From Maricaulaceae bacterium EIL42A08 (GTDB lineage Bacteria; Pseudomonadota; Alphaproteobacteria; Caulobacterales; Maricaulaceae), in the NCBI GenBank assembly GCA_024178355.1, contig JAMZNZ010000002.1, forward strand, positions 725,501 to 789,500: DNA of 64,000 nucleotides, given 5' to 3'. How positions within the stretch are numbered: the first letter of the stretch is position 1; each line of letters starts with the position of its first letter. Below are positions 1-64,000 of the stretch, one piece after another. The position numbers and the translations under genes are program-made. The notes beneath the pieces are model-generated. The model saw only the letters and a list, made by a program, of their open reading frames with translations, had not been told where the DNA came from and ran no database searches.

Positions 1-500
1 AGCATCAGCGCCTGGAAGATCTCCATGCGCTTCTTCTCACCACCGGAAAAGCCGACATTGACCGGGCGCTTCAGCATTTCATTGGAAATGCCCAGCTTGG
101 CTGCAGCTTCGCGCGCCTGCTTCATGAAGACCGGCGCGGTCACTTCGTCTTCGCCACGGGCGCGGCGCTGAGCGTTGAGCGCTTCTTTCACAAAGGTCAG
201 CGTCGGCACGCCGGGGATTTCCACCGGATACTGGAAGGACAGGAAGACGCCGTTCGCGGCGCGCTCTTCCGGGTCCATGTCCAGGAGGTCAGCGCCAACA
301 AGCGTCGCGCCACCGCCGGTAATTTCATAACCATCACGGCCCGACAGAATGTAGGACAGGGTGGACTTGCCACAGCCATTGGGCCCCATCACCGCGTGAA
401 CCTCGCCTTTCGGCGCGGTCAGCGTGACACCCTTCAAAATCTGGCGGCCATCGCCCTCTTCGGTTTCAACACGGGCGGCCAGGTCTTTGATCTCAAGCAT
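1..500 (-). CDS. sufC: SufC, Fe-S assembly ATPase (3' end outside window)
   Basis: ABC-type ATPase of the SufBCD scaffold, which builds Fe-S clusters in the cytoplasm. The visible N-terminal part starts MLEIKDL and contains a Walker A motif GPNGCGKST, the SufC-type Q-loop FQYPVEIPGVP and the ABC signature FSGGEKKRMEI. Walker B and the C-terminus lie beyond position 1. It is the last visible gene of an operon running iscR, desulfurase, sufB, two small membrane proteins, sufC, and starts 12 bases after the 107-residue gene. SufC homologues are about 250 residues, so about a third is missing because of the window edge, not a mutation. Identification is secure. Confidence 0.96.
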   Translation of the reverse strand, partial: MLEIKDLAARVETEEGDGRQILKGVTLTAPKGEVHAVMGPNGCGKSTLSYILSGRDGYEITGGGATLVGADLLDMDPEERAANGVFLSFQYPVEIPGVPTLTFVKEALNAQRRARGEDEVTAPVFMKQAREAAAKLGISNEMLKRPVNVGFSGGEKKRMEIFQALM

Positions 501-512
501 ATCGTCTTTCCT

Positions 513-836
513 CTAGCGCGCCGTTGTCCGGCTGGCGCCATTTTTTGCTTTACCCGTTTTGTAGTCGGCGGCGGTCCGGTCCGGATCGCCCTTGGTCTTC
601 ACCGCGATGAATAGCACGCCAAAGCCGATGACCGTCAGGAAGGCAAAGCCCTTCCAGCCGCCGCTAAGCCCCTGCGCGTTGGACTCCGTCCACAGGCCCA
701 GACCCAGCGTCATCAACGCCATGAAGGCAGCAACGCTCATCCAGCCTTCCCAGGTTATGGGCCGGAAGCTGCCATACCAGAGCGGCTTGCCCACATGGGA
801 CCGCGCGCGGCGTGCGAACCAATAGCGCTGGGTCAT
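513..836 (-). CDS. Small membrane protein within the suf operon
   Basis: A 107-residue protein of unknown function. It begins with a basic, aromatic segment (MTQRYWFARRAR), then two hydrophobic stretches at about residues 32-50 and 62-80, and ends in a hydrophilic Lys/Arg-rich tail after about residue 84. This predicts two membrane segments with both ends probably cytoplasmic. Its ATG overlaps the stop of the preceding 94-residue gene in an ATGA arrangement, so the two are probably translationally coupled. It sits directly before sufC. I recognise no catalytic motif; similar short proteins beginning RYWFxRR occur in alphaproteobacteria as hypotheticals, as far as I recall. A role in Fe-S assembly is only suggested by position. 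Confidence 0.8.
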   Translation of the reverse strand: MTQRYWFARRARSHVGKPLWYGSFRPITWEGWMSVAAFMALMTLGLGLWTESNAQGLSGGWKGFAFLTVIGFGVLFIAVKTKGDPDRTAADYKTGKAKNGASRTTAR

Positions 837-1117
837 TGGCCGCCCTCCTCACTCTCACTGAGCGCGCGGGTTTGGGCGAGCTTCACACAAAGCCACTGGG
901 TCAGCATGACAACGCCACCGACCGACATGAATGCTGCACCGAAGAGTGACCACCAAGCAGGGCCGTCAAAAAGGTCAACAACACCCAATGCATCCAATAA
1001 AAGCAGCACCGGCATCCCGACCATGCCCACGATAAACACAACGAGCGTCGCGCGGTCGAGGCCACGATTCAGGGTGTTCCAAATCTTTTGCGCTGTTTCG
1101 ATGGGATTGCGGCTCAC
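833..1117 (-). CDS. Small two-helix membrane protein after sufB
   Basis: A 94-residue protein of unknown function, with a GTG start overlapping the sufB stop in a TAGTG arrangement. Residues about 24-45 and 53-75 are hydrophobic and predict two membrane segments with a short loop; the N-terminal 20 residues are polar and the C-terminus is acidic. The tight coupling to sufB upstream and to the 107-residue gene downstream (4-base overlap) means all three are made from one transcript. No cysteine pattern or other cofactor motif stands out. Membrane location is inferred from hydrophobicity. Confidence 0.78.
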   Translation of the reverse strand: MSRNPIETAQKIWNTLNRGLDRATLVVFIVGMVGMPVLLLLDALGVVDLFDGPAWWSLFGAAFMSVGGVVMLTQWLCVKLAQTRALSESEEGGQ

Positions 1118-2619
1118 TACCCCACACTCCCCTCAAGGCTCACCTTCACAAGCGCCTGGGCTTCGACGGCGAACTCCATGGGCAATTCCTGGAGCACGTC
1201 GCGGCAGAAGCCGTTGACGAGCAGGGCCACGGCCGTCTCCTCGTCGAGGCCGCGCTGGCGGGCGTAGAAGAGCTGGTCGTCTGAAAGCTTGGAGGTTGTC
1301 GCCTCATGCTCCAGCGTGGCCTTGGGCGTCTTGGCTTCCACGTAAGGCACGGTGTGCGCCCCGCACTGATCGCCGATCAGCAGGCTGTCACACTGGGTGA
1401 AGTTGCGCGCGCCTTCGGCCTTGGCATGCACTGAGACGAGACCGCGATAGGTCTGGTCGGAACGCCCGGCAGAAATGCCCTTGGAGATCACGCGCGACTT
1501 CGTGTTCTTGCCCAGATGGATCATCTTGGTGCCAGTGTCGGCCTGCTGACGCCCATTGGTCACGGCAATGGAATAGAACTCACCCTGGCTGTTATCACCC
1601 TTCAGGATGCAGCTGGGGTATTTCCAGGTAATCGCTGAACCGGTCTCAACCTGGGTCCAGCTGACCTTGGAGTTGCGACCGCGGCAGTCGGCGCGCTTGG
1701 TCACGAAGTTATAGACCCCGCCCTTGCCGTCCTTGTCGCCCGGCCACCAGTTCTGAACCGTGGAGTATTTGATCTCTGCGTCATCGAGCGCCACCAGCTC
1801 CACCACAGCGGCGTGCAGCTGGTTTTCGTCGCGCATGGGCGCGGTGCACCCTTCGAGATAGGAGACGTAAGCGCCCTCATCGGCAATGATCAGCGTCCGC
1901 TCAAACTGGCCGGTGCCTTCAGCATTGATGCGGAAGTAAGTCGACAGCTCCATCGGGCAGCGCACACCCTTGGGCACATAGACAAAGGAACCATCGGTAA
2001 AGACCGCACTGTTCAGCGTGGCAAAAAAGTTGTCGCTGACCGGCACGACCGAGCCGAGATATTTCTTGATCAGCTCGGGATGCTCCTGCACCGCCTCGCT
2101 GATCGACATGAAGATCACGCCGGCTTTCTTCAGCTCTTCTTTAAAGGTCGTGGCGACCGACACGCTGTCAAACACTGCATCCACAGCCACACGGGGCTTG
2201 TCGCGCGCTTCAGCAGCGGTTTCAGCCGCCCCCTCAACACCCAGCAGGACTTCAGCTTCCTTCAGCGGAATGCCAAGCTTCTTGTAGGTGTCGAGCAGCT
2301 CCTGCGGAACTTCATCGAGGCTCTTATACTTCGCCGCGTCCTTGGGCGCGGCGTAATAATACGCGTCCTGGTAATCGATTGGCGGGTGGGAAATTTTCGC
2401 CCAGTCCGGCTCTTCGATCTGCTTGAAGCGCTCATAGGCTTCCAGGCGCCATTGCAGCAGCCAGTCCGGCTCGCCTTTTTTCTCCGAGATGAAGCGGATC
2501 GTCTCTTCCGACAGGCCCTTGGGGCCGTATTCCTGCTCAATCTCGGTGGTAAAGCCGTACTTGTATTTGTCAGCTTCAAGCTGGCGTACGTCTTCGATCG
2601 TCTCTTTAACGGCAGGCAT
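1117..2619 (-). CDS. sufB: SufB, Fe-S cluster scaffold subunit
   Basis: Core subunit of the SufBC2D complex, on which Fe-S clusters are assembled from sulfur delivered by a cysteine desulfurase and iron. The 500-residue length matches the family (about 470-500). Recognisable blocks include the [19 protein letters not shown] region, YLEGCTAP and [21 protein letters not shown] near residues 390-415. It lies 29 bases downstream of the cysteine desulfurase and overlaps the next small membrane-protein gene by one base. The ATG at 2619 gives [11 protein letters not shown], a normal SufB start. High confidence. Confidence 0.97.
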
Positions 2620-2648
2620 AAACAGTCAGCCTCTTACACGCAGTTCAA

Positions 2649-3791
2649 TCAACCCGCGGCGGCCACTTTGGGGCGCACACGGTCATATTCTCTCAGCCAG
2701 GCCTCACAGAAGGCATCGGCATCGTCTTCAGTCGTCGTCCAGCCCAGGCTCACGCGCAGGGCGCTACCGGCTTCGTCGTCGGTTGCGCCCATGGCCTTGA
2801 GCACATGGCTCTTGCGCACCTTGCCGGAGCTGCAGGCAGACCCCGCGCTCACCGCAAATCCAGCCAGATCAAGCGCAATCACCTGAATTTCGCTCGGCCA
2901 GCCCGGCGCGGACAGGCAAATCGTATTGGGCAGGCGCTCAACGCCTTCACCCCAGATCGTGATCTCGGGCGCGGCCGCCTTTAAGCGCCTTTCGATCCGG
3001 TCACGCAAGGACGCGATGCGGCTCGTTTCATCGTCACCTATGGCGCTGACAGCCGCAGCGAACCCTACCACCCCTGCGACATTTTCCGTGCCGCCGCGAC
3101 GCCCCTTCTCCTGGCCCCCGCCGGTGATCAAGGCCCCAACCTGGGCATCACACGCGGTTGCGAGCGCGCCAACGCCTTGCGGGCCACCGGCCTTGTGCGA
3201 CGACAGCGCGGCAAACTGCGCAAAGCTGGCAGCAAAGTCGAAATTGGCCTTGCCCGTCATCTGGACCGCATCGATGAGGAAAAGATGACCGCCCTCAACC
3301 TCGGCAATCATGCGGCCGGCTTCGGCATAGGGCTGGATCACGCCTGTTTCGTTGTTGGCCGCCATCAGGGCAAACGCAATGCGCTCACCAGCTTCAGCGG
3401 CTGCGAGCCGGTCACGGAGCCAGTCGAGCCTCGCCCGTCCGTGTGCGTCCACCGGCCACTCCTCAGTCGGTAGACCGCTGGCTGCAGCTGCAGCACGGAC
3501 TGCATCATGCTCGATCTGAGACAAAATTATCCGAGTACAGCCAAGGGTTTTTGAGGCATGAAGAGACAGGTTGTTCGACTCTGTCCCTCCTGACGTGAAG
3601 ATGAGGTCCTCGCTCCGTGCACAGATAGAGCGGGCAATTGTGGCTCTGGCCCGTTCCACACGCGCTCTCGCGGCCCGACCGCTCTGGTGTACCGATGACG
3701 GATTTCCGCCACCGGCCAGCGCAGCCATGACCGCTTCGGCCGCCGCAGGGCGAACCGGAGAGGTTGCGTTATGGTCCAGGTAGACACTCAC
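2649..3791 (-). CDS. Cysteine desulfurase (IscS/NifS type)
   Basis: PLP-dependent enzyme that removes sulfur from L-cysteine as a protein-bound persulfide and hands it to the Suf scaffold. It starts MSVYLDHNATSPVRP, typical of class I (NifS/IscS) enzymes. The PLP lysine lies in SSHKAGGPQG near residue 199 and the catalytic cysteine in SAGSACSSGK near residue 320. At 380 residues it is full length. Its ATG overlaps the iscR stop by 4 bases and sufB follows after 29 bases. It is an IscS/NifS-type enzyme rather than the SufS class II type, although it sits in a suf operon, an arrangement I know from other alphaproteobacteria. No symbol is given because naming varies. Confidence 0.93.
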   Translation of the reverse strand: MSVYLDHNATSPVRPAAAEAVMAALAGGGNPSSVHQSGRAARARVERARATIARSICARSEDLIFTSGGTESNNLSLHASKTLGCTRIILSQIEHDAVRAAAAASGLPTEEWPVDAHGRARLDWLRDRLAAAEAGERIAFALMAANNETGVIQPYAEAGRMIAEVEGGHLFLIDAVQMTGKANFDFAASFAQFAALSSHKAGGPQGVGALATACDAQVGALITGGGQEKGRRGGTENVAGVVGFAAAVSAIGDDETSRIASLRDRIERRLKAAAPEITIWGEGVERLPNTICLSAPGWPSEIQVIALDLAGFAVSAGSACSSGKVRKSHVLKAMGATDDEAGSALRVSLGWTTTEDDADAFCEAWLREYDRVRPKVAAAG

Positions 3792-4252
3792 TCCGCAGCC
3801 TGCTCCAGCGCCCGGGTGTTCTCATTGGCGCTCGACATGCCGAGCACACGGCGCTCCAGCACGTCTTCAAGCGTGACGCCATTAAGGAAGATGTGGATGT
3901 GACGGCCCAGCTCGTCCCACAGATCGTGGGTCACGCAGCGGCGTCCGCCTTCCATGCAGCCAGCCGCCTTGTGCTGGCAGCGGGTTACATCGACCGGCTC
4001 CTCAACTGCGATCATGATGTCGGCAATACGCGTTTCGCGGGTTTCGCGAGCCAGGCGATAACCACCGCCGGGACCGCGCACCGATTTCACGATACCGGCG
4101 CGACGCAGTTTTGCGAAAAGTTGTTCCAGGTAAGACAGCGAGATCTCCTGGCGTGATGCGATATCACCCAGGGGTACTGGCCGGTCTGCACCGCTCATGG
4201 CCAGATCGGTCATGGCCATCACGGCGTAACGTCCTTTAGTGCTCAGTTTCAT
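3788..4252 (-). CDS. iscR: IscR, Rrf2-family Fe-S sensing regulator
   Basis: Transcription factor that binds an Fe-S cluster and controls Fe-S assembly genes. The 154-residue protein starts MKLSTKGRYAVMAM, a typical Rrf2 start, with a winged-helix domain and the wing motif GPGGGYRLAR at residues 60-69. Three likely cluster-ligand cysteines are C92, C99 and C106, followed by VTHDLWDELG as in IscR. Their spacing is x6/x6, whereas I recall x5/x5 in the E. coli protein. It is first in the Fe-S operon, so autoregulation is expected. In the 231-base divergent gap upstream (4253-4483) I see a possible minus-strand -35 TTGACC (4382-4387) but no convincing IscR palindrome. Confidence 0.93.
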   Translation of the reverse strand: MKLSTKGRYAVMAMTDLAMSGADRPVPLGDIASRQEISLSYLEQLFAKLRRAGIVKSVRGPGGGYRLARETRETRIADIMIAVEEPVDVTRCQHKAAGCMEGGRRCVTHDLWDELGRHIHIFLNGVTLEDVLERRVLGMSSANENTRALEQAAE

Positions 4253-4483
4253 AACGTTTCCTCATCTCCCCAGAGAAAGCCGCACCTCGCCGCTCGCATC
4301 CTGCACCCACCTTGTGCTAAGGGGAGCGCTTCGCACGAAAGACCGGCGCGGCAGTGGGGGAAGTAGGTTCCACAGTCCGGCGGTCAAGAATTAGAAACGG
4401 TATTTTCTATAGCTCCATTTTCTCGGGGAATCAAAACCTGAGTGTGGAACTAGGATATTCGCCAGCAGGACGCAATTTGCCCC

Positions 4484-5167
4484 ATGCCTGACGTCATCAT
4501 CGCCGGCCCAGCCGGACGCCTTGAAGGCAAGTACAGCCCCGCCAAAAGCCCAGCCGCCCCTCTGGCGCTGGTTCTGCATGCCCATCCCATGGGCGGCGGG
4601 CACATGGACACCCCGATTTCCCAGATGCTCTACGATCAGTTCAAAGAGCGGGACTTCTCGGTCCTTCGGTTCAATTTCCGCGGCGTTGGCCGCAGCCAGG
4701 GCAGCTATGACCAGGGCCTTGGTGAGCTGTCAGATGCGGCCACCGCTCTGGACTGGGCCCAGGCACACAACCCGAACGCCCAGTTCTGCTGGGTCGCGGG
4801 TCACTCCTTCGGGGCCTGGATCGGCATGCAGCTTCTGATGCGCCGCCCGGAGATTGGTGGCTTCACCTCAGTGGCTCCGCCCACCAACATGTATGACTTC
4901 TCCTTCCTGGCTCCCTGCCCGGCGTCTGGCCTGATCGCTCACGGCGACGCAGACGCCATTGTTCCGCTCGATGAGATGGAACGGGCCATGGCCAAGGTGC
5001 GCACCCAAAAAGGCATCACCATCCAGACCGACGTGATCAAAGGGGCCTCGCACCTGTTTACCGATCATCTGGACCCACTGGAGAAGTCGGTATCCACCTA
5101 TCTCGACTGGCGTCTGCCGCAGGTGGAAAAAGAACGCCGTGAACAGCCCGCTGGCTCGCGCCGCTAG
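4484..5167 (+). CDS. Alpha/beta hydrolase
   Basis: A 227-residue serine hydrolase of the alpha/beta fold, substrate unknown. The nucleophile elbow is GHSFG near residues 107-111; an oxyanion-side motif HAHPMGGGHMD is near residues 32-42; the acid is probably in HGDADAIVP and the histidine in KGASHLFTD near residue 190. It resembles the group of small cytoplasmic hydrolases with HPxxGG near the start (COG2945-like, from memory). It has no signal peptide. It is divergent from iscR and its 3' end overlaps anmK on the other strand by 4 bases. The physiological role cannot be read from context. Confidence 0.88.
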   Translation: MPDVIIAGPAGRLEGKYSPAKSPAAPLALVLHAHPMGGGHMDTPISQMLYDQFKERDFSVLRFNFRGVGRSQGSYDQGLGELSDAATALDWAQAHNPNAQFCWVAGHSFGAWIGMQLLMRRPEIGGFTSVAPPTNMYDFSFLAPCPASGLIAHGDADAIVPLDEMERAMAKVRTQKGITIQTDVIKGASHLFTDHLDPLEKSVSTYLDWRLPQVEKERREQPAGSRR

Positions 5168-6270
5168 GGCTCGACAATCGTCCCGCCGGTCAGCGGCTGA
5201 GGCACGCCTGTCGTGCCCGGCCAGCTGATCGGCAGGCCTCTTCTGGTGCGTGCTGCCAGATAGGCGAAGGCTTCCGCCTCGATCAGATCGCCACGCGAGC
5301 CGACCGCCTCAGCTGAATGCACCTGAACGCCGCACGCGATACTGATGCGGCGCATCAGGTCCGGGTTCTTGCGCCCGCCTCCGCATACGATCAGACGCTT
5401 TGGACGCTCTGAGGTGGCCCCCAGCCCCAGCGCCACGGTGCGCGCGGTGAACTGTGCCAGCGTCGCCGCGCCGTCTTCAACAGTCAGATTGCGCGCCGGA
5501 TCCAGCGAGAAGTCCCAGCGGTCCAGCGACTTTGGTCCTTCAAGCGCGAAGTGCGGATGGGAGAGTAGCTCTTCCAGCCCCGCGTCGAGGACACGCCCTT
5601 TTGCGGAGGCCTCTCCGCCTGCATCCATGGTCACGCCCGCTTTTTCGGCCATCCAGGCATCGATCAATCCATTACCGGGACCGGTATCAAAGGCCGTCAG
5701 CGTGCCGTCAGACCCGATGAGAGTGATATTGGCCACACCACCAATATTTAGAACACCGAGGGGCCGCTCCAGCCCGCAGGCTGCCGCAAGGGCTACGTGA
5801 TAAGCCGGGGCCAGCGGTGCCCCCTGCCCCCCAGCTTCAACATCGGCGGTTCTGAAATCATAGGCGACTGGACAGCCCAGCGCGCTGGCGAGCGCGTCCG
5901 CATCACCGATCTGGCGAGTCTTGCCCGATCGGCCTTCAGTGGGGGGGATATGGATCACGGTCTGGCCATGGAAGCCCACAAGGTCGAGCTGTGAAGGTGA
6001 CAGGCCTGCCACGTCGCAGACGGCCTGAACGGCCTCCGCGTGGGTTCGGGTCAGAACGGCTTCTGCGTCACCGAAAACGTCCGGCTCCTCTCCTTCAAAC
6101 CGCCATCTCAGGCCGGCATCGACGGCCGCCTGTAGCACGGCACGATCAGCAGCGGTGTAATCAAGCTGAACACCGGGCCCAAATGCGGTGATGACCTCAC
6201 CATCAGTGTCCAGAAGCGCCGCGTCGACACCATCAAGAGAGGTGCCGCTCATAAGACCTACACACTTCAC
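5164..6270 (-). CDS. anmK: Anhydro-N-acetylmuramic acid kinase AnmK
   Basis: Cytoplasmic kinase that opens and phosphorylates 1,6-anhydro-N-acetylmuramic acid to MurNAc-6-phosphate in peptidoglycan recycling. The 368-residue protein begins VKCVGLMSGTSLDGVDAAL, whose GTSLDG is an AnmK hallmark, and contains GFHGQTVIH, the NIGGVANIT block and the DTGPGNGLID block. The start is GTG, overlapping the stop of the AsmA-like gene (GTGA), so the two are translationally coupled. Its 3' end overlaps the convergent hydrolase by 4 bases. Length and motifs agree with the family; secure. Confidence 0.96.
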   Translation of the reverse strand: MKCVGLMSGTSLDGVDAALLDTDGEVITAFGPGVQLDYTAADRAVLQAAVDAGLRWRFEGEEPDVFGDAEAVLTRTHAEAVQAVCDVAGLSPSQLDLVGFHGQTVIHIPPTEGRSGKTRQIGDADALASALGCPVAYDFRTADVEAGGQGAPLAPAYHVALAAACGLERPLGVLNIGGVANITLIGSDGTLTAFDTGPGNGLIDAWMAEKAGVTMDAGGEASAKGRVLDAGLEELLSHPHFALEGPKSLDRWDFSLDPARNLTVEDGAATLAQFTARTVALGLGATSERPKRLIVCGGGRKNPDLMRRISIACGVQVHSAEAVGSRGDLIEAEAFAYLAARTRRGLPISWPGTTGVPQPLTGGTIVEP

Positions 6271-9200
6271 CGTCCGGCTCCATTGTCAGCGCCGGGATCA
6301 GAGGCTTCAGCCTCCCCGTCGTCCGCTGGTGCAGTCTCTTCCTGGGACTGTCGGTACCGCTCACGCAGAGCATCAAGTTCCCGTTCAGCGTCTGTACCCT
6401 CAAACACCCGGCGGAAAACACCCGGTGCAAAGGCGGCCAGCGGATTGGTGATCACGCGCGTTTCATCGAAGGAACCGGTAACCGAGAATGTGACACCAAA
6501 AATGCCCTCACCCCGACGTGAGGTCAGAAGCTCGCCAATCACCGGCAAACCACCAAGAATTGAGTTGGCACCATAGGAGGGCAGTAATGTGCCATCGAGC
6601 TGGATACGGCTTTCTTCAAAGCTGACCACGCCTTGCCAGGTCGCCCCGAGCGCCGGTCCGATGGCGCGGGAGTTTTCAAGACCGAGCGTTCCCTCACTCC
6701 ACGTAAAGTCCGTCTCAAGGCGCTCAAACACGATCCCCTCACCGCTAAGAAGGCCGCCGAGGCCTTCAAACGATCCAGCCGCAAGAATGCGCGCCAGCAG
6801 CGGCATGCGCTCAAGCGTGAAGGCGTCCACTTCAACGCGGCCAGTCATGGCACCACGCTGACTGGCAGAGAGCGTTACCGCATCAAGACGCAGGCTACCG
6901 CCGGTCACATTGGAGAAATCACCAAATGCAGTCAGGAGGCTTCCCGCGTCATCAGAGCGAATGGAGAGTAACTGGGTTGCCGGGTTTTCGGGATCTGGTG
7001 CGTAATCCAGCTGCAGCCCGGTAGCCGCGTCAGCAGTGCTGGCCATCAGCGAGATATTATTGATTCCCTCCGGCCCGATAAGCGAAGCCATGGTGATATC
7101 GGTGAAAACCACATCGCGTACGATGACCCGCTCAAGATCGGCCTGCAGGATCAAAGGTGCCGTCACAATGGGTGCGCCGCCCCCCGGCGCGGTGAATGTC
7201 AAGAGATCACCAAGATCGATATAGTCTCCCTCAAGCGTCATGCTTAGCGCGCCATCAGGACCATCAGGGCGATCAGCAACTAGCGACACATCAAGCCGCC
7301 CGACTGAACTCAACCGGTCGATATCTGCGCTCAAAAGCCGCCCGTCCTGGCCCACTGAAGCCGTCGCCACCAGTTCAATGCCCTCAGCCTCTATGACAAG
7401 AGGATCAAGCCGCAGGGCTCCGGATTCATCAATTTGAAGGCCGAGCCGTGCGCGCCCCTCAGCGCCGGCAGGCTTGTCCCAGACATCAGCCGGAAGCACC
7501 ACCGTTGCATCAACGAGATCCAGCTCCACGTCGACACGGGTGAAGTCGAATCCCCGCCCGACCAGTTCAGCAGACACGTCCACGACGCCATCCAGAAAAC
7601 GACGCGCAGGCAGTCCAAGGCGATCAAGGCCCCGTCCAGTCATCGCGCCGCTCGCCAGCACACGGGTTGAGGGTTCGCCGTCTTCAAGCCCAAAGCTCTC
7701 AAACCACTCCACTTCAATCTGTGAGCCGACCAGGTTGGCGGTGCCCTGCGCTGTCAGTCCGCTTTCTGTGGCCGATATTGTGACGATGCCTCCATCGAGG
7801 TCTGCACCCTCCACGCCGGTCGGAGCCGTGACATCCTCAAACCGACCGTCGATCTGGAAGCCGATATCCTCGGCCGGGACGTCGCCATACATGGGCCGTC
7901 GTATTTCAAAGCTCATCTCGCCTGTCCCGGCGAACAACCCTGGTTCAAGCCCGTAAGACTCCGCCAGAAGCAGGGGCGGTTCGCTTAAAAGTGTCAGGAC
8001 AGCGTCGAGCTCACCGGTCCCCATGCCTCCAAAGCGAGCCATGGCACCTTTGGGATTCAGACGGGGTAGCTCAACAAAAATAGTCTCGATTACCAGGTCA
8101 CCAATACGCGCCTGCTGCCCTGTCAGTGACAGCGAGTTACCGCGCAACTCGGCCTCCCCCGACAGGCCCAAAAGCGGCGTCATGGTCGAGACATAGCGAA
8201 CATCGGCTTCGACAAAATCAAAGGCGAGGGACAAATGCTCGTCCGCCAGCTGGCGCTCAGCTATGGCCGCCGCAGGGATATCGAGACGAAGCTCAGCGTT
8301 GGAAAGACGACCATCCAGAATGCTCTCTTCGATCCAGTCGCGCGCACCCAGCGCGAAGTTGACCGGCCAGTGCCTTAACACCTCTTGCTTGGAGATATCT
8401 CCCTCGATTGGCCCCACCAGCCGGATGGAGGGCAGGATACGCTCACCGACCTCCTCCAGCGCAAAGCGACCTGTCATCTCACCGCGTGCATAGGGCAGCG
8501 TCAGGTCAAGCTGTTCAAAAATCAGTTCGCGCGCCTGAGTGTCGATCTGGCCAGCCGCAACCGCACGGGTCCAGACCTGAGCATCAGGAAACACCCCGGC
8601 GGGGTTATAGCGCCCCGCCTCTGACGTAATTTCGAACCTGGCCTGGGTGGGAACCGGACCAATAAATCCACCGAGCTCATAGAGGCGCCCTGCTAGATCG
8701 AGCTGCAGGATATCGGACTGTATGTTCAGGCTTTGAAGCTCAATTGCGCCACTGGGCGCATCATACTCCAAACGCACCGTGCTTTCATCAAAGCTATAAC
8801 TCTCACCGGCCGAAAAATACGACCCTGGGCTTGCTTGAATATCGATCAGCGCCGTGCGCAAACCATCATCCACATTGGCATCAAAAACCAGCCTCGCATC
8901 AAAGCTGGCTTCCAGCCCCGCCAGCGCGGCTAATGCACCTCGACGCGGAGCCGCGGCCGCCGGCACAAAGTCCGACACAACAAACTCGGCAAAGACGGCA
9001 TCCAGGTTGCGCGCGCTATCAAGGCGCAGCGACAACGGGGCCGGACCGGCGGACGTGACCAGGTCACCGTCAACCCGAGCGCGCACCTGATTGTTCTGAA
9101 GATCAACATCAAGGCCAGCGCCATCAATCAGCCAGTCCAGCCCGGACACCTCGTCAATCAGGCGCAGATCGACCTCACGCAGGTCAAGACGTTGAAGCCG

Positions 9201-9740
9201 GGCAAAGAGCCCATTTCCGGTTGGATCAAGCTCACTGGTCAACGCGCCCAGCGTCGGGCCCGGCCTTTGCGTATCAGCCAAATCGCTGCTGGCCTGCCGG
9301 CTCAGCCCGCGTGGGTCGCCAAAGCCTGCAACGAAGCGACCGTCCTGGGCACGAACAACCGAAAAACTGCCGCCCTGCGCACTGATGCTGACAGGGCTGG
9401 CCCGACCTGTGAGAAGCAGGTCCAGCGCCAGACCTGTTGAAATCTGCTCAGCAGCAAGCAGAACTTCGCCTGTCCCACGAGTCACACGGACATTGGTTAC
9501 ACTGATGATCAGCGAAGCTTCTGCCGGATCAAAGCGAAGCTGAATACCACCGATCGAGGCTGCATCACCATCCACCGCATCGGTCAGGGCGTTGACCATT
9601 GTCGGGCGCAAAATCTCGCCATCTAGCGGCCCTTCAGCCAGTCGCCAAAGGAACGCCCCTCCGACGAGGATGACCAAAGCCAGCAAAGCCGCAATCGCCT
9701 CAAGGACATAAAGGACAACAAGACGGGCAGTGCGACGCAT
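6267..9740 (-). CDS. Large AsmA/YhdP-like envelope protein
   Basis: An 1157-residue protein with one N-terminal membrane helix (about residues 10-32) followed by a very long, beta-rich, repeat-like periplasmic region. This architecture, together with the C-terminal part (MTGRVEVDAFTLERMPLLAR and GVVSFEESRIQLDGTLLPSYG), fits the AsmA-like/DUF3971 (YhdP-type) proteins, thought to bridge inner and outer membranes and help carry phospholipid. The last 40 residues are acidic and low in complexity. It is coupled to anmK downstream (4-base overlap) and divergent from bcp. Family membership is by overall pattern; the transport role is general knowledge of the family and not visible in this sequence. 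Confidence 0.85.
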   Translation of the reverse strand: MRRTARLVVLYVLEAIAALLALVILVGGAFLWRLAEGPLDGEILRPTMVNALTDAVDGDAASIGGIQLRFDPAEASLIISVTNVRVTRGTGEVLLAAEQISTGLALDLLLTGRASPVSISAQGGSFSVVRAQDGRFVAGFGDPRGLSRQASSDLADTQRPGPTLGALTSELDPTGNGLFARLQRLDLREVDLRLIDEVSGLDWLIDGAGLDVDLQNNQVRARVDGDLVTSAGPAPLSLRLDSARNLDAVFAEFVVSDFVPAAAAPRRGALAALAGLEASFDARLVFDANVDDGLRTALIDIQASPGSYFSAGESYSFDESTVRLEYDAPSGAIELQSLNIQSDILQLDLAGRLYELGGFIGPVPTQARFEITSEAGRYNPAGVFPDAQVWTRAVAAGQIDTQARELIFEQLDLTLPYARGEMTGRFALEEVGERILPSIRLVGPIEGDISKQEVLRHWPVNFALGARDWIEESILDGRLSNAELRLDIPAAAIAERQLADEHLSLAFDFVEADVRYVSTMTPLLGLSGEAELRGNSLSLTGQQARIGDLVIETIFVELPRLNPKGAMARFGGMGTGELDAVLTLLSEPPLLLAESYGLEPGLFAGTGEMSFEIRRPMYGDVPAEDIGFQIDGRFEDVTAPTGVEGADLDGGIVTISATESGLTAQGTANLVGSQIEVEWFESFGLEDGEPSTRVLASGAMTGRGLDRLGLPARRFLDGVVDVSAELVGRGFDFTRVDVELDLVDATVVLPADVWDKPAGAEGRARLGLQIDESGALRLDPLVIEAEGIELVATASVGQDGRLLSADIDRLSSVGRLDVSLVADRPDGPDGALSMTLEGDYIDLGDLLTFTAPGGGAPIVTAPLILQADLERVIVRDVVFTDITMASLIGPEGINNISLMASTADAATGLQLDYAPDPENPATQLLSIRSDDAGSLLTAFGDFSNVTGGSLRLDAVTLSASQRGAMTGRVEVDAFTLERMPLLARILAAGSFEGLGGLLSGEGIVFERLETDFTWSEGTLGLENSRAIGPALGATWQGVVSFEESRIQLDGTLLPSYGANSILGGLPVIGELLTSRRGEGIFGVTFSVTGSFDETRVITNPLAAFAPGVFRRVFEGTDAERELDALRERYRQSQEETAPADDGEAEASDPGADNGAGR

Positions 9741-9849
9741 TCAAACGGCTCGACAGCTGGCAGACAGGGTGGACGAAATCACCTCGAGCGACAATCTTCC
9801 CGGCATACCCGGTACGGCCGGACCCTGAAAAACAATGATGGAGCCTGTG

Positions 9850-10317
9850 ATGAGCGAACTTAGCCCCGGTGACAAGGCCCCCGACTTCACGCTGCCTGCT
9901 GATGGCGGCCAAGCGGTATCGCTGAGCGATTTCACCGGCAAATCCGTTGTCCTTTACTTCTACCCGAAGGATGACACCCCGGGCTGCACAAAAGAGGCCA
10001 TTGGCTTTTCAGAAGCCATTGATGAGTTCGATGCCGCCGGAGCCGTGGTCATCGGACTGTCAAAAGACACCGTCGCCAAGCATGACAAGTTCCGCGACAA
10101 GCACGGACTGAAAGTCATACTGGCATCCGATGCCGATAACGATGTGACCGAACGTTACGGCGCATGGGTTGAAAAGAAGATGTATGGCAGATCCTATATG
10201 GGAATTGAACGCTGCACGTTTTTGATCAGCCCGGACGGCGTTCTCAAACAGATCTGGCGCAAGGTAAGGGTGCCTGGCCACGTCGAAGCGGTCCTGGACG
10301 CTGTCAAGGCAGGCTGA
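9850..10317 (+). CDS. bcp: Peroxiredoxin, Bcp/PrxQ family
   Basis: Thioredoxin-fold peroxidase that reduces hydrogen peroxide and organic hydroperoxides. The peroxidatic cysteine is in DDTPGCTKE near residue 45. The resolving cysteine that lies five residues later in E. coli Bcp is replaced (sequence CTKEAIGF), so the enzyme would be 1-Cys or use another cysteine, such as that in IERCTFLI. I chose the ATG at 9850 (MSELSPGDKAPDF) because GGAG at 9840-9843 sits 6 bases before it; in-frame ATGs at 9835 and 9838 are alternatives. The DUF455 gene follows after 3 bases, probably in the same operon. Confidence 0.93.
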   Translation: MSELSPGDKAPDFTLPADGGQAVSLSDFTGKSVVLYFYPKDDTPGCTKEAIGFSEAIDEFDAAGAVVIGLSKDTVAKHDKFRDKHGLKVILASDADNDVTERYGAWVEKKMYGRSYMGIERCTFLISPDGVLKQIWRKVRVPGHVEAVLDAVKAG

Positions 10318-10320
10318 TCG

Positions 10321-11151
10321 ATGCCCCTGCAAAGCCTTCAGCAAGCCGCCGTCAAGGTTTTGACGGTGGCCGCCCCTTCGGCCAAGGCGGAGGCTGCGCG
10401 CGACTGCGCGAAACGCTGGCGCACTGGCGCACTGGCCTCTCCAACATGCGGTGCGACCTGTCTTGCGCCGACGCGCCCGGCCCGCCCTGAAGCGCCCGAG
10501 CTATTGCCACCTGGACAGGTTCCTCGGCGACGCCTTGGCACGGTAGCAGGGCGGATTGCTCTGCTTCATGCCGTCGCTCATATTGAATTCAACGCCATTG
10601 ATCTCGCCTTCGACATGGTTGCGCGTTTTGGCGGCGATCCACGCATCTCGCAAGAAGACCGGCATGCCTTTGTGTCAGACTGGGTCAGTGTTGGCGAAGA
10701 CGAGGCGCGTCATTTCATGATGATACGTGAGCGTCTGCAGGCACTCGGCGCTGACTACGGCGACCTTCCGGCCCATGATGGTCTTTGGGAGGCCGCAGAA
10801 GCGACCTCCGGGGACCTTGCCGCCCGCCTTGCTGTTGCACCCATGGTGCTGGAAGCGCGCGGCCTGGATGTCACGCCCGGCATGATCGACAAGCTGAAGA
10901 GTGTCGGCGACCCAGATAGCGCTGCGGTCCTGAATGTCATTTACACTGAGGAAGTAGCCCATGTCGCGGCAGGTCGACGCTGGTTTGAAGCGGTGTGCGC
11001 AAGCGAGGGTGAAGACCCCACAGACCGCTTCCACACTTTGGTCAGAACCTATTTCAAGGGCGATCTGAAGCGCCCCTTCAACACCGATGCGCGGGACCAG
11101 GCTGGCATGCCTGGTGACTGGTATGAGCCTCTCGCCGACCTATCAGCCTGA
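10321..11151 (+). CDS. DUF455 ferritin-like protein
   Basis: A 276-residue protein of the DUF455 family, predicted to have a ferritin-like four-helix fold with a metal site. Candidate metal ligands are visible in four helices: LLHAVAHIEFNAIDLAFDM, DEARHF, MVLEARGLDV and YTEEVAHVAAG. The N-terminal 60 residues are rich in Ala and Pro and may be flexible. It begins 3 bases after bcp, so the two are likely cotranscribed, which is compatible with a redox or oxidative-stress role, but no reaction has been assigned to the family that I know of. It is followed by a 166-base gap with no further gene. Confidence 0.87.
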   Translation: MPLQSLQQAAVKVLTVAAPSAKAEAARDCAKRWRTGALASPTCGATCLAPTRPARPEAPELLPPGQVPRRRLGTVAGRIALLHAVAHIEFNAIDLAFDMVARFGGDPRISQEDRHAFVSDWVSVGEDEARHFMMIRERLQALGADYGDLPAHDGLWEAAEATSGDLAARLAVAPMVLEARGLDVTPGMIDKLKSVGDPDSAAVLNVIYTEEVAHVAAGRRWFEAVCASEGEDPTDRFHTLVRTYFKGDLKRPFNTDARDQAGMPGDWYEPLADLSA

Positions 11152-11317
11152 ATAAACTCAGGCATCAAGTTTGCAAAAGCCCCGGCAACGCGGTTTGTAA
11201 ACGTCTTGATAATCCAAACGCAGTGAAGGTCTCGCTGCATGATTGATAAAGCCCTGCCCATCTGCGACATTAACCGCTTGTGAGGGGCACGGCGAAAACT
11301 GAGGTCGACGCGGTCAG

Positions 11318-12553
11318 ATGGTGAAACGCCTTCTTGAAGGTCCGTGGGAGCATATTCAACAGCGCTTCCCAGACCGGCAGATTTACCACCGCACCGAAGG
11401 ACAGGTGCGCTACTTTGTCGTCACGACAGCCATGCAGCTGTCCGTGATCGGCGCAGTGTGCGTGCTCGCTGTCTGGCTAACCATCACCTCGGTAAATATG
11501 GTCCTCGCCAATAGCGAGACCGATCGGATGCGAAGTGTTATCGCCCAGATCGAAGACAGGCATGAAGAAGAGCTTGAGGAAGCGCGAGCCTCCGAGGCTG
11601 CCGCTTTGGCCTATGTGGAATCGCGCACCAGCGCGTTCGATAGTGCAGCAGGCCAGTTTCAGCTTCGACATGACACCCTGCGCCGCCTGCTCGATTTTGC
11701 CGATGACCTGTCAGTGGGTGAAGATCGCGAAAGCCCCGGTCTTGAGGATGGGCGCATCCTGATGGCGGCCGCGCCAGCCGACCCTGACTTGCGCACAGCG
11801 CTTTATGACACTGAGCTTGATACGGATGTCGACGGCCTGGCTGAGGAGCGTGTGACTGCGCTGATGTCAGACCAGGAAGCCGCTCTCGCCGCAGCAGAAG
11901 AATCCGCAGAGCGCCGACTTGAAAATTTGCGCGCAGTTCTGCGCCTGACCGGTATGCGCGTGGATGAGGCGATGGAAGAAGGCCCGCTTGAAACCGAAGG
12001 CGGTACAGGTGGTCCCTTTATCCCCGCTGATAACCGCATGGTTTTTTCTGACGCGTTGAATATGGAAGATCCGTTTAACAGCCGCGTTGCCCGCATTGCC
12101 TCTCGCCTGGTCGAGTCTGAGCGCCTGGAGCAACTGCTGACGGCGGCTCCGCTGGCAATTCCCGTCGATGGTCCCTTCCGGCGGACATCTGATTACGGCT
12201 ATCGCTTTGATCCCATTACTGGGCGTCGCGCCTTTCACGCCGGCGCAGACTTTGCCGCATACAGAAATGCACCAATTGTTGCACCCGCCCCCGGTCGCGT
12301 CGTTTACGCAGGCTGGCGGGCAGGCTATGGTCGCACGGTCGAGATTGACCACGGTTTCGGCTACCGCACCCGCTTCGGTCACCTTCATTCGATCGACGTG
12401 CGTCGCGGCGACGCCGTGGAGACTGGTCAACGCCTTGGGGGCATGGGCTCGACTGGTCGATCAACCGGAACCCATCTTCACTACGAAGTATGGTTCCGCG
12501 GCGAGCACCTGGACCCTGAAAGTTTCATTAGAGCCGGACGTTATGTTCACTAA
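11318..12553 (+). CDS. M23 peptidoglycan endopeptidase (LmdC-like, bactofilin partner)
   Basis: A 411-residue membrane-anchored peptidase. A short cytoplasmic tail (residues 1-35, with FPDRQIYHRTEGQVRYF) precedes one membrane helix (about 38-62), a coiled-coil-like periplasmic region rich in Glu/Arg/Ala, and a C-terminal LytM/M23 domain from about residue 280. Zinc-site motifs HAGADF and THLHYE are intact, so it should cut peptide cross-links in peptidoglycan. Its 3' end overlaps the bactofilin start by 11 bases. Paired M23 peptidase and bactofilin genes are known in stalked and budding alphaproteobacteria, where the peptidase's cytoplasmic tail contacts the bactofilin (LmdC/BacA of Hyphomonas, from memory). 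That pairing supports a morphogenesis role here. Confidence 0.92.
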   Translation: MVKRLLEGPWEHIQQRFPDRQIYHRTEGQVRYFVVTTAMQLSVIGAVCVLAVWLTITSVNMVLANSETDRMRSVIAQIEDRHEEELEEARASEAAALAYVESRTSAFDSAAGQFQLRHDTLRRLLDFADDLSVGEDRESPGLEDGRILMAAAPADPDLRTALYDTELDTDVDGLAEERVTALMSDQEAALAAAEESAERRLENLRAVLRLTGMRVDEAMEEGPLETEGGTGGPFIPADNRMVFSDALNMEDPFNSRVARIASRLVESERLEQLLTAAPLAIPVDGPFRRTSDYGYRFDPITGRRAFHAGADFAAYRNAPIVAPAPGRVVYAGWRAGYGRTVEIDHGFGYRTRFGHLHSIDVRRGDAVETGQRLGGMGSTGRSTGTHLHYEVWFRGEHLDPESFIRAGRYVH

Positions 12554-13085
12554 AAAAGATGCCACCCCCGACGCGCCCAAAGCCCCTGCCCCGAAGAGGT
12601 CTGCCATGAAGTCAAATGCCCTTTCCATCCTGAGTAACGACCTGGTCGTCAAAGGCTCAATCGTCTCGGAAGGCGAAGTGCAGCTCGACGGCAAGGTTGA
12701 AGGCGATGTGCGCGCCACCTCGCTGACCATTGGCGAAGAAGCCACCGTCAAAGGTGAAGTCATTGCCGAGAATGTCGTGATCCGCGGCCGTGTTGAAGGC
12801 TCAGTGCGCGCCCGCCAGGTGCAGCTTGCCTCCACCGCCCGCGTCGAAGGCGACGTCATCCACGCCTCGCTCGCGATTGAAAGCGGAGCTTATTTCGACG
12901 GACACTGCAAACGCTCGTCCGATCCGTTGGCTGATACAAGCTCAACGAAAATTGAAGACAAGCCGGCAGCAGCTCCAAAGGCCGCCGCTCCGTCAGCTCC
13001 GCCGCCGTCGTCTGGCGCTAGCGCGGCGAGCACCGGCAATGCGAAAAAGGCTGTCGCCAACGACCCGTTTGCTACCAAGTCGTAA
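12543..13085 (+). CDS. bacA: Bactofilin (BacA-like)
   Basis: Cytoskeletal protein that polymerises without nucleotide into membrane-associated filaments. The 180-residue protein has a flexible charged N-terminus (residues 1-30), a right-handed beta-helix core of repeated short strands (about 31-125, with VVKGSIVSEGEVQLDGKVEGD, GEVIAENVVIRGRVEG and similar turns), and a Pro/Ala/Ser-rich tail. I start it at the ATG at 12543, which overlaps the end of the M23 gene by 11 bases; the open frame extends further upstream but only inside that gene. Coupled translation fits the known working partnership of bactofilins and M23 peptidases. A terminator follows 25 bases later. Confidence 0.93.
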   Translation: MFTKKDATPDAPKAPAPKRSAMKSNALSILSNDLVVKGSIVSEGEVQLDGKVEGDVRATSLTIGEEATVKGEVIAENVVIRGRVEGSVRARQVQLASTARVEGDVIHASLAIESGAYFDGHCKRSSDPLADTSSTKIEDKPAAAPKAAAPSAPPPSSGASAASTGNAKKAVANDPFATKS

Positions 13086-13109
13086 AGTCGACGTAAGGGC
13101 TTATACAAT

Positions 13110-13138
13110 GGGCGGTCCCGAAAGGGCCGCCCTTTTTG
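13110..13138 (+). terminator. Rho-independent terminator after bactofilin
   Basis: GGGCGG-T-CCC pairs with GGG-CCGCCC around a GAAA loop with one bulged T, followed directly by TTTTT. This ends the M23-bactofilin operon; the next gene is convergent. Confidence 0.88.
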
Positions 13139-13168
13139 TTTGAGCCATTGTGGGTAAGATTCCTGCAA

Positions 13169-13570
13169 CTACCCCTTGGCAAAAGCCTGAAATATCTCTT
13201 CCAGGTCTTCAGCGACGCAGCATTTATGACTAGCAGCCTCGATTCCCTCTTGTGAGAGGCGAACGATATCTGGCTGGCGGTTGTTGGTTAGAAATCCAAC
13301 ATGAGACCGTGGCAGGCTGGTTGCCATATCCTTGAAAGCCGCCTGGATGTCAGGACCTGCGGCGGGATAAATCGAATCGCGAATGTCAAACACAATGCGG
13401 TTGGTTTCATACCGCGAGTACTGCTCGAGAATGAATGCCCAGGTTTCAAGCTCGCGTGACTTCCTGCGAAACCCGCCTTCCTTGACGATTACGCAATCAT
13501 GGACCCGGTCATAGCCGACAGCGCTTCCAAGATACTCTTCAGTGTCTTCGCAATTGCGCCAGATATCCAT
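13169..13570 (-). CDS. Hypothetical protein, STAS/SpoIIAA-like pattern
   Basis: A 133-residue soluble protein that I cannot name. The middle reads as alternating strands and helices: a strand VHDCVIVKEGG, a strand NRIVFDIRD, a helix around IQAAFKDMA, a strand HVGFLTNN and a final helix EDLEEIFQAFAKG. That order and the buried DIRD resemble SpoIIAA-like (STAS-type) proteins. No membrane segment or signal peptide is present. It stands alone between the bactofilin terminator and prfB, with its own 109-base upstream gap. The fold suggestion is weak and based on pattern alone. Confidence 0.7.
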   Translation of the reverse strand: MDIWRNCEDTEEYLGSAVGYDRVHDCVIVKEGGFRRKSRELETWAFILEQYSRYETNRIVFDIRDSIYPAAGPDIQAAFKDMATSLPRSHVGFLTNNRQPDIVRLSQEGIEAASHKCCVAEDLEEIFQAFAKG

Positions 13571-13679
13571 CGACGGCGTCTACCTCCTGCCCCACCTTTT
13601 GCACGTAAAAACGATAGGAAGAGCAGGTTAGGCGAGTGTTAAGGCGCGAGTTCAACATTCAAGCTAAAGGGTTGCCGTG

Positions 13680-14796
13680 CTATCCAGCGTCAGCCGCATC
13701 CTCGACCCGAGCTGCCAGCGAGGCCGCCATGAAGTCATCAAGATCGCCATCAAGCACGCCTTGCGTATCCGACGTCTCCACATTGGTGCGCAGGTCCTTC
13801 ACCATCTGATAGGGCTGCAGGACGTAGGAGCGGATCTGATGGCCCCAACCGATATCGGTCTTGGAGTCCGCTTCTGACTGGGCCGCCTCCTCGCGCTTTT
13901 GAAGCTCCAGCTCATAAAGGCGTGCGCGCAGCATGTCCCAAGCATTGGACCGGTTCTTGTGCTGGGAGCGATCGGACTGGCACTGCACCACGATGCCGGT
14001 CGGCTCGTGGGTCAGCCGCACGGCCGAGTCGGTCTTGTTGACGTGCTGGCCGCCCGCGCCAGAGGCCCGGTAGGTGTCGGTGCGCACGTCCTTTTCTTCA
14101 ATCTCGATATCGATCGTATCGTCAATCAGCGGATAGACCCAGGCTGAGGCAAAGCTTGTATGGCGACGCCCCGAGCTGTCATAAGGCGAAATTCGCACCA
14201 GACGGTGCACCCCGGCCTCGGTCTTCAGCCAGCCATAGGCATTCTCGCCCTTGATCAGATAGGTAACAGACTTGAGCCCGGCCTCGTCACCGGCCTGCGC
14301 TTCGATTGTCTCGACCTTGTAACCGGCTTTCTCCGCCCAGCGCGTATACATGCGCGCGAGCATGGAGGCCCAGTCCTGGGCTTCGGTCCCGCCAGCGCCA
14401 GGGTGAATTTCCAGATAGGCGTCATTGCCATCGGCTTCACCGGACAAAAGGGCCTGGAGCTCAGCCTTGCCTGCGCGCGCTCTCAACGCTTTGAGCGCCG
14501 CGAGCGCTTCTTCAAACAGATCTTCATCGCCATCCATCTCGGCGAGTTCTGCGACCTCGAGATTTTCCTCAAGCTCGGACTCCACAGCCGAGACTTCATT
14601 CATCGCTGACTCGAGCTTGTTGCGTTCACGCATCAGGCTTTGCGCCTGGGTGGGATTGTCCCACAGCGTCGGGTCTTCAGCTTTCGCGTTTAACTCGTCG
14701 AGGCGTTTCTGGGCTGTATCCCAGTCAAAGACGCCTCCGTAGCAAGGCGGTGGACTGGTCGATGGCAGATTTCAGATCAGCGATTTCAGCGCGCAT
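13680..14796 (-). CDS. prfB: Peptide chain release factor 2 with programmed +1 frameshift
   Basis: Release factor for UGA and UAA stop codons. The main frame carries the GGQ motif ([11 protein letters not shown]), the C-terminal RF2 block and [13 protein letters not shown], where the anticodon-like tripeptide is SPY instead of the E. coli SPF. The gene begins at ATG 14796 with 23 codons ([20 protein letters not shown]..) that run into an in-frame TGA at 14725-14727. Slipping +1 at CTT-T (skipping base 14727) joins [13 protein letters not shown] and then the rest, giving 371 residues, normal for RF2. The recoding site is described separately. PBP1A lies upstream on the same strand. Confidence 0.95.
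14725..14738 (-). promoter_or_regulatory. prfB: prfB programmed +1 frameshift site
   Basis: Read on the minus strand: an internal Shine-Dalgarno GGAGG (14734-14738), a 3-base spacer, the slippery codon CTT, the stop TGA, then C. This is the classical RF2 autoregulatory signal: scarcity of RF2 slows termination at UGA and favours a +1 slip on CTT-T. The spacing of three bases between GGAGG and CTT equals that in E. coli. Confidence 0.95.
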
Positions 14797-14900
14797 GGAT
14801 GCGGCTCCGTAGGTCTTTTATTTCAATGACAAGCGACACGCCGAGGCGGCGCTGTGTGTTTCACGCAGAGGTATCAAGGATTGGCGGCAGAAGACAAGCG

Positions 14901-17426
14901 TCAGTACAGGTCGCCCAACTCCTCATCGTCCTCTGCGTCCTGTGCATCGGCATCCTCGCCGTCCTGGCCGCGGCGTGCGCCCAGCGCACCGTCACCAAAG
15001 CTCAGGGTTTCTTCCTCTGCCGTTGCGCCCCGCTGGGGCTCAGTGCCTGGCTGGAAGGCTTCAAGAATAACGCCAGGGCGTCCGATAATGCCCGGCTCAC
15101 CGGTCTCACGATCAATCGGAGCAAGCGCAACGCCATCAGGCACCCGGAAAGGCGCAATCGGATAGCCCTGAAGAACTGGACCCAGGAAGTCGCGGGCAAT
15201 CGGCGCAGCGACACGGCCACCGGCCTCCCCAGACCCCAGCGGTAGCGGCGTGTCATAGCCCACATAGACAGCCACGATCAGGTCCGGCGAAAAGCCCACA
15301 AACCAGGCATCGCGAAAATCATTGGTCGTACCGGTCTTGCCGCCGAGCGGACGGCCCAGGGCGCGCAGCGCCGTACCAGTACCACGCTGAACGGCACCTT
15401 CGAGCATATGGACAACCTGATAAGCGGTCACCGGGCTGATGACTTCCTCGCCCATGGCTGGCAGCTGTGGCTCGGCAACGTTGCCGGTCCACTCTTCTAC
15501 GTCGCAGCCGACGCATTCACGGGTATCGCTGAGATAGATGGTCGCCCCGGAGCGGTCCTGCACCCTGTCCACAATAGACGGTTCGATCAAACGCCCACCA
15601 TTGACCATGGCCGCATAGGCCCCGATAAGGTCCACCAGGGTGGTTTCCCCGGCCCCCAGCGACATGGCGAGCGTGGGCTCAAGGTCTTCGTAGATGCCAA
15701 AGCGCTCACCGTAATTGGTGATCGGACCCATGCCGAGCTCCTGAGCCAGGCGTACCGTCATCACGTTACGCGACAGCTCCAGCCCGCGGCGCAGGGTCGA
15801 TGGGCCGTAGAAGACTTCTGAATAGTTCTGCGGGCGGTAGAAGCGCATCTCCGCATCGCCAGACGCCACGAAGGGGGCATCAAGAATGATCGAGACCGGC
15901 GTGTAGCCGTTATCAAGCGCAGCCGCGTATACAAACGGCTTGAAGGCCGAGCCAGGCTGGCGATTAGCCTGAACCGCGCGGTTAAACTGGCTCTGGGTGA
16001 AGGAATAGCCGCCGACCATCGACAGGACTCGCCCGGTGAACGGGTCGATAGCAACGATACCACCATTGACCTCAGGCACCTGGCGCAAGCCGTAATCACC
16101 TTCTTCAACGGTTTCTTCGGGATAGTCCTCAGCAGCGATGGCCTCAACAAGGATCACATCACCCAGTTCAAGGACGTCACCGGCACGCTGTACCGCCGGA
16201 CCGCGGCGCGGAAATGTCTCGTCATCGCGGCCAAATTCACGCGCCCATTCCAGCGCATAAAGCGGCACACGGCCGCGGCTTCCGTCCTCAAAACCGATAT
16301 CGGCTTGTCCGTTGGTGACTTCCAGCACGAGCGCCTTACGCCAGCCGTCATCAAGATCGCGCGGCGCATCCACCGCTTCCAGCTGCGCCGGCCAGTCGTT
16401 GAAGTCGTCCAGCGTCGCCAGCGGTCCGCGATAGCCGTGGCGACGGTCATAGGCCTCAAGCCCATCACGCAGCGCCCGGCGCGCTGTCAGCTGCATGGAG
16501 GTGTCCAGCGTGGTGCGGATTGACAGGCCGCCCTCATAAAGTTCGTCCTCGCCATAGCGGCTGAAGACTTCGCGGCGCACCTGCTCAACGAAATACTCCG
16601 CCGCCAGATAGGTGTCGCCCTCAAGGCGCTCGACCGCTTCCAGCGGCATCGCCCCGGCGTTTTCAGCTTCAGCCTGCGTGATATAGCCGTTGGCCACCAT
16701 GCGGCTCAGCACCCAGTTGCGACGCCCAATGGCATTCTCGGTCCGGCGCGTGGGGTGGTAGTTGTTCGGGCCTTTGGGCAGAGCGGCGAGATAAGCGGCC
16801 TCATGCAGCTCCAGCTCATCCAGCGACTTGTCGAAATAGTTCAGCGCAGCCGCCGCGATGCCGTAGGCGCGGTTACCCAGATAAATCTCGTTAAGATACA
16901 GCTCCAGGATCTGGTCCTTGGTGAAGGCCCGTTCCATCCGACGGGAGATGACGATCTCGCGCACCTTGCGTTCGATGGCCTGGTCAGAGCTGAACAGGAA
17001 GTTTTTCGCCACCTGCTGGGTAATCGTGGACCCTGACTGCAGCGGCGCATTGGGATTGCGCAGGCGTGTCAGCACAGAGCGGATACCACCGCGCAGCATG
17101 CCCAGGTAATCCACCCCGCCATGGGTGTAGAAATTCTTGTCCTCTGCCGACAGATAGGCCTCGATCACCACCGGCGGGATATTTTCAATCGGCACAAAGA
17201 CCCGGTGCTCGCGGGCATATTCAGCAATAAGAAGACCGTCGCCAGCATGCACGCGGCTCATGATGGGCGGCGTGTATTCGGCTAGCTGCTGATACTCGGG
17301 AAGGTCCTCAGTAACGCGGACCACATAAACCACAGCCGCGATCACCCCGATGACAGCCAGAACAGCCGCAGCTGCTCCGCCCCACACAAAGGCTCGAAAC
17401 GCATTCTTCCAGGTCAGCAATTTCAT
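14901..17426 (-). CDS. mrcA: Penicillin-binding protein 1A
   Basis: Bifunctional class A PBP that polymerises glycan strands and cross-links peptides in the periplasm. The 841-residue protein has a cytoplasmic N-terminus, one membrane helix (about 14-37), a GT51 transglycosylase domain with the catalytic Glu in SAEDKNFYTHGGVD near residue 95, and a transpeptidase domain with SxxK in GSAFKP near 491, SRN in ELSRNVMTV, and KTGT near 695. The C-terminal 40 residues are acidic and disordered. AmiC lies 121 bases upstream on the same strand, so two wall enzymes are neighbours. All catalytic motifs are intact. Confidence 0.95.
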   Translation of the reverse strand: MKLLTWKNAFRAFVWGGAAAAVLAVIGVIAAVVYVVRVTEDLPEYQQLAEYTPPIMSRVHAGDGLLIAEYAREHRVFVPIENIPPVVIEAYLSAEDKNFYTHGGVDYLGMLRGGIRSVLTRLRNPNAPLQSGSTITQQVAKNFLFSSDQAIERKVREIVISRRMERAFTKDQILELYLNEIYLGNRAYGIAAAALNYFDKSLDELELHEAAYLAALPKGPNNYHPTRRTENAIGRRNWVLSRMVANGYITQAEAENAGAMPLEAVERLEGDTYLAAEYFVEQVRREVFSRYGEDELYEGGLSIRTTLDTSMQLTARRALRDGLEAYDRRHGYRGPLATLDDFNDWPAQLEAVDAPRDLDDGWRKALVLEVTNGQADIGFEDGSRGRVPLYALEWAREFGRDDETFPRRGPAVQRAGDVLELGDVILVEAIAAEDYPEETVEEGDYGLRQVPEVNGGIVAIDPFTGRVLSMVGGYSFTQSQFNRAVQANRQPGSAFKPFVYAAALDNGYTPVSIILDAPFVASGDAEMRFYRPQNYSEVFYGPSTLRRGLELSRNVMTVRLAQELGMGPITNYGERFGIYEDLEPTLAMSLGAGETTLVDLIGAYAAMVNGGRLIEPSIVDRVQDRSGATIYLSDTRECVGCDVEEWTGNVAEPQLPAMGEEVISPVTAYQVVHMLEGAVQRGTGTALRALGRPLGGKTGTTNDFRDAWFVGFSPDLIVAVYVGYDTPLPLGSGEAGGRVAAPIARDFLGPVLQGYPIAPFRVPDGVALAPIDRETGEPGIIGRPGVILEAFQPGTEPQRGATAEEETLSFGDGALGARRGQDGEDADAQDAEDDEELGDLY

Positions 17427-17547
17427 GGCGGCGTCGCCCTCAACGCAGTCAGTGTTACACGCAGCCCGTCACATGCCGGACGCTGCGGGCGAGATTATGG
17501 CGATGACAGCAAAAACACCACCGTGTGATGCGGTCGCGGGGTCTGGG

Positions 17548-18786
17548 TCAGCGCGCGCTGGCCACGGTATTGGCCCCGGCATCGGCGATATAGCGCGATC
17601 GCGGCTCACCCCCGCCACAGCGGGCGAAGTGGGATTCGATCGCGGCCAGAGCCGATTGCATCAGGCGGCGCTGCTCCCGCTCGCTGTTAAGGCGGCGCGC
17701 ATCGTTGCGATTGGTCAGGAAGCCCATCTCAAACAGCACAGCTGGCGTCGCAGCATCGGTCAGCACGGCAAAGTTTGCGCGCATCGGCTGGTCGCGCCAG
17801 AGCGGCGCGGTGCGACCTACCTCTGTGCGCAGCGCTTCGGCAAAGCGCTCTGATTCGCCCTCTTTGTTGGCGATCTGCATGTCGACCAGGATCTGGGAGA
17901 CCTCTTGGGGACGCGACGCATCCACCCAGTCACCCTCACGAATGGCGTTGGCCCGGGCGCGGCTCACCGCACGCGGATTAAGCGAATAGACTGTTGCACC
18001 GGCCGGGCTGCGATTGTCACCCGCACTATCAGCATGGAGCGAGATGAAGAGATCGGCGTCGGCCTGACGAGCAATGCGCACGCGATCATCAAGCTCGACG
18101 AAGACATCACGGTCACGGGTCATCACGACTTCATAGCGTCCCGTAGCCAGCAGCAGGTCGCGCAGGATCAGACCGGCGGACAGGTTCACGTCCTTCTCAT
18201 GCCCACCGCCAAAGCGGGCCACAGCACCAGGATCGCGGCCACCATGGCCCGGATCGATCACCACACGCACCACCTCACAGCTTGGCGGCACGTAGGCCAC
18301 ACCCACCTCCTCCATCAGGAGATCGGTCAGCGTGCGTGTCGGAGCCGGAAAGCCCGACGTCTGCTGGAAGGTTGCTTCAGAGGTCGGCGCAATATCCACA
18401 ACGGTGCGATAGCCGCCACCATTGGGATCAAGCGACAGGGTCTGGCGCACCATCGACGGCGAATTAAGCGAAAATACCAGGCGTGAGGCACTGGCCTGAT
18501 CATCAAACTGAAACTGCCCCACAGAGCCGACGCCGCGACCGGCGGCAGTGGGCAACGACCGCACACCCCAGCTTGCCTGATCGAAGGCGATGACCAGACG
18601 GGCGGCGGGTTCAGACAGGGTGAAGGCGCGAAATTCAACCGGCTCAGACGTTTCAATCACAATACGCGTGTATTCGGCGTGCTCGCCAAAGCGTACATCG
18701 GTGATTTCATCAGCCTGCGCGGCACCAAAGCCTGCAAACGCAGCAAGAAAAGCTGAACATGCCAATGCGATAGTTTTCATCGCCAT
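17548..18786 (-). CDS. amiC: N-acetylmuramoyl-L-alanine amidase, AmiC type
   Basis: Periplasmic zinc amidase that removes peptides from peptidoglycan, typically at division. A Sec signal peptide (MAMKTIALACSAFLAAFAGF.., cleaved after AQA) is followed by an AMIN domain (about residues 28-130) that targets the septum, then an Amidase_3 domain with zinc-site motifs VIDPGHGGRDPG, GHEKDVNLS, LFISLHAD and the catalytic Glu in VLFEMGFL. I start at ATG 18786 because AAGG lies 6 bases upstream; ATGs at 18792 and 18780 are in frame. It is divergent from rne across a 488-base gap and upstream of PBP1A. Confidence 0.93.
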   Translation of the reverse strand: MAMKTIALACSAFLAAFAGFGAAQADEITDVRFGEHAEYTRIVIETSEPVEFRAFTLSEPAARLVIAFDQASWGVRSLPTAAGRGVGSVGQFQFDDQASASRLVFSLNSPSMVRQTLSLDPNGGGYRTVVDIAPTSEATFQQTSGFPAPTRTLTDLLMEEVGVAYVPPSCEVVRVVIDPGHGGRDPGAVARFGGGHEKDVNLSAGLILRDLLLATGRYEVVMTRDRDVFVELDDRVRIARQADADLFISLHADSAGDNRSPAGATVYSLNPRAVSRARANAIREGDWVDASRPQEVSQILVDMQIANKEGESERFAEALRTEVGRTAPLWRDQPMRANFAVLTDAATPAVLFEMGFLTNRNDARRLNSEREQRRLMQSALAAIESHFARCGGGEPRSRYIADAGANTVASAR

Positions 18787-18792
18787 TCCCAT

Positions 18793-19280
18793 CCTTACCG
18801 GGCTTCTCCCGGCTCACCTGACTGGCCTCTTGGTGGGCCATTTAGCGTTCTGTTCAGCGTGCACCATAGGGCCGACGCCTTGCGATTCGGTTACCATGGT
18901 GTTTACGAAACCCTAGCACGGACACAGGTGCTTTTCATCGCCTGATATATGGTGCAATGTGCGCATGTCGCGACGGGTGCGACTCTGTCCTGCAGAAACC
19001 GTAACCCACTGGCGCGGCAACGAATTCACTTCTGGCTGACGCGCACGCAATGAATGTGCGCCGGCGCCGTAACACGAGATGTGACCTGATACGGCCTGAT
19101 CCCCTTCGCGGATGAGGCGGTGGAAGGTCGGAAATTGGACCCCCATGCGCGCTGCGCACGAGACAGTTTTTTCAAATCAGACAAAACGTCCGGCCGCGCG
19201 CTTCAATAATCGCTGCGAGCCGAGACCTCGAGCGCCAATGGCGCTCGAGCGGTTACGGCTGCGGCGTGGAGCAAATGTAA
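18793..19280. other. Gap between amiC and rne, with a probable long rne leader
   Basis: A 488-base divergent gap with no convincing gene. It must hold the amiC and rne promoters, though I cannot place either with confidence. The rne-proximal part contains a strong hairpin (listed separately). Directly before the rne ATG is a start-stop pair ATG-TAA at 19275-19280. A short T-run (19166-19172) precedes the last 110 bases. Long, structured leaders are known for RNase E mRNA, where they mediate feedback control. Confidence 0.55.
19218..19260 (+). promoter_or_regulatory. Hairpin in the rne leader
   Basis: CTCGAGCGCC (19227-19236) and GGCGCTCGAG (19240-19249) form a perfect 10-bp stem with a 3-base loop. 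An outer AGCCG/CGGCT pair (19218-19222 with 19256-19260) extends it after an internal loop. It ends about 20 bases before the rne start and lacks a T-run, so it is more likely a regulatory mRNA structure than a terminator. A role in RNase E self-cleavage is inferred by analogy with E. coli. Confidence 0.55.
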
Positions 19281-21920
19281 ATGTCCCGCAAAATGCTGAT
19301 CGACGCGGCCCACCCGGAGGAAACCCGGGTTGTGGTCGTGGAAAACAACCGCGTTGAAGAGTTTGACTTCGAGGCTGCAAGCCGAAAGCCCATTCGAGGA
19401 AATATCTATCTGGCCAAGGTGACGCGGGTTGAACCCTCGCTCCAGGCTGCCTTCGTCGAATATGGCGGCAACAAGCACGGCTTCCTCGCCTTCAACGAAA
19501 TCCATCCTGATTACTACCAGATCCCGACCGCGGATCGTGAGGCCCTGCGCGAGCAGGAAGCCGAAATCACCGCTGATATGGCTGACGACACCTCCGAAGC
19601 TGAGAGCGACGAGGACGATGACACCGAAGCCCCGACCGTCGACGAAGATGATCTGATCGATGAGGCGTCCCGGCGCCGGCGCAACTTCATGCGCAAATAC
19701 AAGATCCAGGAAGTCATCAAGCGTCGCCAGGTCCTGCTGGTTCAGGTTGCCAAGGAAGAGCGTGGCAACAAGGGCGCAGCGCTGACGACCTATCTGTCGC
19801 TGGCTGGCCGTTACTGCGTTCTGATGCCAAACACGGCCCGTGGCGGCGGCATCTCCCGCAAGATCACCAGCGCCACCGACCGCAAGCGCCTGAAATCAGC
19901 TGTATCGGAGCTGTCAGTCCCTGGCGGCATGGGCCTGATCATCCGCACTGCAGGCGCGTCTCGCACCAAGGTCGAGATCAAACGCGACTACGATTATCTG
20001 ATCCGCCTTTGGGAAACGATCCGCACGCTGACGCTGGAATCCAGCGCGCCTTCGCTGATTTATGAGGAAGGCAATCTGGTCAAGCGCGTGATCCGCGACC
20101 TCTACGACAAGGATATCGACGAGGTTCTTGTGGACGGGGAACCCGCCTATAAAGAGGCGAAAGCCTTCATGAAGATGCTGATGCCGAGCCATGCCAAAAA
20201 GGTTCAGCATTACAAGGACAAGACCCCCCTCTTCCTGCGCCATCAGATGGAAAGTCAGCTTGAGGCGATCCACTCACCGACCGCACAGCTGAAATCGGGT
20301 GGCTACATCGTGATCAACCCGACCGAAGCGCTGGTTTCGATCGACGTAAACTCGGGCAAGTCCACCAAGGAACGCAATATCGAGCAGACCGCCCTGCGCA
20401 CCAATCTGGAGGCCGCGGAGGAAGCGGCGCGCCAGATGCGCCTGCGTGACCTCGCCGGTCTTCTGGTGCTCGACTTCATCGACATGGACGAGAACAAAAA
20501 TGTTCGCGCCGTGGAAAAGAAGATGAAGGATGCGCTCAAACGCGATCGCGCCCGCATTCAGGTGGGCCGCATCTCCCAGTTTGGTCTGATGGAGATGAGC
20601 CGACAGCGCCGCCGCACCAGCCTCGTGGAAGGCTCTGCCGATATCTGCCCGCACTGCCAGGGCAACGGCCATATCCGCTCCATCGAATCAAGCGCCCTCG
20701 TTGCCCTGCGGACGGTTGAGGAAGAAGGCGTTCGTGGTCGTGCCGCGCATCTACGGCTGACCTGTTCGCCGGAAGTGGCGCTCTATGTGCTCAACGAGAA
20801 GCGCGATCATCTCAACGCCATCGAAGCGCGCTACGACCTGCGTGTCACCGTCAGTGCTGATGACGGCCTGAACCGTCCGGCCTGCAATCTGGAGCGTATG
20901 GAATCGCGCCGCGAGGCGGCCCGCGCTGAAGCCATGGCCCAAGAGGAAGCTGCGCCGATCTCAGCTGGCGTGGAAGCGCCCGAGCCCATCACGTCCAGCG
21001 ATGAGCCGGAAGAAGAGCGTCGCACCGAGGACAGCGCGTCTGAGGACGGGGGCGGTCGCAAGCGCCGTCGCCGCGGTCGCCGCGGAGGGCGCAATCGCCG
21101 CCGTCGTGACGACAACGCCAATACCGAGACCTCCGCAGAGACTGCAGACGGCCAGAATGAAGCCTCACAAGACGACAATGACGTCCTGCGGGTAGTAAAC
21201 CCGACCGGTGGTGACAGCTTCGACGCCAAGTCTGACGATGACGATGCGCGTTCAAAGCGCCGACGCCCCCGTCGCCGCAGAAAAACGGATCCCGAAGCCG
21301 AAGCTGCGCTGGAAACCGCTGAAGCGGACTCCAGCGCCGATGCCACAACCGACACGGACGCTCAGGCGGCCATTGAAGCGGGCGAAGCCGCTAAGCTTGA
21401 AGATAAGCCAAAGCCGAAGCGTCGCCGCCGCAAGAAGGCCGAGCCGGAAGGCGACGACGCCATGGCAGGTTCTGTGGACACACAGGCGCGTGAAGAGGCG
21501 GAAGCCACCCTTGCTCCAGACGCAGCGTCCAAGACTGAGCCTGAGGCCGAAGAAAAGCCGAAGCCCAAGCGCCGCGTGCGCCGCAAGAAGGCGGATACCG
21601 CAGAGGCCGGCGATGACAAGGTCGAGGCAAAGTCAGACGAGACCGCTGAGGCCAAGCCGGAAAAGCCCATGCGGACCCGCAAGGCCAAGCCGAAGGCAGA
21701 GGAAGAGCCTAAGGCAGAGCCCAAGGCAGCAGAGCCCAAGCCTGAGCCCGCAGCCTCGCCCGAAGCTGAAAAGCCAAGCAAGGCTGCCAAGCCTCAGGAG
21801 GAAACCTCCAAGGCCGGCGCAACCAACACACCGACTGATTCCGAAAAGGATGAGGACGGTAACGACAAGCCCCGTAAAAAGGGCTGGTGGCAGCGTTCCA
21901 GCAAATTGCTGGGCCTCTAG
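19281..21920 (+). CDS. rne: Ribonuclease E
   Basis: Essential endoribonuclease and degradosome scaffold (879 residues). The catalytic half has an S1 domain (about 35-140) interrupted by an acidic Asp/Glu-rich insertion (95-125), DNase-I-like catalytic motifs SIDVNSGKST and LDFIDMDE, and the zinc-link CPHCQG near residue 457. From about residue 535 it becomes disordered, with Arg/Lys-rich blocks (DNA about 21046-21112, 21253-21290, 21406-21440, 21556-21597) alternating with acidic stretches. It ends KPRKKGWWQRSSKLLGL; a GWW motif at the Caulobacter RNase E C-terminus binds PNPase (from memory). GGAG at 19268-19271 lies 9 bases before the ATG. Confidence 0.96.
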   Translation: MSRKMLIDAAHPEETRVVVVENNRVEEFDFEAASRKPIRGNIYLAKVTRVEPSLQAAFVEYGGNKHGFLAFNEIHPDYYQIPTADREALREQEAEITADMADDTSEAESDEDDDTEAPTVDEDDLIDEASRRRRNFMRKYKIQEVIKRRQVLLVQVAKEERGNKGAALTTYLSLAGRYCVLMPNTARGGGISRKITSATDRKRLKSAVSELSVPGGMGLIIRTAGASRTKVEIKRDYDYLIRLWETIRTLTLESSAPSLIYEEGNLVKRVIRDLYDKDIDEVLVDGEPAYKEAKAFMKMLMPSHAKKVQHYKDKTPLFLRHQMESQLEAIHSPTAQLKSGGYIVINPTEALVSIDVNSGKSTKERNIEQTALRTNLEAAEEAARQMRLRDLAGLLVLDFIDMDENKNVRAVEKKMKDALKRDRARIQVGRISQFGLMEMSRQRRRTSLVEGSADICPHCQGNGHIRSIESSALVALRTVEEEGVRGRAAHLRLTCSPEVALYVLNEKRDHLNAIEARYDLRVTVSADDGLNRPACNLERMESRREAARAEAMAQEEAAPISAGVEAPEPITSSDEPEEERRTEDSASEDGGGRKRRRRGRRGGRNRRRRDDNANTETSAETADGQNEASQDDNDVLRVVNPTGGDSFDAKSDDDDARSKRRRPRRRRKTDPEAEAALETAEADSSADATTDTDAQAAIEAGEAAKLEDKPKPKRRRRKKAEPEGDDAMAGSVDTQAREEAEATLAPDAASKTEPEAEEKPKPKRRVRRKKADTAEAGDDKVEAKSDETAEAKPEKPMRTRKAKPKAEEEPKAEPKAAEPKPEPAASPEAEKPSKAAKPQEETSKAGATNTPTDSEKDEDGNDKPRKKGWWQRSSKLLGL

Positions 21921-21936
21921 TCAGGAAAATGTGACT

Positions 21937-21966
21937 GGATCGAAGCGCTCCTTTGCGCTTCGATCC
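21937..21966 (+). terminator. Hairpin after rne (no U-tract)
   Basis: GGATCGAAGCGC (21937-21948) and GCGCTTCGATCC (21955-21966) form a perfect 12-bp stem with a 6-base loop, 16 bases after the rne stop. No T-run follows, so it may protect the 3' end or act with Rho instead of being a classical intrinsic terminator. Confidence 0.55.
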
Positions 21967-22073
21967 ACGTCCAGGCGGCGGATCGGGGTGCGTTCTGCCG
22001 TATGAATGTCTAAATTGAGCCTCATGCCTGCTTTAGGGGAAGCATGCTTGATGGGAAGACCGGAGACGCACCC

Positions 22074-23477
22074 ATGTCTGATGCCTTGCAAAAGTTGACT
22101 CGCAATGTCCTCGGCGCAGCCGCCGCGCTGACATTGTCAGCCACCCCCGCGCTGGCACAGGGTCTGGTACGCGATACCGAAATCGAAATGGTCATGCGCG
22201 AGTATACCGATCCGCTGCTTGAAGCGGCGGAGCTCGAGCCCACGGCGGTTGACCTCTATCTGGTTGGCGATATGAGCTTTAACGCCTTCGTCACCCAGGG
22301 CCAGAATATCTTCCTGCACACCGGGCTGATCATTCGCGCTGAAAACCCAGGCGAAATCAAAGGCGTCATCGCCCACGAGGTGGGTCATATCGAACTTGCC
22401 CACCTGGCCCGCCTGCAAGATGCTTCGCGCGGCGGCATGGCCACCATGATGGCCACCATGGGAATCGGCCTGATCGCAGCGCTTGCCGGTGCTGCAGATG
22501 CCGGAGCCGCAATCATGGCCTCTGCCGGACAATTTGCAGCGCTCGACATGGCGCAGTACACGCGCGGCCAGGAGGCCTCTGCTGACCAGGCCGCAATCCG
22601 CCTGCTGACCGCAACGGGACAGTCAGGCGAAGGGCTCGTCTCAACGTTTGAGCGTCTGGCTTACCAAGAGCGTCTGTCCCAGGCCCGTCGCTGGGAATAT
22701 TTCCGCTCTCACCCCCTGTCGGCTGACCGGGTCTCTGCATTGCGTCGCAATGTCGACGCGTCGCCCTATCGTGATATTCCGGACACGCCGGAAGAAATCG
22801 CCATGTTGGAGCGTATTCAGGCGAAGATCATCGGCTTCATGGTGCCGCCTTCACAGACGCTGAGCCGCTACCCGCTCAGCGATACGTCCATTCCCGCGCG
22901 CTATGCTCGCTCGGTCGCCTACTTCAAGGATGGACTGATTGATGAAGCGGAAGCCGAGATCGCCCATCTTCTGGAAGCGGAGCCGGAAAACCCCTTCTTC
23001 CATGAGTTATTGGCACAGGTTCGGTTTGAAAGCGGGCTTATTGCTGAGTCGATCGAACCCAGCGAACGCGCGGTGGAATTGATGCCTGATGCTCCACTGC
23101 TGCAAATCTATCTGGCCCGCTCTCTGATTGCCGAAGGCGGGGAAGACAATCTGAATGCAGCTGTGCTCCATCTCAACCGCGCTTTGATCTTCGAGCGCGA
23201 GAACAGCTTTGGATGGTTCCAGAAGTCGCTTGCGCACCAGGCCCTTGGACAAAATGCGATGGCCGAGCTGGCGACCGCTGAGCGGTTTTATTCCATAGGC
23301 GATGAGCGCCAGGCGCATCTGTTTGCGCGTCGGGCCCATGATGAGCTTGAGCGCGGCACCGAGGCCTGGATCCGGTCGGCTGAAATCCTGGCTGTGACCC
23401 AGCCCACAAATCGTGAAATGCGCGAATGGAACCGGGTCGAGCGTGAGCGCCGCCCCAACTTTATGACCCAAGGGTGA
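22074..23477 (+). CDS. M48 family metalloprotease with TPR-like tail (BepA-like)
   Basis: Secreted zinc protease, probably involved in outer-membrane protein quality control like BepA/YfgC. A signal peptide (about residues 1-29, ending TPALAQ) is followed by the M48 domain with HEVGH near residue 101 and downstream QEASADQAA supplying the third ligand region. The C-terminal half (about 270-460) is helical with TPR-like alternation. I use the ATG at 22074 (MSDALQKL), which has GGAG 8 bases upstream and gives a clean signal peptide; an in-frame ATG at 22044 is less likely because it would add a charged leader. The DsbA-like gene follows 70 bases later. Confidence 0.9.
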   Translation: MSDALQKLTRNVLGAAAALTLSATPALAQGLVRDTEIEMVMREYTDPLLEAAELEPTAVDLYLVGDMSFNAFVTQGQNIFLHTGLIIRAENPGEIKGVIAHEVGHIELAHLARLQDASRGGMATMMATMGIGLIAALAGAADAGAAIMASAGQFAALDMAQYTRGQEASADQAAIRLLTATGQSGEGLVSTFERLAYQERLSQARRWEYFRSHPLSADRVSALRRNVDASPYRDIPDTPEEIAMLERIQAKIIGFMVPPSQTLSRYPLSDTSIPARYARSVAYFKDGLIDEAEAEIAHLLEAEPENPFFHELLAQVRFESGLIAESIEPSERAVELMPDAPLLQIYLARSLIAEGGEDNLNAAVLHLNRALIFERENSFGWFQKSLAHQALGQNAMAELATAERFYSIGDERQAHLFARRAHDELERGTEAWIRSAEILAVTQPTNREMREWNRVERERRPNFMTQG

Positions 23478-23547
23478 CCTCCTGCCCTAGCCGCCACAGC
23501 CTTTTGCGCCTAAATCGGGCTAAACCTTTACTTGAACTGGAGTGACC

Positions 23548-24294
23548 ATGCGAAGCGTGATCGCAGCCTTTTTTCTCAGCTTTGTCCTCGCCGCCTGTTC
23601 CCAAGCCGAAACCGGCGCAGCACAAGATCCGGACCGCGAAGCAATTGAGCAGATTGTGCGTAGCTATATTCTGGAAAATCCAGAAGTGATCGAAGAGGCC
23701 CTGATCGAGCTTCAGCGTCGGGCACGTCAGCGTGAACTGCAGGCGACGGTTGATGCCGTCACTGCGAATTCCGCCCAGATCTTTTCCGATGAACGCGACC
23801 CGGTTGTCGGCTCCGCGGATGCGCCGGTGACCATCGTGGAATTTTTCGATTATCGCTGCACCTTCTGCATGCGCGCCAATAGCTGGATACAAACCGTGGC
23901 GGAGGAGCATCCCGAAGATGTGCGCATCGTGTTCAAGGAATTCCCGATTCGTGGCCCTGAAGCTGAAGAAGCCGCCCTCGCCTCACTGGCTGTGTGGCAG
24001 ATCGCGCCCTACGCCTACCTCGCCTTCCACGATGACCTGATGCGTGCCAGCGGTCCGCTACCGTCTGAGCGCATTGATGAAATCGCCCAAGCCAATGGGA
24101 TTGATGTTGCCCAGATGCGCGCGACGATGGAAAGCGAAGCCATCGCCGAGCACATCGTGGATGTGTCCGCTCTGGCGCGCAGTGTCGGTATTACCGGCAC
24201 GCCCTTCTTCATCATCGGCGACGAAATCATTCCAGGCGCAGATATGGCCGCCATGCAGCGCGCCCTCGATAATGCGCTAGCAGCTGCCGGTTAG
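23548..24294 (+). CDS. DsbA-family thiol oxidoreductase, lipoprotein
   Basis: Periplasmic thioredoxin-fold protein likely to form or rearrange disulfides. The N-terminus MRSVIAAFFLSFVLAACSQA has a lipobox LAAC, so it is probably lipid-anchored. The active site is C-T-F-C in FDYRCTFCMR near residues 104-107, and the cis-Pro region is GTPFFIIG. The N-terminal helical extension (about 25-80) resembles the ScsC/Com1-like subgroup. The ATG at 23548 has GGAG 5 bases upstream; a GTG at 23542 is in frame. It is convergent with thiG, with a hairpin between. Confidence 0.92.
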   Translation: MRSVIAAFFLSFVLAACSQAETGAAQDPDREAIEQIVRSYILENPEVIEEALIELQRRARQRELQATVDAVTANSAQIFSDERDPVVGSADAPVTIVEFFDYRCTFCMRANSWIQTVAEEHPEDVRIVFKEFPIRGPEAEEAALASLAVWQIAPYAYLAFHDDLMRASGPLPSERIDEIAQANGIDVAQMRATMESEAIAEHIVDVSALARSVGITGTPFFIIGDEIIPGADMAAMQRALDNALAAAG

Positions 24295-24323
24295 GTCTGT
24301 TCACCTGCCCCGGAGGATCAAAA

Positions 24324-24352
24324 GCCAGGCCCGGATTAAATCCGGGCTTGGC
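24324..24352 (-). terminator. Terminator between thiG and the DsbA-like gene
   Basis: A 13-bp stem with one G-T pair and a TAA loop: GCCAGGCCCGGAT (24324-24336) with ATCCGGGCTTGGC (24340-24352). On the minus strand it is followed by TTTTGATC, so it serves thiG; on the plus strand there is no T-run. Confidence 0.65.
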
Positions 24353-24376
24353 CGGGACAGGGTCTAAGGGTTTAGC

Positions 24377-25168
24377 CTAAATCAGACCTGCCAGCGGGCT
24401 GGACGGATCGGCGTAGCGCTTTTTGGGCATGCGGCCAGCCAGATAGGCTTCACGGCCCGCGATCAACGCATGTTTCATGGCCCGCGCCATCCCGATGGGG
24501 TCTTTGGCCTCGGCAATGGCCGTATTCATCAGGACACCGTCACAGCCCAGCTCCATCGCCACAGCGGCATCAGAGGCGGTCCCCACACCGGCATCGACGA
24601 TCACCGGCACCTTGGCCTCTTCAATGATCAGGCGGATATTCACCGAATTCTGGATGCCAAGGCCGGAACCAATCGGTGCGCCCAGCGGCATAATTGCGCA
24701 CGCCCCGGCCGCTTCCAGCTTTTTGGCATACACCGGGTCATCCGAGCAGTAGACCATGACGTCAAAGCCCTCTTTGACGAGCATGTCGGTGGCGCGCAGC
24801 GTCTCTTCCATGTCCGGATAGAGGTGCTTGGGATCTGACAGCACTTCCAGCTTTACCAGGTCCCAGCCGCCGGCTTCGCGCGCCAGACGCAGCGTGCGCA
24901 CCGCGTCTTCACCAGTAAAGCACCCCGCCGTGTTGGGCAGGAAGACGTATTTCTTCGGATCGATATGATCGACCAGGCGCTCCTGAGTGGGGTCTGACAA
25001 ATTCACCCGGCGCAGCGCCACCGTGATCATGTCTGCCCCCGACGCCACCAGCGCCTCGGCATTCTGGGCATAGCTCTTATACTTGCCCGTCCCGATGATG
25101 AGGCGCGAGTTCAGCGTGCGGCCGGCAACGACCAGCGGGGTGTCGGTTTTGGATGCAGCGTCGCTCAT
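24377..25168 (-). CDS. thiG: Thiazole synthase ThiG
   Basis: Builds the thiazole phosphate of thiamine from deoxyxylulose phosphate, dehydroglycine and ThiS-thiocarboxylate. The 263-residue TIM barrel has LIIGTGKY near the start, the segment [14 protein letters not shown] with the likely Schiff-base lysine nearby, the phosphate-binding stretch [11 protein letters not shown], and [12 protein letters not shown]. It begins 4 bases after the thiS stop, so the two are an operon. No other thi genes are present in the window. High confidence. Confidence 0.96.
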
Positions 25169-25172
25169 GGCG

Positions 25173-25382
25173 CTAGCCCCCTCCTACAAATTGGACAATT
25201 TCCAGCCGGTCTCCGGCGGCGATCTTGATGGCGTCATACTGGGAGCGCGGAGCGATCTCCAGATTGCGTTCCACAGCGACCTTGCGCGGGTCAAGCTCCA
25301 GCAGCTCTAGAAACCCCGTCAGGGTCAAATCTGCGGGCACTGAGCGTGTCTCACCGTTGACGGTGACCTCAATCCTGGACAT
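25173..25382 (-). CDS. thiS: Sulfur carrier protein ThiS
   Basis: Small ubiquitin-like sulfur carrier of thiazole synthesis. From ATG 25382 it is 69 residues ([11 protein letters not shown]...), the family length. It ends VQFVGGG; the C-terminal glycine becomes a thiocarboxylate after adenylation. The frame is open for 20 more codons upstream, but AGGAG lies about 9 bases before ATG 25382. It is coupled to thiG and divergent from aroQ. I looked for a TPP riboswitch upstream and found no room or motif for one. Confidence 0.92.
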
Positions 25383-25482
25383 GTCCAAAAGCTCCTGGCG
25401 CGAGGATTGCTTGTTTCTTACAGGGTTCACGTCGTAGAACACGGGACCTTAGTCAAGCCGCCAGCGGCGTCGGAGCGTGAAC

Positions 25483-25950
25483 TTGAAGCCGATCCACATC
25501 CTTAACGGGCCGAATCTGAACTTGCTGGGTACCCGCGAGCCGCAGATTTATGGTCACCAGACACTGGCCGATATCAAGGCCATGTGCGAGGCCGCGGCGC
25601 AGGCGCTCGACACCTCCATCGTCTTTGAACAATCAAACCATGAAGGCGTGCTGGTCGATCTGATCCAGCGCGCCGGAAACGAGGCTTCTGCGATCGTGCT
25701 CAACGCAGCGGCCTACACCCACACTTCCGTGGCGATCCATGACGCCATCAAGGCTGTGTCGGTGCCCACAGTGGAAGTTCATCTGTCGCAGCCAGCTGCA
25801 CGCGATGCTTTCCGCGAAAAGAGCTTTATTGCACCAGTTGCAGCCGGGTCCATTTCAGGCTTCGGCGCTTTCAGCTATGTGCTGGGTATAGAAGCCGCGG
25901 CGCGCCTTGCGCGGTCCGGCGCTGACGCTAACAAAAACAAAGGGTCTTAA
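25483..25950 (+). CDS. aroQ: 3-Dehydroquinate dehydratase, type II
   Basis: Third step of the shikimate pathway: 3-dehydroquinate to 3-dehydroshikimate. Type II hallmarks are NGPNLNLLGTREP at the start, the flexible loop with Arg and Tyr, EQSNHEG, and NAAAYTHTSVA. The start is non-ATG: TTG at 25483 (MKPIHILNG) has GGAG (25472-25475) 7 bases upstream, while GTG at 25477 is in frame but only one base from it. I prefer the TTG, which also gives the usual N-terminus. accB follows after 5 bases, so aroQ-accB-accC form one operon. Confidence 0.95.
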   Translation: MKPIHILNGPNLNLLGTREPQIYGHQTLADIKAMCEAAAQALDTSIVFEQSNHEGVLVDLIQRAGNEASAIVLNAAAYTHTSVAIHDAIKAVSVPTVEVHLSQPAARDAFREKSFIAPVAAGSISGFGAFSYVLGIEAAARLARSGADANKNKGS

Positions 25951-25955
25951 ACACC

Positions 25956-26441
25956 ATGGCCTCTACCACGTCTCGCCCTCAGATCGACGCCAAAGTGGTG
26001 CGTGAGCTTGCCGATATCCTCAAAGATACCGAGCTGACCGAAATCGAAGTGGAAAAAGGCGAGCTGCGCATTCGCGTTGCCCGTGAGATTACCGCCGCTC
26101 CGGTCGCCTATGCGGCCCCTGCCCCGGCACCGGTTGCTGCTCCGGCTGCGGCCCCTGCGGCTGCCCCGGTTGCGGACGCTGCACCGGCCGGTGAAACCAA
26201 GTACACGGCTGGTGCTGTGACTTCGCCGATGGTGGGCACTGCCTACCTGCGCCCGAGCCCGGACGCTGACGCCTTCAAGAAGGTCGGCGATGCAGTGAAG
26301 GAAGGCGAGACCATCATCCTGGTTGAAGCCATGAAGACCTTTAACCCGATCACGGCACCCAAATCCGGCACGCTCACCGAGATGCTGGTCGACGATGCCC
26401 AGCCTGTTGAATATGGCGAAGCCCTGTTCGTGATCTCCTAA
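25956..26441 (+). CDS. accB: Biotin carboxyl carrier protein of acetyl-CoA carboxylase
   Basis: Carries biotin between the biotin carboxylase and carboxyltransferase of acetyl-CoA carboxylase, the committed step of fatty acid synthesis. The 161-residue protein has a helical N-terminal part, an Ala/Pro linker (about residues 48-80), and a biotinyl domain with the biotin lysine in VEAMKTFNP near residue 125. A thumb-like insertion typical of bacterial AccB (TSPMVGTAYLRPSPDADAF) is present. It lies between aroQ and accC. Confidence 0.97.
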   Translation: MASTTSRPQIDAKVVRELADILKDTELTEIEVEKGELRIRVAREITAAPVAYAAPAPAPVAAPAAAPAAAPVADAAPAGETKYTAGAVTSPMVGTAYLRPSPDADAFKKVGDAVKEGETIILVEAMKTFNPITAPKSGTLTEMLVDDAQPVEYGEALFVIS

Positions 26442-26456
26442 AGGAGCACCGGGCAC

Positions 26457-27800
26457 ATGTTTGATAAAATCCTCATTGCCAATCGCGGCGAGATTGCCCT
26501 GCGGGTCCACCGGGCCTGTCAGGAAATGGGCATCCGCACGGTCGCTGTGCACTCTGAAGCTGACGCCAACGCCATGCATGTGCGTCTGGCCGATGAAAGC
26601 GTATGTATCGGCCCGCCACCGGCTGGCCGCTCCTATCTGCACATCCCGTCCATTATCGCTGCTGCCGAAGTGACCGGCGCACAGGCGATCCACCCGGGCT
26701 ATGGCTTCCTGTCTGAAAACGCGCGCTTTGCTGAAATCATCGAAGCGCACGGCATGACCTTTATCGGCCCAAGGGCGGAAACCATCCGTCTGATGGGTGA
26801 CAAGATCACCGCCAAGCAGGCTGCGGTCGAAGCAGGCATCCCGGTGGTTCCAGGCTCAGACGGCGCGATTTCTGACATGAAGGAAGCGCGCAAGGTCGCC
26901 AAGGAAATCGGCTTTCCGGTGCTGATCAAGGCCGCCTCCGGCGGGGGTGGTCGCGGCATGAAGGTCGCCGAATCAGAAGCCACCCTGGAAGAAGCCCTGC
27001 AGACCGCCTCGTCTGAAGCGGCAGCAGCCTTCGGGGATGGCTCGGTCTATATCGAGAAATATCTCGGCCAGCCGCGCCATATCGAAATCCAGGTCATGGC
27101 CGACGAGCATGGCAATGTGATCCATCTGGGTGAACGCGACTGCTCGCTGCAGCGCCGCCACCAGAAGGTTCTCGAAGAAGCCCCGTCTGTGGCGCTGGAC
27201 GAAGCCGCGCGCGCGAAAATCGGCGATATTGTCACCAAGGCGGTGAAGAATATCGGCTATCGCGGCGCGGGCACGGTGGAATTCCTCTATGAGAATGGCG
27301 AGTTCTATTTCATTGAAATGAATACCCGCCTGCAGGTGGAACACCCCGTGACCGAGGCAATCACCGGCGTCGACCTGGTGCGCGAGCAGATCCGTGTGGC
27401 TGCTGGCATGGAGCTTGGGCTCAAGCAGGAAGACGTCAAAATCAATGGCTGGGCCATTGAGTGCCGGATTAACGCAGAGAACGCGAAAACCTTCACACCG
27501 TCTCCGGGCAAGGTGACTGAGTTCCATGCGCCAGGCGGTCTGGGTGTGCGTCTCGATAGCGGGCTTTATGCCGGCTACTCCATCCCGCCCTATTACGACT
27601 CCATGATCGGCAAGCTGATCGTGCATGGCCGGGACCGCGAAGAGGCGCTGATGCGCCTGCGTCGTGCGCTCGGCGAAATGGTGATCACGGGCGTGGAAAC
27701 CACCATCCCGCTGCACCTGGCCCTGCTGGAAGAGCCTGAATTCCTCGCCGGCGATTACCACATCCGCTGGCTGGAAAGCTGGCTGGCCGAACGCCAGTAG
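26457..27800 (+). CDS. accC: Acetyl-CoA carboxylase biotin carboxylase subunit
   Basis: ATP-grasp enzyme that carboxylates the biotin of AccB. The 447-residue protein starts [17 protein letters not shown] and carries the Gly-rich ATP loop [12 protein letters not shown] near residues 160-171, [14 protein letters not shown], and the catalytic [16 protein letters not shown] near residues 285-300. AAGGAG at 26441-26446 overlaps the accB stop, 10 bases before the ATG. The pairing with accB is the standard arrangement. Confidence 0.97.
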
Positions 27801-27817
27801 AATCTGTTTCCTGTTAC

Positions 27818-27844
27818 GGCGCGCAGCTTGCTAGGCTGCGCGCC
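27818..27844 (+). terminator. Hairpin between accC and aat
   Basis: GGCGCGCAGC (27818-27827) and GCTGCGCGCC (27835-27844) form a perfect 10-bp stem with a 7-base loop in the 67-base gap. It lacks a T-run, so termination would be partial or Rho-assisted. It probably separates the acc operon from aat. Confidence 0.5.
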
Positions 27845-27867
27845 AGCAACAGACTTGAGACACACCC

Positions 27868-28518
27868 ATGCGCGGCTTTGGCGTCAACGAACTTCTTTCC
27901 TGCTATGCGCGCGGCGTGTTTCCGATGGCGGAATCGCGCGATGATCCTCGGGTTTTCCTGCTGGAGCCTGATGTTCGCGGGATGATCCCGCTCAATCGCT
28001 TCCACATTCCGCGCAGTTTAAAGAAGACCGTCCGCAAGGATGTCTTCCACGTCACCGTCAATCGCTGTTTTGAAACCGTCGTGCGCGCCTGTGCCAGCCC
28101 GGCACCGGGCCGCGATGAGACCTGGATCAATCCGGTCATCGAGTCGCTCTATGGCGAGATGCACCAGCAAGGCCACGCCCACTCCATCGAGTGCTGGAAG
28201 GATGGCGCGCTGGCCGGGGGGCTGTATGGCGTTTCGCTGGGGGCGGCCTTCTTCGGCGAAAGCATGTTTTCACGCCAGACCGATGCGTCAAAGACCGCGC
28301 TCGTCCATCTGGTGGCGCGTTTGAAAGTGGGCGGCTTTAAACTGCTCGACGCGCAGTTCACGACCGCCCATCTGGAGCGCTTTGGCGCTGTGGGCGTGCC
28401 GCGGCGCAGCTACAAGCAGATGCTGGCCAAGGCGGTCAATGAGGATGCAGATTTCTTCAAGCTGGCCGACGGCCTGCCCGGCGATCAGCTTCTGCAGTCG
28501 ATCACCCAGACGTCGTAG
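27868..28518 (+). CDS. aat: Leucyl/phenylalanyl-tRNA-protein transferase
   Basis: Transfers Leu or Phe from tRNA to proteins with N-terminal Lys or Arg, marking them for ClpS/ClpAP degradation (N-degron pathway). The 216-residue protein has the family blocks YARGVFPMAES, LEPDVRGMIPL, TWINPVI, HSIECW and GVSLGAAFFGESMFS. Its last 34 bases overlap the 3' end of the convergent DUF2155 gene. Co-location with accBC, DUF2155 and NDUFA12 recurs in alphaproteobacteria, as I recall. Confidence 0.96.
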   Translation: MRGFGVNELLSCYARGVFPMAESRDDPRVFLLEPDVRGMIPLNRFHIPRSLKKTVRKDVFHVTVNRCFETVVRACASPAPGRDETWINPVIESLYGEMHQQGHAHSIECWKDGALAGGLYGVSLGAAFFGESMFSRQTDASKTALVHLVARLKVGGFKLLDAQFTTAHLERFGAVGVPRRSYKQMLAKAVNEDADFFKLADGLPGDQLLQSITQTS

Positions 28519-28910
28519 ACCGGGTGCTCCAGCGCGTTAAGCGCCGGGTTCGACGCAAACATCCAGCCTGAGAAGATACGCTCGCCTTCAGCTTCCACGC
28601 CGAAGCCGTCGGTACGACGGTCGTCAATCTGGACGAAGGCAAAGACTTCCGGCGGCTCTTCTGGCGGACGGCGGCGGCAATATTGAACCGTCACGCCCAG
28701 TGCGCCGAACTCCACCATCTCACCCACAGGCGCTTCGAAATCGCGCGTGCGGGCGGTGACCTTGTCCAGACCACGCAGGATCGCCACCGAACCGGGCTGC
28801 GAGCTGCGCTCAGGCTGGCTTGCACCGCCCTGCTGTTGGGCCGCCAAGGCGGTTCCAGCCGTGGCGAGCATGGCGGCAGAGGACAAGAGCGCGATGAAGG
28901 TCCGGGTCAT
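28485..28910 (-). CDS. DUF2155 exported protein
   Basis: A 141-residue protein with a signal peptide (MTRTFIALLSSAAMLATAGT..LAA) and a conserved C-terminal domain containing LDKVTARTRDF, the cysteine in TVQYCRRRPPEEPPE, FSGWMFASNPALNALEHPVYDVW and a final Cys in VIDCRS; the two cysteines could form a disulfide. This matches DUF2155, which typically sits beside NDUFA12. It is downstream of NDUFA12 on the same strand and overlaps aat on the other strand by 34 bases. No function is established that I know of. Confidence 0.9.
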   Translation of the reverse strand: MTRTFIALLSSAAMLATAGTALAAQQQGGASQPERSSQPGSVAILRGLDKVTARTRDFEAPVGEMVEFGALGVTVQYCRRRPPEEPPEVFAFVQIDDRRTDGFGVEAEGERIFSGWMFASNPALNALEHPVYDVWVIDCRS

Positions 28911-28951
28911 GGTGTCAGCTTTCCCTTGGAATGCGGCACAAGCGTGACCGT

Positions 28952-29365
28952 TTAGTCGCCCGGCGTCCAGCTTTCGTAGTCACCCACAGTGCGCTGACGC
29001 TCACGACCCGAGCCGGCTGCCAGCGAACCGGCCGGGCGGTGCGCATGCAGCGTGCCAGTCATGTTCGGGCGGTGATCCTGCTCCCACTCGCGGCGCGGCA
29101 GAGGCACCTCGGTGGGCGGCTCATCAAAGGTATGGTGCAGCCAGCCGTGCCAGTCAGACGGCACGCGCGAGGCATCGGCATAGCCATTATAGACCACCCA
29201 TCGGCGCTGCTTGGAATCCGCACCGGTACCGCCGGAACGCTCGCGATAATATGTGTTGCCGAAGCTGTCTTCGCCAACCCGTTCGCCGCTGCGCCAGATC
29301 GTGAAGGCGGCGCCTGCAGAAGCACCATTCCACCAGGTGAAGATTTTCGAAAGCACGCCAAGCAT
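28952..29365 (-). CDS. NDUFA12-type accessory subunit of NADH:ubiquinone oxidoreductase
   Basis: Homologue of the mitochondrial complex I accessory subunit NDUFA12 (B17.2), which alphaproteobacteria retain. The 137-residue protein has family blocks VGEDSFGNTYY, RRWVVYNG, ASRVPSDWHGWLHHTFDEPP, and a Pro/Arg-rich tail with PNMTGTLHAHRPAGS. It should bind the matrix-side (cytoplasmic) arm of complex I. DUF2155 follows 41 bases later. The core nuo genes are not in the window. Confidence 0.94.
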   Translation of the reverse strand: MLGVLSKIFTWWNGASAGAAFTIWRSGERVGEDSFGNTYYRERSGGTGADSKQRRWVVYNGYADASRVPSDWHGWLHHTFDEPPTEVPLPRREWEQDHRPNMTGTLHAHRPAGSLAAGSGRERQRTVGDYESWTPGD

Positions 29366-29551
29366 GGGTCTGTCCCGTCAGGTGTCAGAATCTGGGTGCG
29401 TTATGCCTGTGTGCACGCCTCCGGTCCAGTGCTGCAGTGCCGCAGCATCAGCAAGCTGGGGAAAAGCCCTGTCAGCTTTCGACAGACCACCCCTCACACA
29501 GGTACGATATCGCAATGTTATGCAAGCGATGTGATTCGCGAAGGAGCGACC

Positions 29552-32083
29552 ATGGTCCAGCGTCGACTGACCCGCGACGGCGAGACTTTTGCTGACAGCC
29601 TGGCTTTCTGTGACCGGCCCATGGTGCCGGGCGACCCGGATGTGATCGCCGACGAGACTACCGAGGCTGTTGTCCAGACGCCCGACGCCTGGAGCGACGC
29701 AGCCGCGGCCGCTTTCGCCGTGCTGACCGGCTCTGAGTTCGATGCGGACCTTAATGCAGGTCAGATTCTCGAAGCGCTCGGGGTCGAGCTTGCCGCGGCT
29801 GCGGGCCTTGAAGGCGTTGCCGCTGCCGAGCTTGCCGCCTCTTTGTTGATGCGCGAAGCCTGCCCGGCCCCGGCCCTGTGGCGTAGCCAGCTTCTTCCGA
29901 TTGAGTCGCCGGCATCTGCTGAACCAGCTGAAGCGCTGGATGCAGTTATTGATGCGCTCAACGGTGCGACCATGGGCGAAGCGGCCGCAACGCTGGGCGC
30001 GCGCATTCTGGCGGAGCGCCTGGAAGCCATTGGGCTGGCGTGCGTCAATTGCGATGGCAACGACGAGGAATGCTTCGATCCGCGCCGCAATCGAGCCTTG
30101 GCCCGCGCTATCCGCGCAGCACGCCGGGACGGTGCTCCCGACGCCATGATCGAGCGCGCCATTGCTCGTGCGCGTCAGGGCGTCATCACACCAGAAGCCG
30201 GACTTAACACTGCGCCGCCGCAGACACAGACGCCGCCCGTTCGCCTCGACGCAGATTTCTTCGACGCTGACGACACCGATCCAGCCGTTCGCAAGCTGTC
30301 CGAAGCGCTGTGGACACACGGCGCGCCGACGCTTCATTTCGACGATATCGAGCCTGCCCTGCCCCAGGCCGTTGTGCTGGAGCTCAGCGCCTTCATCACC
30401 GAGGGCAAGGCTGATCTTGAAGCGCTTCAAGCGGCGACTGAGCTTTGGAGCCTGGTGGCGAAAAGCGCGGGCGGTTCGCTTGGCCTGAGCGGGCTGGGGG
30501 CGGCCCTCACCGCAGCGCGCTGTGCCTATGACAGCGACGAGGGGCGCGAGCTTGCTGCGACGCTGATCACCACGATCAAAGCCTCCAGCGCGGCACCGTT
30601 GAGCCTTGAGCGATGCGACGGGACGCTTGCGACCTTCCTTGAAACCGAAAGCATTTCGATCCACCCGATCAGCACGGTTGCTGGGACTGAAGGCGGTCTG
30701 GCGGCGTGCGTCACGGCTGCGCTTTCTGAGCTTCACCCGGCCAAGCTGGCCCAGGTGCAACGCCATGCGCTCGGCACCCAGGCACTCAGCACCCATGACG
30801 CTGAATGGATTGATGCGCTGAAGCGCCAGGGCGTGGATGAAGACTGCTTTGCTCGCATTGATGCGGCCATCGCCGAAGGCGCGCCGCTGCGCTTTGCCAT
30901 CAATCGCTGGACACTGGGCGAGGAAATCGCACGCCGCTGCGGGCTGTCGCCGGACCAGTTTGATGCTGCCGGTGGCCGCTTGCTGGAAGCGCTGGGCGTT
31001 GATCCACTCGACATCACCGCGGCGGAGCGTCACGTGCATGGCGCAGGCACGCTGGATGACTGTCAGGCGCTCAGCGATGATCTGCGGGCTGTGTTCGCCA
31101 CGCCTGACGTGGAAGCCCGCCTCGCCATGGCCGAGGCCGTTGAAACCGCGCTTGAAGCCCCGTGCGGGCTAGATATCGCCCTGCCCGGCTCTGCGACCAT
31201 TGAGGAAGCAGGCCAGATCGCAGCCTCAGCGGCCCGTCGCGGTCTGAAGTCTGTGACTGTTCGCCGGGAGGGTCAGGCGCTCTATGACCTGCTCAATACC
31301 ATCGAGTTTGAGGGCGGCGACTATGGCCGCCGCGAGATGATCGCCGAAGAGCGGGTGATCGAACGCGTGGTGGAGAAATATGTCGAGCGCGCCACCGAGC
31401 GCCGCAAGCTGCCCGATCGGCGCAAGGGCTATATCCAGAAGGCCACCGTGGGTGGTCACAAAGTCTACCTGCACACCGGTGAGTTTGAGGATGGCGAGCT
31501 GGGCGAAATCTTCATCGACATGCACAAGGAAGGGGCCGCCTTCCGCTCGCTGATGAATAATTTTGCGATTTCGATCTCCATCGGCTTGCAATATGGCGTG
31601 CCGCTGGAAGAGTTTGTGGATGCCTATCTGTTCACACGGTTCGAGCCAGCCGGCGATGTGGACGGTAATGATTCCATCACCCACGCCACCTCAATCCTGG
31701 ACTACATCTTCCGTGAACTGGCGGTGAGCTATCTGGGCCGTGATGACCTGGCCCACACCGACGCCGATCCGCGCGATCATGCCGGGCTCGGGCGTGGGGT
31801 GGCTGAGGAAAAGCTCGCTCAGGAAGCCGATGCAGCGAGCCTCATCTCCAAGGGGTTCTCGCGCGGTCAGCTGCCCGACAATGTAGTGATGCTGGGCTCC
31901 CGGCCCCGCCCGGAAGCCACCGACACGCCTGCCCCCGCACGCGGTTCAGGCCCGGCCAGCGCGCCGGTGCCCAGCTATCACGGCGAGCCGTGTCCCGACT
32001 GTGGTCACTTCACCCTGATCGAAGGCGGAGCCGAGCTTGATTGCGACGCCTGCGGCTGGTCCGGCCCACCTCCAGGCGGGTAG
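29552..32083 (+). CDS. Class II ribonucleotide reductase (NrdJ)-like protein lacking the catalytic core
   Basis: 843 residues, clearly derived from B12-dependent NrdJ but much shorter than the about 1200-residue alphaproteobacterial enzyme I recall. Blocks align in order: TPDAWSDAA (43-51), ACVNCDGNDEECFDP (163-177), ARQG (207-210), AYDSDEGREL (325-334), INRWTLGEE (450-458), AERHVHGAGTLD (491-502), GSATIEEAGQ (546-555), and a nearly intact C-terminal region (about 620-735, GGHKVYLHTGEFEDGELGEI..). The NPCSE active-site block and neighbouring glycyl/substrate loops are absent, as is any equivalent catalytic cysteine, so reduction is not expected. It ends in a zinc-ribbon-like CPDC (814-817)/CDAC (831-834). 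AAGGAG at 29541-29546 fixes the ATG at 29552. The long frame is intact with normal composition, suggesting a working protein of changed function. Confidence 0.85.
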   Translation: MVQRRLTRDGETFADSLAFCDRPMVPGDPDVIADETTEAVVQTPDAWSDAAAAAFAVLTGSEFDADLNAGQILEALGVELAAAAGLEGVAAAELAASLLMREACPAPALWRSQLLPIESPASAEPAEALDAVIDALNGATMGEAAATLGARILAERLEAIGLACVNCDGNDEECFDPRRNRALARAIRAARRDGAPDAMIERAIARARQGVITPEAGLNTAPPQTQTPPVRLDADFFDADDTDPAVRKLSEALWTHGAPTLHFDDIEPALPQAVVLELSAFITEGKADLEALQAATELWSLVAKSAGGSLGLSGLGAALTAARCAYDSDEGRELAATLITTIKASSAAPLSLERCDGTLATFLETESISIHPISTVAGTEGGLAACVTAALSELHPAKLAQVQRHALGTQALSTHDAEWIDALKRQGVDEDCFARIDAAIAEGAPLRFAINRWTLGEEIARRCGLSPDQFDAAGGRLLEALGVDPLDITAAERHVHGAGTLDDCQALSDDLRAVFATPDVEARLAMAEAVETALEAPCGLDIALPGSATIEEAGQIAASAARRGLKSVTVRREGQALYDLLNTIEFEGGDYGRREMIAEERVIERVVEKYVERATERRKLPDRRKGYIQKATVGGHKVYLHTGEFEDGELGEIFIDMHKEGAAFRSLMNNFAISISIGLQYGVPLEEFVDAYLFTRFEPAGDVDGNDSITHATSILDYIFRELAVSYLGRDDLAHTDADPRDHAGLGRGVAEEKLAQEADAASLISKGFSRGQLPDNVVMLGSRPRPEATDTPAPARGSGPASAPVPSYHGEPCPDCGHFTLIEGGAELDCDACGWSGPPPGG

Positions 32084-32151
32084 TCGCAAGAACGGCGCAA
32101 GGCTTGCAGTCCTACATCTGAACGCTCGATAAAGGGCGGTGGAGCTGCGCC

Positions 32152-32655
32152 ATGATGAAACAGATTTTGCTTGCTTTAACCGTTTCGGCCCTCTCGGCCG
32201 TTCCCGCTCTTGCACAGAATGCGTCTGAGATTGCGCGCGTTCAAGCGGGGCAATCCTGTTCGGGCTGCAACCTGTTCCAGGCGGATCTGGCCTACCGTGA
32301 CCTGCCCGGCATCGACGTGTCCGGGGCGCGCCTGCGCCAAGCCAATCTCAGCCTCGCCACCATGAACCAGGCCAGCTTTGATCGCGCCAATCTGACCGTC
32401 GCCAATCTGTTCGGAGCGCGCTTTACCGGGGCCAGCTTCCGCAATGCCGATCTATCACAGGCCGTTGCCGTGGGAGCCCATTTTGGCGGCGCGAACCTGT
32501 CTGGAGCCGGGCTTACGGGCACCAATCTTTCCGGCGCAGAATTAGCTGACGCCCACGGCCTGACCCAGGCACAGCTCAACACCGCCTGCGGCGATCATAC
32601 CACACAGCTCCCGGCTGGCCTGACCATTCCGGCCTGCAACCTTTCTGCCTACTGA
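32152..32655 (+). CDS. Exported pentapeptide-repeat protein
   Basis: 167 residues: a signal peptide (about 1-22, ending ALAQ), then a CSGC motif (C36, C39) leading into about 20 pentapeptide repeats of the A(N/D)LSx type (about 40-138), which form a right-handed quadrilateral beta-helix. A C-terminal cap contains C146 and C162 with 15 residues between, and the pattern CG..TxLPxG. In the oxidising periplasm both caps could hold disulfides. Function unknown. GGAG at 32141-32144 precedes the ATG by 7 bases. The second pentapeptide-repeat gene begins 53 bases later. Confidence 0.88.
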   Translation: MMKQILLALTVSALSAVPALAQNASEIARVQAGQSCSGCNLFQADLAYRDLPGIDVSGARLRQANLSLATMNQASFDRANLTVANLFGARFTGASFRNADLSQAVAVGAHFGGANLSGAGLTGTNLSGAELADAHGLTQAQLNTACGDHTTQLPAGLTIPACNLSAY

Positions 32656-32708
32656 GAATTACTGCGAATTAAGTCGATCTTGCTGTGTCAGGCGAGTAAC
32701 TTACCGCC

Positions 32709-34307
32709 ATGACCTTGCGTGATGCTCTCATTTCGGCCGCCTCTGCGATCTGCCTGGCTAGCCCCGCGCTTGCTGGCGGTGGTGGGGAACAGGGCCCACA
32801 CCGTAGCCTCGTGATTGGTGGCGACTGCGTGGAATGCACGTTTGAGGGCGCGAATCTGGCGGGCGCCCAATTCCTCGGTGGCGACTTTCGCGATGCCAAT
32901 TTCGATCGGGCTGAAATGCTCGGCGCGCGGCTTGTAGACCTGACTCTGCAGGGGGCAAGTTTTGAGCGTGCCTCGCTCAACGAAGTTCATATCGCCAATT
33001 CCGGACTTGAAGGCGCAAATTTCGAGAATGCGACGCTGACCCGCGCTCGCTTCCATCAGGCACGGCTTGTTGGTGCAAACCTGTCTGATGCGTCAATGAG
33101 CCAGTCGGTGATGCTTCTGGTCGATCTGACCGGAGCGAACCTGTCCAATGTCGCAGCGAATTCCAGCGTCTTCCGGCAAGCCAATTTCAGCGCAACGCGG
33201 TTGCGCGATGCCGGTCTGAGCAACGCCCATTTCATCGGAAGCCGCCTGATTGGTGCCGATGCACGCAACGCCAACTTTTCCGGGAGTATCTTTGAAAATG
33301 TGGATCTGACCGGGTCTGATTTTCGAGATACGAACCTGGTCGGGGTGCGTTTCCGGACCGTCGATGTCACTGGCGTCGATTTTCGAAATGCCAATGGTCT
33401 AAGCAGCAGCCTATTTGCACGAGCTTGCGGCGTTGATGCACGCGGCCTTCCAGACGACGTTGAGCTTGGCCCATGTGGCGAAACGCGTCAGAGCATTGAC
33501 GATGAACACATCACAGTTGCTGTAGCGGCAAGTCGCGAGGCTCTGGAAAACCTGCGCCAACAGCGGCGCGCCCAGATCGAGGAAGCCCGTCACGCCTTTG
33601 AGCAGGCAATCGGCAATATTGAAGTGCGAGTCGGTAGTTCTGATCGCATACGCCTGGAGGCAATTGCCGCCGCGCGCGAAGGCTGGGAAGCGGCAGCCGA
33701 GGCTTTGGCCGAAGCTGAATTCGAGCTGGCCGAGAACGGCGAAGAGATGAACTGGTCGTTCGACATTCGCCGAGCCGAGCTGGGCGAGCCGATCCGAATT
33801 ATTCTTGAACAGGCCGCGCCGCAAGACGTCGTGGTCTTCACCCGGCGCGAAACGATGGAAGCTCCGCCACCGCCGCCCATGCCGGAGGCCCCGAAACTGC
33901 CCCAGCGCGCGGACGCGATCTTTATTGCTGAAGACGGCACGGCGATCACCCGGGACGCTGAAATCATCCTGATTGAACGCAGCTTGAGCGCGGCTGATAT
34001 CGGCTTTCTGATCGAAGCGACCGCCAACGACTTCAACCGGCGGGACAATGCCGAAACCCTGTCCTTCCGTGACGTTCAGGCAGGTGTCTGGGCACGCAGC
34101 AATGAGACTCAGCTTCCCATCCTGTGTGGTGAGGTCGAGCTTGAGGACGGCTGGACGCGCTTTGCCACCGTGCGCAATGAGGGCTTTGAGATTTCTCTGG
34201 GCGGATCTGGTGAAGCCATCTGCGATGGCGATGCAGCCACCATTCAGCCCAGCGCCGATCTCGCCATCCGCATTGAACGCCGCCTGACCCAGCTTGCCGT
34301 AGACTGA
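32709..34307 (+). CDS. Exported pentapeptide-repeat protein with a C-terminal extra region
   Basis: 532 residues: a signal peptide (about 1-22), a CVEC motif (C40, C43) opening a long pentapeptide-repeat helix (about 40-235), and a cap with C240 and C256, the same 15-residue spacing and CGxxxxxLP pattern as its neighbour. Beyond the cap, residues about 265-350 are Glu/Arg/Ala-rich and likely coiled coil. Then comes a Pro-rich linker (EAPPPPPMPEAP, near 395) and a C-terminal region (about 410-532) with no motif I recognise. Probably an arisen fusion of the repeat domain to an envelope or partner-binding module. Function unknown. Confidence 0.87.
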   Translation: MTLRDALISAASAICLASPALAGGGGEQGPHRSLVIGGDCVECTFEGANLAGAQFLGGDFRDANFDRAEMLGARLVDLTLQGASFERASLNEVHIANSGLEGANFENATLTRARFHQARLVGANLSDASMSQSVMLLVDLTGANLSNVAANSSVFRQANFSATRLRDAGLSNAHFIGSRLIGADARNANFSGSIFENVDLTGSDFRDTNLVGVRFRTVDVTGVDFRNANGLSSSLFARACGVDARGLPDDVELGPCGETRQSIDDEHITVAVAASREALENLRQQRRAQIEEARHAFEQAIGNIEVRVGSSDRIRLEAIAAAREGWEAAAEALAEAEFELAENGEEMNWSFDIRRAELGEPIRIILEQAAPQDVVVFTRRETMEAPPPPPMPEAPKLPQRADAIFIAEDGTAITRDAEIILIERSLSAADIGFLIEATANDFNRRDNAETLSFRDVQAGVWARSNETQLPILCGEVELEDGWTRFATVRNEGFEISLGGSGEAICDGDAATIQPSADLAIRIERRLTQLAVD

Positions 34308-34334
34308 TAGGCACTGCCCTTGCTTGAAACAAAA

Positions 34335-34364
34335 AACCCCGGCTCGCCTGAGCCGGGGTTTTCC
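34335..34364. terminator. Bidirectional terminator between the pentapeptide-repeat gene and aspS
   Basis: AACCCCGGCTC (34335-34345) pairs with GAGCCGGGGTT (34350-34360) around a GCCT loop. TTTT follows on the plus strand and TTTTTT on the minus strand, so it can end both convergent genes. Confidence 0.9.
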
Positions 34365-34381
34365 TTGTTCAGGCTTGGCAC

Positions 34382-36199
34382 CTAGCCCTTCTTGGCGTCG
34401 GGCATCACCGTACGCAAGTGCAGCTCGCGCAGCTGGCGGGCTTCTGCGGTGGACGGGGCGTTCATCATCAGGTCGCGAGCCTGCTGGTCTTTCGGGAACA
34501 TCACGACTTCGCGCAGATTGTCCTGATCGGCCAGCAGCATCACGATGCGGTCCACGCCCGGTGCGATACCACCGTGGGGCGGTGCGCCATAGCGGAAGGC
34601 GTTCAGCATGCCACCGAAGGCTTCTTCCACGACCTCAGCGCCGTAACCGGCAAACTCGAACGCCTTCAGCATCACGTCCGGGCGGTGGTTCCGGATCGCG
34701 CCTGAAGACAGCTCAACGCCGTTACACACGATGTCGTACTGCCAGGCCTTCAGATTCAGCAGCGTCTCGTGGTCGTGCTTGTCGAGTTTCAAAAACTCGT
34801 CCGGGTCCATCTGGGGCATCGAGAACGGGTTGTGGGAGAACTCGACCTTCTTGTTGTCTTCGTCCCATTCGTACATCGGGAAGTCGACGATCCAACAGAA
34901 TTTGAAGATATTTTCTTCAAACAGGCCAAGCTCACGGCCCACACGATCGCGGGCACGACCAGCAAAGGCCACGAAGTCCTTCGGTTCACCGGCGGCAAAG
35001 AAGACAGCGTCGCCAGCTTTCAGGCCCAGCTGGGTGCGGATGGCTTCAGTGCGCTCCGGACCAATATTCTTGGCCAGGGGACCAGCGCCCTCCAGTTCGC
35101 CGCCTTCTTCGCGCCAGAAGATATAGCCAAGACCCGGCTGGCCTTCGTCCTTCTGGGCCCACTTGTTCATGCGGTCACAGAAGGCGCGGCTGCCGCCACT
35201 CGGTGCCGGGATCGCGCGAACCTCGACCTTCGGGTTCTTTTCGATCATCCCGGCAAAGACCTTGAAGCCGGAGCCGGCGAAGTGCTCGGTCACAGGCTGC
35301 ATCTCAATCGGGTTGCGAAGGTCCGGCTTGTCAGAGCCATATTTCGCCATGGCCTCAGCATACGGGATGCGGGCAAAGGCCACGTCCGGCACTTCACGCT
35401 CACCTGCAAACTCCTGGAATACGCCCGCCAGAACCGGCTCGATCGCCTGGAAGACGTCTTCTTGGGTCACGAAGCTCATTTCCATGTCGAGCTGATAGAA
35501 TTCGCCGGGGGCGCGGTCTGCACGGGCGTCTTCGTCCCGGAAGCACGGCGCGATCTGGAAGTAGCGGTCAAAGCCGGCCACCATGATCAGCTGCTTGAAC
35601 TGCTGGGGGGCCTGCGGCAGGGCGTAGAATTTGCCCGGGTGCAGGCGCGACGGCACCAGGAAGTCGCGCGCGCCTTCTGGCGACGACGCGGTGAGGATCG
35701 GCGTCTGGTATTCAGTGAAACCCTCATCGACCATGCGGCGGCGCAGGCTGTCGATGATCTTCGAACGCAGCACGATGCGCTCATGCAGGCTCTCACGGCG
35801 CAGGTCCACATAGCGGTGCTTCAACCGCACTTCTTCAGACCAGTCCGGCTCACCAAAGACCGGCAGCGGCAGCTCTTCAGCCGACGACTGAACGGCCAGA
35901 TCCTCAACGCGCAGCTCCACTTCGCCGGTGGGAAGATTCGGGTTCACCGTTTCGTCGGAACGGGCCACGACCTTGCCGGTCACGGTCACAACGCTCTCGA
36001 CGCGCATGCGCTCAAGCTTTTCAAAGTGGGGGCTTTCCGGCTCCAGCACGCACTGCGTCAGACCATAATGGTCGCGCAGGTCGACAAAGAGCAGACCGCC
36101 ATGGTCACGCTTTCGGTGGATCCAGCCGGACAGGCGAACGCTCTCGCCAACCTGGGCTTTGCGTAGCTGTCCACAAGTGTGGGAGCGATAGGCATGCAT
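34382..36199 (-). CDS. aspS: Aspartyl-tRNA synthetase
   Basis: Class II synthetase charging tRNA-Asp. From ATG 36199 it is 605 residues ([12 protein letters not shown]...), the family norm; the frame extends 31 codons upstream without family resemblance. It has an OB-fold anticodon-binding domain ([20 protein letters not shown]), motif 2 region [20 protein letters not shown], a GAD insertion, and motif 3 [13 protein letters not shown]. Many alphaproteobacteria use a non-discriminating AspRS that also charges tRNA-Asn; I cannot tell from the sequence which type this is. Confidence 0.96.
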
Positions 36200-36366
36200 C
36201 GTGAAGAACCATTCGTTCTGGAGTGAGCGGGACCAGCGTAGACAGCGCGGCCCCAGGGCAGGCAATAATCGAGCCGGGAGAAGCACCCGCAAGGCCCCTT
36301 ATGTCAAGCGTTTCACCCGCATTTGGCGTGCTTATGGGCTGGAGCGATGCAGCCTAGCGTCATTCG

Positions 36367-37086
36367 ATGCGATCTCATCTGTTTCATTCAGGCTTCTGGG
36401 CCCTCGCCACGATCCTTGGCATCGCCTGCGCGCCGGTGTTGTTGATTCCCGGACGCGGGCCAACAGTGGCGGTCATCGGCCTGTTCGCAAAGCTGGTCCG
36501 GGGCTGGTTGAAGCTGTGTGGTGTCTCTATCGAATACCGGGGTTTGGAGCATCTTGAAGGTGTGGGCCCCGCGGTCTTTGCCTCCAAGCATCAAAGCTAT
36601 GGTGACGGGCTGTGTCACATCGCGCGCGATCGCGACCTCGCCTACGTGATTGGCGACCACATGCTGCGCTTTCCGCTGGTGGGCACCTATCTCAAACGCG
36701 CCGAAGCTGTCGTGGTGGACGATGCGGCGGGTCGACGTGCCGGCGGCGCGTTTGATGAGGGTGTGGAGCGGCTGAACGCAGACGGTCGCTCGGCGATCAT
36801 ATTTCCTGAAGGCGGGCTTTCACCGGTGGGCGGCAAGCGGCGCTATCGGCGCGGTGTCTGGAAGCTGGCTCGAAGCCTCGAACGGCCGATCATTCCGGTC
36901 GCCACGAATCTGGGGTGTTTCTGGCCGGAGGAAGAATGGGTCTTGCGACCAGGAGAGGCCGTGATCGAATTTTTACCGCCGATGCACCCTGGCGATGAGA
37001 GCAAGACCTTCATGAGCAAGCTCGAGAACCGGATCGAGAGTCGGACCCGGGCGCTCGAGGTCGAAGCAATACATCACAAAAAGTAG
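36367..37086 (+). CDS. PlsC-like 1-acylglycerol-3-phosphate acyltransferase (first copy)
   Basis: Membrane acyltransferase, 239 residues. An N-terminal hydrophobic segment (about 8-45) anchors it. The catalytic HX4D motif is HQSYGD near residues 77-82, the acceptor-site motif is FPEGGLSPVGGKRRYRRGVW (around 146), and IPVATNLG is block IV. It should acylate lysophosphatidic acid or a related lysolipid. A paralogue with the same motifs (HQSWGD, YPEGHLS) lies 1.2 kb downstream, beyond the TetR gene. Divergent from aspS. The exact substrate is not known. Confidence 0.9.
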   Translation: MRSHLFHSGFWALATILGIACAPVLLIPGRGPTVAVIGLFAKLVRGWLKLCGVSIEYRGLEHLEGVGPAVFASKHQSYGDGLCHIARDRDLAYVIGDHMLRFPLVGTYLKRAEAVVVDDAAGRRAGGAFDEGVERLNADGRSAIIFPEGGLSPVGGKRRYRRGVWKLARSLERPIIPVATNLGCFWPEEEWVLRPGEAVIEFLPPMHPGDESKTFMSKLENRIESRTRALEVEAIHHKK

Positions 37087-37431
37087 ACAGGTCAGGTTTC
37101 ACCTCCTTCTGGTCAGCGTTCATCCAAAGCTGGTCGAAGCCATGCGGGCGTTTTGACACCGCATTGGCATCGTTATGCGGCTTTATCCACGGACCCGGTC
37201 AGATTCTATCCCTAATAGGGCGCTGAACCCCGCCAGATGAGGAAACGGCCAGCGAGTCGGCCTCCAGATGAGCTGAAAAAGCACGAAAGTTTTTTTGGGC
37301 ATTGGCTGATTTTTTGGTCTCTGACGACGCACAACCGTTGAGAAACAACTTAAGTATAACCCCACTACCCTTTGAAATTAATAATACTTCTCCAGCTCCA
37401 TTCTGGCAGCTGAGGCATCAAAATTATTTGG

Positions 37432-37447
37432 TGAGTGAACACTCACT
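37432..37447. promoter_or_regulatory. TetR-type operator 1
   Basis: GTGAGTG-AA-CACTCAC, a perfect inverted repeat with a two-base centre, followed by TTA. Its centre is 58 bases from operator 2. It lies just upstream of the TTGACA at 37454-37459. Confidence 0.75.
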
Positions 37448-37453
37448 TACGCT

Positions 37454-37482
37454 TGACACTTCGGATAAGCTCAGCCATTGTC
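37454..37482 (+). promoter_or_regulatory. Possible promoter between operators 1 and 2
   Basis: TTGACA (37454-37459), a 17-base spacer and CATTGT (37477-37482). The -35 is consensus and the -10 is weak. Its position between two palindromes suits repression by the TetR protein. Confidence 0.4.
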
Positions 37483-37489
37483 GCGTTAG

Positions 37490-37505
37490 TGAGTGAACGC
37501 TCACT
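37490..37505. promoter_or_regulatory. TetR-type operator 2
   Basis: GTGAGTG-AA-CGCTCAC, the same palindrome with one change, followed by TTA as in operator 1. It lies downstream of the putative -10. Confidence 0.75.
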
Positions 37506-37551
37506 TACTTTCATATCCCTTCCCTCCCGGAGCGACCCTGCTCCAAGTGGG

Positions 37552-37566
37552 TGAGCGTTCACTTGC
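37552..37566. promoter_or_regulatory. TetR-type operator 3
   Basis: GTGAGCG-TT-CACTTG. Its reverse complement shares the 13 bases AGTGAACGCTCAC with operator 2. Centre-to-centre distance from operator 2 is 62 bases; it lies 66 bases before the TetR start codon. Confidence 0.65.
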
Positions 37567-37632
37567 CACCATCACCGCTTCGGCCCCAAGCTGGATTCGA
37601 TACGGTGAAACAACGAATTCGGAGTCGGCACC

Positions 37633-38259
37633 ATGGTAGCCAAGGCCAGTAACAGCGACGCGCAGGACACAGCGGACGTTCGCGGCGTCACAGCCCCTGA
37701 CGGCAGCGTGAAGGCCCGGCTGGAACGCGGTGCGCTCAACCTTTTCAGGGAACACGGTGTCGACGGGGTTTCGACCCGCGCCATCGCCGAAGCCGCTGGC
37801 GTGTCTGAGGGCGCGATCTACAAGCACTTCAAAAGTAAAGAGGTTCTGGCCCAGCATCTATTTGAGGCCATCCACGAGAAGCTCTACGCGCTTGTTGAGG
37901 AACAGCTCAATGCCGCCGAGAGCTTTGATGATGGCGTGCTGCGGGTGGTGAAAACCTACTGCAAGGCGGCTGACGATGACCCGACCCTTTTTGAGTACCA
38001 CCTCACTCACATGTTTCGTTTCGGCGTGCGCCACTACCCTGGCCGCCCCGACCCCACAACGCTGATTGCCTCGCGAATTCAGGATGCTATCGACAATGGT
38101 GCCTGCCCGCCCGGCAATCCGGAAATCAAGGCTGCGGCCGCTCTTGGTGTCGTTCTTCAACCGGCTGCCCACCGTATGGCGGGCCGTTTTGAAGGCACCA
38201 TGACCGACCATGCCGATCAGTTCGCTCGCGCCTCTCTGGCTGCGGTGAAGGAGACTTGA
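37633..38259 (+). CDS. TetR-family transcriptional regulator
   Basis: A 208-residue repressor-type regulator. The N-terminal helix-turn-helix (about residues 34-80) reads LFREHGVDGVSTRAIAEAAGVSEGAIYKHF, a textbook TetR DNA-binding domain; the first 28 residues form a flexible extension. The C-terminal ligand-binding domain is all-helical and its ligand is unknown. It is the first gene of an operon with the second acyltransferase and an LplT-like transporter, and three palindromes precede it. Likely it represses its own operon and responds to a lipid or acyl compound; that is inference from the neighbours. Confidence 0.93.
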   Translation: MVAKASNSDAQDTADVRGVTAPDGSVKARLERGALNLFREHGVDGVSTRAIAEAAGVSEGAIYKHFKSKEVLAQHLFEAIHEKLYALVEEQLNAAESFDDGVLRVVKTYCKAADDDPTLFEYHLTHMFRFGVRHYPGRPDPTTLIASRIQDAIDNGACPPGNPEIKAAAALGVVLQPAAHRMAGRFEGTMTDHADQFARASLAAVKET

Positions 38260-38261
38260 AC

Positions 38262-39056
38262 ATGACTGATGCACCCCATGACCTGAGGTCTGATGATACG
38301 ACTGAAGGCACTGAAACGCCTCGCCATTCTGCCATGACCTGGCTGCGCTCCACCGGCTTTGAAATCGCCTACTGGCTGATCACGGTGTTTGCCGCCCTCA
38401 TCTGCACGCTGCTGGCCGCCTTCCCGAGCCGTAAGCCTCTGGCCTGGGGGCTCCAGATGTATGGCTCGGCTCAGGTCGCCGCTTTGAAGTATATCGCTGG
38501 AATCACTGTGGAAGTTCGGGGTCGTGATCGCCTGCCGAACGAACCTGTCGTCTTTGGAGCCAAGCACCAGAGCTGGGGCGACGGCTTTGTGATGCTCAGC
38601 CAGATTGCCCAGCTGAGCTTCGTCGCCGGTGACCATCTCTACAAATTCCCGCTTGTGGGCCGTATCCTGAAGAAAATCGGGGCGATTGTTCTGTCAAATC
38701 AAGGCGGTGAAGAAGCTCAGGCCCGTCTGAACGAAGGTATCGACGCGCTTAAGACCGATGGCCGTGATGTACTTATCTACCCAGAAGGCCATCTCTCAGC
38801 GGTCGGGGAAAAGCATCGCTACCGGTCTGGCGTCTGGCGCCTCTACACGCTGCTGGATCGCCCCTGCACGCCTGTCGCCACAAGCCTGGGCGTGGGTTGG
38901 GACCGTCAAAGTTTCTTTAAATGCAAGGCCAATGTCGTGGTGGAATTCCTCGACCCCATCGCGCCGGGCATGGACAAGGACGCCTTCCTGGCCGAGCTGG
39001 AGAGCCGCGTTGAAACCCGCACCAACCAGCTGATCGCAGAGGCACGCGCACAATGA
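38262..39056 (+). CDS. PlsC-like 1-acylglycerol-3-phosphate acyltransferase (second copy)
   Basis: A 264-residue membrane acyltransferase. One hydrophobic segment lies at about residues 29-52; the catalytic motif is HQSWGD (near 104-109), and the acceptor motif is YPEGHLSAVGEKHRY (near 172). It resembles the copy at 36367-37086 closely in motif spacing. The ATG at 38262 follows AAGGAGA by 7 bases and sits just after the TetR stop; the longer TTG start at 38256 is unlikely. It overlaps the transporter gene by 4 bases (ATGA), so acylation and transport are coupled. Confidence 0.9.
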   Translation: MTDAPHDLRSDDTTEGTETPRHSAMTWLRSTGFEIAYWLITVFAALICTLLAAFPSRKPLAWGLQMYGSAQVAALKYIAGITVEVRGRDRLPNEPVVFGAKHQSWGDGFVMLSQIAQLSFVAGDHLYKFPLVGRILKKIGAIVLSNQGGEEAQARLNEGIDALKTDGRDVLIYPEGHLSAVGEKHRYRSGVWRLYTLLDRPCTPVATSLGVGWDRQSFFKCKANVVVEFLDPIAPGMDKDAFLAELESRVETRTNQLIAEARAQ

Positions 39057-40354
39057 GCCTGAAACTCTCAGCCCAGCTGATGGGCCAGCGCCGCTACGTG
39101 CCCATCTGGGCCGCTCAGGTGCTCGGAGCCTTTAACGACAACCTGTTTCGCTTCTCGCTGGTGATGCTGGCCACCTACTCTGGCATGACAGTGCTGGACC
39201 TGCCGCGCGAGCAGATGACGCCCATCGCCGCGACGGTCTTCACCTTGCCGATCTTCCTGTTCTCTGCTGTCGCAGGCCAGGTGGCCGACCGCTACGACCG
39301 GATGAAAATCATGCGCGTGATGAAGTTCGCCGAGATCTTTTTGATGATGGCGGCCGCCGTTGGCTTCCTGCTCAACGCGCCCTGGGTGCTTTTAGGCGTG
39401 CTCTTCCTAATGGGTGTGCAGACCGCATTCTTCATTCCGGCGCGCACCTCGGCCATGCCAACCGTGCTGGAGCCCTCTGAGCTGGTGACCGCCAACGCCT
39501 TGATGGCCGGAGCCGTCAATGTGGCGATCCTGGCGGGTGCCATTGGCGGAACGCTTCTGACGCCGGCCGAGTTCGGCCCGCCAATTATCGGCGGAACGCT
39601 GATCATTGTGGCGATCATTGGCTGGCTTGCAGCCCGACAGGGCGTCCCCGCACCCGCGTCCAATCCGGAGATGAAGATCAGCTTCAACATCCTCTGGGAG
39701 ACGCTGCGCCTGCTGCGCTTCATCTGGGGCGCGAAGGATGTTTTGCGGCCTGCGGTCGGGATCGCCTGGTTCTGGATGCTTTCAGCCGCAGTCATTACCG
39801 TGTTGCCGGTCTTCGCCCGCGACGTGCTGGGGGCCGATCAGAATGTCGTGGCCATCTTCCAGGTCCTGTTCACCGTGGGCGCGGTCACAGGGGCAATGAT
39901 CTGCGGTGTCCTGAACAGGGGTGGCGGCGCGTTGATCTTCACCGTTATCGGAGCTGCCGGTCTTGTGATTTTTTCAACAGATCTCGCGCTCTACACGGCA
40001 GATCGCACGCCGGGACCAGAGCTTGAGACGGTCGGCGTATTTCTCGCCGATCCTGCCAACCATCGGATATTGATCGATCTTTTTGGGGCAGCCATGTTAG
40101 GCGGCATGTTCGTCGTGCCGTTGCAGGCCATGACCCAGCGCCGGGCCGATCCTGAACGTCGGGGACGTCTGCTGGCCGCCAGCGGCATCCTGAACGGCGC
40201 TGCGGCGACGCTCGGTCCCTTCATCCTTTTCCTGCTGGCGCGCGCCGAAGCGCCGCTTCAGGGGGCCTTCTGGTTCGTAGCCGGCGGCTCGGTGATCGCA
40301 GGGCTTTTCTTCACCTGGCGCATGATGGCCAGTGATCGGGTAAAGGAGGCCTGA
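39053..40354 (+). CDS. MFS transporter, LplT-like (lysophospholipid transport)
   Basis: A 433-residue major facilitator with about 12 membrane segments. The N-terminal LGAFNDNLFRFSLVM is the signature start of LplT and the MFS part of Aas-like fusions, which flip lysophospholipids across the inner membrane so they can be reacylated. The A-like loop motif between TM2 and TM3 is GQVADRYDRMKIM. It is translationally coupled to the PlsC-like acyltransferase upstream, mirroring the lplT-aas pairing of E. coli. Substrate is inferred from homology and context. Confidence 0.88.
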   Translation: MSLKLSAQLMGQRRYVPIWAAQVLGAFNDNLFRFSLVMLATYSGMTVLDLPREQMTPIAATVFTLPIFLFSAVAGQVADRYDRMKIMRVMKFAEIFLMMAAAVGFLLNAPWVLLGVLFLMGVQTAFFIPARTSAMPTVLEPSELVTANALMAGAVNVAILAGAIGGTLLTPAEFGPPIIGGTLIIVAIIGWLAARQGVPAPASNPEMKISFNILWETLRLLRFIWGAKDVLRPAVGIAWFWMLSAAVITVLPVFARDVLGADQNVVAIFQVLFTVGAVTGAMICGVLNRGGGALIFTVIGAAGLVIFSTDLALYTADRTPGPELETVGVFLADPANHRILIDLFGAAMLGGMFVVPLQAMTQRRADPERRGRLLAASGILNGAAATLGPFILFLLARAEAPLQGAFWFVAGGSVIAGLFFTWRMMASDRVKEA

Positions 40355-40374
40355 TTCCGCGCTCGCCAAATCCC

Positions 40375-40397
40375 CCCTCGGGCGCTAAACCCGAGGG
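40375..40397 (+). promoter_or_regulatory. Hairpin masking the rnd ribosome-binding site
   Basis: CCCTCGGG (40375-40382) and CCCGAGGG (40390-40397) make a perfect 8-bp stem with a 7-base loop, two bases before the rnd ATG. The only Shine-Dalgarno-like bases, GAGGG, lie in the 3' arm, so the hairpin could hide them. It may instead, or also, mark the end of the transporter mRNA, though there is no T-run. Confidence 0.5.
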
Positions 40398-40399
40398 CC

Positions 40400-41554
40400 A
40401 TGGAATGGATTGATAATACTGAGTCGCTGGCGTCCGCCTGCGCTGACCTCCGCAAAGCTGAATTCGTCGCCATCGACACTGAATTCATGCGCGAAAGCAC
40501 CTTCTGGCCCCAGCTCTGCCTGATACAGGCAGCTGGTGGCGAACGCGAGGTGCTGATCGATCCGCTGGCCGAGGGCATCGACCTTGCGCCCTTCTACGAG
40601 CTGTTAAAGGACACCAAGGTTCAGAAGGTGTTTCACGCCTGTCGCCAGGACCTTGAAATCTTCTTCCACATGGGCGGCGGGGTGATCCCAAAGCCGTTGT
40701 TTGACAGCCAGGTAGCCGCCATGGCGGTCGGGCTGGGCGATAGCATCAGCTATGACAACCTGGTGCGCGCGCTGGCTGGAACTTCGCTCGACAAGGGCTC
40801 GCGTTTTACCGACTGGTCGCGCCGCCCGCTCTCTGACAAGCAGAAAACCTACGCCCTCGCCGACGTGACCTATCTGCGCGACATCTACCCGAAGCTGCGT
40901 GGCATGCTGGCCAAGGTGAAGCGCGAAAGCTGGCTGGCTGAAGAGATGGACCTCATCACCGACCCGGCGACCTATGAGATGCATCCTGAAGACGCGTGGA
41001 AGCGCCTGAAGCTACGTAAACTCACGCCGCAATGGCTTGCAGCCCTCAAGGCTGCGGCCTTCTGGCGCGAAACCGAAGCGCAAACCCGGGACATCCCGCG
41101 CAATCGCATCATGAAGGATGACGGGCTTTATGAGCTCGCCCATGCGGCCCCCAAGACGACGCAAGACCTACAAGGCCTGCGCGCGGTACCTAAGGGGTTT
41201 GAGCGCTCAAAACCGGCTGAGCGCCTGATCGCGCTGATGAATGAGGCGATGGAAGATCCTAAAGCCTACGCGCCGAAGATCGAAAAGCCGAAGCCTGCGC
41301 CACCCAATCTTGGCTCTATCGTCGAGATGTTGAAGGTGTACCTGAAGGTGGCTGCAGAGCGCGAAGAGGTGGCTGCGCGCCTGATCGCAACCGTTCCAGA
41401 CCTGGAAAAGCTGGCCGCGGACGACGAAGCCGATATCGCAGCACTGAAAGGCTGGCGGCGCGCGGTCTTTGGTGCCGATGCCATCCGATTGAAGCATGGC
41501 GAGATCGCTTTGCTGCTTGAAAACGGCCGGGTTGAAGCCGTCGAGCTGGAATAA
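40400..41554 (+). CDS. rnd: Ribonuclease D
   Basis: 3'-5' exoribonuclease acting in tRNA and small-RNA maturation. The 384-residue protein has the DEDDy exonuclease motifs: DTEFM (about residues 30-34), HACRQDLEI (about 80) and the Tyr/Asp pair in YALADVTYL (about 151-159). One or two HRDC domains follow (about 215-290 and a diverged second). The start [10 protein letters not shown] is normal for the family. It lies 45 bases after the transporter gene; uvrC follows on the same strand. Confidence 0.95.
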
Positions 41555-41604
41555 GCAGCGCTCACCCGCTGACGATCGGGCCTTCGCCGCCTATCTTTGA
41601 GCCC

Positions 41605-43515
41605 ATGGCCAAAGCCGAACGCCCTGATTCCCCGCCCCTCGACACAGAAGGGCATGCTGCGCCCTCTGCGCCGCCTCCCGATCTGCCGACCGGGCCGGAA
41701 GTCATTGCGTCCTATGTGAAAACGCTGCCGCTCAAGCCTGGCGTCTACCGCATGTATGACGACAAGGGCGATGTGCTTTATGTGGGCAAGGCGAAAAAGC
41801 TGAAGAACCGGGTGTCGAGCTACGCCAAGTCTGGCGGCCACACTAACCGCATCGCGCTGATGATCTCTCTGACCCGGTCGATGGAATTTGTCATCACCGC
41901 GACTGAGACCGAGGCCTTGCTGCTTGAGGCCAATCTCATCAAGCGCTTGAAGCCTCGCTTCAACATCATCCTTCGCGACGACAAATCCTTCCCCTACATC
42001 CTGATCAAGCGCGATCACGCTGCCCCCCAGCTGAAGAAGCACCGGGGTTCACGCAAGGTGAAGGGTGATTATTTCGGGCCGTTTGCCAGCGCTGGCGCGG
42101 TCAACCACACACTTAACACACTGCAGAAGGCTTTCCTTCTAAGAACCTGTTCCGACAGCGTTTATGAGGGGCGGACGCGCCCCTGCATGCTCTACCAGAT
42201 CAAGCGCTGTGCGGCCCCCTGCGTCGGCTATGTCGACGAAGAGCGCTATGGCGAGCTGGTCAGCGAAGCCAACGAATTCCTGCGCGGTCGGTCCAATGCG
42301 CTGCGCGAACGCCTGCAGTCGGAGATGGAAGAAGCCTCAGACGCACTCGACTTTGAAAAGGCAGCTCGCCTGCGCGACCGGCTGCGCGCCATCGCTGCCG
42401 TTACGACGCAGCAAGGGATCAATCCTGAAGGCGTTGATGACGCTGATGTCATTGCGGTTCAGCAGGAGGGCGGAAGGACCTGTGTTCAGATCTTCTTCTT
42501 CCGGGCGGGCCAGAACTGGGGCAATCGCGCGCTTTACCCCAAGCATGAAGCTGACGCGACGCCAGAGCAGGTGCTGACCGCTTTCATTGCCCAGTTCTAC
42601 GAGGACAAGCCAGCGCCCAGCCTGATCCTGACAAGCCATGTCGCGGAACAATCAGAGCTTCTAGAAGAAGCGCTAAGCCTGCGCGCTGGGCACTCGGTAG
42701 AGATCCGCATGCCACTGCGCGGTGGAAAGAAGGCGCTGGTCGCCTCTGCCCAGCAAAACGCCCGCGAGGCCCTGGGTCGTCAGCTGGCGGAAACCCGCTC
42801 GCAAACCCAGCTTTTGAGCGGCGTGGCCAAAGTCTTCGAGCTGGATGGGCCGCCAGAACGGATTGAGGTCTACGACAACTCCCACATCCAGGGCACAAAT
42901 GCGCTCGGCGCGATGATTGTGGCTGGGCCAGAAGGCTTTGAAAAATCAAGCTATCGCAAGTTCAATATGAAGGGCGATGACGCTGCCACGAATGACGACT
43001 TTGCGATGATGCAGGCCATGCTGCGACGGCGCTTTGTGCGCCTCCCCAAGGAGCGCGATGAAGGCGCAGCCGTGCCGGACCTGCTGCTGATCGACGGCGG
43101 TAAGGGCCAGCTCTCTTCTGTGCTTGAGGTGATGGCTGAGCTCGGTGTCGACGATGTGCCGGTTGTAGCGGTGGCCAAGGGGCCGGATCGCGACGCGGGG
43201 CGCGAAGTCTTTCACCAGGCCGGCAAGCCACCGCTCAAACTGCCGATGAATGACCCGGTGCTTTACTATCTCCAGCGACTGCGCGACGAAGCCCACCGCT
43301 TTGCCATTACCGGTCACCGCGCGAAGCGCTCCAAGCAGATGCGCGAGAATCCGCTGGATGAAATCGGCGGCATTGGCGCGTCGCGAAAGAGCGCACTTCT
43401 CAAACACTTTGGCTCCGCCAGAGCGGTCTCGCGCGCCAATGTGGCTGACCTTGAAGCGGTCGATGGCGTATCCAAGGCGCTCGCCCAAAAGATCTACGAC
43501 CATTTTCACGATTGA
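41605..43515 (+). CDS. uvrC: Excinuclease ABC subunit C
   Basis: Makes the two incisions of nucleotide excision repair. The 636-residue protein has a Pro-rich N-terminal extension, a GIY-YIG nuclease (about 45-125; GVYRMY, LYVGKAK), a cysteine cluster CAAPCVGY, a UVR motif (about 228-263) that binds UvrB, an RNase H-like domain with DNSHIQG and [10 protein letters not shown], and C-terminal helix-hairpin-helices ([17 protein letters not shown]). All parts are intact. pgsA follows 54 bases later, a neighbour pair frequent in proteobacteria. Confidence 0.97.
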
Positions 43516-43569
43516 TCTTACAGGCCTGCCTGCGCCAGTAAGGGCATAATCGACTGATTTGAGGATCGT

Positions 43570-44157
43570 ATGAGCATTGTCAGACACATTCCCAACGCCC
43601 TGACCATCGGGCGCGGCCTTGCCGGTCCGGTTGGGACATATCTCATGCTGTCCGGCTTCAGCGCCCAGAGCGAATCGGCGGCGTTTGCCTACGGCATGGC
43701 GGCATTCATCGTGCTCGTCGTCGCAGCCCTCACCGACGCGCTCGATGGATTGATGGCGCGACTTCTTAACGCAGAGACCGCGCTTGGAGAGCTCCTCGAC
43801 CCAATCGCGGACAAGCTTCTTGTGGGCTCCTACCTGATCGGTTTCGTGATCATCTTCCGCTTCGATATCCTGCTGATGATCCCGGTCGCCATCATCATAG
43901 GCCGCGACCTGACCGTCACCGGGCTGCGCCTGACAAGCAGCCGCCCCAGTACCATGGCCGCAACCCCCACAGCCAAATTAAAGACGTTTCTTCAAATACT
44001 TCTGGTGATGGCTCCCTTCGGGTGGGCCATGCTTCAGATCAATTCTCCCCAAGCAAATGCCGAGTTCGTCCTGTTCTGGTCGGTGGCTGTCTGGATGCTG
44101 GCCGGCGTGACAGTCTGGTCCGCACTGCCCTACTGGCGCGCGAGGAAATCTGACTAG
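43570..44157 (+). CDS. pgsA: CDP-diacylglycerol-glycerol-3-phosphate 3-phosphatidyltransferase
   Basis: Makes phosphatidylglycerol phosphate, the precursor of phosphatidylglycerol and cardiolipin. The 195-residue membrane enzyme carries the CDP-alcohol phosphatidyltransferase signature: DALDGLMAR then GELLDPIAD, giving the required D..DG..AR..G...D...D pattern near residues 57-82. Several membrane helices surround it. GAGGAT lies just before the ATG. It is downstream of uvrC as in many bacteria. Confidence 0.95.
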   Translation: MSIVRHIPNALTIGRGLAGPVGTYLMLSGFSAQSESAAFAYGMAAFIVLVVAALTDALDGLMARLLNAETALGELLDPIADKLLVGSYLIGFVIIFRFDILLMIPVAIIIGRDLTVTGLRLTSSRPSTMAATPTAKLKTFLQILLVMAPFGWAMLQINSPQANAEFVLFWSVAVWMLAGVTVWSALPYWRARKSD

Positions 44158-44210
44158 GCCCATCGTCCATTCAGACCGAGACTGATGGGTCAGATCGTAA
44201 GCTCATGAAT

Positions 44211-44235
44211 AAATGCATTCTTACTGTATGCATTT
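44211..44235. promoter_or_regulatory. Inverted repeat upstream of the chemoreceptor gene
   Basis: AAATGCAT (44211-44218) and ATGCATTT (44228-44235) with 9 bases between, in the 140-base gap before the globin-coupled chemoreceptor. It could be an operator, but no regulator is encoded nearby and no T-run follows. Confidence 0.4.
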
Positions 44236-44297
44236 GTTAACCTCATTCACTGGCATGATATTCCCATGAAGTAGCTGGGGCTATTTGGGAGGCCTTA

Positions 44298-45656
44298 ATG
44301 TCAAACTCGGATTTGGACGAACGATTTAAGTTCCTTGGATTTTCAGACGCCGACAGGGCGCGTCTGCGAGCCCTGAAATACACGATCAAGGGGGCCTTGC
44401 CCGACGTTCTCGATGAATTCTACGCGGAGATCGCCCGTAATCCGGAAGTCGATGAAATGTTCACGACGAAGGAGATGCGCGTCCACGCCCGCGAGAAACA
44501 GATTGATCACTGGGTTCGCATCACAGAAGCAAAATTTGATGCTGACTATTTGGCCAGCGTCACTCGAATTGGCGAGGCTCACGCCCGCCTCGGTCTGAAA
44601 CCTCAATGGTATTTCGGCGGCTACGCCAGGATCGTCGATGGCCTGCAGGCGGCCCTCGTCAAGCACGCGTTCAAGTCAGTCACCATGTTCTCCTCCGCCA
44701 AGGCGCGAGAGGAACTGGAGGCCAATCTCAGCGCTGTAAACAAGGCTGCGATGCTCGACATGGATCTGGCCATGTCCAAGATCGAAGAATGCGCGAAGCG
44801 AGCAGCCGCCGAAGAGCAGGAACGCCTTGCTGCGGAGTTCGAGAAGACGGTCACAGCGATCGTAAACTCGGTCGCGGCGGCTTCAGAGGAGCTGGGTCAG
44901 ACCGCGCGCTCCATGTCCTCAACAGCGGACCAGACGCAAGAGAAGTCGTCCACCGTGGCGGCGGCTGCTGAAGAAGCTACGGCAACCGCTCAGTCGGTAG
45001 CTGGTGCCGCGCAACAGCTGACCAGCGCCATCTCGGAAATCTCCCAGCGCGCAGGCGAAGCTGCCCAGTCGTCCGGCCGGGCCAGCGAGCAAGCCCGCAA
45101 CACCGGCGAGACGATGGGCAAGCTGCGCGAGGCCGCTGCGAAGATCGGCGAGATTGTCACCCTGATCGAAGCAGTTGCAGAGCAAACCAACCTTCTGGCG
45201 CTCAACGCAACCATCGAAGCAGCACGGGCTGGCGAAGCCGGGAAAGGCTTTGCCGTTGTGGCAAGTGAAGTAAAGTCTCTGGCAAGCCAGACTGCCAAAG
45301 CCACCGAGCAAATCTCGGCCCAGATCGGTAGCGTCCAGAGCGTTGTGGGCGATGCAGTAACTGCCATCGAAGAGGTTTCCAACTCCATTGATGACGTTAA
45401 TCAGGTGTCGTCGTCGATCTCCGCTGCCGTGGAAGAACAAAACGCCGCGACCGCAGAAATCAGCCGTAACACCGAGCAAACGGCCAGCAGCGCCGGGTCA
45501 GTCTCTGAGACCATCGCCGATGTGCTCAGCGGGGCTCGAGAGACCTCTAGCGCCGCAACGGGTGTTGTAGGGGCAGCCGAGGACCTGGGCCGACAGGCTG
45601 AACAGCTTCGCTCCGAAGCCGCGCGCTTCCTGACGGAGATCCGCAAAGCCAGCTGA
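44298..45656 (+). CDS. Globin-coupled chemoreceptor (soluble MCP, HemAT-like)
   Basis: A 452-residue sensor without membrane segments. Residues about 1-160 form a protoglobin domain: the likely haem-ligand His95 is in [10 protein letters not shown], equivalent to HemAT His123; Tyr42 (EFYAEI) and Tyr105 (QWYFGG) match the distal-pocket tyrosines of HemAT. The rest is a methyl-accepting signalling coiled coil with the hairpin tip [19 protein letters not shown] (about residues 294-312) that contacts CheA/CheW. It should sense oxygen or another gas in the cytoplasm. GGGAGG precedes the ATG. No che genes are nearby, so it is an orphan receptor. Oxygen as ligand is inferred. Confidence 0.94.
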
Positions 45657-45673
45657 TCGTCAGTGGATGAAGA

Positions 45674-47140
45674 CTAAAAGAGGGACCCCTGCTCCGGCGG
45701 GGGTCCTTTTTTTCTGGTTGCAGGCTTTGATAGCTTGCGAGGAGCGGGCTTGGTCGCGGCTGGTACTTCTGCAGCTTTCGCTGTCTGCACAGCGGCCTGA
45801 CCAATCCGGGCTGCGGCATTGCCATCGGCAAACAGCAGGGAGACAGAATCTCCCTCAGACAGCGCAGCGGCACTTCGCACAAGCGCGCCCTCTGGCGTCG
45901 TCACAAGCGCAAAGCCGCGGGCCAGCACCGATTTGTGGGAGAGCGATTCAAGGCGCGCCCCAAGCCCGGTCAGCGATTGCTGACGCTGGCGAATGTCACG
46001 GCTCGCGATTGCGGCCAGACGGGACCGTGCTTGCTCAAACCGTCGGGTCTTGTCAGCAAGATCACGCTTGAAGGCCTGAGGCCGTAGCCCGGCGCTCGCC
46101 TGCATCAGACGATTGCTGGCCCGATCGAGCTGACCGCGCCCTGCCGCCTCCAATCGCCCTGCAGAATAGTCCAGACGCTGGGACGCCCCCTGCAGCAGCG
46201 TATCAGGACGCCCAAGCGCCCGGCCCGCAGAGCGAAGCTCGGAGGCCTTGCGATCAATGCCGCGCTGAAGCGCGCTCGATAGTCGCAGCCCGTCCTGAGA
46301 CAGGCGTTCAGCCAGCTCCCGGCGGACCGGTACGGCCATTTCGGCTGCCCCGGTTGGCGTCGGCGCGCGGCGGTCACTGGCAAAATCGATCAGCGTCGTA
46401 TCGGTTTCGTGTCCAACGGCTGAAATCAGCGGGATCGCGGAATTCGCTGCGGCCCGCACAACGATCTCCTCGTTGAACGACCAGAGGTCCTCAATGGAAC
46501 CGCCGCCACGCGCCACAATGATGAGGTCGGGTGTCGGCACGTCATCCTGGCCGGCAAGAGCATTCAGGCCTTCAATGCCGGCGGCGATTTCCCTGTCAGA
46601 GCCCTCGCCCTGAACCCGGACAGGCCAGAGCAGGACATGGACGGGAAAGCGGTCCTCCAAGCGGTGCAGGATATCGCGGATAACAGCCCCTGTTGGCGAG
46701 GTGACTACACCAATTGTGCGCGGGAGGAAGGGGATGGCCTGTTTACGATCAGGCGCAAACAGGCCTTCAGCGGCCAAGGCCTTCTTGCGAGCCTCCAGAA
46801 GCGCCATCAGCGCGCCCTCGCCCGCTGGCTCCATGCGATCAATGATCAGCTGGTATTTCGAGCGCCCCGGAAAAGTAGACAGCTTGCCTTCGGCGATCAC
46901 CTCCAGGCCCTCTTCCGGCCGGAAGTTGAGATGGGCGGCCACGCCCTTCCACATCACAGCATCGATCACGGCGCGATCGTCCTTCATGTCCAGATAGACA
47001 TGGCCGGACTTGGCCACCGTCACACGCCCCAGCTCGCCCCTCACACGCACATGGCCATAGGTTTCCTCCACCGTGCGCTTCAGCGCGCCGGACAGCTCGG
47101 AGACGGTATATTCATGAGCGTTGGAGGCGGTTTCAGTCAT
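45674..47140 (-). CDS. xseA: Exodeoxyribonuclease VII large subunit
   Basis: Large subunit of ExoVII, which degrades single-stranded DNA to oligonucleotides. From ATG 47140 (MTETASNAHEYTVSEL) the protein is 488 residues, with an N-terminal OB-fold (VRVRGELGRVTVAKSGHVYLD), a central catalytic domain (PRTIGVVTSPTGAVIRD, RGGGSIEDLWSFNEE, SAVGHETDTTLIDFASDRRAPTP region) and a long coiled coil. The frame extends 20 codons further upstream, but that part lacks homology. XseB is not in the window. Divergent from purD. Confidence 0.95.
   Translation of the reverse strand: MTETASNAHEYTVSELSGALKRTVEETYGHVRVRGELGRVTVAKSGHVYLDMKDDRAVIDAVMWKGVAAHLNFRPEEGLEVIAEGKLSTFPGRSKYQLIIDRMEPAGEGALMALLEARKKALAAEGLFAPDRKQAIPFLPRTIGVVTSPTGAVIRDILHRLEDRFPVHVLLWPVRVQGEGSDREIAAGIEGLNALAGQDDVPTPDLIIVARGGGSIEDLWSFNEEIVVRAAANSAIPLISAVGHETDTTLIDFASDRRAPTPTGAAEMAVPVRRELAERLSQDGLRLSSALQRGIDRKASELRSAGRALGRPDTLLQGASQRLDYSAGRLEAAGRGQLDRASNRLMQASAGLRPQAFKRDLADKTRRFEQARSRLAAIASRDIRQRQQSLTGLGARLESLSHKSVLARGFALVTTPEGALVRSAAALSEGDSVSLLFADGNAAARIGQAAVQTAKAAEVPAATKPAPRKLSKPATRKKGPPPEQGSLF
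45683..45713 (+). terminator. Terminator of the chemoreceptor gene, inside the xseA 3' end
   Basis: GGACCCC (45683-45689) and GGGGTCC (45700-45706) form a stem followed by TTTTTTT. It lies in the last codons of the convergent xseA gene, so the same bases encode the XseA C-terminus and end the chemoreceptor mRNA. Confidence 0.85.
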
Positions 47141-47259
47141 GGCCCCTAACCTAGACCGGATTCGCGCTGATTGCAGTGCCAGTGCGCGCACGCCAGGCAT
47201 TGACCTTCACCGTCCACGGGGCCATTCACTGCCCAAACCTGCAAACGGGCGGAGCTGTC

Positions 47260-48546
47260 ATGAATATTCTCATCATTGGATCGGGCGGACGCGAGCATGC
47301 GCTGGCCTGGAAGATTGCTCAAAGTCCGCTGGTTGATGAGGTCTGGTCTGCGCCGGGCAGCGCGGCCATGGACCAGATCGGTCCCTGTTTTGATGTGGCT
47401 GCCGACGATATCGAGCAGCTGGAAAAGTTGACGCTGCAGCTGGAGCCTGACCTTGTTGTGGTGGGGCCCGAAGCGCCGCTCGCTGCCGGTCTTGGCGATC
47501 GCCTGCGCGCGCGCGGGTTTGACGTCTTTGGCCCAAACAAGGAACCGGCCCAGCTGGAAGCCTCCAAGGGTTTTGCCAAGGATCTGATGGCCCGTTTTGA
47601 CGTACCGACAGCCCGCTACGGCCGCTTTACCGACCCGGCCCAGGCCAAAGCCTTCCTTGCAACGCTCCCTGCACCCTACGTGCTGAAAGCCGACGGCCTC
47701 GCCGCCGGTAAGGGCGTTGTCATCACCGACACGCTGGAAGAGGCCCAGGCTGAAGCTGAAGACATGCTGTCTGGCAAATTCGGCGATGCCTCAGCTGAGC
47801 TTGTCATCGAAGAATTCATGCCCGGCGAAGAGGCCAGCGTCTTCGTACTGACCGATGGCACCAATCGTCTGACCCTGCCGGCCTGCCAGGACCACAAGCG
47901 TCTTCTGGATGGCGACGAAGGTCCGAACACCGGCGGCATGGGCGCATACTGCCCTGCCCCGGTCATGACACCAGAGTTGATGGCGCGCGTGGATGAAGAG
48001 ATCGCTGCGCCAATGCTGGATGGCCTGGCCGAGGCTGGGCACCCTTACAAGGGCGTGCTCTATATCGGCCTGATGATCACCCCGGTGGGTCCCAAAGTCG
48101 TTGAGTTCAACGTCCGCTTTGGCGACCCTGAATGCCAGATCCTGATGATGGCGCTGGAGGACGATATCGTCCCCGCGCTTCTTGCTTGTGCCACCGGCGG
48201 CATGCCGGCTCGTGACTTTGAAAGCCTGATGCCAAAGCTCACCTCGGCGAAGCCCGCAGCAACGATCGTAATGGCCAGCAAGGGCTATCCAGGCAGCTAT
48301 ACAAAAGGCACGACAATCAAGGGCGTTAAAGAGGCCGGCGGCGTTGACGGCGTGACAGTCTTCCATGCGGGCACTGGCGTGAATGATGACGGCGAACTCA
48401 TCGCAACCGGCGGCCGGGTCCTGAACGTCACCGCCGTCGCAGACTCCCTACAAACGGCCGTGGACCGCGCCTATGAGGCTGTCGACCTTATTGACTGGCC
48501 AGAGGGCGTACACCGCCGCGATATTGCCTGGCGGGCATTAAAGTGA
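47260..48546 (+). CDS. purD: Phosphoribosylamine-glycine ligase
   Basis: GAR synthetase, second step of purine synthesis. From ATG 47260 the protein is 428 residues (MNILIIGSGGREHALAWK), the usual start and length; the upstream 28 codons of open frame are not conserved. ATP-grasp blocks are VLKADGLAAGKGV, EEFMPGEEASVF and VEFNVRFGDPECQ. GGAG lies 5 bases before the ATG. The GNAT gene starts across its stop codon (TGATG), so the two are coupled. Confidence 0.96.
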   Translation: MNILIIGSGGREHALAWKIAQSPLVDEVWSAPGSAAMDQIGPCFDVAADDIEQLEKLTLQLEPDLVVVGPEAPLAAGLGDRLRARGFDVFGPNKEPAQLEASKGFAKDLMARFDVPTARYGRFTDPAQAKAFLATLPAPYVLKADGLAAGKGVVITDTLEEAQAEAEDMLSGKFGDASAELVIEEFMPGEEASVFVLTDGTNRLTLPACQDHKRLLDGDEGPNTGGMGAYCPAPVMTPELMARVDEEIAAPMLDGLAEAGHPYKGVLYIGLMITPVGPKVVEFNVRFGDPECQILMMALEDDIVPALLACATGGMPARDFESLMPKLTSAKPAATIVMASKGYPGSYTKGTTIKGVKEAGGVDGVTVFHAGTGVNDDGELIATGGRVLNVTAVADSLQTAVDRAYEAVDLIDWPEGVHRRDIAWRALK

Positions 48547-49061
48547 TGTCTGAGGCCTCAATCAGGCTCCTGAAGGCCGACGACGGCCCAACCGTTCTGG
48601 CGATCTACCCGCTCGCCTTTCCGGATGAGGACCTTTCGAAGCTCGTGGCGAAGCTGCTCACTGATGAGAACGTACTCTCCCTCGTTGCCACAACTCGGGA
48701 GCACGCAATTGCGCACGCCGCTTTCACTCGCTGTGGCAGTACAAATGGTTCGGCTAGACTCGCGCTGCTCGGCCCTATCGCGGTTCATCCTGACCATCAG
48801 CGCGATGGCCTTGGCAAGGGGTTGATAGAGGACGGAGCCCGCCGCTTGAGCGATCAGGGCGTAAATGAACTTCTGGTGCTGGGGGATCCAGATTACTACC
48901 GCCACCGCGGCTTTGACGCGCCCGCCAGCGTCTCTACACCCTACCCGCTCAAGCCAGAATGGGCCGAGGCCTGGCGCTCAAGGCTGCTCAACTTCAATGA
49001 GCGCGCCACAGGCACCCTGACCGTTCCGAAGCCCTGGCAAGCTCCCGAGCTTTGGGGCTAA
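48546..49061 (+). CDS. GNAT-family N-acetyltransferase
   Basis: A 171-residue acetyltransferase with acceptor unknown. The acetyl-CoA-binding motif A is LLGPIAVHPDHQRDGLGKGL near residues 76-95 (the pyrophosphate loop QRDGLG), followed by the helix LIEDGARRLSDQGVNELLVLGD. It resembles the YhbS-like GNAT group (DPDYYRHRGF). It is translationally coupled to purD and its stop overlaps the convergent protease gene by 4 bases. The link to purine synthesis is positional only. Confidence 0.86.
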   Translation: MSEASIRLLKADDGPTVLAIYPLAFPDEDLSKLVAKLLTDENVLSLVATTREHAIAHAAFTRCGSTNGSARLALLGPIAVHPDHQRDGLGKGLIEDGARRLSDQGVNELLVLGDPDYYRHRGFDAPASVSTPYPLKPEWAEAWRSRLLNFNERATGTLTVPKPWQAPELWG

Positions 49062-50488
49062 AGCGCCAGGGTTCGCTCGAACTGCTCGCCATTGCGTTCA
49101 ATGACAACCGGCCAGCGTTCAGCGCCCTCAAACTCATAGAGCGCCCGGTCCAGATCGTCGAGCGTGTCGATGGTCTCACCCTGGATCGAAATCACCCGAT
49201 CGCCCGGGCGGAAACCGAAATAGGCCGCAGCGGAGCGACGTGTGACCGCCGACACCACGACACCGCGCAGGAAGGGATCGATTCCGTTCTCCTCATTAAA
49301 GGCAGGCGACAGCTCGATCAGCTCAGAACCGCGCAGCGGGTTCGCGCCGTCCACCTGAAGGCTCTCGCCTTCTTCAAGACCGGGCGCTGGCATGGCCACG
49401 ACCTCAAAGGTTAGCTCATCCCCGCCGCGCAGCACTGTGATATCAGCCGTTTCGCCGATAGTCCGCGTGGCAAAGCGGAAGCGCGCACCAGCCTCGTCAT
49501 TAATGTCGGTTCCATCTACAGCGATCAGAACATCTCCGCGCTCAAGACCGGCCTGCTCAGCGGCACCGCCCGGCCAGAGCTCCGATACGATGGCTCCGCG
49601 AGGACGTAGCAGCCCAAGAGACTGGGCAAGGTCGTTGGTCACCGGTTGCAGGCGAGCGCCGAGCCAGGGCCGGACGATTTCGCCATCGGACAGAGCCGCA
49701 GCAACCACCGTCTGGACCATCTCAACCGGAATCGCAAAGCCAATACCGTTAGACCCGCCAGACCGCGAGAAGATGGCCGTGTTCACGCCAATCAGTTCAC
49801 CATCCATGTCCACAAGCGCACCGCCGGAGTTACCGGGGTTCACAGCTGCGTCGGTCTGAATAAAGAAGGCGTAGTCGGTGATGCCCACATCAGTGCGCGC
49901 TAGCGCGGACACGATGCCCGACGTCACCGTCTGTCCGACACCAAACGGGTTGCCAATGGCGAGCACCAGATCGCCCACCTCCGCATTGCCCGCTTCGTCA
50001 TAAGGCAGCACGGGCAGGTCTTCATCGGCATTGATTTTCAAGACGGCCAGGTCGGTGCGCTCATCAGCGAGCAGAAGTTCAGCCTCGTACTCTCGCCGGT
50101 CCGATAGCACGACCGTCAGATCCTGAGCACCGCGCACCACATGGTTGTTCGTCACGATAACGCCAGAGGCATCCACAATCACGCCAGAGCCGAGTGAATT
50201 TTCCTCACGCTCTCGCACTTGCGGTCCAAAGAAGCGCTCAAAGAAAGGATCGCCGGCGAAGGGTGAGCGCTGGGAGATGACCCGACGAGAATACACATTC
50301 ACCACAGCAGGAGCGGCTTCACGAACAATCGGCGCAAAGGACAGCTGAACCTGCGCCGCACTATCAGGCGCGACGCGCTCGACCTGCGCTGCCACAGACA
50401 TCGTTTCAGTCTCAGCCACTTCTCGCGCGCAAGCGGTTGCGGCCACAAGCCCGGTGGCCAGCGCGGCATATCCAAGAGCTTTCAACAT
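49058..50488 (-). CDS. HtrA/DegP-like serine protease
   Basis: Periplasmic S1C protease, 476 residues. A signal sequence ends near Cys20 (LVAATACAR), possibly a lipoprotein though the lipobox is imperfect. The catalytic triad is visible: His in VTNNHVV near residue 116, Asp in RTDLAVLKI near 146, Ser in NPGNSGGALVD near 222. Two PDZ domains follow (about 270-360 and 400-470). It should degrade or refold damaged envelope proteins. It stands alone, with its own 150-base upstream gap shared with the divergent DUF1232 gene. Confidence 0.94.
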   Translation of the reverse strand: MLKALGYAALATGLVAATACAREVAETETMSVAAQVERVAPDSAAQVQLSFAPIVREAAPAVVNVYSRRVISQRSPFAGDPFFERFFGPQVREREENSLGSGVIVDASGVIVTNNHVVRGAQDLTVVLSDRREYEAELLLADERTDLAVLKINADEDLPVLPYDEAGNAEVGDLVLAIGNPFGVGQTVTSGIVSALARTDVGITDYAFFIQTDAAVNPGNSGGALVDMDGELIGVNTAIFSRSGGSNGIGFAIPVEMVQTVVAAALSDGEIVRPWLGARLQPVTNDLAQSLGLLRPRGAIVSELWPGGAAEQAGLERGDVLIAVDGTDINDEAGARFRFATRTIGETADITVLRGGDELTFEVVAMPAPGLEEGESLQVDGANPLRGSELIELSPAFNEENGIDPFLRGVVVSAVTRRSAAAYFGFRPGDRVISIQGETIDTLDDLDRALYEFEGAERWPVVIERNGEQFERTLAL

Positions 50489-50639
50489 GGCGATCCCTCG
50501 TGTTTATTCTTTATCGACCATTTAGGTAGGTAGAGGGGGCATGAACAAGGCCTGAAGGGTTACAGTGCAGCAAGGGGTGCTTTGGACGTGAGAAATTCTA
50601 AAGGCTAGGATCGTGCTGAGATTAACCCAGGACGTTAGA

Positions 50640-51149
50640 ATGACCGCGCGCGGGAAATCCCCTGTTCGCCTGTTCAGCTCGCTGAAAAAAGCCGAAAAGA
50701 CGCTTGAGCGCACCCGCTCGCGCGCCGAGCGTGACTATCGACCACTCTACAAGGATGGCCGGGCGAATGCGCTGGAGCGCGCCGAAGCCGTGGCTATTGA
50801 AAAGCTTGCTGAAGAGTGGGACGAGGCCCAGGTCGAGAAAGACCAGGTCAAGGTCGAGGCTGGCTTCTGGGACAAGGTGAAGAAGGTTGCCCGAGAGCTG
50901 CCCTATCTTGATGACCTGCTGGCAGCCTATTTTGCCATGCGCGACCCCAAGACCCCGATGTATGTGCGCGGCACGCTGGTCTTCGCCCTCACCTACTTCC
51001 TGTGGGTCTTTGACATCATTCCCGATTTCCTGGGCGTTATCGGCTACGCCGACGATGGAACCGTGCTGACGACGATCCTCGTCCATATCGGATCGGCTAT
51101 TACCGAAGACCACCGCCGAGCGGCACGTGAGGCATTGGGAGCGCGATAG
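50640..51149 (+). CDS. DUF1232 (YkvA-like) membrane protein
   Basis: A 169-residue protein. The N-terminal half is charged and helical, likely coiled coil (about residues 10-70). The C-terminal half contains the DUF1232 core: LLAAYFAMRDPKTP, two hydrophobic helices around VFALTYFLWVFDIIPDFLGVIGY, with the signature DxxPDFLG(V)xGYxDD. ATG 50640 has AGGA 7 bases upstream; a GTG at 50613 is in frame but less likely. Convergent with rplQ. No function known to me. Confidence 0.88.
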   Translation: MTARGKSPVRLFSSLKKAEKTLERTRSRAERDYRPLYKDGRANALERAEAVAIEKLAEEWDEAQVEKDQVKVEAGFWDKVKKVARELPYLDDLLAAYFAMRDPKTPMYVRGTLVFALTYFLWVFDIIPDFLGVIGYADDGTVLTTILVHIGSAITEDHRRAAREALGAR

Positions 51150-51170
51150 CCCCGACACTAAAAACACAAA

Positions 51171-51202
51171 GAAAAAGGCCGCACCCGAATGGATGCGGCC
51201 TT
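51171..51202 (-). terminator. Terminator of the ribosomal cluster (after rplQ)
   Basis: AAGGCCGCA (51175-51183) pairs with TGCGGCCTT (51194-51202). On the minus strand the stem is followed by TTTTTCTTTG, a good intrinsic terminator for the alpha operon. On the plus strand the tail is not T-rich. Confidence 0.88.
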
Positions 51203-51228
51203 AATTCGTCTTGAAGTGCCAGAAGTGA

Positions 51229-51648
51229 TTAGTCTTCTGCACCCTCAACAGCTTCTTCGCGGGCACGGTCAGCTGCGCCCTTGGCAGCCGGGTCGCGGTC
51301 GACCAGCTCGATGACAGCCATAGGAGCGTTGTCACCGTGGCGGAAGCCAGCCTTCAGAACGCGGGTGTAGCCACCGGCACGCTCCTGGTAACGCGGGCCG
51401 AGGGTTTCAAACAGCTTGGAAACCTGGTCCTTGTCGCGGATCTTGGAGATCGCCTGACGACGGGCATGCAGGTCGCCGCGCTTGGCCAGCGTAATGAGCT
51501 TGTCCATGATCGGCTTCAGCTCTTTGGCCTTCGGCAGGGTGGTAACAATCTGCTCGTGCTCGATCAGCGAGGCAGCCATGTTGGCAAACATGGCGCGGCG
51601 GTGGCTGGCCGTGCGGTTGAGCTTGCGATGTGCAACGCCGTGGCGCAT
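51229..51648 (-). CDS. rplQ: 50S ribosomal protein L17
   Basis: Large-subunit protein near the exit tunnel. 139 residues: the conserved core [25 protein letters not shown] is followed by a short acidic C-terminal tail ([10 protein letters not shown]), an extension common in alphaproteobacteria. It is the last gene of the cluster, 49 bases after rpoA, and is followed by an intrinsic terminator. Confidence 0.97.
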
Positions 51649-51697
51649 GGGTCTTCTCCTTGGGCTCTAAAGCAGCACGCCTCTCGGCGTTCCGTCC

Positions 51698-52717
51698 TTA
51701 GATCTGATCTTCAAATCGTTTGGCCAGATCTTCGATGTTCTCTGGCGGCCAGTTCGGGGCGTCCATACCAAGGTGCAGGCCCATCTGAGCCAGAACCTCT
51801 TTGATCTCATTAAGCGACTTGCGCCCGAAGTTCGGGGTGCGAAGCATCTCCGCTTCCGACTTCTGAATAAGATCGCCGATATAGACGATGTTGTCGTTTT
51901 TCAGGCAGTTTGCCGAGCGTACAGACAGCTCCAGCTCGTCCACCTTCTTCAGCAGCGCCGGGTTGAAGTCCAGCTCAGGCTTTTCTTCTTCACCGCCGCG
52001 AGCCTGGTTGGGCTCTTCAAAGTTCACAAAGATCTGGAACTGATCCTGAAGGATACGAGCAGCATAGGCCACAGCATCTTCGGGGGTCACAGCGCCGTTG
52101 GTCTCGATGTCGAGGATGAGCTTGTCATAATCGAGAACCTGGCCTTCGCGGGTATTTTCCACGCGGTAGGCCACGCGCTTGACCGGGCTATACAGCGCAT
52201 CAACGCCGACCAGGCCAATAGGAGCGTCTTCTGGACGATTACGTTCAGCTGGCACATAGCCCTTGCCGGTGTTCACCGTCAGGACCATGCGGACTTCAGC
52301 ATCCTCATCAAGGGTACAGATGACGTGATCCTTGTTGATCACTTCAATATCTGCGGTTTCCTCGATATCAGCAGCCGTTACCTCGCCCGGGCCCTTCTTG
52401 TGAAGGGTAACGCGGCGCGGGCCCTCGGCATGCATGCGAAGGGCAACCTGCTTGAGGTTCAGAATGATGTCAGTCACGTCTTCACGCACGCCCTTGATGG
52501 ACGAAAACTCGTGAAGCACGGAGTCGATCTGCACAGCGGTGATGGCAGCACCCTGCAGAGACGACAGCAGGATCCGGCGCAGCGAATTGCCAAGCGTCAT
52601 GCCAAAGCCACGCTCCAGCGGCTCAGCGACGATCTTTGCAACGCGCGCAGGGTCGAAGCCAGGTTGGATTTCCGGCTTCATCGGGCGGATCAGTTCCTGC
52701 CAGTTCTTCTCAATCAC
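51698..52717 (-). CDS. rpoA: RNA polymerase alpha subunit
   Basis: Assembly platform of RNA polymerase. 339 residues from the GTG at 52717 ([12 protein letters not shown]). I prefer this to the GTG at 52726 because AGAGG lies about 8 bases before 52717 but abuts the other, and because alphaproteobacterial RpoA usually starts at IEKNWQ. It has the N-terminal dimerisation domain ([21 protein letters not shown]), an acidic linker ([10 protein letters not shown]) and the C-terminal domain with [18 protein letters not shown], which binds UP elements and activators. Confidence 0.97.
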
Positions 52718-52809
52718 GGACGTCACCTCTTCGAAGGCGCGGCACTCAGGAATTAGGGGGCCTGATTGCCGGTGGGAAAATTAAATCAGGTGCCAGATGG
52801 CACCGCCCG

Positions 52810-53199
52810 TTACACGCGACGGCGCTTAGGCGGACGGCAGCCATTGTGCGGGATCGGAGTCACGTCGTGGATCGTCGTGATGGTGAACCCGATGGACTGC
52901 AGTGCGCGAAGTGCGCTTTCACGCCCCGAACCCGGGCCGGAAACCTTGACCTCAAGGGTCTTCACACCGTGCTCCTGAGCCTTGCGGCCAGCATCTTCAG
53001 CGGCAACCTGAGCTGCATAGGGGGTCGACTTACGCGAACCCTTGAAGCCCATGGCACCCGCCGAGGACCAGGAAATCGCGTTGCCTTGGGCATCAGCGAT
53101 CGTGATCATGGTGTTGTTGAAGCTGGAGTTCACGTGCGCGACGCCAGCGGTAATATTCTTGCGCTCGCGGCGGCGGACGCGGGACTGTTCTTTGGCCAT
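52810..53199 (-). CDS. rpsK: 30S ribosomal protein S11
   Basis: Small-subunit platform protein. 129 residues with conserved [16 protein letters not shown], a [20 protein letters not shown] block and the C-terminal basic [11 protein letters not shown]. Begins 12 bases after rpsM. Full length and typical. Confidence 0.98.
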
Positions 53200-53211
53200 A
53201 GCCCTCGTTCC

Positions 53212-53580
53212 TTACTTCTTCTTGCCGGCGATCGGCTTTGCCGGACCCTTACGGGTACGGGCATTGGTGTGGGTGCGCTGGCCGCGGACCGGAAGGCCGC
53301 GACGGTGACGCAGACCGCGGTAGCAGCCCAAGTCCATCAGGCGCTTCACGTTGACCGCGCGCTCACGGCGCAGGTCACCCTCCACCAGATAACCACCGTC
53401 GATCGTTTCACGGATCGACAGGATTTCTGCGTCGGTCAGTTCGGCCACACGCTTCTCGGCCGGAATACCGACCTTCTCACAGATTTCCGCGGCTTTGGAC
53501 GGACCAATGCCGTGGATATAGCGAAGCGCGATGGTTACGCGCTTGTTCGTCGGAATGTTGACGCCGGCGATACGTGCCAC
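53212..53580 (-). CDS. rpsM: 30S ribosomal protein S13
   Basis: Small-subunit head protein contacting both the P-site tRNA and the 50S. The start is GTG at 53580 ([15 protein letters not shown]), giving 122 residues, the family length; AAGGAG lies 8 bases upstream. The longer open frame to 53652 has no homology. Contains [12 protein letters not shown] and the C-terminal [19 protein letters not shown]. Confidence 0.97.
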
Positions 53581-53665
53581 GACGCTCTCCTTATCCTCAT
53601 AGCCCTTCCCAGACGCGACAAACGCGCACGGCGCTGTCTTTATAGACGGCACCGGCAGCGCGTTT

Positions 53666-53686
53666 GCCCTTCTGCGAGCGAAGGGC
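53666..53686 (-). other. Hairpin between adk and rpsM
   Basis: GCCCTTC (53666-53672) and GAAGGGC (53680-53686) with a 7-base loop in the 209-base gap between adk and rpsM. On the minus strand it is followed by AAACGC, not a T-run, so it is not a clear terminator. The gap is long for this cluster and may hold an internal promoter. Confidence 0.4.
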
Positions 53687-53789
53687 GGTTCTTATAGTCT
53701 CACGCCCTGTGCCGTCAACCGCGTTGAACGGTACAGATGCGCTTATTTTCAAAGCCCGCCGAAACCCTATGGATCAGGCGAGCGGCGAA

Positions 53790-54353
53790 TTACTCATCCA
53801 GCGCGGTGTTGATTCGCGCTGAAACCTCTTCGATGCCACCCATGCCGTCCACATCAGCCAGCTTTCCCTGGGCCTGATAGTACGGAATAAGCGGAGCCGT
53901 TTGAGCATTGTAGGTCTCAAGACGGTTCTTAAACGCCTCTACCGTGTCGTCAGCGCGCCCCTCTTCAGCGGCACGCTTTTCCATACGCTCGACCAGCTCA
54001 TTCTGATCGACGACCAGACGCAGAACCATGCCAATCGGCTTACCGCGGCTCTCCAGCAGCGCATCAAGCGCTTCAGCCTGAGCTACCGTGCGTGGGAAGC
54101 CATCAAAGATGGCACCGCCAGCAGCCTCAGCTTCAGGCAGCCGCTCGGCAATCAGTGCGATAACAATCTCGTCGGAGACCAGATCGCCCCGCGCCATGAT
54201 GTCCTTGACCTTCAGACCCAGCTCGGACTCAGCGGCGATCGCAGCGCGCAGCATGTCGCCGGTGGACAGCTGTACCCAGCCGCGCTCGGCGACAAGCTTT
54301 TTGGCTTGAGTGCCTTTTCCAGCACCCGGCGGTCCGAACAGGATCAGGTTCAT
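53790..54353 (-). CDS. adk: Adenylate kinase
   Basis: Balances ATP, ADP and AMP. 187 residues: the P-loop GPPGAGKGTQAKKL, STGDMLRAA, the DGFPRTVAQAEAL block, and a short LID (no zinc cysteines), so it is the short-type enzyme common in alphaproteobacteria. ATG at 54353 overlaps the secY stop by 4 bases. Placement after secY in the spc operon is standard. Confidence 0.97.
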   Translation of the reverse strand: MNLILFGPPGAGKGTQAKKLVAERGWVQLSTGDMLRAAIAAESELGLKVKDIMARGDLVSDEIVIALIAERLPEAEAAGGAIFDGFPRTVAQAEALDALLESRGKPIGMVLRLVVDQNELVERMEKRAAEEGRADDTVEAFKNRLETYNAQTAPLIPYYQAQGKLADVDGMGGIEEVSARINTALDE

Positions 54354-55705
54354 CGCTTGCGCCCCCGCAGCTTGGTCTTCTTGATCAGGCCTTCATACTG
54401 GTGTGCCAGCAGATGGCTCTGGATCTGACCAACAGTGTCCAATGTCACCGACACCACGATCAACACCGACGTGCCGCCGATGTAGAACGGAATGCCAGGG
54501 TTCTGAGACCGCAGGATTTCCGGGAACACACACACCAGGGTGAGGTAGCCCGCACCAATCACAGTCAGACGCGACAGAACATAATCCAGATACTCAGCGG
54601 TCCGCTTGCCCGGACGGATGCCCGGCAGGAAGCCGCCGTGCTTCTTCAAATTGTCCGCCACATCTTCAGGATTGAAGACGATGGATGTGTAGAAGAAACA
54701 GAAGAAGATGATCAGTACGGCGTACAAGATTATGAAGCCGGGCTGGCCCTGCCCCAGGAACGCGGTGACCGTCGTAAGCCATTCGGGGCTATTGCCCGAG
54801 CTCGCGGTGAAGCCCGCAGCCGTTGCCGGCAGCATGATCAGTGAAGATGCAAAGATTGCCGGGATAACGCCAGAGGTGTTCAGCTTGAGCGGCAAGAAGC
54901 TGCTTTCACCACCCATCATGCGATTACCCACCTGACGCTTGGGGTACTGGGTCAACAAGCGGCGCTGAGAGCGCTCCATGAAGACCACAAACGCCATGAT
55001 GACCACAAGGCCGATAAGCAAGGCGACGACAAGCGTGCCAGACAGCGCGCCAGACTCACCCTGCTGCAGCGCCTGGAAAAGCGCCCGCGGGATCTCGGCG
55101 ATGATGCCGGCAAAGATGATCAGTGACACACCGTTACCCACGCCGCGCGCAGTGATCTGCTCGCCAAGCCACAGAAGGAACATGGTCCCGCCCACCAGGG
55201 TCACGACAGTGGTCACGATAAAGAAGATACCGGGATTAACGGCAATCGTACCGCCATCAGGGCCCGGGCTGGTCATGCTGAACGCAATTGCGGTCGCCTG
55301 AGCGATTGCCAGAACCACGGTCAGATAGCGAGAATACTGGTTGATCTGCTTGCGACCGGCCTCGCCACCTTCCTTCTTCAGCCGCTCAAGGCTCGGCACA
55401 GTGGCCGCCATAAGCTGCATAATGATGGAAGCCGAGATGTAGGGCATCACGTTCAACGCAAAAATGGCCATGCGTTCAACCGCACCGCCAGAGAAAACGT
55501 TGAAGGTGCCAAGTACACCGGACTGCTGTTGCGAGAACAGCAATGAGTATTGGGTCATATCGATACCCGGCACAGGCACATAGGTACCCAGCCGGTAGAC
55601 CACCAGCACAAATAGCGTGAACAGGATCCGCTTTTGCAGGTCCTTGGCACGCGCAAACGTGCCGAAATTCATGTTCGAAGCGAGCTGTTCAGCAGCTGAA
55701 GCCAT
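54350..55705 (-). CDS. secY: Protein translocase subunit SecY
   Basis: Channel of the Sec translocon in the inner membrane. 451 residues with about ten membrane segments; conserved blocks include ISASIIMQL, the cytoplasmic loop LKKEGGEAGRKQINQYSRY, and FGGQ-region equivalents. The C-terminus KKTKLRGRKR is basic and contacts the ribosome. A hairpin occupies the 64-base gap from rplO. It is coupled to adk by a 4-base overlap. Confidence 0.97.
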   Translation of the reverse strand: MASAAEQLASNMNFGTFARAKDLQKRILFTLFVLVVYRLGTYVPVPGIDMTQYSLLFSQQQSGVLGTFNVFSGGAVERMAIFALNVMPYISASIIMQLMAATVPSLERLKKEGGEAGRKQINQYSRYLTVVLAIAQATAIAFSMTSPGPDGGTIAVNPGIFFIVTTVVTLVGGTMFLLWLGEQITARGVGNGVSLIIFAGIIAEIPRALFQALQQGESGALSGTLVVALLIGLVVIMAFVVFMERSQRRLLTQYPKRQVGNRMMGGESSFLPLKLNTSGVIPAIFASSLIMLPATAAGFTASSGNSPEWLTTVTAFLGQGQPGFIILYAVLIIFFCFFYTSIVFNPEDVADNLKKHGGFLPGIRPGKRTAEYLDYVLSRLTVIGAGYLTLVCVFPEILRSQNPGIPFYIGGTSVLIVVSVTLDTVGQIQSHLLAHQYEGLIKKTKLRGRKR

Positions 55706-55734
55706 GGTGTCCGATCACTCCCGGTCGCAAAGAA

Positions 55735-55762
55735 GACCGACCTCACTTAGGAGGCCGGTCTG
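55735..55762 (-). promoter_or_regulatory. Hairpin between rplO and secY
   Basis: On the minus strand AGACCGGCCTC and GAGGTCGGTCT form an 11-bp stem with one G-U pair and a 6-base loop, followed by TCTTTGCG. It ends about 30 bases before the secY ATG. It could partly terminate or be a processing site that sets SecY level against the ribosomal proteins. Confidence 0.5.
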
Positions 55763-55769
55763 TCTAATG

Positions 55770-56249
55770 CTACTCCGCGTCCGATTTTGCCGCGGCGGTG
55801 ACTGTCACCTTGCCGCCAGCTTTCTCGACCGCGGCAAGTGCCGGCTTGGAGCCGCCAGCGACCGTAAGGTCAAGCTTAGCCTTGAGCTCACCACCGCCGA
55901 TGACGCGAACACCATCTTTTACGCGGCGGATCACACCGGCTTCAACCAGAGCCTCAGCCGTCACCGGCTTCTTGGCGTCCAGCTTGCCAGCATCCACAGC
56001 CGCCTGAAGCTTGGCGAGCGTCACTTCAGCGAAGGACGCGCGGTTCGGCTTGGTAAAGCCACGCTTCGGAAGGCGCATGTGCAGCGGCATCTGACCGCCC
56101 TCAAAGCCCTTGATTGCTACGCCGGAACGGGACTTCTGGCCTTTAACGCCACGCCCACCGGTTTTGCCTTTGCCCGAACCAATACCACGGCCCACACGGG
56201 TCCGCTCTTTGGTCGCGCCGTCATTGTCGCGCAGTTCATTCAAGCGCAT
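55770..56249 (-). CDS. rplO: 50S ribosomal protein L15
   Basis: Large-subunit protein. 159 residues: MRLNELRDN, the Gly/Lys-rich [24 protein letters not shown] region that threads into rRNA (written here in part), and the C-terminal alpha/beta domain. A small Lys/Ala-rich tail follows. Lies between rpmD and secY. Confidence 0.97.
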
Positions 56250-56281
56250 GACGTTTCTCCTTTAGAAGTCAGCGGCTCGCG

Positions 56282-56470
56282 CTACTTCTCAACGATTTCA
56301 ACCATGTGGGCGACTTTGCGGATCATGCCGCGCACCGCCGGGGTGTCTTCAAGCTCGCGCTCACGACCAATACGACCCAGGCCAAGACCCTTTAGCGTCG
56401 CGGCCTGAGAAGCCGGGCGACGGATCTGGCTGCCAGTCTGGCGCACCACGAGAGTTTTCTTTGCAGCCAT
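56282..56470 (-). CDS. rpmD: 50S ribosomal protein L30
   Basis: Small large-subunit protein, 62 residues, with [11 protein letters not shown] and [19 protein letters not shown], typical of L30. Starts 11 bases after rpsE and lies 32 bases before rplO. Confidence 0.97.
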
Positions 56471-56481
56471 CGTGGCCTCCC

Positions 56482-57063
56482 TTAGGACTCGATGGCTTCA
56501 GGGGCACTGGCACCGTCCTGACGACGATCAACCAGGTCTGCCACCTTCATGCCACGCTTTGCAGCAACCGAGCGCGGGGAGTTCTGAGCCTTGAGGGCTT
56601 CGAACGTCGCACGCACCATGTTGTACGGGTTGGACGAACCGGTGGACTTGGCCACCACGTCCTGAACACCGAGCGATTCCAGAACTGCACGCATCGGACC
56701 GCCGGCGATAACGCCAGTACCCGGAGGCGCAGCGCGGAGCACGACCTTACCAGCACCCCAACGCCCTTTGACGTCGTGGTGCAGGGTCCGGCCTTCGCGC
56801 AGCGGAACGCGGATCATGGTTTTCTTCGCTTCGTCGGTCGACTTGCGAATGGCTTCCGGCACCTCACGGGCTTTACCCTGGCCAAAACCAACTTTGCCTT
56901 TGCCGTCGCCGACAACTGCCAGAGCAGCGAACTGGAAGTTACGGCCACCCTTCACGGTTTTGGCAACACGGTTGATCTGAACGAGCTTGTCGATCAGTTC
57001 CGGTTCGCCATTGTCCTCATCACGACGACGACGGTCGCGACCACGATTGTCTTCTCGAGCCAT
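56482..57063 (-). CDS. rpsE: 30S ribosomal protein S5
   Basis: Small-subunit protein important for decoding fidelity and mRNA unwinding. 193 residues: a charged N-terminus ([20 protein letters not shown]), the dsRNA-binding-like domain with [20 protein letters not shown] and the [16 protein letters not shown] block. Length is slightly above E. coli S5 because of terminal extensions common in alphaproteobacteria. Confidence 0.97.
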
Positions 57064-57074
57064 GCGTCGCTCCC

Positions 57075-57428
57075 TTAAAAGCTAAGCCCGCCCTCGCGGG
57101 CGGCGTCGGCAAGGGCTTTCACCCGGCCATGGAAGATGTAACCACCACGATCGAACACGACCTCGGTGAGACCCTTTTCTTTGGCACGCTCGGCAACCTT
57201 GCGGCCAACCTCAGTGGCGGCCTCAACGGTAGCGCCGGTAGCCTTCACGTCCTTTTCGGTCGTTGAGGCAGCAGCCAGGGTCACGCCATTAGAGTCATCG
57301 ATGATCTGGGCGTAGATGTGCTTGGAGGACCGGAAGACCGACAGGCGCGGACGGCCGTTCCCCATTTTGCGCAGGCGCGACCGGTTACGTTGGGCGCGTC
57401 GCAGCATTTGTTCGCGAGGAGTTTTCAT
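57075..57428 (-). CDS. rplR: 50S ribosomal protein L18
   Basis: Binds 5S rRNA. From ATG 57428 ([19 protein letters not shown]) it is 117 residues, normal for L18; the frame opens 12 codons earlier within rplF's 3' side but without homology. Contains [20 protein letters not shown] and the C-terminal [20 protein letters not shown]. Confidence 0.96.
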
Positions 57429-57432
57429 CGCC

Positions 57433-57966
57433 TTACTTCTTCTTGCCTTCCTTACGACGGACATACTCGTCCGCGTACTTCACGCCTTTGCCCTTGTAGG
57501 GCTCTGGCGGACGGAATTTACGGATTTCGGCGGCGGTCTGACCCACCGTCTCGGCGTCGGGACCTTCGATCTTCACTTCGGTCGGCTTCGGCGTCGAAAT
57601 CATCACACCATCGCGCGGCGTGTAGATAACGTCGTGAGAGAAGCCCAGCGCCAGCTTGAGATCCTTGCCCTGCATCTGAGCGCGGTAACCCACGCCGACC
57701 AGTTCAAGGTTCTTCTCGAAGCCCGTCGTTACGCCCTTGACCATGTTGTTGATACGCGCACGCGCTGTACCGTACATGGCCCTAGCGAACTTGGAGTTCT
57801 CAGCCGGCTCAACCTTGATGGCATTATCCTCATGGGAAATGCGCACAGCGGTCGGAGCAGAGAAAGACAGCTCGCCTTTCGGGCCTTTGATCGAAACGTC
57901 GCCACCGGTCACCGAAGCGGTGACACCGGAGGGAATTTCGACAGGCAATTTGCCTAGACGTGACAT
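57433..57966 (-). CDS. rplF: 50S ribosomal protein L6
   Basis: Large-subunit protein near the factor-binding site. 177 residues: [26 protein letters not shown], the [14 protein letters not shown] block and the C-terminal [16 protein letters not shown], all typical of L6. Followed by rplR after 4 bases. Confidence 0.98.
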
Positions 57967-57984
57967 AGTCTTGCCTCCCTCGCC

Positions 57985-58383
57985 TTAGCTGACGTGGCAG
58001 AGAATTTCTCCGCCCACATTCTTGGAACGGGCAACCGCATCGCTCATCACACCCTGCGGGGTGGAGACGATGGCGATACCCAGACCGTTTTGAACCAGCG
58101 GCAGGTCGCGAACCTTGGAGTATTCGCGGCGGCCTGGCTTCGAAACGCGCTTGATCTCGGAAATCACCGGAGCGCCTTCATAATACTTCAGCTCGATGTC
58201 GAACTGAGGAAAGCCCTCTTTGTCGGTGGTCTCGGTGTAGCCGCGGATATAGCCCTCAGACAGCAGCACCTCGAGCACACGGCCACGCAGCTTGGATGCT
58301 GGCGTGGACACGGTGGTGCGGTTGCGCATCAGGGCGTTGCGGATACGGGTCAGCATATCGCCGAGAGGATCGTTCACAGACAT
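57985..58383 (-). CDS. rpsH: 30S ribosomal protein S8
   Basis: Primary 16S-binding protein and, in E. coli, the translational repressor of the spc operon. 132 residues: [17 protein letters not shown], the [17 protein letters not shown] block and the C-terminal [10 protein letters not shown]. Between rpsN and rplF. Confidence 0.98.
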
Positions 58384-58396
58384 CTTCGTGATCTCC

Positions 58397-58702
58397 CTAC
58401 CAGCTCGACTTGACCATGCCCGGGATCAACCCGTGGCTGGCCAGCTGACGCAGCGCAATGCGCGACATCTTCAGCTTACGATAATAGCCGCGCGGACGAC
58501 CGCTGACCTGGCAGCGGTTGCGTACGCGCGTCGGGGCGGAGTTGCGCGGCAGGTCAGCCAGCTTCAGCTGGGCTGCAAAACGCTCTTCCACCGGCTTTGA
58601 CGTATCGCGAGCTGCCTCTTTCAGCGCTGCGCGCTTGGCAGCGTACTTCGCTGCAAGACGCTGGCGCTTCAGATTACGCTCGACGGCGCTCTTCTTAGCC
58701 AT
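58397..58702 (-). CDS. rpsN: 30S ribosomal protein S14 (zinc-independent type)
   Basis: Small-subunit head protein, 101 residues. It lacks the CxxC pairs of the zinc form (a single Cys in [20 protein letters not shown]), so it is the long, zinc-independent type. C-terminus [12 protein letters not shown] is typical. Confidence 0.97.
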
Positions 58703-58754
58703 TCACTTCTTCTCCTCGCGTGCGAGACCACCACGGTCCCGCGCTCCTGCTGCG

Positions 58755-59315
58755 TTAGTTCGAGAACGGGAAATCGAACTCGGCCAACAGGGCCTTCGCC
58801 TCATCATCATTGGTCGCCGTGGTGCAGACAACGATGTCCATACCGCGGATCATTTCGACCTTGTCGTAATTGATCTCCGGGAACACGATGTGCTCTTTCA
58901 GGCCCATCGCGTAGTTGCCCCGGCCATCGAAGCTCTTGCCGTTAAGACCGCGGAAGTCGCGGACGCGCGGCAGCGCGATGGTGATCAGACGATCAAGGAA
59001 TTCGTACATGCGTTCACGGCGCAGGGTCACCTTCGCCCCGATCAACTGCTCTTCACGCAGCTTAAAGCCTGCAATTGAAGTACGAGCCTTCGTCGCCACC
59101 GGCTTCTGACCAGAGATAAGCTCCAGATCCTCAAGGGCACCCTTGATTTTCTTGGAGTCCTGCGCGGCCTCGCCAACACCCATGTTGATCACGACCTTAT
59201 CAAGAGCCGGAATCTGCATGTCGTTCGCGTAACCGAACTTCTCTTTCATCTTCGCGCGAATTTCTTCGCGGTAGCGCGCCTTGAGGCGCGGTTCATATGT
59301 CGCCGTATCAGCCAT
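58755..59315 (-). CDS. rplE: 50S ribosomal protein L5
   Basis: Binds 5S rRNA and contacts P-site tRNA. 186 residues from ATG 59315 ([19 protein letters not shown]); the open frame continues upstream inside rplX without homology. Contains [15 protein letters not shown] and the [19 protein letters not shown] block. Its start overlaps the rplX end by 8 bases. Confidence 0.96.
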
Positions 59316-59622
59316 CGATAACCTCGCCGGATTTCTTGGCGACGCGCACCTTCTTGTCACCTTCGACCTTGAAGCCAACACGGGTCGGCTCACCGGTCTT
59401 CGGATCTACGAGAGCCACATTGGAGATGTGGATCGGCGCATCTTTCTCTTCGATACCGCCTGGCGTGGTCTGGGTTGGGCGCTGATGGCGCTTGACCGTG
59501 TTGACGCCAGACACAACGACGCGATCTTCCTTCGGCAGAACCTTGGAAACCTCACCGGTCTTGCCCTTGTCCTTACCGGACAGAACGATGACCTTGTCGC
59601 CTTTTTTGATCTTCGCAGCCAT
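59308..59622 (-). CDS. rplX: 50S ribosomal protein L24
   Basis: Assembly-initiating large-subunit protein with a KOW motif: [20 protein letters not shown]. 104 residues, with [20 protein letters not shown] typical of L24. Overlaps rplE by 8 bases, suggesting coupled translation. Confidence 0.97.
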
Positions 59623-59624
59623 GG

Positions 59625-59993
59625 TTACAGCACCTCCGGCGCGAGCGAGACGATCTTCATGTGGTTCTTTGCGCGCAGTTCACGAGGAACCGGACCAAAG
59701 ATACGCGTGCCGACCGGCTCGTTGTTGGTGTTCAGGATAACAGCCGCATTGGTGTCGAAGCGAATGACGCTGCCGTCGCGACGCTTGATGTCGCGCGCGG
59801 TGCGCACGACGACAGCGCGACGCACGTCGCCCTTCTTCACCCGGCCTTTTGGCGTGGCTTCCTTGACCGAAACGACAATGACATCACCGATGCCAGCATA
59901 GCGCCGTTTCGCGCCGCCCAGCACCTTGATGCACTGTACGCGGCGGGCCCCGGAATTGTCGGCCACGTCCAGATTGGATTGCATCTGGATCAT
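59625..59993 (-). CDS. rplN: 50S ribosomal protein L14
   Basis: Large-subunit interface protein, 122 residues: [40 protein letters not shown] and the C-terminal [24 protein letters not shown] region are all canonical. Two bases separate it from rplX. Confidence 0.98.
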
Positions 59994-60035
59994 AACAGAT
60001 CCTCCGTACTCAGTGGATCGAACCCACGTCCGCCG

Positions 60036-60272
60036 TTAGGCAGATGCAGGAACAACCTCCCACCGCTTCAGTTTCGACTTCGGCGCGCATTCCTGGATCT
60101 GGACACGCTCGCCAACCTTGATCGCACCCGTTTCATCGTGGGCGTGATATTTCTTCGTGCGACGCACGGTCTTGCGAAGCAGCGGGTGCAGGAAAGTACG
60201 CTCAACGCGAACAATCACTGTCTTCGACTGCTTGTCGCTAACCACAACGCCTTGAAGGATACGCTTCGGCAT
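60036..60272 (-). CDS. rpsQ: 30S ribosomal protein S17
   Basis: OB-fold protein of the small subunit. 78 residues from ATG 60272 ([18 protein letters not shown]); the upstream open frame is rpmC read in another frame. Contains [19 protein letters not shown] and ends [10 protein letters not shown]. Confidence 0.96.
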
Positions 60273-60276
60273 GACC

Positions 60277-60480
60277 TCAGCCCTCCTGAGATGTAAGCGC
60301 GCGGCGACGAAGATCCGTTTTGATCCGGGCGATGTCCCGGCGGATCTTCTGGAAGCGCGCGGTGTTCTCAAGCTGGCCAGTGGCCTGCTGGAACCGCAAA
60401 TTAAACTGTTCTTTCTTCAGCTTCAGGAGTTCGTCTGAAAGCTGATCGTCGCTCATGGCGCGGACGTCTTCACCCGTCAT
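60277..60480 (-). CDS. rpmC: 50S ribosomal protein L29
   Basis: Small helical protein at the exit tunnel that helps dock SRP and trigger factor. 67 residues with [20 protein letters not shown] and the [14 protein letters not shown] helix. Four bases separate it from rpsQ. Confidence 0.97.
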
Positions 60481-60489
60481 GACTTCCCC

Positions 60490-60903
60490 CTATTCGCCAG
60501 GACGCGTAACGATACGCGTCTTGATCGGAAGCTTGGCAGCGCCAAGACGCAGAGCCTCACGGGCCACTTCGTCAGACACGCCATCAATCTCAAACATGAT
60601 CCGGCCCGGCTTAACCTTGGCCACCCAGTATTCCGGCGAGCCCTTACCTTTACCCATGCGGACTTCGGTAGGCTTCTTGGATACTGGCAGGTCCGGGAAC
60701 ACCCGGATCCAGACGCGACCAGCACGCTTCATGTGACGCGTGATGGCACGACGCGTTGCCTCGATCTGACGAGCAGTAATCCGCTCAGGCTCGACCGCCT
60801 TGAGGCCATAGGATCCGAAGTTCAGCGTAAAGCCGCCCTTCGCATCACCATGGATACGGCCTTTGTGTGCCTTGCGGAATTTGGTGCGCTTCGGCTGAAG
60901 CAT
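60490..60903 (-). CDS. rplP: 50S ribosomal protein L16
   Basis: Large-subunit protein at the A-site tRNA elbow. 137 residues: [19 protein letters not shown], the RKP-like [20 protein letters not shown] block and [15 protein letters not shown]. The loop Arg often hydroxylated by YcfD lies in this family region. Typical length. Confidence 0.97.
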
Positions 60904-60924
60904 AGTCTTACTCCCTTATCCCGC

Positions 60925-61629
60925 TTAAGCCGCCTGGCGGCCGGTACGCGCGCGCTGCTCACCAGAGTCCAGCATACGCTTTTCCTGCGCCATCGGATCG
61001 TGCTCGAGGATCTCACCTTTGTAGATCCAGACCTTGATACCAATGATGCCCATGGCCGTTTTGGCTTCGGCAAATCCGTAGTCGATGTCCGCACGCAGCG
61101 TGTGCAGCGGAACCGAACCTTCAGAATACTTCTCAGTGCGCGCGATCTCGGCACCGCCAAGGCGGCCGCCACACATGATCTTGCAGCCCAGAGCACCCAT
61201 GCGCATCGCAGTCTGCAGCGAACGCTTCATCGCACGGCGGAAGGCCACGCGGCGCTCAAGCTGCTGAGCCACGCTCTCGGCGACGAGATTGGCGTCAATC
61301 TCCGGCTTGCGCACTTCAACCAGGTTCAGGAAGACCTCGCCCTCGACCATCTTGGAGACGGCACGACGCAGGACTTCAATGTCTGCACCCTTCTTGCCGA
61401 TCACAACACCGGGACGAGCCGTATAGATAGTGATGCGGCACTTCTTGTGCGGACGCTCAATGATGATCCGCGACACAGAAGCATTCTTCAGACGCTTCTT
61501 CAGGAAGTCACGGATCTTCAGATCTTCGTGCAGGAGATCAGCGTACTCGTCGCCTTTAGCGAACCAACGCGATTCCCAGGTACGGTTGATGCCGACCCGC
61601 AGGCCGATCGGGTTTACCTTCTGGCCCAT
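60925..61629 (-). CDS. rpsC: 30S ribosomal protein S3
   Basis: Small-subunit protein at the mRNA entry channel. 234 residues: [20 protein letters not shown], the KH domain with [17 protein letters not shown], and the C-terminal domain with [19 protein letters not shown]. The ATG overlaps the rplV stop by one base (TAATG). Confidence 0.98.
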
Positions 61630-62030
61630 TATGCGGTCTCCTCAACTTCGCGCACGACAATCGTGATCTCAGAGAACGGCTTCAAGATCTTGGCACCACG
61701 ACCCCGTGCACGGGCACGGAAGCGCTTCATGACAAGGTTTTTGCCAACATAGGCTTCAGACACGACCAGCGAGTCGATGTCGAGACCATGGTTGTTCTCT
61801 GCGTTCGCGATGGCGCTTTCCAGGACCTTCTTGACGTCCTTGGAAATACGCTTGCGCGAGAATTCCAGATCGTTCAGAGCGCGCTCAACCTTCTTGCCGC
61901 GGATCATCTGCGCAACAAGGTTCAGCTTCTGCGGGCTGATGCGGATCATGCGCTGCTTGGCGCGCGCTTCGTTATCCGCAACCCGGCGCAGGTTCTTGCC
62001 CTGCTCATCTTTCTTAAGAGTCTGAGTCAC
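61629..62030 (-). CDS. rplV: 50S ribosomal protein L22
   Basis: Large-subunit protein whose loop lines the exit tunnel. 133 residues, start GTG at 62030 ([12 protein letters not shown]). Contains [35 protein letters not shown] and the tunnel loop [17 protein letters not shown], the site where macrolide resistance changes occur in this family. Confidence 0.96.
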
Positions 62031-62033
62031 GGC

Positions 62034-62312
62034 CTACTTCCTCTTGGCTTTCTTGTCCGCCGCGTGACCGTAATAGGTGCGCGTAGGAGCAAATTCGCCG
62101 AGCTTGTGGCCGACCATGTCTTCGGTCACAAGCACCGGAATGAACTTGTTGCCGTTATGGACCTGAAAAGTCAGGCCAATAAACTGCGGCATGATGGTTG
62201 AGCGACGCGACCAGGTCTTGATGGCCTGCTTGCGCCCACCTTCGTGTGCCGCTTCGGCTTTCTTCAGGAGGTATCCGTCTACAAACGGACCTTTCCAGAC
62301 AGAACGTGGCAT
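62034..62312 (-). CDS. rpsS: 30S ribosomal protein S19
   Basis: Small-subunit head protein. 92 residues from ATG 62312 ([20 protein letters not shown]), the family length; the longer frame upstream overlaps rplB. Contains [20 protein letters not shown] and ends in basic DKKAKRK. Confidence 0.96.
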
Positions 62313-62323
62313 AGGGCCGTCCC

Positions 62324-63160
62324 TTAGCGTTTCTTGCGCTCGTGGCGCGAGCGAATGATGAACTGATCGGTCTTCTTGTTGGAGCGCGTACGACGACCTT
62401 TGGTCGGCTTGCCCCAAGGCGTGACCGGGTGACGGCCGCCCGAGGTGCGGCCTTCGCCGCCGCCGTGCGGGTGATCGACCGGGTTCATGGCAACACCGCG
62501 AACCGCCGGGCGCTTGCCCATATGGCGGCTACGGCCAGCCTTGCCGAGATTGATGTTCAGGTGGTCCGGATTGGACACAGCACCCACGGTCGCCAGGCAA
62601 TCCTGGTGAACCATGCGCAGCTCGCCGCTACCCAGACGAACCTGAGCATAACCACTGTCGCGACCCACCAGCTGGGCGTAGGCCCCAGCAGAGCGAGCCA
62701 TCTGACCACCCTTCATCGGCTTAAGTTCGATGTTGTGGATGATCGTACCGACCGGCATGTTCTTCAGCGGCATCGCGTTGCCCGGCTTAACCTCAGCCTT
62801 GTCGGAAGCAACAATTGTGTCGCCAACCGAAAGACGCTGCGGCGCCAGAATATAAGCGAGCTCGCCGTCCTCGTACTTCACCAGAGCGATGAAGGCCGTA
62901 CGGTTCGGGTCGTACTCAAGGCGCTCAACCGTCGCCGGCACGTCGAACTTGCGACGCTTGAAGTCGATCTGACGATATAGGCGCTTTGCACCACCGCCGC
63001 GACGACGCGCGGTGATACGACCAGTATTGTTCCGACCGCCCTTCTTGGTAAGACCCTCAACGAGAGTCTTCTCAGGGCGACCCTGGTGCAGATCGCTACG
63101 GTCGACCAGAACAAGCTGGCGGCGACCCGGCGATGTCGGCTTGAATGTCTTCAGAGCCAT
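62324..63160 (-). CDS. rplB: 50S ribosomal protein L2
   Basis: Large-subunit protein needed for subunit joining and peptidyl transfer. 278 residues: [36 protein letters not shown], the conserved histidine region [15 protein letters not shown] near residue 228 and a basic C-terminus. Confidence 0.98.
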
Positions 63161-63184
63161 ATCTGAATTCCTCCTCGCGCGCCC

Positions 63185-63478
63185 TTAAAGGCCAGTCGTG
63201 ACGTCGATGGAGTGACCTTCTTCGAGGGTCACTACCGCCTTCTTGACGTCATCACGCTTGCCTTCGATGCCGCGGAAGCGCTTGGTCTTACCCTTCATAC
63301 GAAGGGTGTTCACGGCTTTCACCTTGACCTTGAACAGCTCTTCCACCGCCTCGGCGATGTCTTTCTTGGTTGCAGTCAGCGGAACGCGGAACACCACCTT
63401 GTTCTCCTCAGAGAGAAGCGTGGACTTTTCCGTGATCACCGGAGCAACCAGCGTATCGTAGTGTTTCGGCGCGGGCAT
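63185..63478 (-). CDS. rplW: 50S ribosomal protein L23
   Basis: Docking site for trigger factor and SRP at the tunnel exit. 97 residues: [36 protein letters not shown] and a C-terminal [14 protein letters not shown]. Its ATG overlaps the rplD stop by one base. Confidence 0.97.
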
Positions 63479-64000
63479 TACGCGGCCTCCTGCGCGGTGA
63501 AGCGCTCGTTGATCTTCTCAACAGCTGCCTTGGTGAGCACCAGAGTGTCACGGCGCAGCACGTCGTAAACATTCAGGCCCTGAGCCGGAAGCACGTCGAC
63601 CAGCGGGATGTTGCGAGCAGCGCGAGCAAAGTTCTCGTCCAGCGTCTCACCATCGATGATCAGAGCATTGGCAACGCCAAGCTTGCTGAGATTGTCAGAC
63701 AGTGCCTTGGTCTTCGGAGCATCCAGGCGCGCTTCATCAAGGATGATGAGCTGCTTGGACCCCGCCTTGGACGACAGGGCATGCTTGAGAGCCAGAGCGC
63801 GAACCTTCTTGGGAAGGTCGGTAGCATGGCTGCGCACGCGCGGGCCATGAGCAACACCGCCCCCCACGAAGATCGGCGCAGACCGCGCACCGTGGCGAGC
63901 GCCGCCGGTACCCTTCTGGCGATACATCTTCTTCTTGGTGCGCTTGATCTCACTGCGCTCTTTGGTCTTGTGTGTGCCGGCCTGACGGCGCGACAGCTGC
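63478..64000 (-). CDS. rplD: 50S ribosomal protein L4 (5' end outside window)
   Basis: Large-subunit protein lining the exit tunnel and, in E. coli, repressor of the S10 operon. The visible part includes the tunnel loop [20 protein letters not shown] and the C-terminal domain. The reading frame stays open to the window edge ([16 protein letters not shown] upstream of the loop), so the gene starts beyond 64000 and is cut by the window, not truncated. Confidence 0.97.

Follow-up and report, generated by a model that had tools for sequence, protein, structure and literature searches.

The window (the whole stretch of DNA analysed, 64,000 nucleotides) encodes two neighbouring, apparently secreted pentapeptide-repeat proteins, here called PPR1 and PPR2. 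Their coordinates are collected in Table 1 together with the features around them. Both proteins match the Pfam family PF00805 far above its cut-off of 20.2 bits (74.7 bits for PPR1 and 114.3 bits for PPR2), and both show the hallmarks of pentapeptide-repeat proteins, i.e. a run of eight or more A(D/N)LXX repeats and a quadrilateral beta-helix. An earlier sequence-only reading of this DNA had described the two ORFs, their repeats, the positions of their cysteines and a common cap motif, all of which could be confirmed by ORF calls, Pfam searches and alignments. Structure prediction, which had been suggested as a check, was carried out for both proteins, and the AlphaFold models show a beta-helix between the caps with a pLDDT of about 98. 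Each protein begins with a hydrophobic signal-like segment that ends in ALA-Q or ALA-G. Similar N-termini are present in those PPR1 and PPR2 relatives that we inspected, the signal peptides of the two proteins and of the relatives being judged by eye.

Table 1. Features of the PPR1-PPR2 locus (positions in the window)
Feature	Coordinates	Strand	Description
NrdJ-like protein	29552..32083	+	844 aa; matches PRK07562 positions 715-1140 of 1222, plus TSCPD
Predicted sigma-54 (RpoN) -24/-12 element	32094..32107	+	GGCGCAAGGCTTGC; 45 nt upstream of the start codon (ATG) of PPR1
PPR1	32152..32655	+	167 aa putatively secreted pentapeptide-repeat protein; signal peptide 1-21 (by eye), beta-helix ~36-145
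PPR1 N-terminal CxxC cap	32257..32268	+	C36/C39, opening CxxCNLFQADL; invariant in 39 homologues
PPR1 C-terminal cap	32587..32637	+	ACGD..T.LP.GL....C, C146/C162; C162 invariant, C146 at least 90%; spacing 16 in 39/39
Direct-repeat element	32659..32676	+	TTAC-N6-TTAAGTCG; PPR1-PPR2 intergenic, candidate response-regulator site of PPR2
PPR2	32709..34307	+	532 aa putatively secreted pentapeptide-repeat protein; signal peptide 1-22 (by eye), beta-helix ~35-256
PPR2 N-terminal CxxC cap	32826..32837	+	C40/C43; invariant in 39 homologues
PPR2 C-terminal cap	33426..33476	+	C240/C256; invariant in 39 homologues; spacing 16 in 33/39
PPR2 paired long helices	33480..33734	+	Residues 258-307 and 313-342; AlphaFold secondary structure, aligned tails
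PPR2 proline-rich stretch	33849..33908	+	EAPPPPPMPEAPKLPQ; matches Pro-rich tails of most relatives (alignment)
PPR2 C-terminal extension	33909..34304	+	~Residues 401-532 (~130 aa), contains C473/C505
GC-rich hairpin with T/A tracts	34337..34362	.	Between PPR2 and convergent aspS; read from sequence

In the PPR2 model, the beta-helix is followed by two long helices, and confidence is low beyond about residue 396. The paired helices correspond to a coiled-coil-like tail of the Maricaulaceae, and the helical tails of relatives align with them. The C-terminal region, which had been called unknown, gave no Pfam match, and among the genomes searched it has a full-length match only in one close relative (G012). 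Two more pentapeptide-repeat open frames with a family match were noticed in the same genome (L104, 6670-7980, 437 aa; L105, 7318-8388, 357 aa).

The cysteine caps are the best-conserved feature of the two proteins. PPR1 has cysteines at positions 36, 39, 146 and 162, and PPR2 at positions 15 (within the signal peptide), 40, 43, 240, 256, 473 and 505. In both proteins the third and fourth cap cysteines lie 16 residues apart (15 between them), and the CG.....LP motif is common to both C-terminal caps. Among 39 homologues of PPR1, which have a mean column identity of 65%, no substitution occurs at C36, C39 or C162, and C146 is retained in at least 90%. The 39 PPR2 homologues have a mean column identity of only 22%, and their only invariant columns are G38, C40, C43, C240 and C256; the presence of CxxC played a part in the choice of start codons for these rows, so that the N-terminal cysteines count as only partly independent evidence. 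Three partner ORFs of the pair tally described below are devoid of a recognisable CxxC. The distance from the first to the third cap cysteine is 110 residues in 38 of the 39 PPR1 homologues and 200 residues in 34 of the 39 PPR2 homologues, the remainder having 170 or 180, and all PPR2 values are multiples of five. The caps thus keep to the register of the five-residue repeat. Judging from these alignments, the cysteine pattern in both proteins goes beyond what chance would produce.

The same type of cap is found outside the pair. Single secreted-looking pentapeptide-repeat proteins of other alphaproteobacterial families share the CxxC start and an ACGD/N..T.LP....C cap, again in phase with the repeat, which argues that the capped module is old and more widespread than the PPR1-PPR2 pair. 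They differ from both proteins in size, with open frames of about 270-370 aa and a distance of 215 residues between the first and third cysteine (nine such proteins) as opposed to 110 or 200. This wider group likely contains the Sinorhizobium protein that was called a YjbI orthologue in the EMBO J paper. A tree of the cap-to-cap regions places PPR1 and PPR2 on opposite sides of one branch with a support of 100/100, although long branches and the repeats make the detail inside PPR2 unsafe. Together with the conserved caps and their spacing, this tree supports the earlier suggestion that the two proteins derive from one ancestral capped module.

PPR1 and PPR2 belong to a conserved synteny block with the order accB-accC-aat-DUF2155-NDUFA12-nrdJ-like-PPR1-PPR2-aspS. 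The NrdJ-like protein consists of the C-terminal half of a B12-dependent ribonucleotide reductase and a TSCPD domain; the main catalytic barrel is missing. It is encoded by the sole copy in the genome, and two orthologues from Caulobacter-group relatives show the same truncated architecture. The position of the pair directly behind this gene had been described as unexplained. At four loci, PPR1 and PPR2 lie beside aspS with no NrdJ-like match within the stretch that was fetched. The idea of the NrdJ-like gene as a functional partner is weakened by this persistence of the pair next to aspS and by the upstream element that PPR1 has of its own. The neighbour is probably not part of the system and mainly reflects conserved synteny. 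At the other end of the pair, the hairpin between PPR2 and aspS was read directly from the sequence and was not on the list returned by the terminator scan; its GC-rich stem and T/A tracts make it a likely bidirectional terminator.

The window comes from an Oceanicaulis-type genus, and its named relatives belong to Oceanicaulis, Maricaulis, Glycocaulis, Caulobacter and Brevundimonas, among other genera. We found 80 named loci with PPR1, and 78 of these had enough contig to be scored. A PPR2-type gene lies directly downstream of PPR1 on the same strand in 66 of the 78 scorable loci across the order. The conserved gene pair that the sequence-only reading had proposed to search for was thus found, the absence of co-occurrence that it had named as a refutation was not observed, and on the strength of gene order and tree we regard it as real and ancient. 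In the window the gap between the two genes is 53 nt and contains no recognisable terminator, which makes read-through from PPR1 into PPR2 likely. None of the six Asticcacaulis loci has a PPR2 next to PPR1, and the same holds for Hirschia and both Robiginitomaculum loci. Conversely, a strong PPR1 match is missing in 12 of 75 genomes of the genus Caulobacter, and a PPR2-type gene is still there in eight of the nine such genomes that were checked. In the six of these Caulobacter loci in which the motif was found, the zinc-ribbon tail of the NrdJ-like protein is encoded directly upstream of PPR2; at these loci PPR1 appears to have dropped out of its position. Neither gene strictly needs the other, since PPR2 stands alone in several Caulobacter species and PPR1 in several other genera.

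Upstream of PPR1, we noticed the motif GGC-N7-TTGC, which is present in 62 of 81 loci. Shuffled sequences contained it in 1.9 loci on average (maximum 6), and random stretches of the PPR1 loci in 3.0 (maximum 8). Further Caulobacter loci carry the element in 24 of 30 cases. When TTGC is taken as anchor, 52 of 55 loci have GG at a distance of exactly 10 nt upstream, and no other offset is shared by more than 9; this list is weighted towards motif-bearing loci, so that the peak is informative about the offset and not about prevalence. The element fits the sigma-54 promoter pattern of a -24 GG and a -12 GC spaced 10 nt apart, and one RpoN homologue is encoded in the genome. It is predicted to be an RpoN promoter, and PPR1 would then depend on RpoN. 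Among the four enhancer-binding proteins of Caulobacter, the motif that contacts sigma-54 is confined to FlbD and TacA (PMC10274813), which makes flagellar or stalk control a natural guess for PPR1.

PPR2 is preceded by a different element, a direct repeat with the conserved form TTAC-N6-TTAAGTSG. The pattern TTA-N6-8-TTAAG occurs in 76 of 97 PPR2 upstream regions (some genomes being counted twice), compared with a mean of 0.56 and a maximum of 3 in shuffled sequences. It also precedes PPR2 in the Caulobacter loci from which PPR1 is absent. Since the two genes have different upstream elements and that of PPR2 is kept where PPR1 has been lost, they seem to have separate inputs. The PPR2 element looks like a direct repeat of the response-regulator type. 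CenR was discarded as the binder, because its published motif TGA-N8-TGA does not match. The CtrA motif TTAA-N7-TTAA has a different spacing. The yjbI promoter has been reported to be a target of UzcR (PMC12864828), so that UzcR is the first candidate for the PPR2 element.

A genome-wide regulon defined by this motif found no support. The strict form has a single occurrence in the genome, below the count of its backwards control, and the looser form showed no clear excess in six genomes. We did observe a few TTAC-N6-TTAA-like sites just upstream of other ORFs, one of them membrane-protein-like in the genome of the window and the others ABC-exporter permease-like or efflux-adaptor-like in Caulobacter. 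Such sites may hint at a small envelope or efflux regulon.

A published function is available for one protein of this kind. A 2026 study of Caulobacter crescentus described CCNA_01968 (PerA/YjbI) as a secreted pentapeptide-repeat protein whose beta-helix has a conserved cysteine pair at either end (PMC12864828; Garcia-Bayona 2019 as cited there). It is located at the outer-membrane surface and degraded under zinc stress, and its loss activates the UzcSR and ChvGI systems, which it otherwise silences (PMC12864828). The two cysteine pairs are found in PPR1 as well as in PPR2, and the C-terminal tails tell the two apart. The tail mutant of PerA/YjbI combined K284A/K287A with removal of the terminal lysine, while the length of YjbI is given as 183 residues in the same paper (PMC12864828); one of these figures must be a slip. 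The PPR1-type proteins, with about 165 aa and no Pro/Lys tail, might be taken for YjbI orthologues from the length of 183 residues, and are excluded by the mutated K284 and K287. Pro/Lys tails are found in the Caulobacter PPR2-type proteins, and one complete genome (G276) encodes a PPR2-type protein of 291 aa with lysines at exactly positions 284, 287 and 290. Moreover, PPR2 adjoins aspS across the order. In C. crescentus CB15, aspS is CC_1892, which we take to be adjacent to CCNA_01968 from the offset between the CC and CCNA tags.

From the lysine numbering and the synteny, PPR2 is probably the orthologue of PerA/YjbI. Counting against orthology, 183 residues fit neither K284 nor the length of PPR2, and the PPR2 of the window is only about 25-30% identical to its Caulobacter relatives. 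The two share a pentapeptide beta-helix behind an export signal, a predicted one in PPR2, and the two flanking cysteine pairs; the C-terminal tail of such proteins is variable and charged or proline-rich. They differ in that the PPR2 of the window has long helices and, after its Pro-rich stretch, an unrelated extension in place of the short PPKPPK tail. The genome also encodes a protein with a ChvG-type sensor domain. In the papers on PerA/YjbI that we consulted, we found no mention of a PPR1-type companion or of a sigma-54-type promoter. It appears that the long protein is of a known kind with a published function in Caulobacter, and that the companion PPR1, its sigma-54-type promoter and the PPR2 element are new.

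Other exported pentapeptide-repeat proteins provide a structural parallel. The cyanobacterial and plant proteins Rfr32 (2F3L/2G0Y), Rfr23 (2O6W) and At2g44920 (3N90) resemble PPR1 and PPR2 as exported or lumenal beta-helices with cysteine-stabilised caps, and 2F3L can be superposed on the PPR1 model with 1.5 A over 99 columns. In our reading, their cap sequence differs from ACGD..T.LP.GL....C. We know of no conserved pair in these systems.

That the two proteins are exported and have a role unlike that of Qnr had been proposed from the signal peptides, and both points are supported; for the PPR2-type relative of Caulobacter, a role at the outer-membrane surface has been shown experimentally (PMC12864828). 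The periplasm, where the sequence-only reading had placed both proteins, is probably too narrow a location, as PerA/YjbI sits at the outer-membrane surface. The possible disulfides are not supported in the form suggested. Maleimide probing of intact cells labelled two YjbI cysteines, and another two once EGTA had been added, in each case without reduction (PMC12864828), which argues for free thiols in the Caulobacter protein. On the other hand, cap disulfides are known from lumenal pentapeptide-repeat proteins, namely the C39-C42 bracket of Rfr23 and the C-terminal capping disulfides of Rfr32 and At2g44920 (PMC8145042), and these favour the disulfide idea. The invariant cysteines in proteins of low overall identity pose the question whether they form a disulfide, remain free thiols or serve as metal ligands.

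These observations can be combined into a model. PPR2 would be a Sec-exported, cysteine-capped beta-helix at the outer-membrane surface. As long as it is in place, the two-component systems for envelope stress would stay silent, and stress would remove it. We can only infer what PPR1 does. Encoded beside PPR2 and belonging to the same capped family, though shorter and better conserved, it would probably also be located at the outer membrane and may act with PPR2 in the same sentinel function. Its supply would be set by the predicted sigma-54 promoter, which in this order would mean mainly flagellar or stalk control, and that of PPR2 by the response-regulator-type element in front of its gene, through which PPR2 would be replenished after stress. 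We consider it probable that PPR2 is such a PerA/YjbI-like sentinel, with PPR1 as its RpoN-supplied partner and with PPR2 refilled through its own element.

The two proteins might instead work independently in the envelope, with PPR2 doing the job of PerA/YjbI, PPR1 having a separate RpoN-dependent role in the flagellum or at the stalk or pole, and their adjacency being a relic of tandem duplication. This would agree with the different conserved elements in front of the two genes, with the loci that carry PPR1 alone in Asticcacaulis, Hirschia and Robiginitomaculum or PPR2 alone in several Caulobacter, and with the much slower evolution of PPR1. Direct adjacency at most of the scored loci across a very long divergence, and the likely read-through from PPR1 into PPR2, are harder to reconcile with a mere relic, and we regard independence as somewhat unlikely. 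A stronger version of the partnership, in which a sigma-54-timed short beta-helix and a stress-refilled long one, possibly as a heteromer, form an outer-membrane sentinel with two inputs, also appears unlikely in this specific form.

A purely structural role would account for the conservation of the caps, which exceeds that of any other feature. The two proteins would then be disulfide- or metal-capped spacers in the LPS layer that stiffen the outer membrane, and the signalling changes of yjbI mutants would be secondary. In published molecular dynamics the helix of YjbI lies within the LPS layer, the cyanobacterial relative binds calcium (PMC12864828), and lumenal pentapeptide-repeat proteins bracketed by disulfides are known. 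However, according to the EMBO J study the defects of the mutants stem mainly from mis-regulated genes and not from a structural defect of the outer membrane, the probed thiols reacted without reduction, and YjbI without cysteines is still turned over by zinc (PMC12864828), so that this role seems very unlikely. A gyrase-protecting or DNA-mimic function of the Qnr/MfpA type is extremely improbable. Qnr, MfpA and HetL do share the right-handed quadrilateral beta-helix with PPR1 and PPR2, and QnrB and MfpA appear among the Foldseek and HMM matches. They differ in having no signal peptide and no cysteine caps and in acting in the cytoplasm, whereas the closest studied relative of our proteins is extracytoplasmic. 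In addition, PPR1 and PPR2 score far below the curated cut-offs, with 30 and 65.6 bits against the Qnr model (cut-off 240) and 27.4 and 46.5 bits against the MfpA model (cut-off 360).

We therefore return to the sentinel with a partner as the preferred reading. In Caulobacter, PerA/YjbI has recently been recognised as a sensor at the cell surface, with control over the entry of antibiotics, over efflux and over the sensitivity to bacteriocins. If its probable orthologue PPR2 is kept across the order together with a more conserved capped beta-helix, the picture of a single protein is incomplete. Through the predicted RpoN promoter of PPR1, one can ask directly whether the sensing of envelope stress is coupled to the cell-cycle and flagellar programme. 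Should the sentinel indeed have two inputs, the threshold for the envelope-stress response would depend on the stage of the cell cycle or on the cell pole, and PPR1 would be a component not described so far, which some Caulobacter species lack.
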